Positions 1-37,079 of a stretch of 37,079 nt of DNA are shown one piece after another. Source of the stretch: a virus; IMG/VR virus record IMGVR_UViG_3300031576_000187, positions 1 to 37,079 of that record. One strand, written 5' to 3'. Below the pieces are notes generated by a model, which made no database searches, was not told where the DNA came from, and saw only the letters and a program-made list of their open reading frames with translations. Every line of letters begins with the position of its first letter. Position 1 is the stretch's first letter. A program made the position numbers and the translations under genes.

Positions 1-367
1 CTGCCCTGCGAAGTCTTTCCATCCCATCCGGCACCGCGTTGGCGGACACCGCTGCTCTAGCTTCCAACATTTGCTCAATGATCTGATACCACTCTCGGCT
101 ACGGTGGTGCGGTGCGCTGTTTTGCAGGAACTTTTCGGCTCTGTTGCGCAGGTCTCGTAGCGGCGGAGCTTCACTCGGCAGCGAGTCGCGGAGGGCGAGG
201 ATGGATGCTGTTGCCGCACGATTGTAAGCATCGCGCGCACCATCAGCAGATTTACCACGTCTACATAATCGGCACAGTCCGCGACGGCCACCATCAATTT
301 CCTCCAACGGAACATGACGTTTGCACCCGCGACACTTGCTCATTATCTGCCTGGTACGCTCAGACAT
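1..367 (-). CDS. Partial zinc-ribbon-like phage protein (C-terminus outside window)
   Basis: An open frame runs from an ATG at 367 to the left edge without a stop, giving at least 122 residues. Near the N-terminus there is a CxxC pair (KCRGC) and about 20 residues later a second one (LCRLC), which suggests a small zinc-binding module; the rest is Arg/Ala-rich and probably helical. The start overlaps the stop of the upstream gene by 8 bases, as is usual in this operon. A second ATG nine codons in is an alternative start. Function unknown; it is the most distal visible gene of the left early operon. Confidence 0.6.
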   Translation of the reverse strand, partial: MSERTRQIMSKCRGCKRHVPLEEIDGGRRGLCRLCRRGKSADGARDAYNRAATASILALRDSLPSEAPPLRDLRNRAEKFLQNSAPHHRSREWYQIIEQMLEARAAVSANAVPDGMERLRRA

Positions 368-563
368 TGCTGCTTTTCTCTGATCGCCTCTTGAGGATAA
401 CAGCAACAGCTTGAAGATAATCTTCCAGCGAAGCTATTGCGAAGCACAGCGGACACATTTCGTTCTCGCTGTTCCAGTGTCGGATAGGTGCGTGCCCATC
501 TTGGCAGAAGTGTGGCGCTCTTTCAGACTGCGCCGCCGTCAATGGCTTTTCGTCGTTGGTCAT
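360..563 (-). CDS. Small Cys/His-containing hypothetical protein
   Basis: 67 residues. It contains a possible metal-binding set: HFCQDGHAPIRH followed by CPLC, i.e. C/H residues spaced like a small zinc finger, then a short helix. A Shine-Dalgarno GGGAG lies about 7 bases before the ATG, and the start overlaps the stop of the upstream gene (ATGA). I do not recognise the family. The coupling to its neighbours and the good ribosome site make it a real gene; function cannot be assigned. Confidence 0.6.
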   Translation of the reverse strand: MTNDEKPLTAAQSERAPHFCQDGHAPIRHWNSENEMCPLCFAIASLEDYLQAVAVILKRRSEKSSNV

Positions 564-823
564 TTCTTTCTCCCGTTCGGAGTGCCGGCTAACAGATGCA
601 CGGCTACGCGCACTGGGACGGGAAGTCGCCAGCCGTGCGGTTGCTCGCGCAAGTCGCGGCGAGTTTTGATGTACCCGTAGTTCTCTTCAATGAAATCCCG
701 CGCCGCTCGTCGCGTCCTGAACAGCACAGGCAGGCAATCTGCATTGATGAGATGCGTGCTGAGCCCTTCATTAAGATGGTTGTTAGACTGCCAGAGCGCA
801 CCCCACACGACGGGCTTAGCCAA
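560..823 (-). CDS. Hypothetical phage protein (87 aa)
   Basis: 87 residues, with a TTG start at 823 that overlaps the end of the upstream gene by 8 bases. The sequence has a compact alpha/beta look (RDFIEENYGYIKTRRDLR) and a basic C-terminus, but no motif that I can assign. The start is the least certain part, because no strong ribosome site precedes it and translation probably depends on coupling. It lies in the accessory end of the leftward early operon. Confidence 0.55.
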   Translation of the reverse strand: MAKPVVWGALWQSNNHLNEGLSTHLINADCLPVLFRTRRAARDFIEENYGYIKTRRDLREQPHGWRLPVPVRVAVHLLAGTPNGRKK

Positions 824-1067
824 TGTCGACGCCGAGCTCGCGCAACGCCGCCTTGCGCTTTTCTTGAAGATGCCTCAGGTAGGCGGTGAACTCGTCGAGG
901 TGCGCGACGATGTCGCACATGATCGTCGTCTCGTCGCTGTCGTCGGTCCATACGAGCAACGTGACGCTTGACGGCTGTTCGTACTTCTCGCCGTCCTTCA
1001 TGGCCTCGGTGATGGAGTTGAGCGAGCGGCGGAGCCATTCGGCTTCTAGAAGTTCGTCGAGAGTCAT
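816..1067 (-). CDS. Hypothetical acidic phage protein (83 aa)
   Basis: 83 residues, ATG at 1067 preceded by AGGAG at good spacing. Predicted mainly helical, with a central beta segment (SVTLLVWTDDSDETTIMCD) and a basic helix (YLRHLQEKRKAALREL) near the C-terminus. No known family recognised. It has its own ribosome site, downstream of the outer-membrane protein gene, and overlaps the next gene by 8 bases. Confidence 0.6.
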   Translation of the reverse strand: MTLDELLEAEWLRRSLNSITEAMKDGEKYEQPSSVTLLVWTDDSDETTIMCDIVAHLDEFTAYLRHLQEKRKAALRELGVDIG

Positions 1068-1092
1068 GGCTTCTTCTCCTATAAAGGACGCT

Positions 1093-1577
1093 CTAGAAAC
1101 TGAGCGAAAGGCCGATGCGCGTAGCGTTGACGTGAGGCAAGCCGAAAGCCTCTGGCGGCGTGTCGATGTAGATCTGCTCGACCTGACCGCTGAAGCGTTT
1201 GGTGAAGTGGTATTTCACGCCGAGGCTCGCGCCCCAGGTGTGCTCCTTCCTGCTCTCGGTCGCGGTTGCCGTGCGCTTGTGCTGGTACTCCACGTTGTAG
1301 GCGCTCGCGCCGAGCAGGAGCTCGAGCTTGTCGGCGAGCGGCGCGCGCAGCCTCGCGGTAACCGATTACCGCGCACCGTCCACTCGTCGAACGTAGCAAT
1401 CGTGTAAATCGAACCAATCTGGTATTCGCCGAGCCTGCCCGCCTCCAGGTCGAACCAGCGCGTCGCGTACCCGATGCTGAGCTCTGGGGTCAGAGTCATC
1501 AGGCTGAGCGTACCGTAGGGCTGGGCGTTGACTGCACCTGCGCCGAGCATGGTAATGATGAGAAGTATTCGTTTCAT
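1093..1577 (-). pseudogene. Outer-membrane beta-barrel protein, frameshifted
   Basis: The gene starts at ATG 1577 after an AGGAG site. It encodes a clear signal peptide (MKRILLIITMLGAGAVNA, cleavage before Gln) and amphipathic beta strands up to about residue 70. The reading then moves to another frame, which runs from about 1365 to 1093 and ends in ...RIGLSLSF, with the terminal Phe typical of outer-membrane barrels recognised by BamA. Joined, the product is about 160 residues, a small 8-strand-type porin-like barrel. The change of frame (equivalent to one missing base) falls exactly in a perfect 8-bp inverted repeat at 1354-1373. It could be a sequencing deletion in a hairpin, a real mutation, or recoding. 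A surface or superinfection role is possible but unproven. Confidence 0.6.
1354..1373. repeat. Perfect 8-bp inverted repeat at the frameshift point
   Basis: CGCGGTAA (1354-1361) and TTACCGCG (1366-1373) are exact complements around a 4-base loop. The hairpin sits where the outer-membrane protein gene loses its frame. It could have caused a sequencing or replication deletion, or could serve as a recoding structure. Confidence 0.7.
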
Positions 1578-1594
1578 GGCGTTGTCTCCTGTCG

Positions 1595-2005
1595 TTATGA
1601 ATTGTCTGAATTAGGTATGGTGGCGCCCTCCTGCGGGACCACGTTGAAGAAGCCGAGCCGCCCCTTGCAAGGCTCAAATTGCATGGGCTTGGGGTCGCGT
1701 AGCAGGAAGCCGTGCGGGCCGAAGAACCATTCCGACTCGCTCTCCGTCACGCAGTCCACCAGTTCGACGGAGCCAACGATGCCGCCACGCGCGAGTGAGT
1801 CGAACGGCGGCAGTAGACGCAACGGATCGACATTGGCCAGCGTGTCTTGACCGTTCCGGTATTCGTCCTTTGTCATGCCATTGCTGGCGTGGATCAGGAA
1901 CCGGCCGCGCACCTTCGTAGGCCAGTCCCGGTTCTCGATGTCCTTGCCGGCGTGTAGGATCATCCAAGCCCATGGTTGCCGGATTGATAGTGCAAGAGTG
2001 GTCAT
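1595..2005 (-). CDS. ASCH domain protein
   Basis: 136 residues from ATG 2005, which overlaps the stop of the upstream Gp37/Gp68 gene (ATGA). The N-terminus (LALSIRQPWAWMILHAGKDIENRDW) followed by VRGRFLIHAS is the signature of the ASCH fold, a PUA-like RNA/nucleotide-binding beta barrel; GKxxENR is the family motif. Some ASCH proteins are RNases or act on modified nucleosides, but the substrate here is unknown. A longer frame could start 12 codons earlier; I prefer ATG 2005 because of the coupling and the family alignment. Its pairing with a DUF5131 protein is frequent in phages and hints at a joint nucleic-acid function. Confidence 0.85.
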   Translation of the reverse strand: MTTLALSIRQPWAWMILHAGKDIENRDWPTKVRGRFLIHASNGMTKDEYRNGQDTLANVDPLRLLPPFDSLARGGIVGSVELVDCVTESESEWFFGPHGFLLRDPKPMQFEPCKGRLGFFNVVPQEGATIPNSDNS

Positions 2006-2877
2006 GCCGGTAATTCCTGCACGCGCAAATTCTCGGGCCACTCGGCCGGGTTGGCGCCGGCGCGGTCTTTAAGCCGCCAGCCTGGTCGCTGCTCCATGAT
2101 TCCGACGAGCTCGTTCCCTGCGCTGGTGTAAGGCTTGCCGGAAAAGGGATTGGAGCCTAGCTGCTTCATGAACACAGGAACATTTGCTGACTTGCATTGA
2201 CGGATGATTTTCACGGCCCAATTTACGTCGAACGGCCGCGCCTTCGCGCCGCCCTGCGCGCTCTCGCCGCCGACAATCGCCCATCGAATCTCGCCGACCA
2301 AGATGCCGCGTACGCTACGAAAAGAGGCGCCGGAACGACAGAATGGCTGAAAGCGCGAGAGGTCGATTGGCCCAAGCTGCGGTTCCAGCGACAGAAAATG
2401 AAGCGCCGCCGGTGTCGCCAGCAGCTTCGGAATGTCCCGGTCGGCCTCCTCCTGGTTGACGACCGACACGCCGAGCCAAAGATTATCTCTCCAACCGACG
2501 TCTGCGATCATGCGAGCGACGTTGCCGATGCGCTTCGTCAGCAGCAGCCACGTCAGGTGTGGTGTCCGGGTAATAAGCAGGAACAAGTCATTGCGCCACT
2601 CGACCGGCACTTCGTTGTCGAACGGATCACACAGCGACGGGAACACGGTCCAGCGTTGGCCGGTGGCCGCTGCCTTCTTGTTCCACTTCAGCGGCTGGTC
2701 CCACTGCTTCGTGCGGTAGCGCGGAACGCCAACGCCCCAATGCTCTGCGCCGCCGTAGCGGTGGCGCTTATCCAACTCGCGGGCGTAGCAGTTGTCGCAC
2801 CCCGGCGAGACTTCGGTGCACCCGATCCAGGGATTCCAGCTCGAGGTCGTCCAGGCGATGCCGGTGGTTTCAGCCAT
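2002..2877 (-). CDS. Phage Gp37/Gp68 family protein (DUF5131), radical-SAM-like
   Basis: 291 residues from ATG 2877. The start MAETTGIAWTTSSWNPWIGC, then the cluster C-x6-C-x2-C (GCTEVSPGCDNCYA), is diagnostic of the Gp37/Gp68 family. The Cys arrangement resembles an iron-sulfur site of radical-SAM-type enzymes. Further family blocks are LLLTKR, LGVSVVNQ, FLSLEPQLGPI and IVGGESAQGGAKARP. The biochemical function of the family is not established; DNA modification or repair has been suggested by resemblance. It overlaps the upstream small gene by 8 bases and the downstream ASCH gene by 4. An in-frame extension upstream lies inside the previous gene and is unlikely to be used. Confidence 0.9.
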   Translation of the reverse strand: MAETTGIAWTTSSWNPWIGCTEVSPGCDNCYARELDKRHRYGGAEHWGVGVPRYRTKQWDQPLKWNKKAAATGQRWTVFPSLCDPFDNEVPVEWRNDLFLLITRTPHLTWLLLTKRIGNVARMIADVGWRDNLWLGVSVVNQEEADRDIPKLLATPAALHFLSLEPQLGPIDLSRFQPFCRSGASFRSVRGILVGEIRWAIVGGESAQGGAKARPFDVNWAVKIIRQCKSANVPVFMKQLGSNPFSGKPYTSAGNELVGIMEQRPGWRLKDRAGANPAEWPENLRVQELPA

Positions 2878-3064
2878 CTTCGCCGCCCTTCCCGAACGCC
2901 TTGTGCTCGATCTGCCGCAGGATCTCCTCCTGCTTCGGCGACAGGCTGCGGTGGTGCTTCCACTCCTCAAGTCGTTCCCGCTCCCAGGAGTTGATGCCGC
3001 TGGAGCCCCATACGCCGGAGCATTCCTTCTCGATCGCGGCGATGCGCTCGGCGATCGTGCTCAT
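2870..3064 (-). CDS. Small helical hypothetical protein
   Basis: 64 residues, ATG 3064 overlapping the upstream stop by 4 bases. The N-terminus (STIAERIAAIEKEC) and the middle (ERERLEEWKHHRSLSPKQEEILRQIEHKAFG) form two helices rich in charged residues, like small phage proteins found beside replication genes. No catalytic motif. Function unknown. Confidence 0.65.
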   Translation of the reverse strand: MSTIAERIAAIEKECSGVWGSSGINSWERERLEEWKHHRSLSPKQEEILRQIEHKAFGKGGEDG

Positions 3065-3519
3065 GCCTGGAGTTCATCATCACGTTCGCGCATCGGCCGC
3101 AGGTCCTTCCGTGGACGGTCATCGCGCATGATGGATTGCAATACCGGCCAGACGCCATCGGTGGCGAAAACGAAAAACATCCCTTGGTAGGCTGTTTTGC
3201 CGTTGCGTGGGTGACCCTGCTTCAGTGCTTCCGCACACATCCGCAGCAGCCACGCATGGAGGCCTTCACCTTCGTGCCTGGTGCGCTTCCAGACTTTCAG
3301 ACAAGTCTGCGAGGCCCGGTCGATGGCGTGACCGGAGAGATCCAGCTCTGGAGTCACGGTGCCGCGCCGGGCCAATTCAGCCTCGGCGTAGATGGCCTCG
3401 CTGTGGTCCGAGTTCACCATCCACTTCAGGTAGCTCACCGGCACGCGGGTGATCCGCTCGCCTTTATGCCGCCCGGTGAGCATACGGTACCCGTGGGTGT
3501 TCGGTGTTTCGTCGCTCAT
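3061..3519 (-). CDS. Hypothetical protein with DUF3820-like N-terminus
   Basis: 152 residues from ATG 3519, which overlaps the upstream stop (ATGA). Residues about 10-45 (GRHKGERITRVPVSYLKWMV) match the pattern of DUF3820-type modules, where a G-x-xKG-x-I-x-x-VP-x-x-YL-x-W core is found in exonuclease-associated and phage proteins. The second half (ASQTCLKVWKRTRHEGEGLHAWL) is basic and helical. A role in DNA metabolism fits the operon but is only inferred. A start eight codons upstream is possible; the coupled ATG is more likely. Confidence 0.65.
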   Translation of the reverse strand: MSDETPNTHGYRMLTGRHKGERITRVPVSYLKWMVNSDHSEAIYAEAELARRGTVTPELDLSGHAIDRASQTCLKVWKRTRHEGEGLHAWLLRMCAEALKQGHPRNGKTAYQGMFFVFATDGVWPVLQSIMRDDRPRKDLRPMRERDDELQA

Positions 3520-4292
3520 AGATCTGCAGGAACGGACTCCCATCCTTGGGTATAGGCGTCCTGCAGTTCCGCGAGATATTCATCCACGAACTGCTTTGAC
3601 AGTCCCAACGTCTTGTAGGCCTGCTCGATTCCGCGCTCGAAATCGCGGTCATCCTCGTGCTTCGCTGCTTCAGCGGACCCGAGCGTTTTCATCTGCGCGG
3701 TGATCTCCGGTGTCAATGCCCCAAGTGTGACGGTATCGGTGACATTGCCGGCGCCGTCGGTCGTCAGTACGGTGATAGTGGCGTTGTCGGCTTTTGCGGT
3801 TTCGTGCAGAGCTCGCGCCGCAGCCGCTGCGCTGTCCTCGGTGTTGAACAGTTCTCCGTCAGCATTATGAACGGTGAGGCGCATCCCATCGGCGAGCAGC
3901 ATCTGGCCCAGCGCCTCGAATTGGCCCTTGTCTGGCTTCACCTGGGCCTTGAATTGCAACTCCACTTTCCCGCCTTTCTTGGCGAAGAAAGTGAAATCCT
4001 TGACGGTGACGCCAATGAACTGGACAGTCGTGTTGTCGGGTTGCTTCATGGCGACAACCATTCCGCGGAAGGCATGGTCCCACTCCACGGCGCCCATCTT
4101 CGAGAAGCGCGGCTCGCCATCCTGGTCGAACATCATCAGGCGCAGTTTCCCGTGGAACGAGATCAGGATGTCATTGCTGATCGTGGCGGCGATCTTGAGA
4201 TCGCAGGCCAACACGCGCCCATCCGCCGGTCCTTCCTTCTTGGCGTTGAGATGTACGAGCCGGCCTTCGCCGTCGAGTTCGAATGGGCTCAT
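3516..4292 (-). CDS. Hypothetical phage early protein (258 aa)
   Basis: 258 residues, ATG 4292, directly after the stop of the upstream gene (TGAATG). The first about 110 residues look like a beta-rich OB-like or jelly-roll domain (VLACDLKIAATISNDILISF, then LMMFDQDGEPRFSKMG). The C-terminal part is helical and acidic (DDRDFERGIEQAYKTLGLSKQFVDEY). No family recognised. The location just after the SSB gene group suggests a role in recombination or replication. Confidence 0.65.
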   Translation of the reverse strand: MSPFELDGEGRLVHLNAKKEGPADGRVLACDLKIAATISNDILISFHGKLRLMMFDQDGEPRFSKMGAVEWDHAFRGMVVAMKQPDNTTVQFIGVTVKDFTFFAKKGGKVELQFKAQVKPDKGQFEALGQMLLADGMRLTVHNADGELFNTEDSAAAAARALHETAKADNATITVLTTDGAGNVTDTVTLGALTPEITAQMKTLGSAEAAKHEDDRDFERGIEQAYKTLGLSKQFVDEYLAELQDAYTQGWESVPADL

Positions 4293-4712
4293 TCAATCCG
4301 GCCACTTCGTCTGGAGCCGCGGCGTGTTGCGCCATTGTTCCGCCATGCGCAACGCCTCCTGCACCTTCTCGTCTGGACAGCCGTGCGACGCGGCGTCCAG
4401 CGCCCACTGACCGATGGCGGCCGGCGCGGCACGGTCTGACTCAACCAGCACGAAGACCCCATACCCGCGTCGCACCGCCTTCAGGTAGCAGGGGTTCACC
4501 TCGAGCGCAGAGAGCAGCGTGTCAATAATCTGCTTCCCGGTGAAGGAATCCACCAAGAGCTCCGGCTGTTTGCGGAACCAGTTGGCGCGCTCGATCGCGG
4601 TGGCGACGGTCATGGGGTGACTGGTGGCCTGCTCGCGGAGTCGCGCGCAATCTGCCAGAACCGCGCGCGCGACCTCGTCGTCGGTTCCCGTTGGTGATGG
4701 TCGCTCGTTCAT
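4293..4712 (-). CDS. Hypothetical phage protein (139 aa)
   Basis: 139 residues from ATG 4712, with AAAGGA about 9 bases upstream. Predicted alpha-helical; contains LVDSFTGKQIIDTLLSALE and a C-terminal RMAEQWRNTPRLQTKW segment. I see no catalytic motif or membrane segment. It lies between SSB and the 258-residue gene in the left operon. Confidence 0.6.
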   Translation of the reverse strand: MNERPSPTGTDDEVARAVLADCARLREQATSHPMTVATAIERANWFRKQPELLVDSFTGKQIIDTLLSALEVNPCYLKAVRRGYGVFVLVESDRAAPAAIGQWALDAASHGCPDEKVQEALRMAEQWRNTPRLQTKWPD

Positions 4713-4730
4713 GCGTTGTTCCTTTCTCCC

Positions 4731-5201
4731 TTAAAATGGAATATCGTCTTCCATGTCATCAAACTTGCTGCCGGTGGGCTTGTGCGTCGCCGGTTGGGCC
4801 TTGCTGCTGGCGGCACCAGTTGTTTGCGGCGCCGGTGCGCTGCGCTCCTGCTCGTCAACCCCGCTGGGGCGGCTGCCGAGCATTTTCAATGTGTCGGCGA
4901 GAACCTCAGTGGTATAGCGGTCCTGCCCCTCCTTGTCCTTCCACTTCCTGGTCCGCAAGCGGCCGTCGACGTAGACCTGCGCGCCTTTCTTCAGGTACTC
5001 GCCAGCGACTTCTGCGAGCCGGCCGCGGAATACAATGCGATGCCACTCGGTTTCTTCCTTCTTCTCCTGAGTGGTTTTGTCCTTCCAGGAGTGGCTGGTG
5101 GCGACGCTGATGTTGGTGATCGCGGTGCCGTCGGGTAGGTAGCGAGTTTCCGGATCGCGCCCAAGATAGCCAATGAGGATGAGCTTGTTGAGAGAGGCCA
5201 T
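4731..5201 (-). CDS. ssb: Single-stranded DNA-binding protein
   Basis: 156 residues from ATG 5201, where TGATG couples it to the preceding gene. The OB-fold core is canonical: [20 protein letters not shown], then [23 protein letters not shown] and [14 protein letters not shown] low-complexity linker follows, and the acidic tip DDMEDDIPF is the conserved interaction tail that recruits partner proteins. It coats single-stranded DNA during phage replication and recombination, and lies in the same operon as Erf and a PD-(D/E)XK nuclease. A longer in-frame start exists upstream inside the previous gene but lacks family support. Confidence 0.97.
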
Positions 5202-5533
5202 CAGCGCAGCTTCGCTTCGGCGTCGGCGATTGCTTGACGGACTGTTTCCTCGTTCAGCGTCCAATCCTTTGCAGTGATCGGCGCGATAAGCACTTCCTTC
5301 ACTCTCTGGTAGATGCGCCGAGCGCGCACGTCATCGCCGAGGACATCCGCGCAGATGGCAAGTGCAAGCTGCGCCGGGCCGCTCCCGGAGTAACCCCACT
5401 CGAAGCCATCAGGGCTGTGGTTGTACAGATCGTGGCGCTGCGGCAACGGATAATCGCGGCGCTCGCTGCCGTCGTTCTGCGTGCGGACCGTGACGTGCGC
5501 GCCGTGGTAGCGGTATCCGACGTAGGTTTTCAT
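5201..5533 (-). CDS. DUF6166 family protein
   Basis: 110 residues from ATG 5533, overlapping the stop of the KTSC gene by 4 bases. The pattern [13 protein letters not shown], then [20 protein letters not shown] and [13 protein letters not shown], is the DUF6166 signature, a short conserved domain common in phages and plasmids whose role is not known. The C-terminus ([15 protein letters not shown]) is helical. The longer frame upstream reads antisense-like basic sequence and was rejected. Confidence 0.8.
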
Positions 5534-5838
5534 GCCGGCGCCTGCTGTTGGTCCGGTTCTGGTTCCGGCGCCGGTGGCTCCGCGACGCGGATGTACTGGT
5601 GCGCGTCGTTGTTTTTGATGTTGAGACCGAAGAACTTGCCCACGGACTTCGTCTCTTGCAGTTCGGCGTACATTTCCGGCGCCACGTCGGCGTAGTGGTA
5701 CGTCGCGCCGATGCGGTCGCCCTTGCCCTTGAACTGAATAGCGAGGGTTCGTGTGGCCTGGTCGTAGCCGTAGGCGTGGATCAGGCTGCTGGTACACGGC
5801 GTCAGCGCGATGTCGGGGTGCTTCGTGGTTTGTTCCAT
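5530..5838 (-). CDS. KTSC domain protein
   Basis: 102 residues from ATG 5838, preceded by GAGAGG. The segment SSLIHAYGYDQATRTLAIQF, then YHYADVAPEMYAELQETKSVGKFF, matches the KTSC domain, a small beta-sheet domain often found as an accessory module in phage and lysyl-tRNA synthetase-like proteins. The tail is Pro/Glu-rich ([16 protein letters not shown]) and probably disordered. Function in the phage is unknown. A start nine codons upstream lacks a ribosome site. Confidence 0.8.
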   Translation of the reverse strand: MEQTTKHPDIALTPCTSSLIHAYGYDQATRTLAIQFKGKGDRIGATYHYADVAPEMYAELQETKSVGKFFGLNIKNNDAHQYIRVAEPPAPEPEPDQQQAPA

Positions 5839-5878
5839 GTGAGACCTCTCGTTGTTGGTTGGCACTTTCGTGTCTTGG

Positions 5879-6826
5879 CTATCCTCTCGATGTGGCTACC
5901 GGTTTATCCCGCGCGACCATGCCTGGCACGTTGAAATGCTGCTTCTGCGCCTTGGCGATCCTGGTGAGCGACTTCATGTCGAGCGACAGGGTGCCGAGCA
6001 AATCGCGTCTTGCAGCGGGCAGGGCTTCGATGCCAGCGATGGCGGCGACGATGAGCTCCTTCACCTTGTCCTCGTCCATCCCTGGCTTGAACTCGGGGAC
6101 GTAGTTCTCGCGCGATCCGAAACCGGTGAGTTTGGTCTGCTCCTGGACCGGCGGCGCGGCTTGCGCGACGATTGCCCCCTCGAGCTGTGCGGCGGTGGCC
6201 TTTGCTTCTCCGTTCTCGATGGCCGCGACAGCCTTCTCCTGCTGCTTGGCTTCCTCTGCAGCAGCAGCGCGAGCCCTAGCCTCGGCTTCCGCCGCAGCCT
6301 TGGCGTTGCCCTCGCGGCGAAGCCGCTCCGCATCTTCAGCGGCCTTGCGCTTGGCTTCCTCGGCGGCAGCGGCCTTGGCGCGCGCCTCGCGTGCCTGTTC
6401 CTCTGCTCTGGCGCGCTCGGCGGCGGCGCGCTGCTCGGCCTCTTGACGAACCTTGCGCTCGGCGTCCTCGTGGGTGCGGCGCTCGGCGTCGATGCGCTCC
6501 TGCTCCTTCTTTTGGTAGCCGAGAAGCGCGTTCTTCAGGTGCGCCTCGGCGGCCGTGAGCGACTGGCGCGCCGGGTTGAAGAATTCATTGGCGGTGTTGA
6601 CCATCATCCGGGCTGGTTCGATGAACCGCTCCCGCCAGTCCTCGACCAGCTTGAGGCGGCGCTTGATGTCCTTCAGTTCGCTGTTGGCCGCTTGCGCCAT
6701 CTCGGGGCCGTCGATTACGTATTGACGGGCGAGATCCAGCGCGCCGGTCTCGCGGGCGAGGTCTGCTGCCATTTCTGGCGTCATCACCAGTTGCGCGGAG
6801 AGGGGTTTGAGATCAGGAGCGTTCAT
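5879..6826 (-). CDS. Coiled-coil early protein
   Basis: 315 residues from ATG 6826 after a near-perfect ribosome site (AAAGGAGG). Residues 1-105 form a helical N-terminal domain (LARQYVIDGPEMAQAANSEL ... IKRRLKLVEDWRERF). Residues about 110-210 are a long Ala/Glu/Arg heptad coiled coil. The C-terminal ~100 residues contain a globular piece with GFGSRENYVPEFKPGMDEDK and a repeat of helices. Proteins of this type occur beside Erf/RecT and exonuclease genes in phages, probably as recombination accessory or scaffold proteins; the exact role is unknown. The start lies inside the end of the HNH gene. Confidence 0.75.
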   Translation of the reverse strand: MNAPDLKPLSAQLVMTPEMAADLARETGALDLARQYVIDGPEMAQAANSELKDIKRRLKLVEDWRERFIEPARMMVNTANEFFNPARQSLTAAEAHLKNALLGYQKKEQERIDAERRTHEDAERKVRQEAEQRAAAERARAEEQAREARAKAAAAEEAKRKAAEDAERLRREGNAKAAAEAEARARAAAAEEAKQQEKAVAAIENGEAKATAAQLEGAIVAQAAPPVQEQTKLTGFGSRENYVPEFKPGMDEDKVKELIVAAIAGIEALPAARRDLLGTLSLDMKSLTRIAKAQKQHFNVPGMVARDKPVATSRG

Positions 6827-7313
6827 TTGCAACCTCCTTTGAAGGAATGTGTTTCCAGGCTCGGCCTGCCGCGATCGCGCGGATCGCGGTCGGCGTAACA
6901 TCGAACTGCCTCGCCAGCGTGCGATTCTTCGCTCCAGCGGCGAGCAGTCGCTTGATCTCAATAACTTGTACGACCTTCAGCTTCGACGAATGAAGCCGCT
7001 CTCCGCGCGCTTGCCGGCCTTTGGCGAGCTTGTCCGCTATGTTGTCAGCCTGGGTTCCGAGGAATAGGTGATCCGGGTTTACGCAGCTCGGGGTATCGCA
7101 TCTGTGCAAGATATGAAGGCCTGCCGGGATCGCGCCGTTCTTCAGTTCCCAAGAAATGCGATGGGCGCGGATTTGTTTGCCATCGATCTTCAGCAAGCCG
7201 TATCCGTACTGGTGGTGATTACCAGTCCATTGCCAGCAGTCGTTAGCTTGTCGAGCGACTTTCTCCATAAGGCGCTGCTCGAGACTTTTTGCAAGACTAG
7301 GCCACCGTGGCAT
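6813..7313 (-). CDS. HNH endonuclease with C-terminal helix-turn-helix
   Basis: 166 residues from ATG 7313 after GGAGAG. The HNH core is visible: CWQWTGNHHQYGYGLLKIDG, then AHRISWELKNG, ILHRCDTPSCVNPDHLFLGT, with the His, Asn and His of the motif and two Cys. After it comes a homing-type NIADKLAKGR segment and a helix-turn-helix (NRTLARQFDVTPTAIRAIAAGRAW) for DNA binding. This is the architecture of phage HNH homing endonucleases. It starts 17 bases inside the preceding nuclease gene and ends 14 bases inside the next gene, so it could be a selfish insertion. It has not disrupted either neighbour. Confidence 0.9.
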   Translation of the reverse strand: MPRWPSLAKSLEQRLMEKVARQANDCWQWTGNHHQYGYGLLKIDGKQIRAHRISWELKNGAIPAGLHILHRCDTPSCVNPDHLFLGTQADNIADKLAKGRQARGERLHSSKLKVVQVIEIKRLLAAGAKNRTLARQFDVTPTAIRAIAAGRAWKHIPSKEVANERS

Positions 7314-7947
7314 GCACTCTCTCCGGATAGTATTTCTCCTTCCAGCGGTGTTGTTGAAGACAGGCGAGAAAGGCGACGAAGTCCTGGCCATCCTCGAATT
7401 GGGTGAGTCGGTAGGTACCGTTCTTGCGGAGTTCGAGTGCGAAGCGGTGGCGATCCGGTACCCGGAAGTCTTTCTTGCCATCGGTGTCGTTCCACAATTT
7501 GGTGTAGGCGGCTGTCTGCAAGCCGATCGCTGGGCCGCCGAACAGGCTACGCTTCACGTCGAGGTTTGCGGGGCCATTGATCTTCTTCAGCTTCAGCAAC
7601 AAGCCAATCAGGTCAGGCGTGCCGGCGAAGCGCAATGTTGGGTGATACATCTTGCGCTCGGCGTTCCAGCACTCGAAGCCGGTTTCCTCCTTGAAACGGC
7701 ACCACGCTTCGTAGGGTCCCTTCATCCATGCAGTGCTCTCATCGCCGAGCAGATGGTCGATGTCGAGTTGACCGTTGCAATCCAGTTCCACCATCTTGTG
7801 GACCGCGATGCCCTCCTGGCGCGCGGTCTCGAGCCGATCCGGCGGGATCATCGAGTAATCGATGAGCGGCGCGATGATGCGCGTCACGTTGGGAACCACA
7901 ACGCCGTTCCAGCGGTAGATGTGCGTGGGTTCATCGAAGGTGAGCAT
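7297..7947 (-). CDS. PD-(D/E)XK nuclease (RecB/Cas4-like exonuclease)
   Basis: 216 residues from ATG 7947, coupled to Erf by TGATG. Catalytic motifs are in order: an upstream H (GIAVHKMVELD), then FAGTPDLIG (the PD of PD-(D/E)XK) and 17 residues later NLDVKRS (DxK), and QTAAY as the RecB-type QxxxY motif. This is the family of phage exonucleases and Cas4. Beside an Erf annealing protein it is most likely the 5'-3' exonuclease of a Red-type recombination pair, making single-stranded ends for annealing. It is short for a lambda Exo but normal for this group. Confidence 0.88.
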   Translation of the reverse strand: MLTFDEPTHIYRWNGVVVPNVTRIIAPLIDYSMIPPDRLETARQEGIAVHKMVELDCNGQLDIDHLLGDESTAWMKGPYEAWCRFKEETGFECWNAERKMYHPTLRFAGTPDLIGLLLKLKKINGPANLDVKRSLFGGPAIGLQTAAYTKLWNDTDGKKDFRVPDRHRFALELRKNGTYRLTQFEDGQDFVAFLACLQQHRWKEKYYPERVHATVA

Positions 7948-8792
7948 CAGGCTGGAGCAGGGTTGCGGGTCCAGTCCAGCACTTCATTGACGCGAGCTTT
8001 CGGCATCGTCTCGAGGTCGAAGCCGAACTTCTTGGAGAGATCGGCAGTACTGAGGCATGCGGATTCCAGCCGCGCCTTGACGATGTTGACCTGCCCAGGC
8101 GTCGCCGGCGTCTGATCCTGCGGCACACTGCTGGCCGGTCTCGCCCGCGGCGCGCCGCGCGTCTCCTGCCGCTGTTCAGTGGGCTCGTCATTGGCACGGC
8201 CGCCGTTGCCATCGTTGTCATCGAGCGTGCTAACGTTGAAAATCATCAGCTTCAGGTAGCGGCGCGCGTAGGCGTTCGTCGAACCGCGCGCCTGTACCAT
8301 CGTCTTGTTGGTGGTGCCTTGCGCACCAGCAACGTCCGGGGGTAGGTCGATGTGATGTCGGCGACTGTGCCCTTCCGAATGCGAAACGATGGCGACCGTG
8401 CGCAGCATCCCCTCGGGGATTGGGTCGGCGTCGTTCTTGGTCTCGGTGTCGTAGGAGATCGACAGCCCGTACTTGGTGTGGATGGGCGTGATCTCCCTAT
8501 CGATCGCCGCGAGCTTGGCGTAACCGCTTCTCGTGTGCGTGTTCGTCGCGTTGTTGATGACAGGCTGAATCTCGGCTTGGGCCTTCGCCATCGCGTCGTT
8601 GAATGCAACCTCGGCCTGCCGGCGCAACATCGCTTGATGCATGGCAAAGAGGCGTTCCATCTTGTCCATGTCCGTGCGCGGATCGGCTGCTGCGGCAGCT
8701 AGGGCTTGTACCAACGAAGTTGCCGCCACCGGGACGGGAAGGTTGACGAGCTGGCGCTGTCCTCGTCGAGACGGTTGGGTGCGAGCGTTCAT
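7947..8792 (-). CDS. erf: Erf-family single-strand annealing protein
   Basis: 281 residues from ATG 8792, with AAGGA about 9 bases upstream. The core of the Erf family is visible: EVAFNDAMAKAQAEIQPVIN, YAKLAAIDREITPIHTKYGLS, RTVAIVSHSEGHSRRHHIDLP and GSTNAYARRYLKLMIFNVST followed by LDDNDGNGG. The second half is a Pro/Ala linker and a helical C-terminal domain (VNIVKARLESACLSTADLSK) similar to those that contact SSB. It anneals complementary single strands in phage recombination and possibly in genome circularisation, working with the nuclease and SSB of this operon. Confidence 0.93.
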   Translation of the reverse strand: MNARTQPSRRGQRQLVNLPVPVAATSLVQALAAAAADPRTDMDKMERLFAMHQAMLRRQAEVAFNDAMAKAQAEIQPVINNATNTHTRSGYAKLAAIDREITPIHTKYGLSISYDTETKNDADPIPEGMLRTVAIVSHSEGHSRRHHIDLPPDVAGAQGTTNKTMVQARGSTNAYARRYLKLMIFNVSTLDDNDGNGGRANDEPTEQRQETRGAPRARPASSVPQDQTPATPGQVNIVKARLESACLSTADLSKKFGFDLETMPKARVNEVLDWTRNPAPA

Positions 8793-8809
8793 CTTTGTGG
8801 TTCCTTGTC

Positions 8810-9082
8810 CTAGTTCGGTTGATATTCACAGAGTAGAAACCATGCCGTAATGAGGTCTCCGCGGTGCGCGATTTCGTTCTGCAACGGTCGCCCGTTGTTG
8901 TCGTACTTCTGGCAGCGCGGCGCGTCGATGCCAATGGCGGCGCGCATGGCGCGGTTCGTCTTGTTGATACTTTCCCGCTCAAGTTCGTCAACAAAGTCTA
9001 CGTTCCCAATTCCACCCAGGACGACGAAGGCAACAGCCACTGCAGCAACGAGAAGAAGTTCAGTCCAGATCAGACCGCGCAT
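8810..9082 (-). CDS. Small single-pass membrane protein
   Basis: 90 residues from ATG 9082, five bases downstream of the stop of the lipoprotein gene. Residues 6-22 (WTELLLVAAVAVAFVVLGGI) are one membrane helix; the remainder (ELERESINKTNRAMRAAIGID) is soluble with a pair of Cys. Topology is probably N-in with a periplasmic C-terminal domain. It lies with an upstream lipoprotein; together they may form a membrane-associated early system such as exclusion, but this is inference. A start 22 codons upstream lies in the previous gene. Confidence 0.6.
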   Translation of the reverse strand: MRGLIWTELLLVAAVAVAFVVLGGIGNVDFVDELERESINKTNRAMRAAIGIDAPRCQKYDNNGRPLQNEIAHRGDLITAWFLLCEYQPN

Positions 9083-9087
9083 CGCCT

Positions 9088-9519
9088 TCACCGCGCCCTG
9101 ACGTAGATGTATTTGCCAGGGCCCATCTGTATTTTCCACGCCGACCACGCATCGCCCAAGGTGGAATCGGTGCCATGATCCCGGCCATCACAATGCGCTT
9201 GCTCGTGTTTCAGAGCGTCTTGGTCGCCCTCGGGGACGTAGATCGTGCAAGTCATCGCGGCGAAGTCCACCATAGCGCAAGCTGTCGGCAATCCACCGAG
9301 CAGCTTCAACCACAACGGGAGCACGGCGTAGCAGCGCGGGATGATTGCGGCGCCGTCGAGGTACTTCGTGGTCACTTTGAGGTAGGGCCAATCGTCTGGC
9401 GGCGGCTTGTGTCCGATACTGGTGCAACCGAACAGCAGTACCGCCACAACCGCAATCAGCGCGGCGAGCACGGCGGCGCGGCAAACACCCTGAACCGTAT
9501 AGAAACGGTCGTAACTCAT
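9088..9519 (-). CDS. Putative lipoprotein with HExxH-type metallopeptidase motif
   Basis: 143 residues from ATG 9519. Residues about 12-30 form a hydrophobic signal segment ending in LLFGC, a plausible lipobox for signal peptidase II. Later comes HEQAHCDGRDH, an HExxH zinc-site motif with a nearby Asp-His, inside a region rich in Cys. Phage proteins with this layout are known but their substrate is not. It is the first gene of the left operon, and its ATG lies only about 3-4 bases after the expected transcription start, so the mRNA is almost leaderless. A TTG 13 codons earlier would lie in the promoter's -35 box and was rejected. Expected location: periplasmic side of the inner or the outer membrane. 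Confidence 0.7.
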   Translation of the reverse strand: MSYDRFYTVQGVCRAAVLAALIAVVAVLLFGCTSIGHKPPPDDWPYLKVTTKYLDGAAIIPRCYAVLPLWLKLLGGLPTACAMVDFAAMTCTIYVPEGDQDALKHEQAHCDGRDHGTDSTLGDAWSAWKIQMGPGKYIYVRAR

Positions 9520-9528
9520 CGAAGGAGA

Positions 9529-9558
9529 ACGATAAGGCAGACCTAATGATATTGTCAA
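9529..9558 (-). promoter_or_regulatory. Leftward early promoter with operator in its spacer
   Basis: On the minus strand TTGACA (9558-9553) is a perfect -35 box. After 17 or 18 bases comes TTATCG or TATCGT (9535-9529) as -10. The spacer holds the sequence ATTAGGTCTGCCT (9547-9535 read on the minus strand), which is repeated in the rightward promoter. Transcription would start near 9522, three or four bases before the ATG of the lipoprotein gene. Confidence 0.75.
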
Positions 9559-9623
9559 TAGGCCCCCCTAACGTGACGGCTGGCATGTGTTTCTGCCAGT
9601 TGACAGCGCAATTAGGTCTGCCT
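9535..9623. repeat. Pair of inverted 13-bp operator copies
   Basis: AGGCAGACCTAAT at 9535-9547 and its exact complement ATTAGGTCTGCCT at 9611-9623 flank the control region. Each is centred between the -35 and -10 boxes of a divergent promoter, where a bound repressor would block RNA polymerase. Within each copy AGG...CCT is partly palindromic, fitting a dimeric helix-turn-helix protein such as the adjacent Cro/YdaS-like product. Confidence 0.75.
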
Positions 9624-9628
9624 ACTAT
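9600..9628 (+). promoter_or_regulatory. Rightward early promoter with operator in its spacer
   Basis: TTGACA (9600-9605), a 17-base spacer, then TACTAT (9623-9628). The spacer contains ATTAGGTCTGCC(T) at 9611-9623, in the same position relative to the -35 box as in the leftward promoter. The two operator copies are inverted relative to each other. The ATG of the Cro-like gene at 9637 lies about two bases after the expected transcription start, so this message is also almost leaderless. Confidence 0.8.
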
Positions 9629-9636
9629 CTCGGAAG

Positions 9637-9825
9637 ATGACCTTTGCCCAACTGATTCAGCACTATGGGTCGCAGGCCTCCGCCGCGCGCGCCCTGGGCA
9701 TCAAACCCCCGTCGGTAGCCGAATGGAAAGAGGACGGCATTCCGCTCCCACGGCAGGCTCAATACGAGATCATGACCAAAGGAAAGCTGCGGGCGGAGCG
9801 GCCAGAGGGCGTCAGTACGGCGTGA
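9637..9825 (+). CDS. Cro/YdaS-like transcriptional regulator
   Basis: 62 residues from ATG 9637. The helix-turn-helix is clear: LIQHYGSQASAARALGIKPPSVAEWKEDGIPLPRQAQYEI, as in Cro/YdaS-type phage regulators. Its own promoter carries one of the two identical operators and the divergent promoter the other, so it most likely represses both (classical Cro function). No full-length CI-type repressor gene is visible beside it. The message is almost leaderless, as for the divergent gene. I cannot tell whether it works alone or with a repressor outside the window. Confidence 0.85.
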   Translation: MTFAQLIQHYGSQASAARALGIKPPSVAEWKEDGIPLPRQAQYEIMTKGKLRAERPEGVSTA

Positions 9826-9856
9826 TGGCGTAGAGTGAGTTTGACTTTGATGCTTC

Positions 9857-9912
9857 TGCTTACTGCTTACTGCAATTGGTGGACATTGTTTACCGCCGGT
9901 TGACTTGTTTAC
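9857..9912 (+). repeat. Four iteron-like heptamers TGYTTAC
   Basis: TGCTTAC at 9857 and 9864 (head to tail) and TGTTTAC at 9887 and 9906, all on the same strand. GTTGAC at 9899 and 9919 is a second short repeat in the same place. The cluster is in the 142-base gap between the regulator and the small antisense gene, upstream of the replication initiator gene. It could be an operator array or part of a replication origin. Confidence 0.4.
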
Positions 9913-9967
9913 AGGACTGTTGACAGAGGCCGCCTTCGCCCGGCGCTCGCGCTGGTACAACCGTTGG

Positions 9968-10231
9968 TCAGCGGCAGTATTGGTCGATGCAGACGGAGTC
10001 GTTGTTTTCGCAGAAGCAGGTAGTTGATCGTGCGCAACCTCGCCCGTCGGTGGCGATGGCAAGAACAAAGACGATGACGGTGGCGATTATGGCGACATCT
10101 GAAGCGTACCGAGCCCACGCCAGAGCGGTGCCGGTGGTGCGCGCCGCTCGCCCGGTATTGGCAAACCAGCCGCTGGCGCTCAAGGCCAGGACCGCCGAGA
10201 TCCAGCACACACCCCAGTCGAGGGCGTCCAT
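9968..10231 (-). CDS. Small Cys-rich membrane protein, antisense to the early right operon
   Basis: 87 residues from ATG 10231, with GGAGG a short three bases upstream of the ATG. Two hydrophobic helices are visible (WGVCWISAVLALSASGWFA and IIATVIVFVLAIAT), then a Cys-rich tail with CFC and three further Cys. High third-position GC and the membrane pattern favour this strand over an overlapping plus-strand frame of similar length. It is transcribed against the early right operon. Function unknown; a membrane exclusion or host-takeover protein would be plausible. Confidence 0.5.
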   Translation of the reverse strand: MDALDWGVCWISAVLALSASGWFANTGRAARTTGTALAWARYASDVAIIATVIVFVLAIATDGRGCARSTTCFCENNDSVCIDQYCR

Positions 10232-10249
10232 GCGCCTCCAGTTTAACTG

Positions 10250-11080
10250 ATGTACGGCAAGCTTTTCGATTCGATGTTCGACGGCACGCTATACGGGCAC
10301 TGGGAAGCAATTGTCACCCTGCAGCAGATGGTCATTCTCTGCACGCCCGATGGGATCTTGGACATGACGCCGCAGACTATTTCTGCCCGCACCAGCATTC
10401 CACTCAAGATCATCACGAAGGGCCTGAAGGTGCTGGAACAACCAGACCCTTACACCCGCACCACTGGCGAGGAAGGGCGCCGCATCATCTTGATGGACGC
10501 TCGCCGTCCATGGGGTTGGGTGATTGTCAATCATCAGGTATACCAGCGCATGCAGGACGCTGACACCGTTCGGGCGCAAACACGGGAGAGGGTTAGGAAG
10601 CACCGGGAACGTGCCGTAACGGTCGGTAACGGCTCGAAACGCCATTCAGACTCATACTCAAACTCAAACAAGACAACTGCTTCGGGCGGTAAACCGCCCG
10701 ACACGAATTTCGAGCAGGTATGGCAGGCACTCCCAAAACGAACCGGCAATAATCCGAAAAAGAGGGCGGCGCGCACATACCAGGATAGGATCGCCGAAGG
10801 CTGTGCGCCGCAAGAGATACTTGACGGCGCGCTGCGCTATGCGCGTTTCTGCAAGGCCACCAGCAAGGAGGGGACGGAGTTCGTGATGCAGGTGGCGACC
10901 TTCCTTGGGCCGGAGCGGGCATTTCTCCAGCCGTGGACGATCGGCAGTGGTAGGACGCGGTGGGACGCGACGAACGAAGGAATCTTGGCTAAAGCAGCCG
11001 AGCTCGGGATCAGCACGCGCGGCGAGACTGCGGAAACACTGAAGGCGCAGATCCGCGAGCGGCTTGGGGTGGCGGCGTGA
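10250..11080 (+). CDS. Replication initiation protein (O/DnaD-like)
   Basis: 276 residues from ATG 10250. The N-terminal domain (DGTLYGHWEAIVTLQQMVIL, TPDGILDMTPQTISARTSIP, KVLEQPDPYTRTTGEEGRRI) is a winged helix, like the O-type or replisome-organiser proteins of phages, where it binds the origin. Residues about 105-160 are a polar linker (KHRERAVTV...), and the C-terminal domain (FEQVWQALPKRTGNNPKKRA, ATFLGPERAFLQPW) resembles the helicase-loading domain seen in phage DnaD/O-type proteins. No strong ribosome site precedes the start. It probably recruits the host DnaB. Confidence 0.75.
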   Translation: MYGKLFDSMFDGTLYGHWEAIVTLQQMVILCTPDGILDMTPQTISARTSIPLKIITKGLKVLEQPDPYTRTTGEEGRRIILMDARRPWGWVIVNHQVYQRMQDADTVRAQTRERVRKHRERAVTVGNGSKRHSDSYSNSNKTTASGGKPPDTNFEQVWQALPKRTGNNPKKRAARTYQDRIAEGCAPQEILDGALRYARFCKATSKEGTEFVMQVATFLGPERAFLQPWTIGSGRTRWDATNEGILAKAAELGISTRGETAETLKAQIRERLGVAA

Positions 11081-11259
11081 GACCGCGTTTTTTCTCCCGC
11101 GATGCGACGGCGGTGCGCGAGGAACCGACGCACTTCTGCGGCCACTGCAATAACGCCGGCGATAAGAAGCCGGAGAAGCAAATCGCCTTCTGCATGGAGC
11201 ACCGGATCATGGTGCCGACCACAAAGCCAGTGATCTGCAAGGAGTTCGTGAAGGTATGA
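11077..11259 (+). CDS. Small zinc-ribbon-like hypothetical protein
   Basis: 60 residues from GTG 11077, overlapping the upstream stop (GTGA). It contains HFCGHCN and, further on, FCMEHR and VICKEF, so four Cys plus His residues that could bind zinc. Short Cys-bearing proteins of this kind sit between replication genes in many phages. Function unknown. Confidence 0.6.
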   Translation: MRPRFFSRDATAVREEPTHFCGHCNNAGDKKPEKQIAFCMEHRIMVPTTKPVICKEFVKV

Positions 11260-11618
11260 GCCAGCAGCTCACCCTGGACAACGCGATGGCCCGTGCCGCG
11301 GCCGACGATGGTATGCGTCGCGCGCTCGAGCATGCTGAAGCGGAATGCAAGAATTGGGGCGACCTGGCGTTCCGCTTCCTCACGCTGTTCTGCCGGCGGA
11401 ATCTCTACTTCATCAGCGAGGATGTCAGCGCGGTGTCGAAGAAGTACGGGCTCCTGCAACCACCGACGGATCGCGCCTGGGGCGCCGTGTACCAGCGCGC
11501 GGCGCGCGCCGGGATGATGGAGCAGGACGGCACCGGCCGCAGCAAGCGTCGGCATCACAGTATCTGCCCGCGGTGGCGCTCGAAGATCTACTACATGGCG
11601 GTGGAGGCGGTGCGGTGA
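11256..11618 (+). CDS. Hypothetical phage replication-region protein (120 aa)
   Basis: 120 residues from ATG 11256, overlapping the upstream stop (ATGA). The pattern NWGDLAFRFLTLFCRRNLYFISEDVSA, RAWGAVYQRAARAGMMEQDG and a C-terminal HHSICPRWRSKIYY is seen in phage proteins found next to replication initiators, with an HTH-like middle part. I do not recognise a named family. Expected role is in DNA metabolism by context only. Confidence 0.65.
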   Translation: MSQQLTLDNAMARAAADDGMRRALEHAEAECKNWGDLAFRFLTLFCRRNLYFISEDVSAVSKKYGLLQPPTDRAWGAVYQRAARAGMMEQDGTGRSKRRHHSICPRWRSKIYYMAVEAVR

Positions 11619-12066
11619 GCCTCTTTCCGATGACGCTGGATCAGGCCAATGACTTTGTGCGCCGCTACCACCGCCACAGCAGGCCGACGAGGGGCATAAG
11701 TTCTCCGTGGGTGTGGCCTACGAGAATTGTGGAGTGACGTTTGTGTGTGGTGTTGCGATTGCCGGGCGCCCTGTCTCCAGAATGCTCGACACGGGCCGCA
11801 CGATCGAGATCACGCGCGTCTGCACCAACGGCAAGAAGCGCAACGTGAGTTCGATGCTGTACGGCGCGTGCTGCCGGGCGGCGGCCGCGATGGGCTACAA
11901 GCTGGCCGTCACGTACACGCTGGCGACTGAGACCGGAGCGAGCTTGCGTGCCTCTGGTTTCAAGCCGGTGGCCGAGGTCGAAGATCGGCAGTGGAACCGG
12001 CCGTCGCGCCAGCGCGCCGAGCGCGATCTCGTCGGCGGCAAGATCCGGTGGGAGCGGCACTTGTGA
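11615..12066 (+). pseudogene. XF1762-family protein interrupted by a -1 frameshift
   Basis: The N-terminal frame starts at GTG 11615 (SLFPMTLDQANDFVRRYHRHSRPTRG). The C-terminal frame, 11692-12066, reads GHKFSVGVAYENCG..., VAIAGRPVSRMLDTGRTIEI, SSMLYGACCRAAAAMGYK and TGASLRASGFKPVAEV. Together they match the XF1762 family, about 150 residues, an acetyltransferase-like fold of unknown substrate. One extra G in the GGGG run at 11691-11694 restores a continuous frame, so this is a one-base deletion or a sequencing error in a homopolymer. The downstream methyltransferase starts inside its stop codon (GTGA), so the gene order is intact. Confidence 0.75.
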
Positions 12067-13433
12067 ACCGCATCATCACTGGCGACTGCCGTGACACGAT
12101 GCGCGCGCTGATCGCCGATGGCGTGAAGGTGCAATGTGTGGTGACATCACCGCCTTACTGGGGCCTCCGGAACTACGCGCTCCCACCGGTCGTGTGGGGT
12201 GGCCGCGCGGAGTGCGCCCACAAGTGGGGCGATGAGGGGCGGTGGCGGAGGACCGGCGGCACGATGAGCAGCACGCTCGGCGACGAGCACTATGGTAATC
12301 GCGTCGACGCGGAGCAAATCGTGGAGAAGGTGCGCCGCTCAAGTCTTCAGGCCAGCACCGGCGCGCATTGCTCGAGTTGCGGGGCGTGGCGAGGTGATCT
12401 CGGTCTCGAGCCGACGCCTTGGGCGTGGGTCGCGCACATCGTCGAGGTCTTCGACTTGGTGCGAGAACTGCTCGCCGACGACGGAACGGTCTGGCTGAAT
12501 CTCGGCGATTGCTACGCCTCCGATGGCGGCGTGCTGACGCCACACCGCGGACTGCCGAAGAATCGGCGCGTCACGCAGGACACCGTGAGTGGAGCCGTGC
12601 GGTGGCGCACCGGCGCCGGCGGCAACAAGGGCAACGGGGCTGCTGGTGAAGTGATCTGCCGGCCGAATCACGTCGCCGGTATCGCGGGCCATGACGCCGA
12701 CGAGCAGGGCGCCAAGTACCGCGCGTTCTTCGAGGGCGTCAAGCAGAAGGACCTGATGGGGATGCCATGGGCAGCGGCGATGGCACTGCGCGCCGCGGGC
12801 TGGTGGCTGCGCAGCGACGTGATCTGGCACAAGCAGAATCCGATGCCTGGGAGCTACAAGGATCGGCCGACCACGGCGCACGAGTACGTCTTCCTGCTGG
12901 CGAAGCAGGATCGATACCTCTACGATTGGAAGGCGATCTCGGAGCCGTGCAGCCCGAACACTAACGCGCGGCTTTCGCAGAACGTCATGGAGCAGCTCGG
13001 CAGCGATCGAGCGAACGATGGAACGCGGCGCAACGGGCGCCGCATGAAGGCGATGCACGGCGGGGTACGCGCGCCTGGCGTGACGCCGAAGTCCGCAGGC
13101 CTTGACCGCGCCAGCGGCGTGCGTTCCAACGCGACCTTTCATGAGAATCACAGCGGCCTGGTCGAGCGCCGCAATAAGCGCACAGTATGGGCGATCGGTA
13201 GCGAGCCGTTCAAGGGGGCCCACTTCGCTACGTTCCCGACAAAGCTGGTAGAGCCTTGCGTCCTCGCTGGATCTCGCCCTGGCGATCTCGTCTTCGATCC
13301 TTTCATCGGCTCTGGCACCGTGGCACAGGTCGCGTCCAAGCTCGGCCGGCGCTTCCTCGGCTGCGAGCTCGGGCAATCCTACGAACCGATGCAGCGACAA
13401 CGCATCGCACAGCCAGGGCTGGTACTGGCATGA
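12063..13433 (+). CDS. DNA N4-cytosine/N6-adenine methyltransferase (beta class)
   Basis: 456 residues from GTG 12063, overlapping the upstream stop by 4 bases. The catalytic motif TSPPYW lies at residues 28-33 and the AdoMet-binding motif FDPFIGSGTVAQVASKLGRRFLGCE near the C-terminus. This motif order (catalytic before cofactor) is the beta class of N4/N6 methyltransferases. The insertion between them (about residues 60-330) is the target-recognition part, with two Cys pairs (CAHKWG and CSSCGAW) that may bind zinc. It modifies phage DNA, most likely to avoid host restriction. No partner restriction endonuclease is next to it. Confidence 0.93.
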   Translation: MNRIITGDCRDTMRALIADGVKVQCVVTSPPYWGLRNYALPPVVWGGRAECAHKWGDEGRWRRTGGTMSSTLGDEHYGNRVDAEQIVEKVRRSSLQASTGAHCSSCGAWRGDLGLEPTPWAWVAHIVEVFDLVRELLADDGTVWLNLGDCYASDGGVLTPHRGLPKNRRVTQDTVSGAVRWRTGAGGNKGNGAAGEVICRPNHVAGIAGHDADEQGAKYRAFFEGVKQKDLMGMPWAAAMALRAAGWWLRSDVIWHKQNPMPGSYKDRPTTAHEYVFLLAKQDRYLYDWKAISEPCSPNTNARLSQNVMEQLGSDRANDGTRRNGRRMKAMHGGVRAPGVTPKSAGLDRASGVRSNATFHENHSGLVERRNKRTVWAIGSEPFKGAHFATFPTKLVEPCVLAGSRPGDLVFDPFIGSGTVAQVASKLGRRFLGCELGQSYEPMQRQRIAQPGLVLA

Positions 13434-13492
13434 CAACGATTCTCGAGGCCGTGCTGAACTACATGAAGGAGCCCTCGCCATCACGACCATAG
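13430..13492 (+). CDS. Short leader-like open frame (20 aa)
   Basis: ATG 13430 overlaps the stop of the methyltransferase (ATGA) and encodes MTTILEAVLNYMKEPSPSRP. The stop lies 10 bases inside the next gene. Its stretch carries the ribosome site of the next gene. It could couple translation from the methyltransferase to the Ntn hydrolase by termination and re-initiation, or may be chance. Confidence 0.3.
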   Translation: MTTILEAVLNYMKEPSPSRP

Positions 13493-13938
13493 CCTGGGAC
13501 GGTCGAACGCTCGCCGTGGATCGTGGCGCCTGGAACGGTTACTCGGCCCACGAAGTGACGAAACTCTACGATGTTCGCGGCGGTAACCGCATCGACGGCC
13601 AGCGTGCTGTCGCTCTGACTGGCGACGCAAATGTGGCGATGGCGATGCTGGCGTGGCTGCGCGGTGGCGAGATGATTCGCTTCCCTGACGCGGAGTGGAA
13701 CAAGTCCTGCGGCCTCATCGTCACGGTGGACCGGAAGATATTCCGCATGACGACGGGCATGACGACGTTCGAGCCTGTCGAGGCGGTGCCCTTCGCGGAT
13801 GGTGGCGGGCATGAGTACGCGCTTGGGGCGATGCTGGCCGGCGCCTCTGCTAAGCGCGCGGTCTTGTTGGTGGCGAAGCGCACCAGCATGTCCTGGGGTG
13901 GTGTGGACTGCTTGCGGATTACGAGGTCGCGCCGATGA
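13480..13938 (+). CDS. Proteasome-like Ntn hydrolase with apparent ATC start
   Basis: 152 residues if translation begins at ATC 13480. The protein begins TTIAWDGRTLAVDRGA after the initiator, the N-terminal Thr pattern of phage proteasome beta-like (Ntn) hydrolases. Later family blocks are VALTGDANVAMAMLAWLRGG and HEYALGAMLAGASAKRAVLLVAK. No ATG, GTG or TTG in frame precedes the Thr. AAGGAG (13466-13471) lies eight bases before the ATC, ideal spacing. The only standard start (GTG 13516) would remove the catalytic Thr. So either ATC is used as a rare start codon or an ATG has mutated. The protease's target in the phage is unknown. Confidence 0.7.
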   Translation: MTTIAWDGRTLAVDRGAWNGYSAHEVTKLYDVRGGNRIDGQRAVALTGDANVAMAMLAWLRGGEMIRFPDAEWNKSCGLIVTVDRKIFRMTTGMTTFEPVEAVPFADGGGHEYALGAMLAGASAKRAVLLVAKRTSMSWGGVDCLRITRSRR

Positions 13939-14414
13939 GCCAGATAACCATCATCAAGCACGACGATGGCAAGATCGGCGGATTCACTGAGGCCGACCAG
14001 CGCGCCTATGCGAAGTACCGCGCGAAGATCGCGGAGCTCGAGGTCGGTGAGCTATTCACCTACTCGGTGTGGTTCCCACGGAATCCCAAACTGCACAAAC
14101 TGCACTTCGCCGTCATCAAGGCGGTGTTCGACGCCCAGGAGCAATTCTCTGACCCGAGCGAGTTGCGGAAGTGGCTCTACGTCGGCGCCGGCTACTGCGA
14201 TGTCCTGCCCGGCCCAAAGGGTCGCATGGTGGCGGTGCCGAAGTCGATTGCCTACGACAAGATCGACGACGCCGAATTCTCGGATCTGCACCGCAAGGTG
14301 GTGGATTTCCTGCGGGAGTTTCATGCGCTGCAGTTCCTGTGGGGGCATCTGACGCCGGAGCAGAGGTCCGAGATGATTGAGACCCTGCTTACCGAGTTTG
14401 AAAGGCAGTTGTGA
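13935..14414 (+). CDS. DUF1367 family protein
   Basis: 159 residues from ATG 13935, overlapping the upstream stop (ATGA). The pattern YAKYRAKIAELEVGELFTYSV, HKLHFAVIKAVFDAQEQF, RKWLYVGAGYCD and KSIAYDKIDDAEFSDLHRKVVDF is the DUF1367 signature, found in lambdoid and related phages in the nin-like region. The role is unknown, but it is repeatedly next to Ref/NinG-type nucleases, as here. Confidence 0.85.
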   Translation: MSQITIIKHDDGKIGGFTEADQRAYAKYRAKIAELEVGELFTYSVWFPRNPKLHKLHFAVIKAVFDAQEQFSDPSELRKWLYVGAGYCDVLPGPKGRMVAVPKSIAYDKIDDAEFSDLHRKVVDFLREFHALQFLWGHLTPEQRSEMIETLLTEFERQL

Positions 14415-14740
14415 GCGCCCCGAGTGCCGAGAGCAAGTACATGGGCCGCGTCGCCGCGCTCGGCTGCCTGGTTTGCCGGCGACTTGGGCGCGGATGCGTG
14501 CCGGCCCAGGTACATCACATCGCCGAGGGCAGCAGCTTGCGCTCCGACTTCGCCACGGCGCCGTTGTGCCTGGCGCACCACGACCCGTACAAGACCGGCA
14601 CCGGGCTGCACGGCATGGGTGCCGAAGCCTTCTGTAAGACGTTCAAGGTGCCGTGGGAGAAGGAGGAGGGACTATTGGTGTGGGTGAACGAAGATATGCA
14701 GCTCGCCGCCCTCGGGCGGCTGCGACTGGCGGTGGCATGA
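14411..14740 (+). CDS. Ref-like HNH nuclease (RecA-dependent nuclease family)
   Basis: 109 residues from GTG 14411, overlapping the upstream stop. Key residues: a CLVC pair at about 20-23, the metal-binding VHHIAEG, then LCLAHHDPYKTGTGLHGMG, with the paired His and Asp of the Ref/DUF968-type HNH fold. In phage P1, Ref is a RecA-dependent endonuclease that cuts at D-loops; this is a shorter version lacking the long N-terminal arm. It probably processes recombination or replication intermediates. Confidence 0.8.
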   Translation: MSAPSAESKYMGRVAALGCLVCRRLGRGCVPAQVHHIAEGSSLRSDFATAPLCLAHHDPYKTGTGLHGMGAEAFCKTFKVPWEKEEGLLVWVNEDMQLAALGRLRLAVA

Positions 14741-15204
14741 GCGGCGCGATGCGGTTCTCGATCGAGCAGTTGAACCCGAAACTTCGCGCGCAGGCTCGGG
14801 AGCGGTACATCGCGGCGTTAGGCAAGGCGCGCGAGATTGTGCGGCGCCAAGACAAGGAGGCTGCGTCGGAGCTGCCGCCGCTGGCGGTCGCACAGCAGGC
14901 GACGGATCTGCTGTTGTGGCAATTCTCACTGGCTGGTGGTATTGCCGTGCCGGCGACCGAGTATCGGTTCCATCCGCAACGGAAATGGCGCTTCGACATC
15001 GCGTGGCCATCGCTGCGCCTGGCGGTGGAAATCGAAGGTGGTATCCACGGCGGGCGCGGGCGGCACATCCGGCCTGTGGGGTTCAAGCTGGATGCCGAGA
15101 AATACAACGAAGCCGCGATCATGGGCTGGCGCGTCATCCGTGTCACGCACGGCTGGATCAATGGCGGCCAAGCCTTGTCCATCATCGAGCGCGCCTACGG
15201 ATAA
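14737..15204 (+). CDS. PD-(D/E)XK endonuclease (VSR/DUF559-like)
   Basis: 155 residues from ATG 14737, overlapping the upstream stop (ATGA). The catalytic region reads FDIAWPSLRLAVEIEGGIHG (D ... ExE of a PD-(D/E)XK core), with a basic stretch RGRHIRPVG, and ends WRVIRVTHGWINGG. In phages, VSR- or DUF559-like nucleases sit where RusA-type Holliday-junction resolvases are found, so a resolvase or restriction-like role is likely. It follows the Ref-like nuclease and DUF1367 in one operon. Confidence 0.75.
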   Translation: MSGAMRFSIEQLNPKLRAQARERYIAALGKAREIVRRQDKEAASELPPLAVAQQATDLLLWQFSLAGGIAVPATEYRFHPQRKWRFDIAWPSLRLAVEIEGGIHGGRGRHIRPVGFKLDAEKYNEAAIMGWRVIRVTHGWINGGQALSIIERAYG

Positions 15205-15215
15205 ATGGGGAGCGC

Positions 15216-15728
15216 GTGTTGACACTGACGAAGGCAGACAGAGAGACCGCGGCGCGTAAGCTATTCAGCAAGCTGGCATCGCGCGAACGACTGCGCCTGC
15301 TCGTCGAGGAAGCACGGCGCAGCAATCCTGACCCCCATCAGCTTGAGATCGAACGGCTGCGGATATATTTGCGCGAGTGGCGGGCATACCAACAGGCGTA
15401 TTGGCCGCGCCTGGGTACTGGCAGTTGCTCTCCGTGGGTGTCCCGTGCCACAGAGGAAATCCACTCCGCTTCAGATTATTTGGAACGTTCCGATGGGTGG
15501 GCGATGGAAGTCATCGAGCGTAGCGTCGAGGACCTGCGGAAGAAGCCGGACGGCGAGGCGCTGCGCGCCGCGCTGCTGGTGCGTTTGATGAATCTGGCGA
15601 TCCCCGCCCAGGTCTTCCGGCACGGCAGGCTGGCAGAAATATCCCCTGGCGAGGTCGAGTCGTTGGCCGATCTTGCGGAGATCGAGTTAGTCGGCATCGT
15701 GAAGGCCTACGGACTCCCTTTGGCGTGA
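15216..15728 (+). CDS. Phage protein of unknown function; possible late-gene regulator
   Basis: 170 residues. GTG 15216 is preceded by GGGAG four bases earlier (a TTG one codon later is the alternative). The sequence has two helical domains (LVEEARRSNPDPHQLEIERLRIYLREW, then a conserved DYLERSDGWAMEVIERSVEDL). It resembles phage proteins at the end of the delayed-early operon, where a Q-type antiterminator is usually placed, and it is followed within 70 bases by a weak promoter and a strong terminator. That layout resembles the lambda Q region, but sequence similarity to Q is not visible, so the role is inferred from position only. Confidence 0.45.
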   Translation: MLTLTKADRETAARKLFSKLASRERLRLLVEEARRSNPDPHQLEIERLRIYLREWRAYQQAYWPRLGTGSCSPWVSRATEEIHSASDYLERSDGWAMEVIERSVEDLRKKPDGEALRAALLVRLMNLAIPAQVFRHGRLAEISPGEVESLADLAEIELVGIVKAYGLPLA

Positions 15729-15794
15729 AGTTGCAGCCTTCAGTGGATGTGGTAGCCTAGTTTCCGTGGGGGCCGAACTCGCCCTCGGAATGTA

Positions 15795-15822
15795 GAGGCC
15801 CGGAGAAGTTGACCGGGCCTTT
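15795..15822 (+). terminator. Rho-independent terminator upstream of the tRNA
   Basis: An 8-bp stem, AGGCCCGG and CCGGGCCT (15795-15802, 15812-15819), with a 9-base loop is followed by TTTTGCTTT. It ends rightward transcription 12 bases before the tRNA gene. A weak promoter (TGTGGTAGCCT, extended -10-like) precedes it, which would give a short leader RNA unless read through. Confidence 0.85.
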
Positions 15823-15833
15823 TGCTTTACCAG

Positions 15834-15910
15834 CAGCGCCGTGGAGCAGTCCGGTAGCTCGCCGGCCCCATAAGCCGGAGATCACAGGTTCAAATCCTGT
15901 CGGCGCAACC
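15834..15910 (+). tRNA. Initiator-like tRNA-Met (anticodon CAT), encoded CCA
   Basis: 77 bases with all arms: acceptor AGCGCCG/CGGCGCA, D-stem GAGC/GCTC, anticodon stem CCGGC/GCCGG with loop CCCATAA (anticodon CAT), T-arm ACAGG-TTCAAAT-CCTGT, discriminator A and an encoded CCA. It has the marks of bacterial initiator tRNA: no pair at 1-72 (A1/A72, E. coli has C1/A72), an A11-T24 pair in the D-stem, and GC-rich pairs at 29-31/39-41. Unlike E. coli, position 31-39 is C-G and base 33 is C rather than the nearly universal T. It is flanked by terminators on both sides, so it may be a free-standing transcription unit or be expressed by readthrough. Confidence 0.9.
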
Positions 15911-15984
15911 AATATCCCAGAGCACCTGGCGTTCGGGGAGGGGCCGCGGCCTCTCTCGCGCCAGCTTCGGGGCATCGAGCAGTG

Positions 15985-16012
15985 TCCACCATTCTCCCTT
16001 GGTGGAATTTTT
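15985..16012 (+). terminator. Hairpin with T-rich tail after the tRNA
   Basis: A 7-bp perfect stem, TCCACCA/TGGTGGA (15985-15991, 16000-16006), with an 8-base loop, is followed by ATTTTT. It lies 74 bases after the tRNA and immediately before a second terminator. Confidence 0.65.
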
Positions 16013-16013
16013 C

Positions 16014-16048
16014 CCCTCCGGCGCAGGCAACTTGCACCGGAGGGTTTT
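16014..16048 (+). terminator. Second tandem terminator
   Basis: CCCTCCGG (16014-16021) and CCGGAGGG (16037-16044) form an 8-bp stem with a 15-base loop, followed by TTTTCTT. It separates the rightward unit from the converging minus-strand cassette. Confidence 0.75.
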
Positions 16049-16050
16049 CT

Positions 16051-16269
16051 TCAGCGGTGTGGGTGTGGCAGGCGTTGGCCGCGTGGCATCAGTTGCCCGC
16101 ACGTCGGGCAGATTTGACGCCCCTTGCGGGCGCTGCGGGCGCGGTACAGCACGGAAGGTGTGACATCGAATTTCTTGGCGGCGGCGTAGACGGTGCGGGC
16201 TTCGCCCGCCGGCGCCGCCGAGATCCAGCCAAGCGCCTTCTCGGTCTTGGTCTTCGTGTCGAGCGTCAT
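16051..16269 (-). CDS. Small helix-turn-helix/zinc-knuckle protein
   Basis: 72 residues from ATG 16269, overlapping the stop of the methyltransferase gene (ATGA). A helix-turn-helix-like region (ARTVYAAAKKFDVTPSVLYRARSARKG) is followed by a CPTCGQ Cys pair. It could regulate the promoter of this cassette, where a perfect palindrome is present, but that is inference. It is the last gene of the minus-strand unit. Confidence 0.7.
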   Translation of the reverse strand: MTLDTKTKTEKALGWISAAPAGEARTVYAAAKKFDVTPSVLYRARSARKGRQICPTCGQLMPRGQRLPHPHR

Positions 16270-18059
16270 GATGCTCGCCCATAGTCGGCGACCGAAAGTG
16301 CGACAGCAACGTTGCGCACCCATATCGGGGTCGCGCCGAGCGCGAAGGTTTCGCCGGCGCGCGCCAGTATGAACGTAGTCCCGATGACGCCAGCAATTGC
16401 TTCCGCTGCGCTCGGCGGTACGGCGTTGCCGATGCGCTCGCGCCATGCGGAGTCCGACAAGCCTTGCAACTCAAGGTACTCCTCGGGGTCAACGAGCGAT
16501 TGCAGCGCCGCGAGCTCCAGCGTCGTGAAGGGCCGGTGCCAAGTGCCATCGAGCGCGCGGATCACGCAGACGATGCGTTGCGAGGCCTGCGGGAGCGGGC
16601 GCGGGTCGGCCACGGAGTTGAAGCCGTTGTCGTGGCGCGCGACGCCGCTGACGACGTTGGAATGCTGATCCCACGGCACGACGCCGAAATGCCCGCCGGA
16701 GAGGTAGGCTTCGCGCTTCGTCGGGTCGATCTTCGGGCGCGGATCGGCGACACTGAGAGCGCCGCCCTGGACTTGATTGGCGGCGGTGATGGTGGCGGTC
16801 GCCGTATCCCACTCCGTCACGCGCAGCTTGTTGTGGTGGCTGTTCGGTGAGTAACCGACGCGCGGATCGGCAAGCGCGAGGCCGCCTGCCGGTCCACCGG
16901 GCCCGGCGACCGCTTGCGAGGGCTGATCCCACCGCACGATGCGGTACGTGGTGTTGAAGCGGGCGCCTTCGATGCGAGGATCCGCAACGGCGTGCGGCCC
17001 TCCGCCAGCGATCATCTTGGTGTTCACGGTGCCGGAGGTTTGGTCCCATCGCCGCACACCGAACTGCCCGAAGTCCTCGGACAGTTGAGGGCGCGGGTCT
17101 GACACGGCGAACTTGCCGGTGACTGGGTGCGCGTTGCCGGTGACGGTGTGCGAGGTCTCGTCCCAGTTGGCGACGCCGAGAACGCCGCCGTGCATTTCCG
17201 GCACGATCAGATAGTCGGCGAGGTTGCCATCGACGACGCGCAGCTTCTGCAGCGAGCGCCAGTCCGAACCCGCCTCAACGAAAGCAAGGCGCACCCACGT
17301 CTTCCAGTGGAGCGCCGGGAGGCGGTGCATGGGCCCTGCGGCGGTGAATCCCGGCATCGGGAAGCGATCCAGCACGTCACCGACGGCGCGCAGCTTGCGC
17401 TTCACCGGCTCGTAGAGGAATGGCGGTACCTTCTCGCGGTGTCGTGCGACGAGCAGGAACCGCTTGCGGGTCTGCGCCAAGCCGCCGAGTTCGCCGCAGT
17501 CGTGCGTGGTCTCCGCCACGGCGTAGCCGAAGGCGTGGAGCAGTTGCACGATTTGGTCGAGCAATGGTCGGCCACGGTTCGAAATGCGCGGCACGTTCTC
17601 CAGCAGCATGAATTCGGCGGGGTCGTCCTTGAACGCTTCGAGCGTCAGGAAGATGCCACGCAGCGTGATGCGGTTCAGGGCTTGGTACTTGTCGGAGCGG
17701 CTACGGGCCTCCGAGAGCAAACCGGAGAAGCCCTTGCATGGCGGTGACAAGAAGATCACGTTCGGGTATTCGCCGCCGGTTGCTCGGCGGATATCGTCGG
17801 TGGTGGCCTCGCGCCAATCTGCCGGCGGCTGGTGGCCGTGGAAGGCGATGTATTGCGGGCGATCGAAAAGGTCGAGCAACGTTGCCGGTACGCCAGCCAT
17901 GTGTCTGAAGTCGGCGATTGCGGCTGGGTCGTTGTCGATGCCGCCGATGCAGCGGTAGGTGGCGGTCATGTTGCCGACTTGAGCGCGGCCGCGATTGAAA
18001 CCTCTGGCGCCGCCGCCCAAACCGCCGAACAGGTGGAAGTGTTTGATCTCGGTATTCAT
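16266..18059 (-). CDS. C5-cytosine DNA methyltransferase with five tandem repeats
   Basis: 597 residues from ATG 18059. C5-MTase motifs in order: FGGLGGGARGFN (motif I, residues 11-22), SPPCKGFSG with catalytic Cys108 (motif IV), LLENVPR (motif VI, ENV at 154-156), QTRKRFLLVA (motif VIII, 196-205) and ERIGNAVPPSAA (motif X, 541-552). Between VIII and X, residues about 287-488 contain five units of about 40 residues, each with W-D-x-x-(S/A) and ending in (S/A)DPR. This is an unusually large, repeat-built target-recognition region. Canonical C5 enzymes are 300-450 residues. It probably protects the phage DNA from host restriction and may recognise more than one site. Confidence 0.92.
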   Translation of the reverse strand: MNTEIKHFHLFGGLGGGARGFNRGRAQVGNMTATYRCIGGIDNDPAAIADFRHMAGVPATLLDLFDRPQYIAFHGHQPPADWREATTDDIRRATGGEYPNVIFLSPPCKGFSGLLSEARSRSDKYQALNRITLRGIFLTLEAFKDDPAEFMLLENVPRISNRGRPLLDQIVQLLHAFGYAVAETTHDCGELGGLAQTRKRFLLVARHREKVPPFLYEPVKRKLRAVGDVLDRFPMPGFTAAGPMHRLPALHWKTWVRLAFVEAGSDWRSLQKLRVVDGNLADYLIVPEMHGGVLGVANWDETSHTVTGNAHPVTGKFAVSDPRPQLSEDFGQFGVRRWDQTSGTVNTKMIAGGGPHAVADPRIEGARFNTTYRIVRWDQPSQAVAGPGGPAGGLALADPRVGYSPNSHHNKLRVTEWDTATATITAANQVQGGALSVADPRPKIDPTKREAYLSGGHFGVVPWDQHSNVVSGVARHDNGFNSVADPRPLPQASQRIVCVIRALDGTWHRPFTTLELAALQSLVDPEEYLELQGLSDSAWRERIGNAVPPSAAEAIAGVIGTTFILARAGETFALGATPIWVRNVAVALSVADYGRAS

Positions 18060-18442
18060 GACCGGTTCCTTGTGCGTTTGGCGAATGCGCGGTCGCGCTT
18101 CGCGTTGAGGACCTGTTGGCGGGCGAGCAGGTCGTAGAGTCCGCCGAAGGTACAGGTGAAGCTCTTGCGTTTGCCCTTGAGTCGCGCTTTGATAATCTCT
18201 GCGCCGGTGTCGATATCCAGATGCACGGGGCGGTGGTCGCGGTGCGGCTGCTTCCCTTTCAGGTGGCGCACGCCGCTGCGTTTCCAGCGCGTGCATTCGG
18301 ACGCGAGCTCCATGCGGTCAGCGCCCCGGAATGGACGAAGGCGTAGGAAAGTGTCGATGTGATGAATCCCCTCGGCGTCGTAACCTGGGTTCGTGCCGAT
18401 GACGCGATAGCGGCGGTCCTTGTAGACGACGTAGCCCTTCAT
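18056..18442 (-). CDS. Hypothetical basic protein (128 aa)
   Basis: 128 residues from ATG 18442, overlapping the start of the methyltransferase by 4 bases. The N-terminal part (KGYVVYKDRRYRVIGTNPGYDAEGIHHIDTFLRLRPF) is a beta-rich module; the C-terminal part is basic (KARLKGKRKSFTCTFGGLYDLLARQQVLNAKRDRAFAKR). Likely a nucleic-acid-binding accessory of the DNA modification cassette. I do not recognise the family. Confidence 0.65.
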   Translation of the reverse strand: MKGYVVYKDRRYRVIGTNPGYDAEGIHHIDTFLRLRPFRGADRMELASECTRWKRSGVRHLKGKQPHRDHRPVHLDIDTGAEIIKARLKGKRKSFTCTFGGLYDLLARQQVLNAKRDRAFAKRTRNRS

Positions 18443-18552
18443 GGTTGCCTCCGTAGTTCGGCGCGCACTGCATGCGTGACGCACCTGAGAAAGTAAATGC
18501 CCACCACCGCGATGAACGCGGTGGCGAGCAGGATGCGGACTACAGCGTTCAC
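18439..18552 (-). CDS. 37-residue single-pass membrane protein
   Basis: GTG 18552 overlaps the stop of the upstream gene (GTGA), and the stop overlaps the start of the next gene (ATGA). The whole protein is one membrane helix (VRILLATAFIAVVGIYFL) with a Cys and a basic tail. Double translational coupling makes it real in spite of its size. Function unknown. Confidence 0.6.
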   Translation of the reverse strand: MNAVVRILLATAFIAVVGIYFLRCVTHAVRAELRRQP

Positions 18553-18887
18553 GCCGCGATGCGCCCGTACTTCACGAGGCGGGCGCGGACGCCGGTTTGA
18601 GTGCGCTGGTGCGCTGTGGCGAGATCTCCGAGCGCATCTCCCGCGTCGAATGCCGAGAGCAGCTTGCGGTCCTCGTCCTCGGTCCACGGTTCGCCGGTCT
18701 TGGCTGGCAGTTGCTGTTTGCGCCGTTCGACCTGTGCTTGCCGTTCCAGGGCATCGACTGCGTGGTAGAGCGCCCGCACGGTCAGCGGGCGCTGGTACGA
18801 ACTTTCTGTCGGGAAGACTTCTCCGCTCTCGGGGTCTACGCCGTTGGCGAGCGACCGGATGATGGCGAGGGCTTGGGTTTGGTCCAT
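18549..18887 (-). CDS. SANT/Myb-like DNA-binding protein, first gene of the modification cassette
   Basis: 112 residues from ATG 18887, with AAGGAG about 7 bases upstream. The first half is helical (ALAIIRSLANGVDPESGE). The second half has a Myb/SANT-like trihelix pattern (GEPWTEDEDRKLLSAFDAGDALGDLATAHQRT) with conserved Trp, followed by a basic VRARLVKYGRIA. It could bind DNA as a regulator of the cassette. A start 14 codons upstream is possible but weaker. Confidence 0.7.
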   Translation of the reverse strand: MDQTQALAIIRSLANGVDPESGEVFPTESSYQRPLTVRALYHAVDALERQAQVERRKQQLPAKTGEPWTEDEDRKLLSAFDAGDALGDLATAHQRTQTGVRARLVKYGRIAA

Positions 18888-18927
18888 TTGTAGCTCCTTC
18901 AGTAGTGCCGCGAGTTGCGGCCTAGTC

Positions 18928-18956
18928 ACTATACTCTATATGCCAGCATATAGCAA
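18928..18956 (-). promoter_or_regulatory. Promoter of the minus-strand modification cassette
   Basis: On the minus strand TTGCTA (18956-18951), 17 bases, then TATAGT (18933-18928). This fits sigma-70 boxes 4/6 and 5/6. It drives leftward transcription into the SANT-like gene 41 bases downstream of the -10 box. Confidence 0.6.
18936..18953. promoter_or_regulatory. Perfect 18-bp palindromic operator CTATATGCCAGCATATAG
   Basis: CTATATGC and GCATATAG are exact complements around CA. The palindrome overlaps the spacer and the inner part of the -35 box of the leftward promoter, the typical place for a dimeric repressor. A weaker rightward promoter-like pair (TTGCGG, 16 bases, TATATG at 18937) would also be covered, so one protein could control the cassette and the lysis genes. 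Confidence 0.6.
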
Positions 18957-18970
18957 CTACGGGGGTCCGA

Positions 18971-19060
18971 ATGCCTCATTGGATTGTCAAGGTGGCGTGG
19001 ACGTTGTTCGTGGCTTTCGCGCTCGCGCTCGTGCTTGGTCCCATGGTGTTCTGGTGGTAA
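18971..19060 (+). CDS. 29-residue membrane peptide upstream of the endolysin
   Basis: ATG 18971, preceded by GGGGG at five bases, encodes a 29-residue peptide that is one hydrophobic helix (VKVAWTLFVAFALALVLGPM) with a Trp-rich end. Its stop overlaps the endolysin start (19054). The position at the beginning of the lysis genes suggests a small holin- or antiholin-like role. No family is known to me, so this is inference. Confidence 0.45.
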   Translation: MPHWIVKVAWTLFVAFALALVLGPMVFWW

Positions 19061-19701
19061 GAGCTCTGGCGCTGGAGGACCTGCGGAGTATTTGCCCGCA
19101 TACCACGATCGAGCGGCTGCTGCTGTTCGTGAACCCGCTGAATCAGACCTTCGAGGAATTCGAGGTCAACACCATAGCGCGGCGCGCGGCGTTCCTGGCG
19201 CAGTACGCCTGGGAGACGCAGAATTTCACGAGGTTGGTGGAGAACCTGATGTATACGACGGCGGAGCAGTTGCGTGCCGTGCATCCGCACGACTTCGACA
19301 AGTTGGACGTGGACGATGCCTGGGGCTACATCAGGCAGCCGGAGCGGATCGCCAACCGGGTCTACGCCCACCAGAACGGCAACGGCGACGAGGCCTCCGG
19401 GGACGGCTGGAAGTACCGTGGCCGCGGGTTGCCGCATGTCACCGGACTGGGCAACTACATCCGCATGGCGGGGTGGCTGAATCTGGATCTTGTCAATCGC
19501 CCGGAGCTGCTCGAAAACGAGGTATACGCTGCGCGCGCCGGCGGCGCATACTGGTTGCACGAAGGCTGCAACCAACTGGTGGACCGCGACGATTTTGCCG
19601 GGGTCACCAGGCGCATCAACGGAGCGGCGACCGAGGGGCCGCCCTCGCACCACACCGCAAGGGTTGCTTTGCTGGAAAAGGCAATGAACGCACTGGCCTA
19701 A
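19054..19701 (+). CDS. Endolysin, GH19 chitinase-like muramidase
   Basis: 215 residues from GTG 19054, which overlaps the stop of the membrane peptide. It has the GH19 fold pattern: FLAQYAWETQNFTRLVENLMY with the catalytic Glu, ERIANRVYAHQNGNGDEASGDGWKYRGRGL, VTGLGNYIRMAGWLNLDLVNRPELL and GGAYWLHEGCNQLVDRDDFAGVTRRINGA. It cuts peptidoglycan. There is no signal peptide, so release would depend on a holin. One detail is different: the usual LIQLTG after RGRG is LPHVTG here. Lysis accessory genes follow directly. Confidence 0.9.
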   Translation: MVRALALEDLRSICPHTTIERLLLFVNPLNQTFEEFEVNTIARRAAFLAQYAWETQNFTRLVENLMYTTAEQLRAVHPHDFDKLDVDDAWGYIRQPERIANRVYAHQNGNGDEASGDGWKYRGRGLPHVTGLGNYIRMAGWLNLDLVNRPELLENEVYAARAGGAYWLHEGCNQLVDRDDFAGVTRRINGAATEGPPSHHTARVALLEKAMNALA

Positions 19702-19712
19702 AGGAGGCTGAC

Positions 19713-20351
19713 ATGGACGCGAAAACGGTAGTGGCAGGATCGCTGAGATCGAAAACGCAGTGGCTCGGCGCCATCGTGATGGTGCTCGGCATCCTGCAGG
19801 ACCAGGGGCAACTGCTGACGCAGCTCATCGGCCCGGATCACATGGGCAAGGTGATGGCGGCGATCGGCCTCGCCTTCATGGTCCTGCGGGCGTTGACTAC
19901 GAGCTCACTGGAAGACAAGGTCCCGGAGAAGACCGAGGGCGGCTTCGTCAGGGTGCAAGTCCTCATCGTGCTGGCTCTGCTCAGCATCGGCTTCGCGCTC
20001 GGCGGCTGCGGGTTGATGCAGGCGGCCTCACAGCCGGTCCATGGCGAGAAGGCCGTCACGACGGAAGCGCCGGCGCTACGCGCTGCGCGCGTGGCGATCG
20101 ACGAGGCCAATGCCTCGCTGGTCGGTCTGAACACAGTCATCGGCCAGAACGTTGAAAGCGGGGTCTGGACGAAGGCACAGGGGCAGGGGTACCTGGACGA
20201 GTCCAGGGCCGCCGGCCGTCGACTCGATGGCGCCCGTGAGGCGCTGCGCGGCGGCTTGCTTCTGGATGCGAAGTCGCAGGCGGAGGCGGTACGCCTTCTT
20301 GTTCTGACGTTGCACAAGCGCGTGGCTGCCGAAGCCCGCAAGGAGAAATGA
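19713..20351 (+). CDS. Holin-like/lipoprotein fusion with three hydrophobic segments
   Basis: 212 residues from ATG 19713 after a strong AAAGGAGG site. Residues 1-65 are a small phage holin-like module with two hydrophobic helices (TQWLGAIVMVLGILQD and MAAIGLAFMVLRALTT). Residues 81-99 are a third hydrophobic segment ending in LGGC, a lipobox (Cys99). The C-terminal about 110 residues are helical (EAPALRAARVAIDEANASLVG). A GTG at 19953 (codon 81) could start the second half as a separate lipoprotein. So either a true fusion or two gene products from one frame; role in lysis is likely from position. Confidence 0.6.
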   Translation: MDAKTVVAGSLRSKTQWLGAIVMVLGILQDQGQLLTQLIGPDHMGKVMAAIGLAFMVLRALTTSSLEDKVPEKTEGGFVRVQVLIVLALLSIGFALGGCGLMQAASQPVHGEKAVTTEAPALRAARVAIDEANASLVGLNTVIGQNVESGVWTKAQGQGYLDESRAAGRRLDGAREALRGGLLLDAKSQAEAVRLLVLTLHKRVAAEARKEK

Positions 20352-20554
20352 CCATGACTGCCGTAGGCGTGGCAAAGCTGGCCGATCTCGTCTTCACCTT
20401 GGCGCTCGCCGGGCTCGAGCGCATCCCTGTTGTCGAGAAGGTGCGTGAAATGGAGGAGAAAGGCGCGAGCCCGGACGAGATCACGGACGCCCTGCAGGAG
20501 ATGCGCAAAGCTTCCGAAGCGGTAGCGCAGAAAAAGGTCGATGACGCCGCCTAA
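20348..20554 (+). CDS. Small lysis-region protein
   Basis: 68 residues from ATG 20348, overlapping the stop of the upstream gene (ATGA). The N-terminal half is hydrophobic (VGVAKLADLVFTLALAGLERI), the second half is a charged helix (EKVREMEEKGASPDEITDALQEMRKASE). Likely a membrane-associated accessory; overlaps the next gene by 14 bases. Family unknown. Confidence 0.6.
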   Translation: MTMTAVGVAKLADLVFTLALAGLERIPVVEKVREMEEKGASPDEITDALQEMRKASEAVAQKKVDDAA

Positions 20555-20885
20555 CGACAGGCGAAAAACGGACAAGCCGCACACCACGATGGGCTGGCTC
20601 CTGCACCACGCGAAGGACTTGATGGCGGTCTGCGCGCTCGCTGTGATGGTGACAGCGGGGATGAACCATTTTGCCACGGCGGCGGACGTGGAGAAGAAAT
20701 TCCAAGAGGTCAGAGTGGAGATCAAGACCGTGGCGCTGGAAGTCCGCAAGGCGCGGATCGAGGACGAGTTGTTCCGCTTGCGCAGCGACCCGAAGCAACA
20801 GGGCACGCATGCGCAGATTGAACGGTACGAGGCCGAATTGCGCGACGTTAGCGCGAGGCTGCGGAATTTGGAACGCAGCAAGTAG
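20541..20885 (+). CDS. Membrane protein with coiled coil, spanin- or holin-like
   Basis: 114 residues from ATG 20541. A single membrane helix (LMAVCALAVMVTAGMNHFA) is followed by a long coiled coil (VEKKFQEVRVEIKTVALEVRK, ERYEAELRDVSARLRNLER). This is the layout of inner-membrane spanins or of phage holin-like proteins. Location directly after the endolysin group supports a lysis role. I see no convincing separate outer-membrane spanin gene. Confidence 0.6.
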   Translation: MTPPNDRRKTDKPHTTMGWLLHHAKDLMAVCALAVMVTAGMNHFATAADVEKKFQEVRVEIKTVALEVRKARIEDELFRLRSDPKQQGTHAQIERYEAELRDVSARLRNLERSK

Positions 20886-20916
20886 CTGATTTTCTTTCAA
20901 CTGTTTGCAAACCGAG

Positions 20917-20937
20917 CTGGCCGCAGGAAGTGGCCGG
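20917..20937 (+). promoter_or_regulatory. AGGA-loop hairpin 1, upstream of terminase small subunit
   Basis: CTGGCC (20917-20922) pairs with GGCCGG (20932-20937), with one G-T wobble, around the 9-base loop GCAGGAAGT. The loop is identical to those at 30315 and 31732, while the stems differ and co-vary. It lies one base before the ribosome site AGGAG (20939) and 12 bases before GTG 20949. GGA in the loop and GGA in the ribosome site are 14 bases apart, as in two-site CsrA targets. Confidence 0.75.
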
Positions 20938-20948
20938 GAGGAGAGCGA

Positions 20949-21494
20949 GTGACGAAGGCGGGTACATCCAAGAGGGCGCGCGCACACCGGGTCAAGCTGT
21001 TCATCGAGGCCTTCCTGTCGAACGGCGGGAACGCGACGCAGGCGGCGATCTCTGCCGGCTATAAGAAGGGCAAGGCGGCGCGGCAGGCGGGGTATCGGTT
21101 GTCGACAGATGTAGACATTTCCGCGGCATTAAAAAAGCGGGCGGAGCGGGCCGTGGCGGCGGCTGAGCTGAAGACCGAGGGCGTCTTGAGCGTGCTCCGC
21201 TGTCTCGTGCATGCGCGCGCGGTCGATGTGCTCTCGAAGAAGCAGCGCGCGCAGTTGCCGCCGCTGACGCCGGAGCTCGAGGTCGCCATCGTTGGCTTCA
21301 AGTTCGACAGCAAGAGGAAGCTCCGCGAGGTCAAGTTCGCCGACAAGAACGCGGCAGTCGAGAAAGCCATGCGGCATCTCGGAATGTTCAAGGACGACAA
21401 CACGCAGCAGGCGGAGGCGATGAAGCGGTTTATGCAAGTGGTGAGTGGGCACAGCCGTGGACTTCCCACTAGATTTCAACCCGGAAAAGGTTAG
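20949..21494 (+). CDS. Terminase small subunit
   Basis: 181 residues from GTG 20949 with GGGAGGAG upstream. The N-terminus (HRVKLFIEAFLSNGGNATQAAISAGYKKGKAARQAGYRL) is the helix-turn-helix of the terminase small-subunit family (Terminase_2). It recognises the packaging site and recruits the large subunit. The start of the large subunit gene overlaps its last 50 bases in another frame. Its leader carries AGGA-loop hairpin 1. Confidence 0.85.
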   Translation: MTKAGTSKRARAHRVKLFIEAFLSNGGNATQAAISAGYKKGKAARQAGYRLSTDVDISAALKKRAERAVAAAELKTEGVLSVLRCLVHARAVDVLSKKQRAQLPPLTPELEVAIVGFKFDSKRKLREVKFADKNAAVEKAMRHLGMFKDDNTQQAEAMKRFMQVVSGHSRGLPTRFQPGKG

Positions 21495-22992
21495 GCAGTA
21501 CCGAAGTGCCCACTGGCGTCTCAACCACATCTACTTCATCAAGGACGTAGACGGCAATCGGGTGCCGTTTCGACTGAATTGGGCGCAGGAGAACTTCTTC
21601 GACGAGCTGTGGTACCTGAACCTGGTGCTGAAGTCGCGCCAGCTCGGCTTCACCACGTTCATCGACCTATTCATGCTGGACGCGGTGCTGTTCAACCCGA
21701 ACATCAATGCGCGCGTCATCGCGGACAGCGACGGCAAGGCGAAAGAGATCTTCGACGACAAGATCCGGTTCGCCTACGAGAACCTGGAGGACTGGCTGCG
21801 TCAGGGTCAGGAAACCGAGATCGAGTCGATGCACGCGCTGAAGTTTGCCAACGGCTCGTCGATACGGGTCGGGACAAGCACTCGCGGCCTGACCGAGCAG
21901 TACCTGCATGTGTCCGAGCTCGGGAAGATCAGCCTGGACTTCCCGAAGAAGGCTCTGGAGATCAAGACCGGGGCGTTCAATACGGTGCATTCCGGGAACT
22001 TCATCTTCGTCGAGAGCACGTCGAAAGGGCGCGGCGGCGTGTTCTTCGAGCTGTGCGACGCCGCTGACAAAGCGGCGCAGGCCAAGCAGGAACTGACCAA
22101 GCTCTCGTGGAAGCTGCACTTCTACCCCTGGTACGTGGACCCGCGCTGCGCGCTGTCGCCGGAGGACACGCGCAAGGTGACGATCACGAAGGAGTGGAAG
22201 GACTACTTCGCCGAGGTCGAGGCGGAAATGGGTGTCGAACTGACGCGGGAGCAGCGCGCTTGGTATGTCGAGAAGGCTAGGACCATGGGGGACAAGATGA
22301 AGGAGGAGTTCCCCTCGACACCGAAGGAGCCCTTCGAGGTCCCGCTCGAGGGCGCCTACTTCGGCAAGGACATGGTGCGGGTCCGCTCGGAGAAGCGGAT
22401 CTGCAAGCTGCCATGGATGCAGGCGGAGCCTGTCCATGCGTTCCTCGACATCGGCCACAGCGACTACACCAGCATCTGGATGCATCAGCACATCTGGCCG
22501 TGGAATCACTTTCTCTCGTACTACCAGAACAGCGGCGAGAAGCTGGTGCATTACGTCAACTGGATGCGCAACGCGGCCATGGATCACAGTTGCGTGCTCG
22601 GCAGCATCTTCCTGCCGCACGATGCCGCGAGCCTGCACGCGGAGTCCACCGCCGGCAGCTACGAGGAGCAGGTCAGGAAGTTGCTGCCTGGCGTCAACGT
22701 CCATGTCGTGGAGCGCCCGAACGACAAGTACTACGACGGCATCGAGGCGACCAGGCGCGAGCTGGGGTCCTGCAAGTTCGATGAGGAGGGGTGCGACGAG
22801 GGCATCCGGGTGCTGGAGAACTACAAAAAGCAGTGGAACGACCTTCTCGGGGTCTGGCGCAACGAACCGCTGCATGACTGGGCGAGCCACGGGGCTGATG
22901 CTTTCGAGCAGTTCTCGCGCGGCTTCGTTGCCGGCGCGATGCGGGGCTACAAGCGTTCGCGCGCCGCGCGGACATCACACCGAACCGTTTGA
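21445..22992 (+). CDS. Terminase large subunit
   Basis: 515 residues from GTG 21445 (GTG 21457 is an alternative). The ATPase part shows a deviant Walker A, LVLKSRQLGFTTFIDLF, and a coupling motif VESTSKG, with HVSELG as the acid-containing strand near it. The nuclease part shows FLDIGHSDYTSIWMHQ with the metal-binding Asp. This is the packaging motor and genome-cutting nuclease. It overlaps the small subunit gene by 50 bases. Confidence 0.92.
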   Translation: MGTAVDFPLDFNPEKVRQYRSAHWRLNHIYFIKDVDGNRVPFRLNWAQENFFDELWYLNLVLKSRQLGFTTFIDLFMLDAVLFNPNINARVIADSDGKAKEIFDDKIRFAYENLEDWLRQGQETEIESMHALKFANGSSIRVGTSTRGLTEQYLHVSELGKISLDFPKKALEIKTGAFNTVHSGNFIFVESTSKGRGGVFFELCDAADKAAQAKQELTKLSWKLHFYPWYVDPRCALSPEDTRKVTITKEWKDYFAEVEAEMGVELTREQRAWYVEKARTMGDKMKEEFPSTPKEPFEVPLEGAYFGKDMVRVRSEKRICKLPWMQAEPVHAFLDIGHSDYTSIWMHQHIWPWNHFLSYYQNSGEKLVHYVNWMRNAAMDHSCVLGSIFLPHDAASLHAESTAGSYEEQVRKLLPGVNVHVVERPNDKYYDGIEATRRELGSCKFDEEGCDEGIRVLENYKKQWNDLLGVWRNEPLHDWASHGADAFEQFSRGFVAGAMRGYKRSRAARTSHRTV

Positions 22993-23003
22993 AGGAGCGA
23001 TGT

Positions 23004-23276
23004 ATGGGCATCGGACTGCATGAGAGTTTCACCAAGTACCACGGCAGGCGCGAGCGGATCGCCGAGATCGCGGTACCTGGCAGGAGCACGGTCAGGCTCG
23101 GGCTGTCTGACACCGCGCGCTGCGCAGCGGAGCTCGAGGCCGCGAGAAGGACGCTGAAGAACATCGCCGGTTCAGCCTTGCGCGAGGGCGAGCTGGACGC
23201 GGAGGCCGAGAAGCTGCATCAGCACTGCCGCATCCTGGTCGGCGTCAACGAAGATCCGCAGACCCGCCGTGGCTAA
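23004..23276 (+). CDS. Hypothetical protein (90 aa) between terminase and portal
   Basis: 90 residues from ATG 23004 with AAGGAG six bases upstream. Mixed N-terminus (GLHESFTKYHGRRERIAEIAVPGRSTVRLGL) and a helical C-terminus with two Cys-His positions. No family recognised. It overlaps the next gene by 8 bases. Confidence 0.55.
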   Translation: MGIGLHESFTKYHGRRERIAEIAVPGRSTVRLGLSDTARCAAELEAARRTLKNIAGSALREGELDAEAEKLHQHCRILVGVNEDPQTRRG

Positions 23277-23640
23277 CCCGCTCGAAGGGGTGGAGACCAC
23301 CGAGCGGGTCCGCCAGGCGAAGCAGCAATTGACGACGCAGTGGCGTCGGCGCCTGACCTTGAACATCTTGGTCGAAGCCGAGGCTGCGGACGACAGCAAC
23401 CTCGCGCCGCTCGTGGATGCGGCGGTGCGTGAGTTCCTGGAAAGCCCGCCAGGGCAGGGGATCGGGCCGGAGTCCATGAAGGGCAAGTTCGAGTCCGCCG
23501 GTGGTCTTGATGTCACTTGGCGCGCATTGAACAGCTACTACGTCGGCGACCGGCTAGTCGGCGAGAGCGGCGTCAGCGCGGACGGCAAGGGGGTCGATTG
23601 GTTCGACTTCGCCGCTGGCAAGCCGAAGGAGGGCGCATGA
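23269..23640 (+). CDS. Hypothetical protein (123 aa)
   Basis: 123 residues from GTG 23269. A helical N-terminus (VETTERVRQAKQQLTTQWRRRLTL) and a C-terminal part with GKGVDWFDFAAGK. No motif known to me. One of five small genes between terminase and portal, coupled by overlap to the previous gene. Confidence 0.55.
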   Translation: MANPLEGVETTERVRQAKQQLTTQWRRRLTLNILVEAEAADDSNLAPLVDAAVREFLESPPGQGIGPESMKGKFESAGGLDVTWRALNSYYVGDRLVGESGVSADGKGVDWFDFAAGKPKEGA

Positions 23641-23680
23641 ATAGACGCGGATTTTGCAGTGCTGCGATGGAGCGTGCGCT

Positions 23681-24136
23681 ATGGGCCTAATCCTCGGCGG
23701 GCCAACGGCGTGGAAGGTGCGCGCGAAAGGTGACATCGTGATCGCCTATCACTGGATCAATGGCGAGCCGGCGATGTGCCTGTACCCGCGAGTGAAGAAG
23801 TTGGGCGCCGCTGCGTTCGTGCTGCCGTTGTCGGTCGCGCACGAGTATGTCCGGCCGGATGGCTACCCGACGCGGGAGATGGTCGTGCGTTGCGCGAAGG
23901 CAGCAGCGGTGATGGGGTTCGGCATCGAGCGATTCACCATCCGGCGCATCGCCGACATCATCTGCGACGGAATCGAGGACCTGGTGAAGATGCCGCCGCT
24001 GCCGCGCACCCTTCGGAAGACCGGCAAGGCGGTGGGCGAGATTCGATTGCAGCACGCCGGCAAGACGATTGCTGCCGGCGAGATCGACGACGTGCCGGAT
24101 GAGGTCATCGAGCACGGTTCGATGACGGAGCACTGA
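23681..24136 (+). CDS. Hypothetical protein (151 aa)
   Basis: 151 residues from ATG 23681, with GGAG nine bases upstream. The first part (LILGGPTAWKVRAKGDIVIAYHWINGEPAMCLYP) is beta-rich, and the middle is helical with FTIRRIADIICDGIEDLVKMP. No membrane segment. It is coupled to the next gene by TGATG. An upstream TTG (23654) would add nine residues without a better site. Confidence 0.55.
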   Translation: MGLILGGPTAWKVRAKGDIVIAYHWINGEPAMCLYPRVKKLGAAAFVLPLSVAHEYVRPDGYPTREMVVRCAKAAAVMGFGIERFTIRRIADIICDGIEDLVKMPPLPRTLRKTGKAVGEIRLQHAGKTIAAGEIDDVPDEVIEHGSMTEH

Positions 24137-24429
24137 TGACGACGCTAGGGCGCCGGATCTACCCGAACGACAAGGGAGAGATGTGGTTCGCGCCTGGGGA
24201 CTACGGCAAGGACCCGAGAGATGGGGTGTGGCGCGCTCGGCCGCCGGCGCCGGATGGTGATGCCGAACACCGGATCCCGATGACGGGTTCGCTCGAGAAC
24301 CACACCGTCATCGAGCACGAGGATGACACGATCACGGTGTCACCTTCGATCCTGATCTCCGCCCACGATGTACTTGGGGCGATGGAGTGGCACGGCTATC
24401 TCGAGCGCGGCACATGGAGGACAGCCTGA
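24136..24429 (+). CDS. Hypothetical protein (97 aa)
   Basis: 97 residues, ATG 24136, TGATG coupling on both sides. Contains YPNDKGEMWFAPGDYGKDPRDGVWRARPP, a beta-type pattern, and an acidic middle. Function unknown. Confidence 0.55.
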   Translation: MTTLGRRIYPNDKGEMWFAPGDYGKDPRDGVWRARPPAPDGDAEHRIPMTGSLENHTVIEHEDDTITVSPSILISAHDVLGAMEWHGYLERGTWRTA

Positions 24430-24656
24430 TGGCGCACTTTGAACGTTGTTACCTCGGCGGGATGGTGGACGCGATGGAACGCGCGCTGGAGGACCTGCGG
24501 AGGCACCAAGCTCTTGGCGCGGCTGACGCCGGGATGCAGCGCGCCACCGAGTTGGCGGCATTGAAGCCGGCACCGTTGCGGCTGGTGACACGTCAGGCGC
24601 CCGCGGCCCGCGTCATTGGTCTCGACATCCGTCGCTTCACGCCGAGGCGCGTGTGA
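24429..24656 (+). CDS. Small hypothetical protein (75 aa)
   Basis: 75 residues from ATG 24429, TGATG overlap with the previous gene and with the portal gene. N-terminal helix (LGGMVDAMERALEDLRRHQAL), C-terminus basic (RLVTRQAPAARVIGLDIRRF). No family recognised. Confidence 0.5.
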   Translation: MAHFERCYLGGMVDAMERALEDLRRHQALGAADAGMQRATELAALKPAPLRLVTRQAPAARVIGLDIRRFTPRRV

Positions 24657-27337
24657 TGGGTGCCATCGAGAACATCCACACCGTCGACCAGACCGGCTCG
24701 ATCGAGCGGTGGCTCGCCGAGCAGGAGCAGCGACTTCAGGGCTGGCAGCCTGGGGAACTGCACCCATTGGACTCTCCGGTGATGAAGAAGCTGTTCCGCC
24801 AGCTCAAGGAGTGGTATGAGCAGGAGCGGGAGAAGCAGGCGCCGAATCGCTACCAGATGGCGATCGACCAGGATTTCTACGACAACATCCAATGGGACGA
24901 GGAAGATGCCGCGGAACTGGAGGAGCGCGGGCAGGCCCCCACGGTCTACAACGTCGTGGCTTCCACGGTTGACTGGATAATTGGCACGGAGAAGCGCACC
25001 AGGGTGGATTTCAAGGTGCTCCCGCGCGCCGAGGATGATGTGCAACTCGCCGATGTCAAGACGAAGGCGCTGAAGTATCTCAGCGATGTGAACAAAACGT
25101 CGTTCGCGCGCTCGCTGGCCTTCGCGGATGCCGTGAAGGTCGGGGTCGGTTGGATCGAGGACGGCGCCCGTGGCGATCCCACCGAGGAGCCGGTGTTCAG
25201 CCGGTACGAGAACTGGCGGAACTTGGTTTGGGATTCCTCCGGTGTCGAGCGCGACGGATCGGATTGGCGCTATCTGTACCGCTGGAAGTGGATCGATCTC
25301 GACATCGCCATTGCGATGTTCCCGCACCGCGAGGCGCAGTTGCGCAAGGCGGCGGTGGCCGCGAACCTGTGGGGCAACGACGAGGACGAGGATTTCTGGT
25401 ATCTCGGCCAGCACTACCAGGCCCGCAACGCGAAGGGCGAAGTAGTAGGCCGCCGGTCCTACGTCAACGATACAGCCCTGGTGAACAACCGGCGCGCCCG
25501 CGTCAAGCTGATAGAGGGCTGGTACCGGGTGCCGGAGCGGTGCTTCATCTGCCGTGGCGATGTGTTCGATGGCGATGTTTTCGACCGGCGCAATCCGCTG
25601 ATGGCGAAGGCGGCGACCGAAGGGGTCATCAGCCTGTTCGATCAGTTGAAGCTGCGGGTGCGGGTGGCGATTATGACGGATGGCGATCTGCTGCAGGAAA
25701 TGCCCACGCCGTACAAGCACAATCGTTTCCCATTCACGCCGATCTGGTGCTATCTGCGTGGCCGCGACAGGATGCCCTATGGAGTCATCCGGCGGGTGCG
25801 AGACATCCAGGAGGATCTGAACAAGCGGGCCTCCAAGAGCCTGTTCCTGATGAGCGTCAACGGCATCATCGCCGATCTCGACGCGATCGAGGGGACCGGG
25901 CTGTCCTGGGATGACGTGCGTGAGGAGGCGGCGCGGCCGGACTTCCTCCTGACGAAGAAGCGCGGGACCGAAATGAAACGTGAGAACAACCTCGCCATGG
26001 GCGAGGAACATCTGCAGCTCATGGACCGCGACGAGCGGATGATCCAGCACAGCGGCGGCGTCACCGACGACAACCTGGGGCGACGTACCAACGCGATCAG
26101 CGGCGAGGCGATCAAGGCGCGGCAACTGCAAGGTTCCATCGTCACGGCGGAGATTTTCGACAACGAGCGGTATGCCATCCAGTTGCAGGGTGAATCGCTG
26201 CTTTCCCTGTCCGAGCAGTACCTGAGCGAGCCGAAGGTGATGCGCCTGGTCGGGTCGCGCGGCGAGTACGACTGGGTAAAGATCAATCAGCCGGAATTGC
26301 AGCCAGATGGTTCGATCCGATGGATCAACGACATCACGGCGAGCAAGGCCGATTTCGTGGTGGACCAGCAGGACTACCACGCCAGCGTGCGCCAAGCGAT
26401 GTTCGAGTCGATGAGCGAGCTCGTCGGGCGCATCAGCGCGGTGAACCCGGAGGCCGGGCTGCGGATCCTGCGCATGGCGCTGGAATTCTCGGATCTGCCG
26501 AACAAGGACGAGATGGCCGGCGAGATCAAGAAGATGCTCGGCCTGGTCGATGAGAAGGATCTCCGGAACATGACCCCGGAGCAGAAGAAGGAACACCAGG
26601 CGCAGATCGCGGCTCGAGCGAGACAGCAGCAGCTTCAGGAGCAGGCGGCGCAGCTCGAGGTCCAGGCCAAGGCAGCGGAGGTCGGAAAGCTCAACGCCGA
26701 GACGCAGCGCCTGGTGGCGGAAGCCGAGGAACTGCAATTGCGCGTCAACGATGGCGGCATCACTGCGGAGGAGCGGGCGAAGTTGCAGCAGCAGTACATG
26801 GACAAGCTCGATCGGGTCGAGAAGACTGCCACCGCCGCCGTCGAAAAAGCACAGGGCATGATTCAGCAGCTCGCCAGAGAGAACGCGCAACTGCAGGTCA
26901 AGCTGGTGAACCGCGACAAGGAGATCGACACCGAGGCGGCAACCGAGCGCGAGGTCGCCAGGATCAACGCCGATGCCACGACGAGCGCGGCGGCGGCGCA
27001 AGGCGCGGAGACCCAGAAAGCCGAGGCCGAGGCCAACAAGCGGCTCGATGCCGCGATCAAGAACATCACCGGCACGCTGGAGAAGGCGGTGGATGGGCTG
27101 GCGAAGCAGGTCGATGAAGTCCGTGCCGAGGTCGCCACGGCTGCGAAAAAGGAGCCAGCAGCGGCCGGCGGCGCGCCGAGCGTGGTGTTCGAGGAAGGCG
27201 CGATCCAGGTACTCACGGGCGATCGCTCCGCCGGCAAGACGATCACAGCAGACATCGGCGGCAAGAAGGTGACGATGCGGGTGGAGCCAGATAAACCGAC
27301 CGGCGCCGAGAAGAAGCCGGCGAAGAAAAAGGATTGA
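24656..27337 (+). CDS. P22-type portal protein
   Basis: 893 residues from ATG 24656 (a GTG one codon earlier is possible). The body shows P22-portal-type features: QDFYDNIQWDEEDAAELEERGQAPTVYNVV, VDWIIGTEKRTRVDFKVLP, DAVKVGVGWIEDG, LVWDSSGVERDGSDWRYLYR. The stem and tunnel regions follow. Residues about 600-830 are a long Ala/Gln/Glu coiled-coil region, which would form the helical barrel at the portal top as in P22 (725 residues). This portal is longer, and ends in a small beta part plus Lys-rich tail. It is the dodecameric DNA entry channel. Confidence 0.88.
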   Translation: MGAIENIHTVDQTGSIERWLAEQEQRLQGWQPGELHPLDSPVMKKLFRQLKEWYEQEREKQAPNRYQMAIDQDFYDNIQWDEEDAAELEERGQAPTVYNVVASTVDWIIGTEKRTRVDFKVLPRAEDDVQLADVKTKALKYLSDVNKTSFARSLAFADAVKVGVGWIEDGARGDPTEEPVFSRYENWRNLVWDSSGVERDGSDWRYLYRWKWIDLDIAIAMFPHREAQLRKAAVAANLWGNDEDEDFWYLGQHYQARNAKGEVVGRRSYVNDTALVNNRRARVKLIEGWYRVPERCFICRGDVFDGDVFDRRNPLMAKAATEGVISLFDQLKLRVRVAIMTDGDLLQEMPTPYKHNRFPFTPIWCYLRGRDRMPYGVIRRVRDIQEDLNKRASKSLFLMSVNGIIADLDAIEGTGLSWDDVREEAARPDFLLTKKRGTEMKRENNLAMGEEHLQLMDRDERMIQHSGGVTDDNLGRRTNAISGEAIKARQLQGSIVTAEIFDNERYAIQLQGESLLSLSEQYLSEPKVMRLVGSRGEYDWVKINQPELQPDGSIRWINDITASKADFVVDQQDYHASVRQAMFESMSELVGRISAVNPEAGLRILRMALEFSDLPNKDEMAGEIKKMLGLVDEKDLRNMTPEQKKEHQAQIAARARQQQLQEQAAQLEVQAKAAEVGKLNAETQRLVAEAEELQLRVNDGGITAEERAKLQQQYMDKLDRVEKTATAAVEKAQGMIQQLARENAQLQVKLVNRDKEIDTEAATEREVARINADATTSAAAAQGAETQKAEAEANKRLDAAIKNITGTLEKAVDGLAKQVDEVRAEVATAAKKEPAAAGGAPSVVFEEGAIQVLTGDRSAGKTITADIGGKKVTMRVEPDKPTGAEKKPAKKKD

Positions 27338-27340
27338 TCG

Positions 27341-28258
27341 ATGGCGACGAAAAAGAAGCAGCCCCGCAAGGTCGCACTGATCAACGTCTTCGATTACCGA
27401 CGCGAGGACTACTCCGCATACTGGCAGATCGGCGTCACCGGCGAGAGTGGCGAGGGCTACCGCTGGGAGGCCCGCATGATCTCCTACGACCCCGTGGGGT
27501 GGGAGTGGCAGGGCAAGATGACGGCGGAGCGGCCGGACCTGCCTTTGCCGGTCTATCCGCCGGATGTGCCGGTGAAGCAACCGGAGTTTCTGAGAATGGC
27601 CCCGGCCGACCAGGTGAAGGTGATCGAAGCGCAGGAGGCCCGCCGGCAACTCTGCGCGGAAATCTACGAGGCGAACCAGAAGCCGATGTATCTCATCGGT
27701 GAAATGGTCGGCTTCGAGGACACCAGGGACCCCGCCGATACTGCGGCGCAGAAGTGGGTGCTCGGCGAGATCCAGAAGTACCGCCGGCGGGTCCCGCCGA
27801 AGCGGCCCGAAAGCGGCTACGTGATTGCGATGGGACCGTTTGGCATGGTGGTCTTGATGGCGCTCGGCATCATCACAGCGGTGCGGAATTCAATCCTGAA
27901 CGTCATCCGCGACGCCATCGATGCCGGCGCCGGCGCCGGACTACTGCGGATCTACGACGGTACCCGCCCAGCGACTTGTGGTACTGCGACGACGCTGGGC
28001 GCGGAGTTGACTTGCAGCGATCCATGTGCGCCCGGAGCGAGCGGCGGTGTGATGACTTTCAGCGCCATCACGGCGGATGCCAGCGCGAACGCATCGATCA
28101 CGGCGTCCTGGGGCCGGGCGGTCGACTCGACAGGAACCTGCGTGTTTGATTTCTCCGTCGGCACCGCTGGTTCAGATCTGAACCTGAACTCGACCACGAT
28201 CACGGTGGGGCAGGAGGTCAGCATCACGTCGGCGACGATCACGGCGCCGAACGCTTGA
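27341..28258 (+). CDS. Two-part virion-region protein, possibly two fused genes
   Basis: 305 residues from ATG 27341 with AAGGA upstream. Residues 1-160 are a soluble helical/beta protein (FDYRREDYSAYWQIGVTGES; IEAQEARRQLCAEIYEANQKP). Residues 173-305 are a separate module, ITAVRNSILNVIRDAIDAGAG, LLRIYDGTRPATCGTATTL, then Thr/Ser/Ala-rich beta strands. The second part resembles free-standing phage proteins. ATG 27857 (codon 173) could start it alone, but has no good ribosome site. So it is a fusion, or two products from one frame. Likely head or tail associated. Confidence 0.6.
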   Translation: MATKKKQPRKVALINVFDYRREDYSAYWQIGVTGESGEGYRWEARMISYDPVGWEWQGKMTAERPDLPLPVYPPDVPVKQPEFLRMAPADQVKVIEAQEARRQLCAEIYEANQKPMYLIGEMVGFEDTRDPADTAAQKWVLGEIQKYRRRVPPKRPESGYVIAMGPFGMVVLMALGIITAVRNSILNVIRDAIDAGAGAGLLRIYDGTRPATCGTATTLGAELTCSDPCAPGASGGVMTFSAITADASANASITASWGRAVDSTGTCVFDFSVGTAGSDLNLNSTTITVGQEVSITSATITAPNA

Positions 28259-29379
28259 TGACGATCCTGGTCCCGCGCTACCGAAGCATCCCGGCGCAGC
28301 GCATCGAGCGGTGGCTTGGGGCGGAGCGCGCGGAAGCTCTGAGTAGATCGATGCTCGGCTGGTACGGTTCGCCGATTCCGGTGCTCGACATGCCTGGCGG
28401 GGTGAAGATCACCGGGGGCGGTGATTACATCGGCGAGTTTCCCCGCGGGTACTTCATGGGCGCGCTGGATTCGCTCGAAGTGGCGCTGAAAGCTGCGTTG
28501 CGCGCGCCGCATGGGCAGCTCAACGCTGGATTCGCGTCGATTGACGACGCGCTGAGTCGCTCGTCGCAGGGGTTCGGGCAGAGCCGGAACTTCAACAAGG
28601 TTGGGCCCACCGGCGTCACCGGCGTGACTTCGAGCTTGTGGCGTCTCGGGCCGCAGCCAGCCGCAGGCACGGCACCAGCAGCGGCCCCAGGCGGCACTGC
28701 GTTCAGCTCTTCGACCACAGGGGCGCTTGCCTTCGCTAATCCGGCTGCTGGGACTAACCGGTTGGTGGGCGCGGACGTGGGCGCGTCGGTGGCTGGCAAT
28801 TCGTTGATGCTTTACGACTTGCTGTTCGGAGTGACGAAGTTAATCAACAGCACAGCGACTGAAGCAGTGACCGGGGTGCCTACGCGCTACCAGTCGGTGA
28901 CCGCGACCGCTGAGGATTACATCGGGGGCAATTTCGGCTTCGTGCAGGTCGGGGGTACCGCGCTCGCGGCGGTCGCGCACAACCACACAGTCTGCACCTA
29001 TCTCGACCAGGCGAACGCGGCTTCAACGTTGCCTTCGCTCACAGGGGCGTCGGGCGCGATCGTTGATCGATTCGATCATCCGGCGCAGCAGTGGTTTGCG
29101 CCGTTAGAATCCGGCGATACCGGCATCAAAGCGTGGACGCAGATGCAAACTTCCGCGCTAGTCACGACCGGAGTGCTCTGGTTCATGATTGGGCATCGTA
29201 TTGGAATTGTGAGTTTCCCAACGATTAACTTTTTCTACCCGTTCGACTGGCTGACGAACAAGCTCCAAGCGCCGCGCGTTTTCGACAACGCTTGTCTCGC
29301 GTTCCTGGAGATGGTGAAGCCATCGACGAGTGCGACGACTTACGGCGGTCTTTTTGAGACGACCAGTACTTCGGCCTAG
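28258..29379 (+). CDS. Putative virion structural protein (373 aa)
   Basis: 373 residues from ATG 28258 (TGATG coupling). A Thr/Ala/Gly/Ser-rich sequence with a central linker (GPQPAAGTAPAAAPGGTAF) and a conserved-looking C-terminal part (GVLWFMIGHRIGIVSFPTINFFYPFDW). Composition and position in the head-tail operon indicate a virion protein, possibly a minor head or tail component. No known family. Confidence 0.6.
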   Translation: MTILVPRYRSIPAQRIERWLGAERAEALSRSMLGWYGSPIPVLDMPGGVKITGGGDYIGEFPRGYFMGALDSLEVALKAALRAPHGQLNAGFASIDDALSRSSQGFGQSRNFNKVGPTGVTGVTSSLWRLGPQPAAGTAPAAAPGGTAFSSSTTGALAFANPAAGTNRLVGADVGASVAGNSLMLYDLLFGVTKLINSTATEAVTGVPTRYQSVTATAEDYIGGNFGFVQVGGTALAAVAHNHTVCTYLDQANAASTLPSLTGASGAIVDRFDHPAQQWFAPLESGDTGIKAWTQMQTSALVTTGVLWFMIGHRIGIVSFPTINFFYPFDWLTNKLQAPRVFDNACLAFLEMVKPSTSATTYGGLFETTSTSA

Positions 29380-29382
29380 CGC

Positions 29383-30048
29383 ATGATTCGATTCCTCGCG
29401 CTGTTTGGTCGGAAGTGGCAGGGGTTCTGGCAACCGCCGAAGGCGCTGAACGACGCGAGTCCGCAGATACCGTACCTGCCGTTGAAGACGCCAGCGGCCG
29501 GCGGGGCAGTCACCGGCACTTTTGCAACGACGCTCGGCGCCATCGTTATGGCGGCAAGCGGAAAGGTGACAGTCAAGGGCGCTTTCGCCACGACGCTGGC
29601 GCCGTTCGTGATGGTGTCCTCTGGCAAGGTGTCGGTCACTGGCTCGTTCAGCACGACGCTCGCCGCTGTTGCGATGACAGCGACCGGGAAGGTTGCAACA
29701 ACCGGGGCTTTCAGTACCGTGCTCGGCGCAGTGACGATGGATGCAGCTGGGACAGTGGAAACGGAACAGGAGCAGCACTACGGCGGCCATCGCCTACGGC
29801 GCCGGCAGGAAGACGAAGACGAAGCGATCCGCAAGCAGTGGGAACTGCTCGATCTGCGCCTGCGCGATCAGAAAACAGGACCCAGCGCACCGACGCCGGC
29901 GCCGATCGAGCGAGCGGCGGTATCAGTTGGCGAAGTTGCCGCCGCCCGCGAGGCGCTACAGCAGGTACTGCGAGAGGCTGAGCAGGAGGCGGAGTTGGAG
30001 TTGGTGCAGATTGCGATGCTGGCGGTGATCGCAGTGGACGACGACTAA
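29383..30048 (+). CDS. Repeat-containing virion-region protein
   Basis: 221 residues from ATG 29383. Residues about 40-125 contain four consecutive 21-22 residue units of the form G-x-F-x-T-x-L-x3-x-M-x3-GKV, e.g. GAFATTLAPFVMVSSGKVSV. They predict a small beta-solenoid-like repeat. The C-terminal part is a charged helical region (RRRQEDEDEAIRKQWELLDL) and an acidic tail. It may be a decoration or fibre-linked protein; function is inferred. Confidence 0.6.
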   Translation: MIRFLALFGRKWQGFWQPPKALNDASPQIPYLPLKTPAAGGAVTGTFATTLGAIVMAASGKVTVKGAFATTLAPFVMVSSGKVSVTGSFSTTLAAVAMTATGKVATTGAFSTVLGAVTMDAAGTVETEQEQHYGGHRLRRRQEDEDEAIRKQWELLDLRLRDQKTGPSAPTPAPIERAAVSVGEVAAAREALQQVLREAEQEAELELVQIAMLAVIAVDDD

Positions 30049-30058
30049 GGAGCCAATC

Positions 30059-30262
30059 ATGGCGCGCAAGAAGGCAAGCGACAGGGCGGTAGGCATCGGG
30101 AAGTATGGCGAGAAGGACTGGCAGGCGGAGGCCGATCTCGACACGCTTATCCGCGCCGAGGAAATCAAGCAGGATCCGAAGCGGTTCAAACGCGCCCAGG
30201 AATGCGCGCGCCGTCGTCTCGAGGCGGTGGCGAAGGTGACGGCGGATAAGCCGTCCAATTAA
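30059..30262 (+). CDS. Small basic hypothetical protein (67 aa)
   Basis: 67 residues from ATG 30059, AAGGAG seven bases upstream. Almost entirely helical and basic: GEKDWQAEADLDTLIRAEEIK, then RFKRAQECARRRLEAVAKVTAD. Its stop lies inside the long inverted repeat at 30254-30289. Resembles small phage scaffold- or chaperone-associated proteins by position only. Confidence 0.6.
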   Translation: MARKKASDRAVGIGKYGEKDWQAEADLDTLIRAEEIKQDPKRFKRAQECARRRLEAVAKVTADKPSN

Positions 30263-30289
30263 ACCCGGTTTTAACCGGGTTTAATTGGA
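30254..30289. repeat. Perfect 17-bp inverted repeat (36 bp total)
   Basis: TCCAATTAAACCCGGTT (30254-30270) and its exact complement (30273-30289) flank TT. No T-run follows, so it is not a normal terminator. It includes the stop codon of the 67-residue gene and lies 20 bases before hairpin 2. It is AT-rich compared with its surroundings, so it could be a protein binding site, an RNase III target that ends or processes the mRNA, or a recombination remnant. Confidence 0.85.
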
Positions 30290-30309
30290 GAGACGTAGCT
30301 CAACCAACA

Positions 30310-30328
30310 GAGCCGCAGGAAGTGGCTC
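30310..30328 (+). promoter_or_regulatory. AGGA-loop hairpin 2, upstream of scaffold-like gene
   Basis: GAGCC (30310-30314) pairs perfectly with GGCTC (30324-30328) around the loop GCAGGAAGT. It ends one base before the ribosome site AAGGAG (30330) of ATG 30344. GGA in the loop and GGA in the ribosome site are 14 bases apart, the same as in hairpin 1. Confidence 0.8.
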
Positions 30329-30343
30329 CAAGGAGTGGAAGTC

Positions 30344-31480
30344 ATGAAATTGCACGCCGAAGGCAAGGACGAGAGCAAGACCGGGTTCACCGACGACGAA
30401 CTCGCCGGTCTGTCGGAAGCCGAGCGCGCCGCACTGGAGGCCGACGACGATGACGAGGACGCGCTGCGCGCCATCGCCGGCGCTGACGAAGACGATGAAG
30501 ACGAGGCGGCGAAGGCTGCGCGCGAGAAGGCTGAAGCCGAGGCGGCAGCAGCGGCGAAGGCGAAGGAAGACGCCACCGCGAAGCTCGCCGAGGAAGTCGA
30601 GGCGAAGAAGCGCGTCGCGGAATTGGCCAAGATGTCCGCAGAGGACCGCGCGAAGGCGGAGGCCGAGGATCGTGCCAAAGTCGAGGCAGCGGTTGCGCTT
30701 AAAGCCAAGGCCGACGCACAAGCCAAGGCGGAAGCCGATGCCAAGGCTCGCCCGGAGTCGGACGAGGACGAGCCCTTCATGCCATTTTATAAGGCCGAGC
30801 CACCGGAAAAGTACGACGAAAAGATGAAGGAACTTGACGCCCGCCGCGATGCGGCGACGGCGAAGTTCAAGGCCAACGAGATCGAAGTCGATGAAATGCT
30901 GGCGGAGTACGCCACGGTCGAAGGCGAGCGCCGCGAACTCGACGAGAAACGGGTGAAGGCGGAGATCTCCGCTGAGCAGGCCGAGCAACAGGCGGACCAA
31001 CGCTGGATGTGGGAGATCAACAGGTTCATGAAGAACGTGCTGAAGCACGAGGCCATCGACTACAAAGCGGCCCCTGGTCTGCACGCCGCCCTGGACGCCG
31101 AAGTGAAGGCGCTTGCCGCCGACAAGAACAATGAGGGCTGGACTGGGGACCAATTCCTTGAGGCCGCCCACAACCGCATCAAGACGCAATTCAAGATCGG
31201 CAAACCCGTGGGGACGGTGGTGCTGGACGACGCGGCGAAGGCGAAGGCCAAGGCCGACGCGGATGCCAATGCGAAGGCCGAGTCGGAGCGCAAGCGGCGC
31301 GCGAACGAGAACAGGGATAAACTGCACAAGTCGTTAGGTGGTCTGCCGGCAGCCGGTGCCGCCGAGATCAGCGGACAAGATGGCGAGTTCGCTGCGCTGG
31401 AAAATCTCAGCGGTATGGAACTGGAGACTGCCGTCGCGCGCCTGACCCCGGAACAGCAGGATCGGTGGGCCCGGCAGTAG
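30344..31480 (+). CDS. Scaffold-like acidic coiled-coil protein
   Basis: 378 residues from ATG 30344 after AAGGAG (a GTG three codons earlier overlaps the ribosome site). Strongly charged: an acidic stretch (EADDDDEDALRAIAGADEDD), then a long Ala/Glu/Lys coiled coil, a middle helical domain (DAKARPESDEDEPFMPFYKAE...), and a C-terminal helix (ETAVARLTPEQQDRWARQ). It lies directly upstream of the CsrA-like gene and the capsid gene, which is where phage scaffolding proteins are found. Its leader carries hairpin 2. Confidence 0.7.
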   Translation: MKLHAEGKDESKTGFTDDELAGLSEAERAALEADDDDEDALRAIAGADEDDEDEAAKAAREKAEAEAAAAAKAKEDATAKLAEEVEAKKRVAELAKMSAEDRAKAEAEDRAKVEAAVALKAKADAQAKAEADAKARPESDEDEPFMPFYKAEPPEKYDEKMKELDARRDAATAKFKANEIEVDEMLAEYATVEGERRELDEKRVKAEISAEQAEQQADQRWMWEINRFMKNVLKHEAIDYKAAPGLHAALDAEVKALAADKNNEGWTGDQFLEAAHNRIKTQFKIGKPVGTVVLDDAAKAKAKADADANAKAESERKRRANENRDKLHKSLGGLPAAGAAEISGQDGEFAALENLSGMELETAVARLTPEQQDRWARQ

Positions 31481-31485
31481 AGTAG

Positions 31486-31695
31486 ATGGCGGACTTGCGG
31501 CGAACCTTCTCGATTGAGCTGAAGGTCGGCGAGTCCGTCACGATCGACAGGGGCAGCGTCCTGGTGACGCTGCTCGAGAAAAGTGGGCAGCGGGCGAAAC
31601 TCGGTTTCGACGCCGCCAAGGATGTGCCGGTGAACAAGGTGACAGCTTTCCCCTCCGGCGCGGGGCAGGCCCGTAAGGGCATTCTCGCGGCGTAG
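31486..31695 (+). CDS. csrA: CsrA/RsmA-like RNA-binding translational regulator
   Basis: 69 residues from ATG 31486. It aligns with CsrA along its length: VGE (14-16), the beta strand SVLVTLL, G34, KLGFDAAKDVPV (38-49) against RIGVNAPKEVSV of E. coli CsrA, with about 30% identity by eye. RNA-contact positions are kept in character: Leu4 to Ile10, Arg7 to Lys13 and Arg44 to Lys51, though Arg6 is Leu12. CsrA dimers bind GGA motifs, best in hairpin loops, and mostly block ribosome access. It lies between the scaffold and capsid genes, and three identical GGA-loop hairpins are in the leaders of terminase, scaffold and capsid. No ribosome site of its own is obvious, so it may be coupled to the scaffold gene. 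Confidence 0.78.
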   Translation: MADLRRTFSIELKVGESVTIDRGSVLVTLLEKSGQRAKLGFDAAKDVPVNKVTAFPSGAGQARKGILAA

Positions 31696-31702
31696 GTTGA
31701 TT

Positions 31703-31716
31703 CCGGCTTCGGCCGG
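31703..31716 (+). other. UUCG tetraloop hairpin
   Basis: CCGGC-TTCG-GCCGG, a 5-bp stem with the very stable UUCG loop, between the CsrA-like gene and hairpin 3. Only a weak T-run follows, so it may protect or process the mRNA rather than terminate it. Confidence 0.6.
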
Positions 31717-31726
31717 TTCTATGGTT

Positions 31727-31745
31727 GGCGCGCAGGAAGTGCGCC
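31727..31745 (+). promoter_or_regulatory. AGGA-loop hairpin 3, upstream of the major capsid gene
   Basis: GGCGC (31727-31731) pairs perfectly with GCGCC (31741-31745) around the loop GCAGGAAGT. The ribosome site AGGAG (31756-31760) and ATG 31767 follow. GGA to GGA distance is 22 bases. Same loop as hairpins 1 and 2, on a third, different stem. Confidence 0.8.
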
Positions 31746-31766
31746 TGTGTTCAACAGGAGCACTTC

Positions 31767-32882
31767 ATGAAGACCATTGTGGGTCTCAACGACCCCAAAG
31801 CGGTAAAGAAGTTCTCAGCCTTCCTGGCTGTGGACGTTGGACGAAAGTCCTACTTCGCCAAGAAGTTCATGGGGGTGGGTGAGGAAGCCCAAACCCCGAT
31901 CCAGATGCTCCCGCACCTGGAGAACGACGCGGGAGAGCAGATCTCCTACGACCTCGTGATGCAGTTGAAGATGCAGCCGATCGAGGGCGACAACACCCTG
32001 GAGGAAAAAGAAGAGGATCTGAAGTTCTACACCGACTCGCTGTACATCGACCAGGCGCGCGGCGGGGTCAACACCGGCGGCCGGATGACGCGGAAACGCA
32101 CCATCCATGATCTCCGCAAGATCGCGCGGGTCCGGCAGTCGGAATGGTGGGCTCGTGTCTTCGACGAGCTGCTGTTCATGTACCTCTCCGGCGCTCGCGG
32201 CATCAACACGGAGTTCATCTACCCGACGACGTATGCCGGGTTCGCCAACAACGGCTTCGTCGCGCCGGATACGCAGCACATCCTGTTCGGCGGGGCGGCG
32301 ACCTCCAAGGCGACGCTGGTGGTGGGCGACAAGTTCGATCTGAAGCTGATCGACCGGGCCGTGGCGAGAGCGGACATGATGGGCGGTGGTACCAGCATGA
32401 TTCCGTCCATCCAGCCCTGCGAGATCGATGGCGAGCCGCACTACGTCATCTGCCTGAATCCGTGGCAGGAGTACGACACGCGGACCAACGCGACGACCGG
32501 GCAGTGGCTGGACATCCAGAAGGCGGCGGCATCCGCCGAAGGGCGCAACAACCCGATTTTCAAGGGCGCCCTGGGGATGTACAACAACGTCGTGCTGCAC
32601 AAGCACAAGGCCGTCATCCGCTTCAACGACTACGGCGCCGGCGCGAACGTGCTGGCAGCAAGAGCCCTGTTCATGGGGCGGCAGGCAGCGGTGATGGCCT
32701 TCGGTTCTCCGGGGACCGGTCTGCGGTTCGACTGGCACGAGGAAACGCAGGATCGCGGGAACCAGGCGGTGATCGACACCGCGACGATCGTCGGCGTCAA
32801 GAAAACGGCGTTTACGATCGAGGGCACGAGCCGGGACTTCGGCGTCATCGCCCTGGATACCGCGGCGACCGATCCGGGTTGA
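31767..32882 (+). CDS. Major capsid protein, N4gp56 family
   Basis: 371 residues from ATG 31767 after AGGAG. The family pattern is clear: an N-terminal part MKTIVGLNDPKAVKKFSAFL, GEEAQTPIQMLPHLENDAGEQISYDLVMQLK, RKRTIHDLRKIARVRQSEWWARVFDELL, and NVVLHKHKAVIRFNDYGAG. This is the HK97-fold capsid of the N4gp56-like type. Expected to be the most abundant virion protein. Its leader carries hairpin 3 and a terminator follows the gene. Confidence 0.92.
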   Translation: MKTIVGLNDPKAVKKFSAFLAVDVGRKSYFAKKFMGVGEEAQTPIQMLPHLENDAGEQISYDLVMQLKMQPIEGDNTLEEKEEDLKFYTDSLYIDQARGGVNTGGRMTRKRTIHDLRKIARVRQSEWWARVFDELLFMYLSGARGINTEFIYPTTYAGFANNGFVAPDTQHILFGGAATSKATLVVGDKFDLKLIDRAVARADMMGGGTSMIPSIQPCEIDGEPHYVICLNPWQEYDTRTNATTGQWLDIQKAAASAEGRNNPIFKGALGMYNNVVLHKHKAVIRFNDYGAGANVLAARALFMGRQAAVMAFGSPGTGLRFDWHEETQDRGNQAVIDTATIVGVKKTAFTIEGTSRDFGVIALDTAATDPG

Positions 32883-32901
32883 GCGGCACGTTGTAGACGG
32901 A

Positions 32902-32938
32902 GGGGCGCGCAGTTGCGCGCCCTGTTCTCTCTCTTTTT
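32902..32938 (+). terminator. Terminator after the capsid gene
   Basis: GGGCGCGC (32903-32910) and GCGCGCCC (32915-32922) form an 8-bp stem with an AGTT loop, followed by TGTTCTCTCTCTTTTT. It would reduce, but not necessarily stop, transcription into the downstream head genes, giving capsid in excess. Confidence 0.8.
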
Positions 32939-32953
32939 GGAAGGAGCTAGACC

Positions 32954-33430
32954 ATGGCAAACCACCTGTCGGACTACGCCAAGCGCATTCGTCCGATGCC
33001 CGTGCCGAGAGGCGCGGATGTAGTTGCAGTTCGCATGACTATCGCGTTGCCCGCAACGCACGCCGTCAACGACATCCTCGAATTCGGGGAACTGCCGGAG
33101 GACTGTGTGCCGGTCGATTTCGTGCTGGATGCAGCCGACATCGACACGAACGCCGCGCCTGCGATCGTCCTGGCCGCGAGTTTGCTGAACGCAGCCAAGA
33201 CCGATCTGTCTGCAGGCGCGGATGACGGGGGCGCGAACTGGCTGACCGGCGCGACCATCGGGCAGGCCGGCGGCGCCGCGCGTCCCACCGTGCGCGCGGT
33301 GTGGCTGACCAATCCGCTTCCGACGACACGGCGGATGGTCGGCGCGAAGATCACGACCGGCGCAGCGACCGCGGCAGCGGGCGAAGTCGGCATGACCTTC
33401 AAGTATCGCCAGCAGCACTACGGCCGCTGA
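32954..33430 (+). CDS. Capsid-adjacent structural protein (158 aa)
   Basis: 158 residues from ATG 32954, AAGGAG upstream. Beta-rich (VVAVRMTIALPATHAVNDILEFGELPEDCVPVDFVLDAADID), no helical motif; C-terminus VGMTFKYRQQHYGR. A position directly after the capsid gene suggests a head decoration or stabilising protein, which is inference. Confidence 0.65.
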   Translation: MANHLSDYAKRIRPMPVPRGADVVAVRMTIALPATHAVNDILEFGELPEDCVPVDFVLDAADIDTNAAPAIVLAASLLNAAKTDLSAGADDGGANWLTGATIGQAGGAARPTVRAVWLTNPLPTTRRMVGAKITTGAATAAAGEVGMTFKYRQQHYGR

Positions 33431-33444
33431 GTTCTACCGCAGGG

Positions 33445-33466
33445 CCCGGGGGCGGAAGCCCCCGGG
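33445..33466 (+). other. GGAA tetraloop hairpin in leader of the next gene
   Basis: CCCGGGGGC and GCCCCCGGG form a perfect 9-bp stem with a GGAA tetraloop. GGA is again in the loop. It is followed by a TTTT run some bases later and by CAGGAGG, the ribosome site of ATG 33496. It could be an attenuator or a fourth, weaker GGA hairpin of the CsrA type. Confidence 0.65.
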
Positions 33467-33495
33467 AGTGCTTTGCCCATTTTCAGGAGGCTCAA

Positions 33496-33909
33496 ATGCT
33501 TCTCAGAATCAAGCAGGTCCGTCAGCTCCCAAGCGGCAAGGGTTTCGGCACCGACATCGTGCTCGGCAGGGGCCCGGAGCAGCGCACTTACCAATTCAGG
33601 CCGCAGGATCCGAAAAAACCGGAGAGTGACCACGCCTGCAACGTCGCGGACGCCAAGGATGTCGCGCATCTGCTCTCGATTCCGGAGGGCTTCGAGATCC
33701 ACGCGTCCGAGCACGGCAAGCGCAAGGTAGCCGCAGCGGAGGGCGCCGGCACCGGCACAACCCCGGAGACGCCGCCGCCAGTTCCGCCCGCCAAAGCCGG
33801 CGCCGAGATGACGCGCAAGCAGATGCTCGCCGCGGTGAAGAAGAAGACGGGAAAGAATCCGAATCCGGCGACGAGTACGAAGAAACTGATGGATCTTCTC
33901 GCCGCTTGA
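33496..33909 (+). CDS. Hypothetical head-region protein with HeH/LEM-like C-terminus
   Basis: 137 residues from ATG 33496 after CAGGAGG. The N-terminal domain (LLRIKQVRQLPSGKGFGTDIVLGRGPEQRTYQF) is beta-type; a Pro-rich linker (TTPETPPPVPPAKAG) leads to a C-terminal helix pair (MTRKQMLAAVKKKTGKNPNP...TKKLMDLLAA) like HeH/LEM domains that bind DNA or proteins in head and tail joining proteins. Confidence 0.65.
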   Translation: MLLRIKQVRQLPSGKGFGTDIVLGRGPEQRTYQFRPQDPKKPESDHACNVADAKDVAHLLSIPEGFEIHASEHGKRKVAAAEGAGTGTTPETPPPVPPAKAGAEMTRKQMLAAVKKKTGKNPNPATSTKKLMDLLAA

Positions 33910-33927
33910 CGAGTCGAGCAATAGGTC

Positions 33928-34257
33928 ATGGCGACCACGATGCAGCAGCTCGTTGATCGGGCGCGTAAGCCCCTCAACGACAACGACAAGGTGCGCTGGC
34001 CGGATGCCACGCTGCTGGAGTACGCGAACGACGCGCTGCTTCGCCTCCGTTCGAAGCGTCCTGACCTCTTTTTCGGGCAGTTTCTCAACCTGCCTGGGGC
34101 TGTTACTTTGGCGAACAACTTCCCGCTCGGGGATGAGTTCATCGAGCCGGTGGCGGACTACTTGCGAGCTCGAGCGCACACGCACGACACTGAGGCCGCC
34201 GAGGAGGAGAAGGTGGCGATGTTCTCGAAGGCTTTCCTCGACATCGTCGGGGCCTGA
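33928..34257 (+). CDS. Head-tail adaptor-like protein (DUF6682-like)
   Basis: 109 residues from ATG 33928. The pattern MQQLVDRARKPLNDNDKVRWPDATLLEYANDALLRLRSKRPDLFFGQFL is typical of a helical protein encoded after phage capsid genes. Likely attaches to the portal ring as part of the neck. Confidence 0.7.
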   Translation: MATTMQQLVDRARKPLNDNDKVRWPDATLLEYANDALLRLRSKRPDLFFGQFLNLPGAVTLANNFPLGDEFIEPVADYLRARAHTHDTEAAEEEKVAMFSKAFLDIVGA

Positions 34258-34260
34258 CGC

Positions 34261-34899
34261 ATGGCGACGACGCTGTTCACGACGCTCTACGACGAGGTGC
34301 TGACAGAGGTCGCGGGGGTCACGCAGCCCGTGGCGCTGAACGCCATCAAGCAGGCGGCCATCGAGTTCTGCGACCGCGCCTGGGTCTGGATCGTGGACCA
34401 AGGGCCTATTCCGGTCGCGGCGCTGGCCAACACCTTCGACTGGGAGCCGCCATCGGGAACGGAGGCGGTGCGGCCAATGCAGGTCTGGCTGGACAAGCGG
34501 CCGCTGGTGCCGAAGACCGCGAACGAACTCAGCGAACTCTACGGCGACTTCATGCAGGCCGAAGGTTCGCCGGCGTGCTTCGTACAGAACCGCCCGGACC
34601 AGTTGATCGTGGTGCCGAAGCCGGTGAACGTGCAGCCCGGCGAGATCACCGCGAAGCTCGCGGTGAAGCCGACGCAGGCCGCAACCGGCATGGAGAGCGT
34701 GATTCTCAGCAAGTTCCGGGACGCCATCTGCCACGGCGCGAAGGCGCGACTTTACCGGATGCCGCGGAAACCCTGGTCGAACGGCCCCTCGGCGACGTAC
34801 TACCAAGGGATGTTCGACAACACGGTGAGCACGGGGCAGGTTGCGGTCATCCGTGGTTTCGCCGGCGCTCGAGCGCGGGTGAAGGCGCACTTCTTCTGA
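34261..34899 (+). CDS. Neck/tail-tube-like protein (212 aa)
   Basis: 212 residues from ATG 34261. N-terminal helices ([38 protein letters not shown]), then beta strands ([42 protein letters not shown]). Similar order to short-tail phage proteins that join the portal to the tail. Function is inferred from position and order. Confidence 0.65.
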
Positions 34900-34909
34900 G
34901 GAGCAGACG

Positions 34910-37057
34910 ATGGCCGCACCCACCGTAGTCGTTTCTGTCAATTGCTCCGATCAGAATGGTGTTGCGCTGCAGGGCGCCACGGTGCTCGCGACGTTGATCG
35001 GCACCGATGTCTACAACAACGAGATCATCAGCCAGATCCAGCAGCAAGCCGTCAGCGACAGCACAGGCCTCGCGCAGTTCACTCTGTTCCCGAACGCTCT
35101 CGGCTCGAAACGCACCTACTACCGCTTCACCGTGACGCATCCGGTGACCGCGAAGAAAATCCTCGACGTTACCGCCATCGTGCCGAACACGAATTGCAAC
35201 CTCGCGGCGATCGCCAACAACCTCGCGCGTGAACTCACGGCGCCGGCGGTACTGGCACAGCCATCATCGCCGGCCCTGACCTCGCTGGCCTCGCTGGTGA
35301 CGGCGGCGGACAAGCTGCCGTACTTCAGCGGTATCAATACCATGGCGCTGACCGACTTCCCTGCGTTCGGACGCAGCCTCGTCGCAGCGGTCACTGCAGG
35401 GGCTGCGGCGACAGTGCTCGGGCTCGGCGCCGCCAATTCGCCCACATTCGCTGGGTTGACGCTGACTGGGCAACTGAAGGCCGCTAACGGTTCTGCTGCG
35501 GCTCCGGCGTACTCGTTTGCATCTAGCACTGGTGAGGGCATGTTCCTCGTTGGGGCGAATGTACTGGGATTCTCCACAGGAGGCACTGAGCGTGGTCGTT
35601 TCACCAGCGCAACGTTCTTCGAGTGCATCGCACTCAATGTACGAGGTACTGGATCAATTGGTGTTGCGCAAGCAGTTCTGGAATCTGACGCCGGTAACGT
35701 ACTGGCGCAGCGCAATGGGGTGAATGCGCAGTCCTTCCGTGTCTACAACACGTTCACAGATGCTGCCAACTATGAGCGCGCAGAAATACGCTGGAATGCC
35801 AACGTCTTTGAGATCCTCGGCGGTGTAGCCGCAGGCACTGGTGTTACAAGCAGGCCAATGACGGTTGGAACTGGAGCGGCGAGCAATCTCTCGTTCACGA
35901 CAAGCGGCGGTACACACCTCGTAGTTCGTCATCTGGCTAGTGTGGTGAACTACCTCACCGTGCGCGGTAATACGGCAGGCAACTCTCCGCACATTGAGGT
36001 TGATGGTTCTGATACCAACATCAGAATAAACTACAGCACGAAAGGTACCGGCGCACACGACTTTTATACGAATCAAGCGGGTAGTTTGCAGTTTGCCGTC
36101 GTACACACAGCCTCGGCTGATCGTGCAGTCACAATCACCGGGTCCAGCGGTGGCAATCCAACCATCTCCACAACTGCGGGCAACCTCGCAATCACACCGG
36201 CAGTTGTCGTAGCAGGCAGCTTTCTGAGTGTCGGTGGTACTCCGGCTGCCGCCGGGCATATCCGTCTGATAAGTGCTGGACAGCTTGCAACGCGCAATAA
36301 CGCGAACACCTCTGACGTTGCGCTGATCCAATCTGATTCCAGTGATCGCGTAGTTCTGAACGCCGGAGCCGGCGCTCCGACACTGAACAACCATCACTTC
36401 CATCCATTTGCAGACAACGTTTATGATCTCGGCACAACGACCGGCCCGCTGAAATGGCGCACCGGCTACTTCGGCACCAGCGTCATCACGCCTCTGGTGG
36501 GGACTGGAGCGGCGCTCAATCTGACGTTCACGACGAGCGGGGGAACGCAGTTTGCAGCGAATCATATGGCTTCTGCTGTTAATAGTTTGTTTGCTCAAGG
36601 TTCAGCCAGCACTACTCCTCTTTTAGGTGCTCAGGGAGCCGGAGCCAATATCACAATAGAATATGCCGCAAAAGGAAGCGGGACGCATCGTTTCTATACA
36701 GACTTATTTGGTGGTGGCGGATCACTTCTCCAAATGGAAATTCTGCACACAGCCTCGGCTAATCGTGCAGTCACACTCACTGGGTCCAACGGTGGCAATC
36801 CGACTATCTCCACAACCGCAGGTAGCCTCGCCTGGGGCGCGGCGCTCGTTGCGAACGCAAACCTTCGTCTCAGCCACGGCACTTCCGCACTGGCAACCTC
36901 AGCAACGGAAGGGTTCCTGCACCTACAATCCTGCGCCGGTACTCCAACGGGCGTTCCGGCCAGCATCCCGACGGCGCAGATACCGACGGTCTACGACTCG
37001 ACGAATCAGCGCATCTACTTTTACTCCGGGTCCTGGCGCTCCGTGGCGGTGGCCTAA
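34910..37057 (+). CDS. Tail fibre/spike protein with internal duplication
   Basis: 715 residues from ATG 34910 with a GGAG site nearby. The N-terminal domain ([20 protein letters not shown] ... [24 protein letters not shown]) is probably the virion attachment part. The rest is Thr/Ser/Gly/Ala-rich beta strands. Two copies of a module of about 115 residues occur (about residues 320-425 and 530-640), both with [16 protein letters not shown]-like and [26 protein letters not shown]-like strings. The last part ([27 protein letters not shown]-like) resembles the C-terminal knob of fibres. The middle is less GC-rich than its neighbours, which suggests transfer. Confidence 0.8.
36105..36830 (+). repeat. 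Direct repeat inside the tail fibre gene (two copies of about 86 bp)
   Basis: Copies at 36105-36190 and 36745-36830 are nearly identical, e.g. CACACAGCCTCGGCT at the start and CATCTCCACAAC/CTATCTCCACAACC near the end. They belong to a longer protein-level duplication in the fibre shaft. Such repeats are typical of fibres that grow or shrink by recombination. Confidence 0.7.
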
Positions 37058-37079
37058 ATGCCCGAGTACCATGACAACC
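37058..37079 (+). CDS. Partial gene start at right edge
   Basis: ATG 37058 directly follows the stop of the tail fibre gene and reads MPEYHDN before the window ends. It is likely the next gene of the tail operon; only seven residues are visible. Confidence 0.4.

Follow-up and report, generated by a model that had tools for sequence, protein, structure and literature searches.

The window, by which we mean the whole 37,079-nucleotide stretch of DNA analyzed here, is an IMG/VR virus record (IMGVR_UViG_3300031576_000187) and encodes a single tRNA, a Met(CAT) tRNA of the initiator class that carries C33 in its anticodon loop. Its sequence features make it fairly likely that it serves as a working, phage-encoded extra initiator tRNA in which C33 is tolerated, and the tRNA itself is probably functional. 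The C33 base is a mild variation, and the window tRNA belongs to an already known type, the phage initiator tRNAs.

The features of the locus are collected in Table 1. ARAGORN places the tRNA gene one base downstream of positions 15834-15910, where a preliminary description of this DNA had correctly recognized a tRNA gene but started it one base early. The match to Rfam RF00005 (gathering threshold, 29 bits) has an E value of 1.1e-10 and is thus not a chance match. The sequence and the pair map show an A1xA72 mismatch, the pairs G2-C71 and C3-G70, A11-U24 in the D-stem, G29-C41, G30-C40, and C31-G39 in the anticodon stem, an anticodon loop of C32 C33 CAU A37 A38, and A73 followed by CCA in the DNA. 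The A/A mismatch, the A11-T24 pair, the C at base 33, and the encoded CCA had all been read correctly in the preliminary description. Its three GC pairs at 29-31/39-41 hold as G-C for 29-41 and 30-40, while the third is C-G and not the canonical G31-C39. Its comparison with E. coli fMet as a close match holds only loosely, with 56 of 74 positions in agreement, compared with 63 of 74 for the nearest initiators that we fetched.

Table 1. Features of the tRNA locus (positions within the window)
Feature	Position	Strand	Basis
Upstream gene phrog_503 (relatives annotated DUF559 / very-short-patch-repair-like)	14653..15204	+	
GC-rich hairpin GGCCCGG/CCGGGCC, 9-nt loop, then TTTT	15796..15823	+	Fold; absent from consensus terminator scan, weak
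Initiator-class tRNA-Met(CAU), encoded CCA, 77 nt	15835..15911	+	ARAGORN; RF00005, 59.9 bits; initiator/elongator models, 89.9/52.8 bits
A1, mismatched with A72 (15907)	15835	+	Sequence; pair map
C33 replacing the usual T33	15868	+	Sequence; comparison with related initiators
Anticodon CAT (34-36)	15869..15871	+	ARAGORN
3' CCA, encoded	15909..15911	+	Sequence
Terminator-like hairpin and T-run, downstream of the tRNA	15985..16016	+	Consensus scan; fold
DNA cytosine methyltransferase-like gene, convergent	16266..18296	-	DNA similarity to methyltransferase genes of Pseudomonas phages

To assign the tRNA to a class, we compared an initiator covariance model, built from 11 T33 initiators of phage and cellular origin with the window tRNA and all C33 sequences left out of the seed, and an elongator model built from 11 CAT elongators fetched for this analysis. 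The window tRNA scores 37 bits higher with the initiator model (Table 1). The initiator and the elongator of Streptomyces phage Wakanda served as controls and were sorted correctly, the former scoring 82.7 and 51.7 bits and the latter scoring 63.0 and 80.2 bits with the initiator and elongator models, respectively. Given the correctly sorted controls, this gap places the window tRNA in the initiator class. The initiator-like reading of the preliminary description, against which it had itself named an elongator call by covariance models, is therefore upheld, and an elongator Met or Ile(CAU) identity is ruled out by the same models. The published features that define initiators include G29-C41, G30-C40, G31-C39, and A11-U24 (PMC7949028), and 98.6% of bacterial initiators are mismatched at 1-72, with CCA often encoded (PMC5143459). 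The formylation-type features A11-U24, G2-C71, and C3-G70 are all present in the window tRNA. The C31-G39 flip also occurs in 8 of the 79 distinct C33 viral initiator-like tRNAs described below and, in a separate count, in 12 contigs with viral initiator-like tRNAs, which points to a recurrent departure and not to a loss of initiator class.

Apart from 1-72, all 20 stem pairs of the window tRNA are intact. The 63 of 74 identical positions noted above are the best among 229 initiator-like sequences, and against one of the two best matches (L455), the pairs 5-68, 6-67, 27-43, and 31-39 are changed on both sides and still paired. These compensatory changes, together with an identity of at most 63/74, speak against both decay and recent copying from any initiator that we fetched, and they show purifying selection on the structure. 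We also aligned 79 distinct C33 viral initiator-like tRNAs, the window tRNA included, in which the observed stem covariation was reached by none of 500 shuffles. Pairing is nearly always kept from 2-71 to 7-66 and in the remaining stems, while 1-72 is unpaired in 69 of the 79; since the model leaves 1-72 free and the search pattern fixes the D-stem, the sole informative point here is how 1-72 differs from the pairs next to it. That difference indicates that the initiator mark is kept by selection in C33 viral tRNAs. The commonest anticodon stem among these sequences has A29-U41 in place of G29-C41 in the three-GC region, and most of them retain the usual G-C at 31-39.

The contig has a GC content of 62% and carries genes for replication, NinB, two DNA methyltransferases, TerS, TerL, the portal, the major capsid protein, and a tail fiber. 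The tRNA gene is located mid-contig between the phrog_503 operon and the convergent methyltransferase gene, and its position in a virus record with phage genes on either side agrees with the earlier description of it as phage encoded. The phage genes on both sides also rule out the host flank of a provirus contig. Elsewhere in the window, positions 2002-2970 on the minus strand encode a DUF5131 protein (PF07505, 225 bits) that also matches the PADLOC candidate-defence models PDC-M41B and PDC-M30B, and positions 13516-13938 on the plus strand encode a small protein that adjoins NinB and matches phrog_1040, annotated as the peptidase HslV family. A plasmid search for DNA related to the window returned no match.

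The portal and TerL proteins are closest to those of phages such as BcepIL02 and JC1 (Lessievirus), Itty13, PEp14, Parlo, and PBC5, with genomes of 57-63 kb, so that the window amounts to about 60% of such a genome. Two of eight phage relatives searched whole have a tRNA that scores above the family cutoff, a tRNA-Ser in both BcepIL02 and JC1. Among 30 IMG/VR portal relatives analyzed as whole records, tRNAs of any type occur in six: tRNA-Ser in four, tRNA-Asp in one, and an initiator-like tRNA, with U1-A72 and T33, in one. No tRNA was found near the portal gene in 63 portal-relative stretches, and a TerL search returned two distant relative stretches, the longer of which is without any tRNA. 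The tRNA is thus sporadic among these related phages, and C33 does not characterize the lineage. Pairing of 1-72 in related phages, which had been named as a result that would speak against an initiator, is seen in the initiator-like tRNA of this one relative, while 69 of the 79 C33 viral tRNAs leave these bases unpaired. The tRNA content of phages changes fast, and this general tendency, like the sporadic distribution, would suit a passenger, that is, an initiator gene taken up from a host, either recently or within an attachment site, and serving no present function. We consider such a passenger quite unlikely, however, given the intact fold with its compensatory changes, the distance from every fetched initiator, and a mid-genome location with no integrase recognized among the genes searched in a contig that covers about 60% of a family genome. 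A relic of an integration site was rejected on the same location and integrase search.

The GC-rich hairpin upstream of the tRNA, with its T-run, ends about 11 nt before the gene and may be the terminator of the upstream operon or a leader; this reading comes from the predicted fold, and the terminator scan performed at chance level, with 4 found and 3.7 expected. No promoter-like site was found on the plus strand near the tRNA, in a promoter scan that was likewise at chance level. With a terminator-like hairpin just upstream, transcription of the tRNA would need read-through. Hairpins of this type on both flanks could also accompany a tRNA-like RNA with another job, such as a processing signal, a tRNA mimic, or a regulator that does not take part in translation, and in three other C33 loci (L005, L006, and L008) an ATG starts at base 73 and CCA is not encoded. 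For the window, such a role is highly improbable, as all charging and formylation features that can be read from the sequence are kept, CCA included, and no ATG directly follows the tRNA.

We next consider how common such tRNAs are in phages. A blastn search with the window tRNA matched 210 annotated phage records, including Caulobacter, Rhizobium, Sinorhizobium, Komagataeibacter, and Streptomyces phages and many mycobacteriophages. The sequences read from 17 of these records are mostly of the initiator type; the exceptions are phiK7B1, with an elongator D-stem, and ZS04 and Atu_ph07, which deviate from the D-stem rule. Initiator-pattern scans of IMG/VR gave at least 120 matches, some of which sit in the host flanks of proviruses, so that this figure should be taken as a high estimate of the genes that phages themselves own. 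Initiator-type Met tRNAs are therefore common in phages, contrary to the preliminary description, which had treated them as exceptional. In phiLM21, Donnerlittchen, ct7L0027, and the deviating ZS04, the initiator-type tRNA is the only tRNA in the stretch and lies near packaging or capsid genes. The lone initiator-type or initiator-like tRNAs of 50-65 kb phages tend to adjoin terminase, portal, or capsid genes (L205, L208, L212, and L215).

C33 is a minority but recurrent form among viral initiator-like tRNAs. A narrow pattern recovered only six C33 viral contigs in IMG/VR and gave the impression that C33 is very rare in phages, which we rejected once a wider pattern recovered at least 119. An unselected IMG/VR scan allowing Y at position 33 found C33 in 3 of the 113 readable viral initiator-like tRNAs among the matches listed, and a purine at 33 was found in one viral contig. 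Viral elongators from contigs not selected for C33 carry it in 19 of 496 cases, a figure somewhat affected by ARAGORN register errors, and the two rates do not differ (Fisher P = 0.78). C33 as a special mark of viral initiators is thus not supported. An isolated phage, Janthinobacterium phage vB_JliS-Donnerlittchen (ON529854), has a C33 initiator-type tRNA after TerL (L208:1495-1571) that scores 77.2 bits with the initiator model and 65.6 bits with the elongator model. The IMG/VR contig L299 contains a sequence matching this tRNA. Three tRNA-rich phage contigs (L219, L220, and L276) have several elongator tRNAs that also deviate from T33.

C33 is also found in bacteria. A narrow C33 scan of GTDB genomes returned 65 stretches, mostly from Weissella, Leuconostoc, and Furfurilactobacillus, with a few from Uhrbacteria, Caldisericia, and other metagenome-assembled genomes, and several Weissella and the Uhrbacteria combine C33 with A1xA72. 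In 18 genomes from these five groups, the C33 pattern is present and the T33 pattern is absent, a test that misses any T33 initiator deviating from the pattern elsewhere. C33 appears to be the sole initiator form in whole lactic-acid genera, and our literature search found no paper on it as such in lactic-acid bacteria. Among 398 sampled genomes from the phylum of one Weissella genome, C33 is present in two, one of which is that Weissella. The contrast in C33 rate between viruses and cells is suggestive, and significance was not reached on these rough counts. The preliminary description had known C33 otherwise from some eukaryotic initiators, a view that gives way to the 18 bacterial genomes in which no other initiator form was found and to its presence in more than 100 IMG/VR contigs; the pattern scans rule out C33 as unique, phage specific, or eukaryote-like.

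An alternative explanation is that changes in the anticodon arm protect the tRNA from a host enzyme, whether nuclease or toxin, that disables initiator tRNA, for example a VapC cutting the tRNA-fMet anticodon stem-loop, so that the phage could go on initiating once the host initiator is destroyed. On this view, C33 and the inverted pair C31-G39 would impair recognition by the enzyme. Cleavage of tRNA-fMet by VapC toxins within the anticodon stem-loop (PMC7180214) and acetylation of Met-tRNA-fMet by AtaT (PMC8522696) are established, and it has been proposed that some phage tRNAs evade anticodon nucleases and similar enzymes through changes in the anticodon loop (PMC10264068). By comparison with these systems, it is plausible that the tRNA could withstand such host attack (PMC10264068, PMC7180214), but as the explanation for the window tRNA we regard evasion as unlikely. 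With C33 about as frequent in viral elongators, the case for it as an initiator-specific counter-defence is weakened, the usual G-C pair persists at 31-39 in most C33 viral tRNAs, and bacteria with C33-only initiators indicate that the base needs no phage-specific reason. Where the anticodon itself is the target of VapC, phages are also reported to avoid carrying tRNA-fMet as a rule (PMC10264068). A broader proposal, that CCCAUAA-loop phage tRNAs are a recurrent class maintained as initiators across many unrelated phages in which C33 bars elongation and protects from enzymes attacking tRNA-fMet, is distinctly doubtful; if true, the phage would have its own protected start to translation.

Returning to the working extra initiator that we favor, the phage would transcribe the tRNA by read-through, and the host would process it, with RNase P acting at the 5' end and CCA already encoded. 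The host would then charge it with methionine through the CAU anticodon and formylate it, as expected from the unpaired 1-72 and the retained A11-U24, G2-C71, and C3-G70. The tRNA would be used in the P site to start proteins, presumably to the benefit of the phage, where it could supplement the host initiator pool or replace it during host shut-off or tRNA-fMet damage. The main importance of U33 lies in A-site decoding, a step that an initiator skips by entering the P site directly. C33 would therefore be tolerated, and the C33-only bacterial genomes indicate that C33 is compatible with bacterial life. We count against a functional reading that no promoter-like site lies nearby on the plus strand, that a terminator-like hairpin lies just upstream, that most phage relatives are without an initiator tRNA, and that 31-39 is C-G and not G-C. 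The preliminary description had also suggested a preference for particular start codons or leaderless messages, and nothing in our data points to either.

If expressed and used, the tRNA could give the phage control over the rate-limiting step of translation or allow it to survive an attack on tRNA-fMet. Two points reach past the window. A bacterial initiator does not require U at base 33, as whole genera of lactic-acid bacteria appear to manage with C33, and initiator-like tRNAs with C33 turn up repeatedly in phages, including the isolated Donnerlittchen with its known host. These natural C33 initiators of lactic-acid bacteria and an isolated phage are the most useful by-products of this analysis, as they make the role of U33 in initiation testable with natural tRNAs.

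Compared with bacterial tRNA-fMet (E. coli metZWV/metY), the window tRNA shares the 1-72 mismatch, A11-U24, G29-C41, G30-C40, the CAU anticodon, A37 A38, A73, and the encoded CCA, and it differs in having A1xA72 for C1xA72, C31-G39 for G31-C39, and C33 for U33. The initiators of Weissella, Leuconostoc, and Furfurilactobacillus have the same C32 C33 loop, CCCAUAA, and several from Weissella also have A1xA72; unlike the window tRNA, they are cellular, are the only form found there, have G31-C39, and usually do not encode CCA. The nuclease-evading phage tRNAs (PMC10264068) resemble it as phage tRNAs with an anticodon-loop change, and evasion would extend to the window tRNA by analogy. The initiator-type tRNAs of phiLM21, RHph_TM3_3_3, phiKX1, ct7L0027, CN1A, CcrBL9, and Wakanda, together with those of Myrnavirus and Bixzunavirus mycobacteriophages, are likewise phage encoded and bear the initiator marks, but they have T33 where the window has C33. 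The Donnerlittchen tRNA shares C33, the initiator class, the encoded CCA, and a position as the single tRNA beside packaging genes, and it differs in T1 at the 5' end, A9, and a shorter D-loop, and in coming from an isolated phage of an unrelated lineage with a known host.
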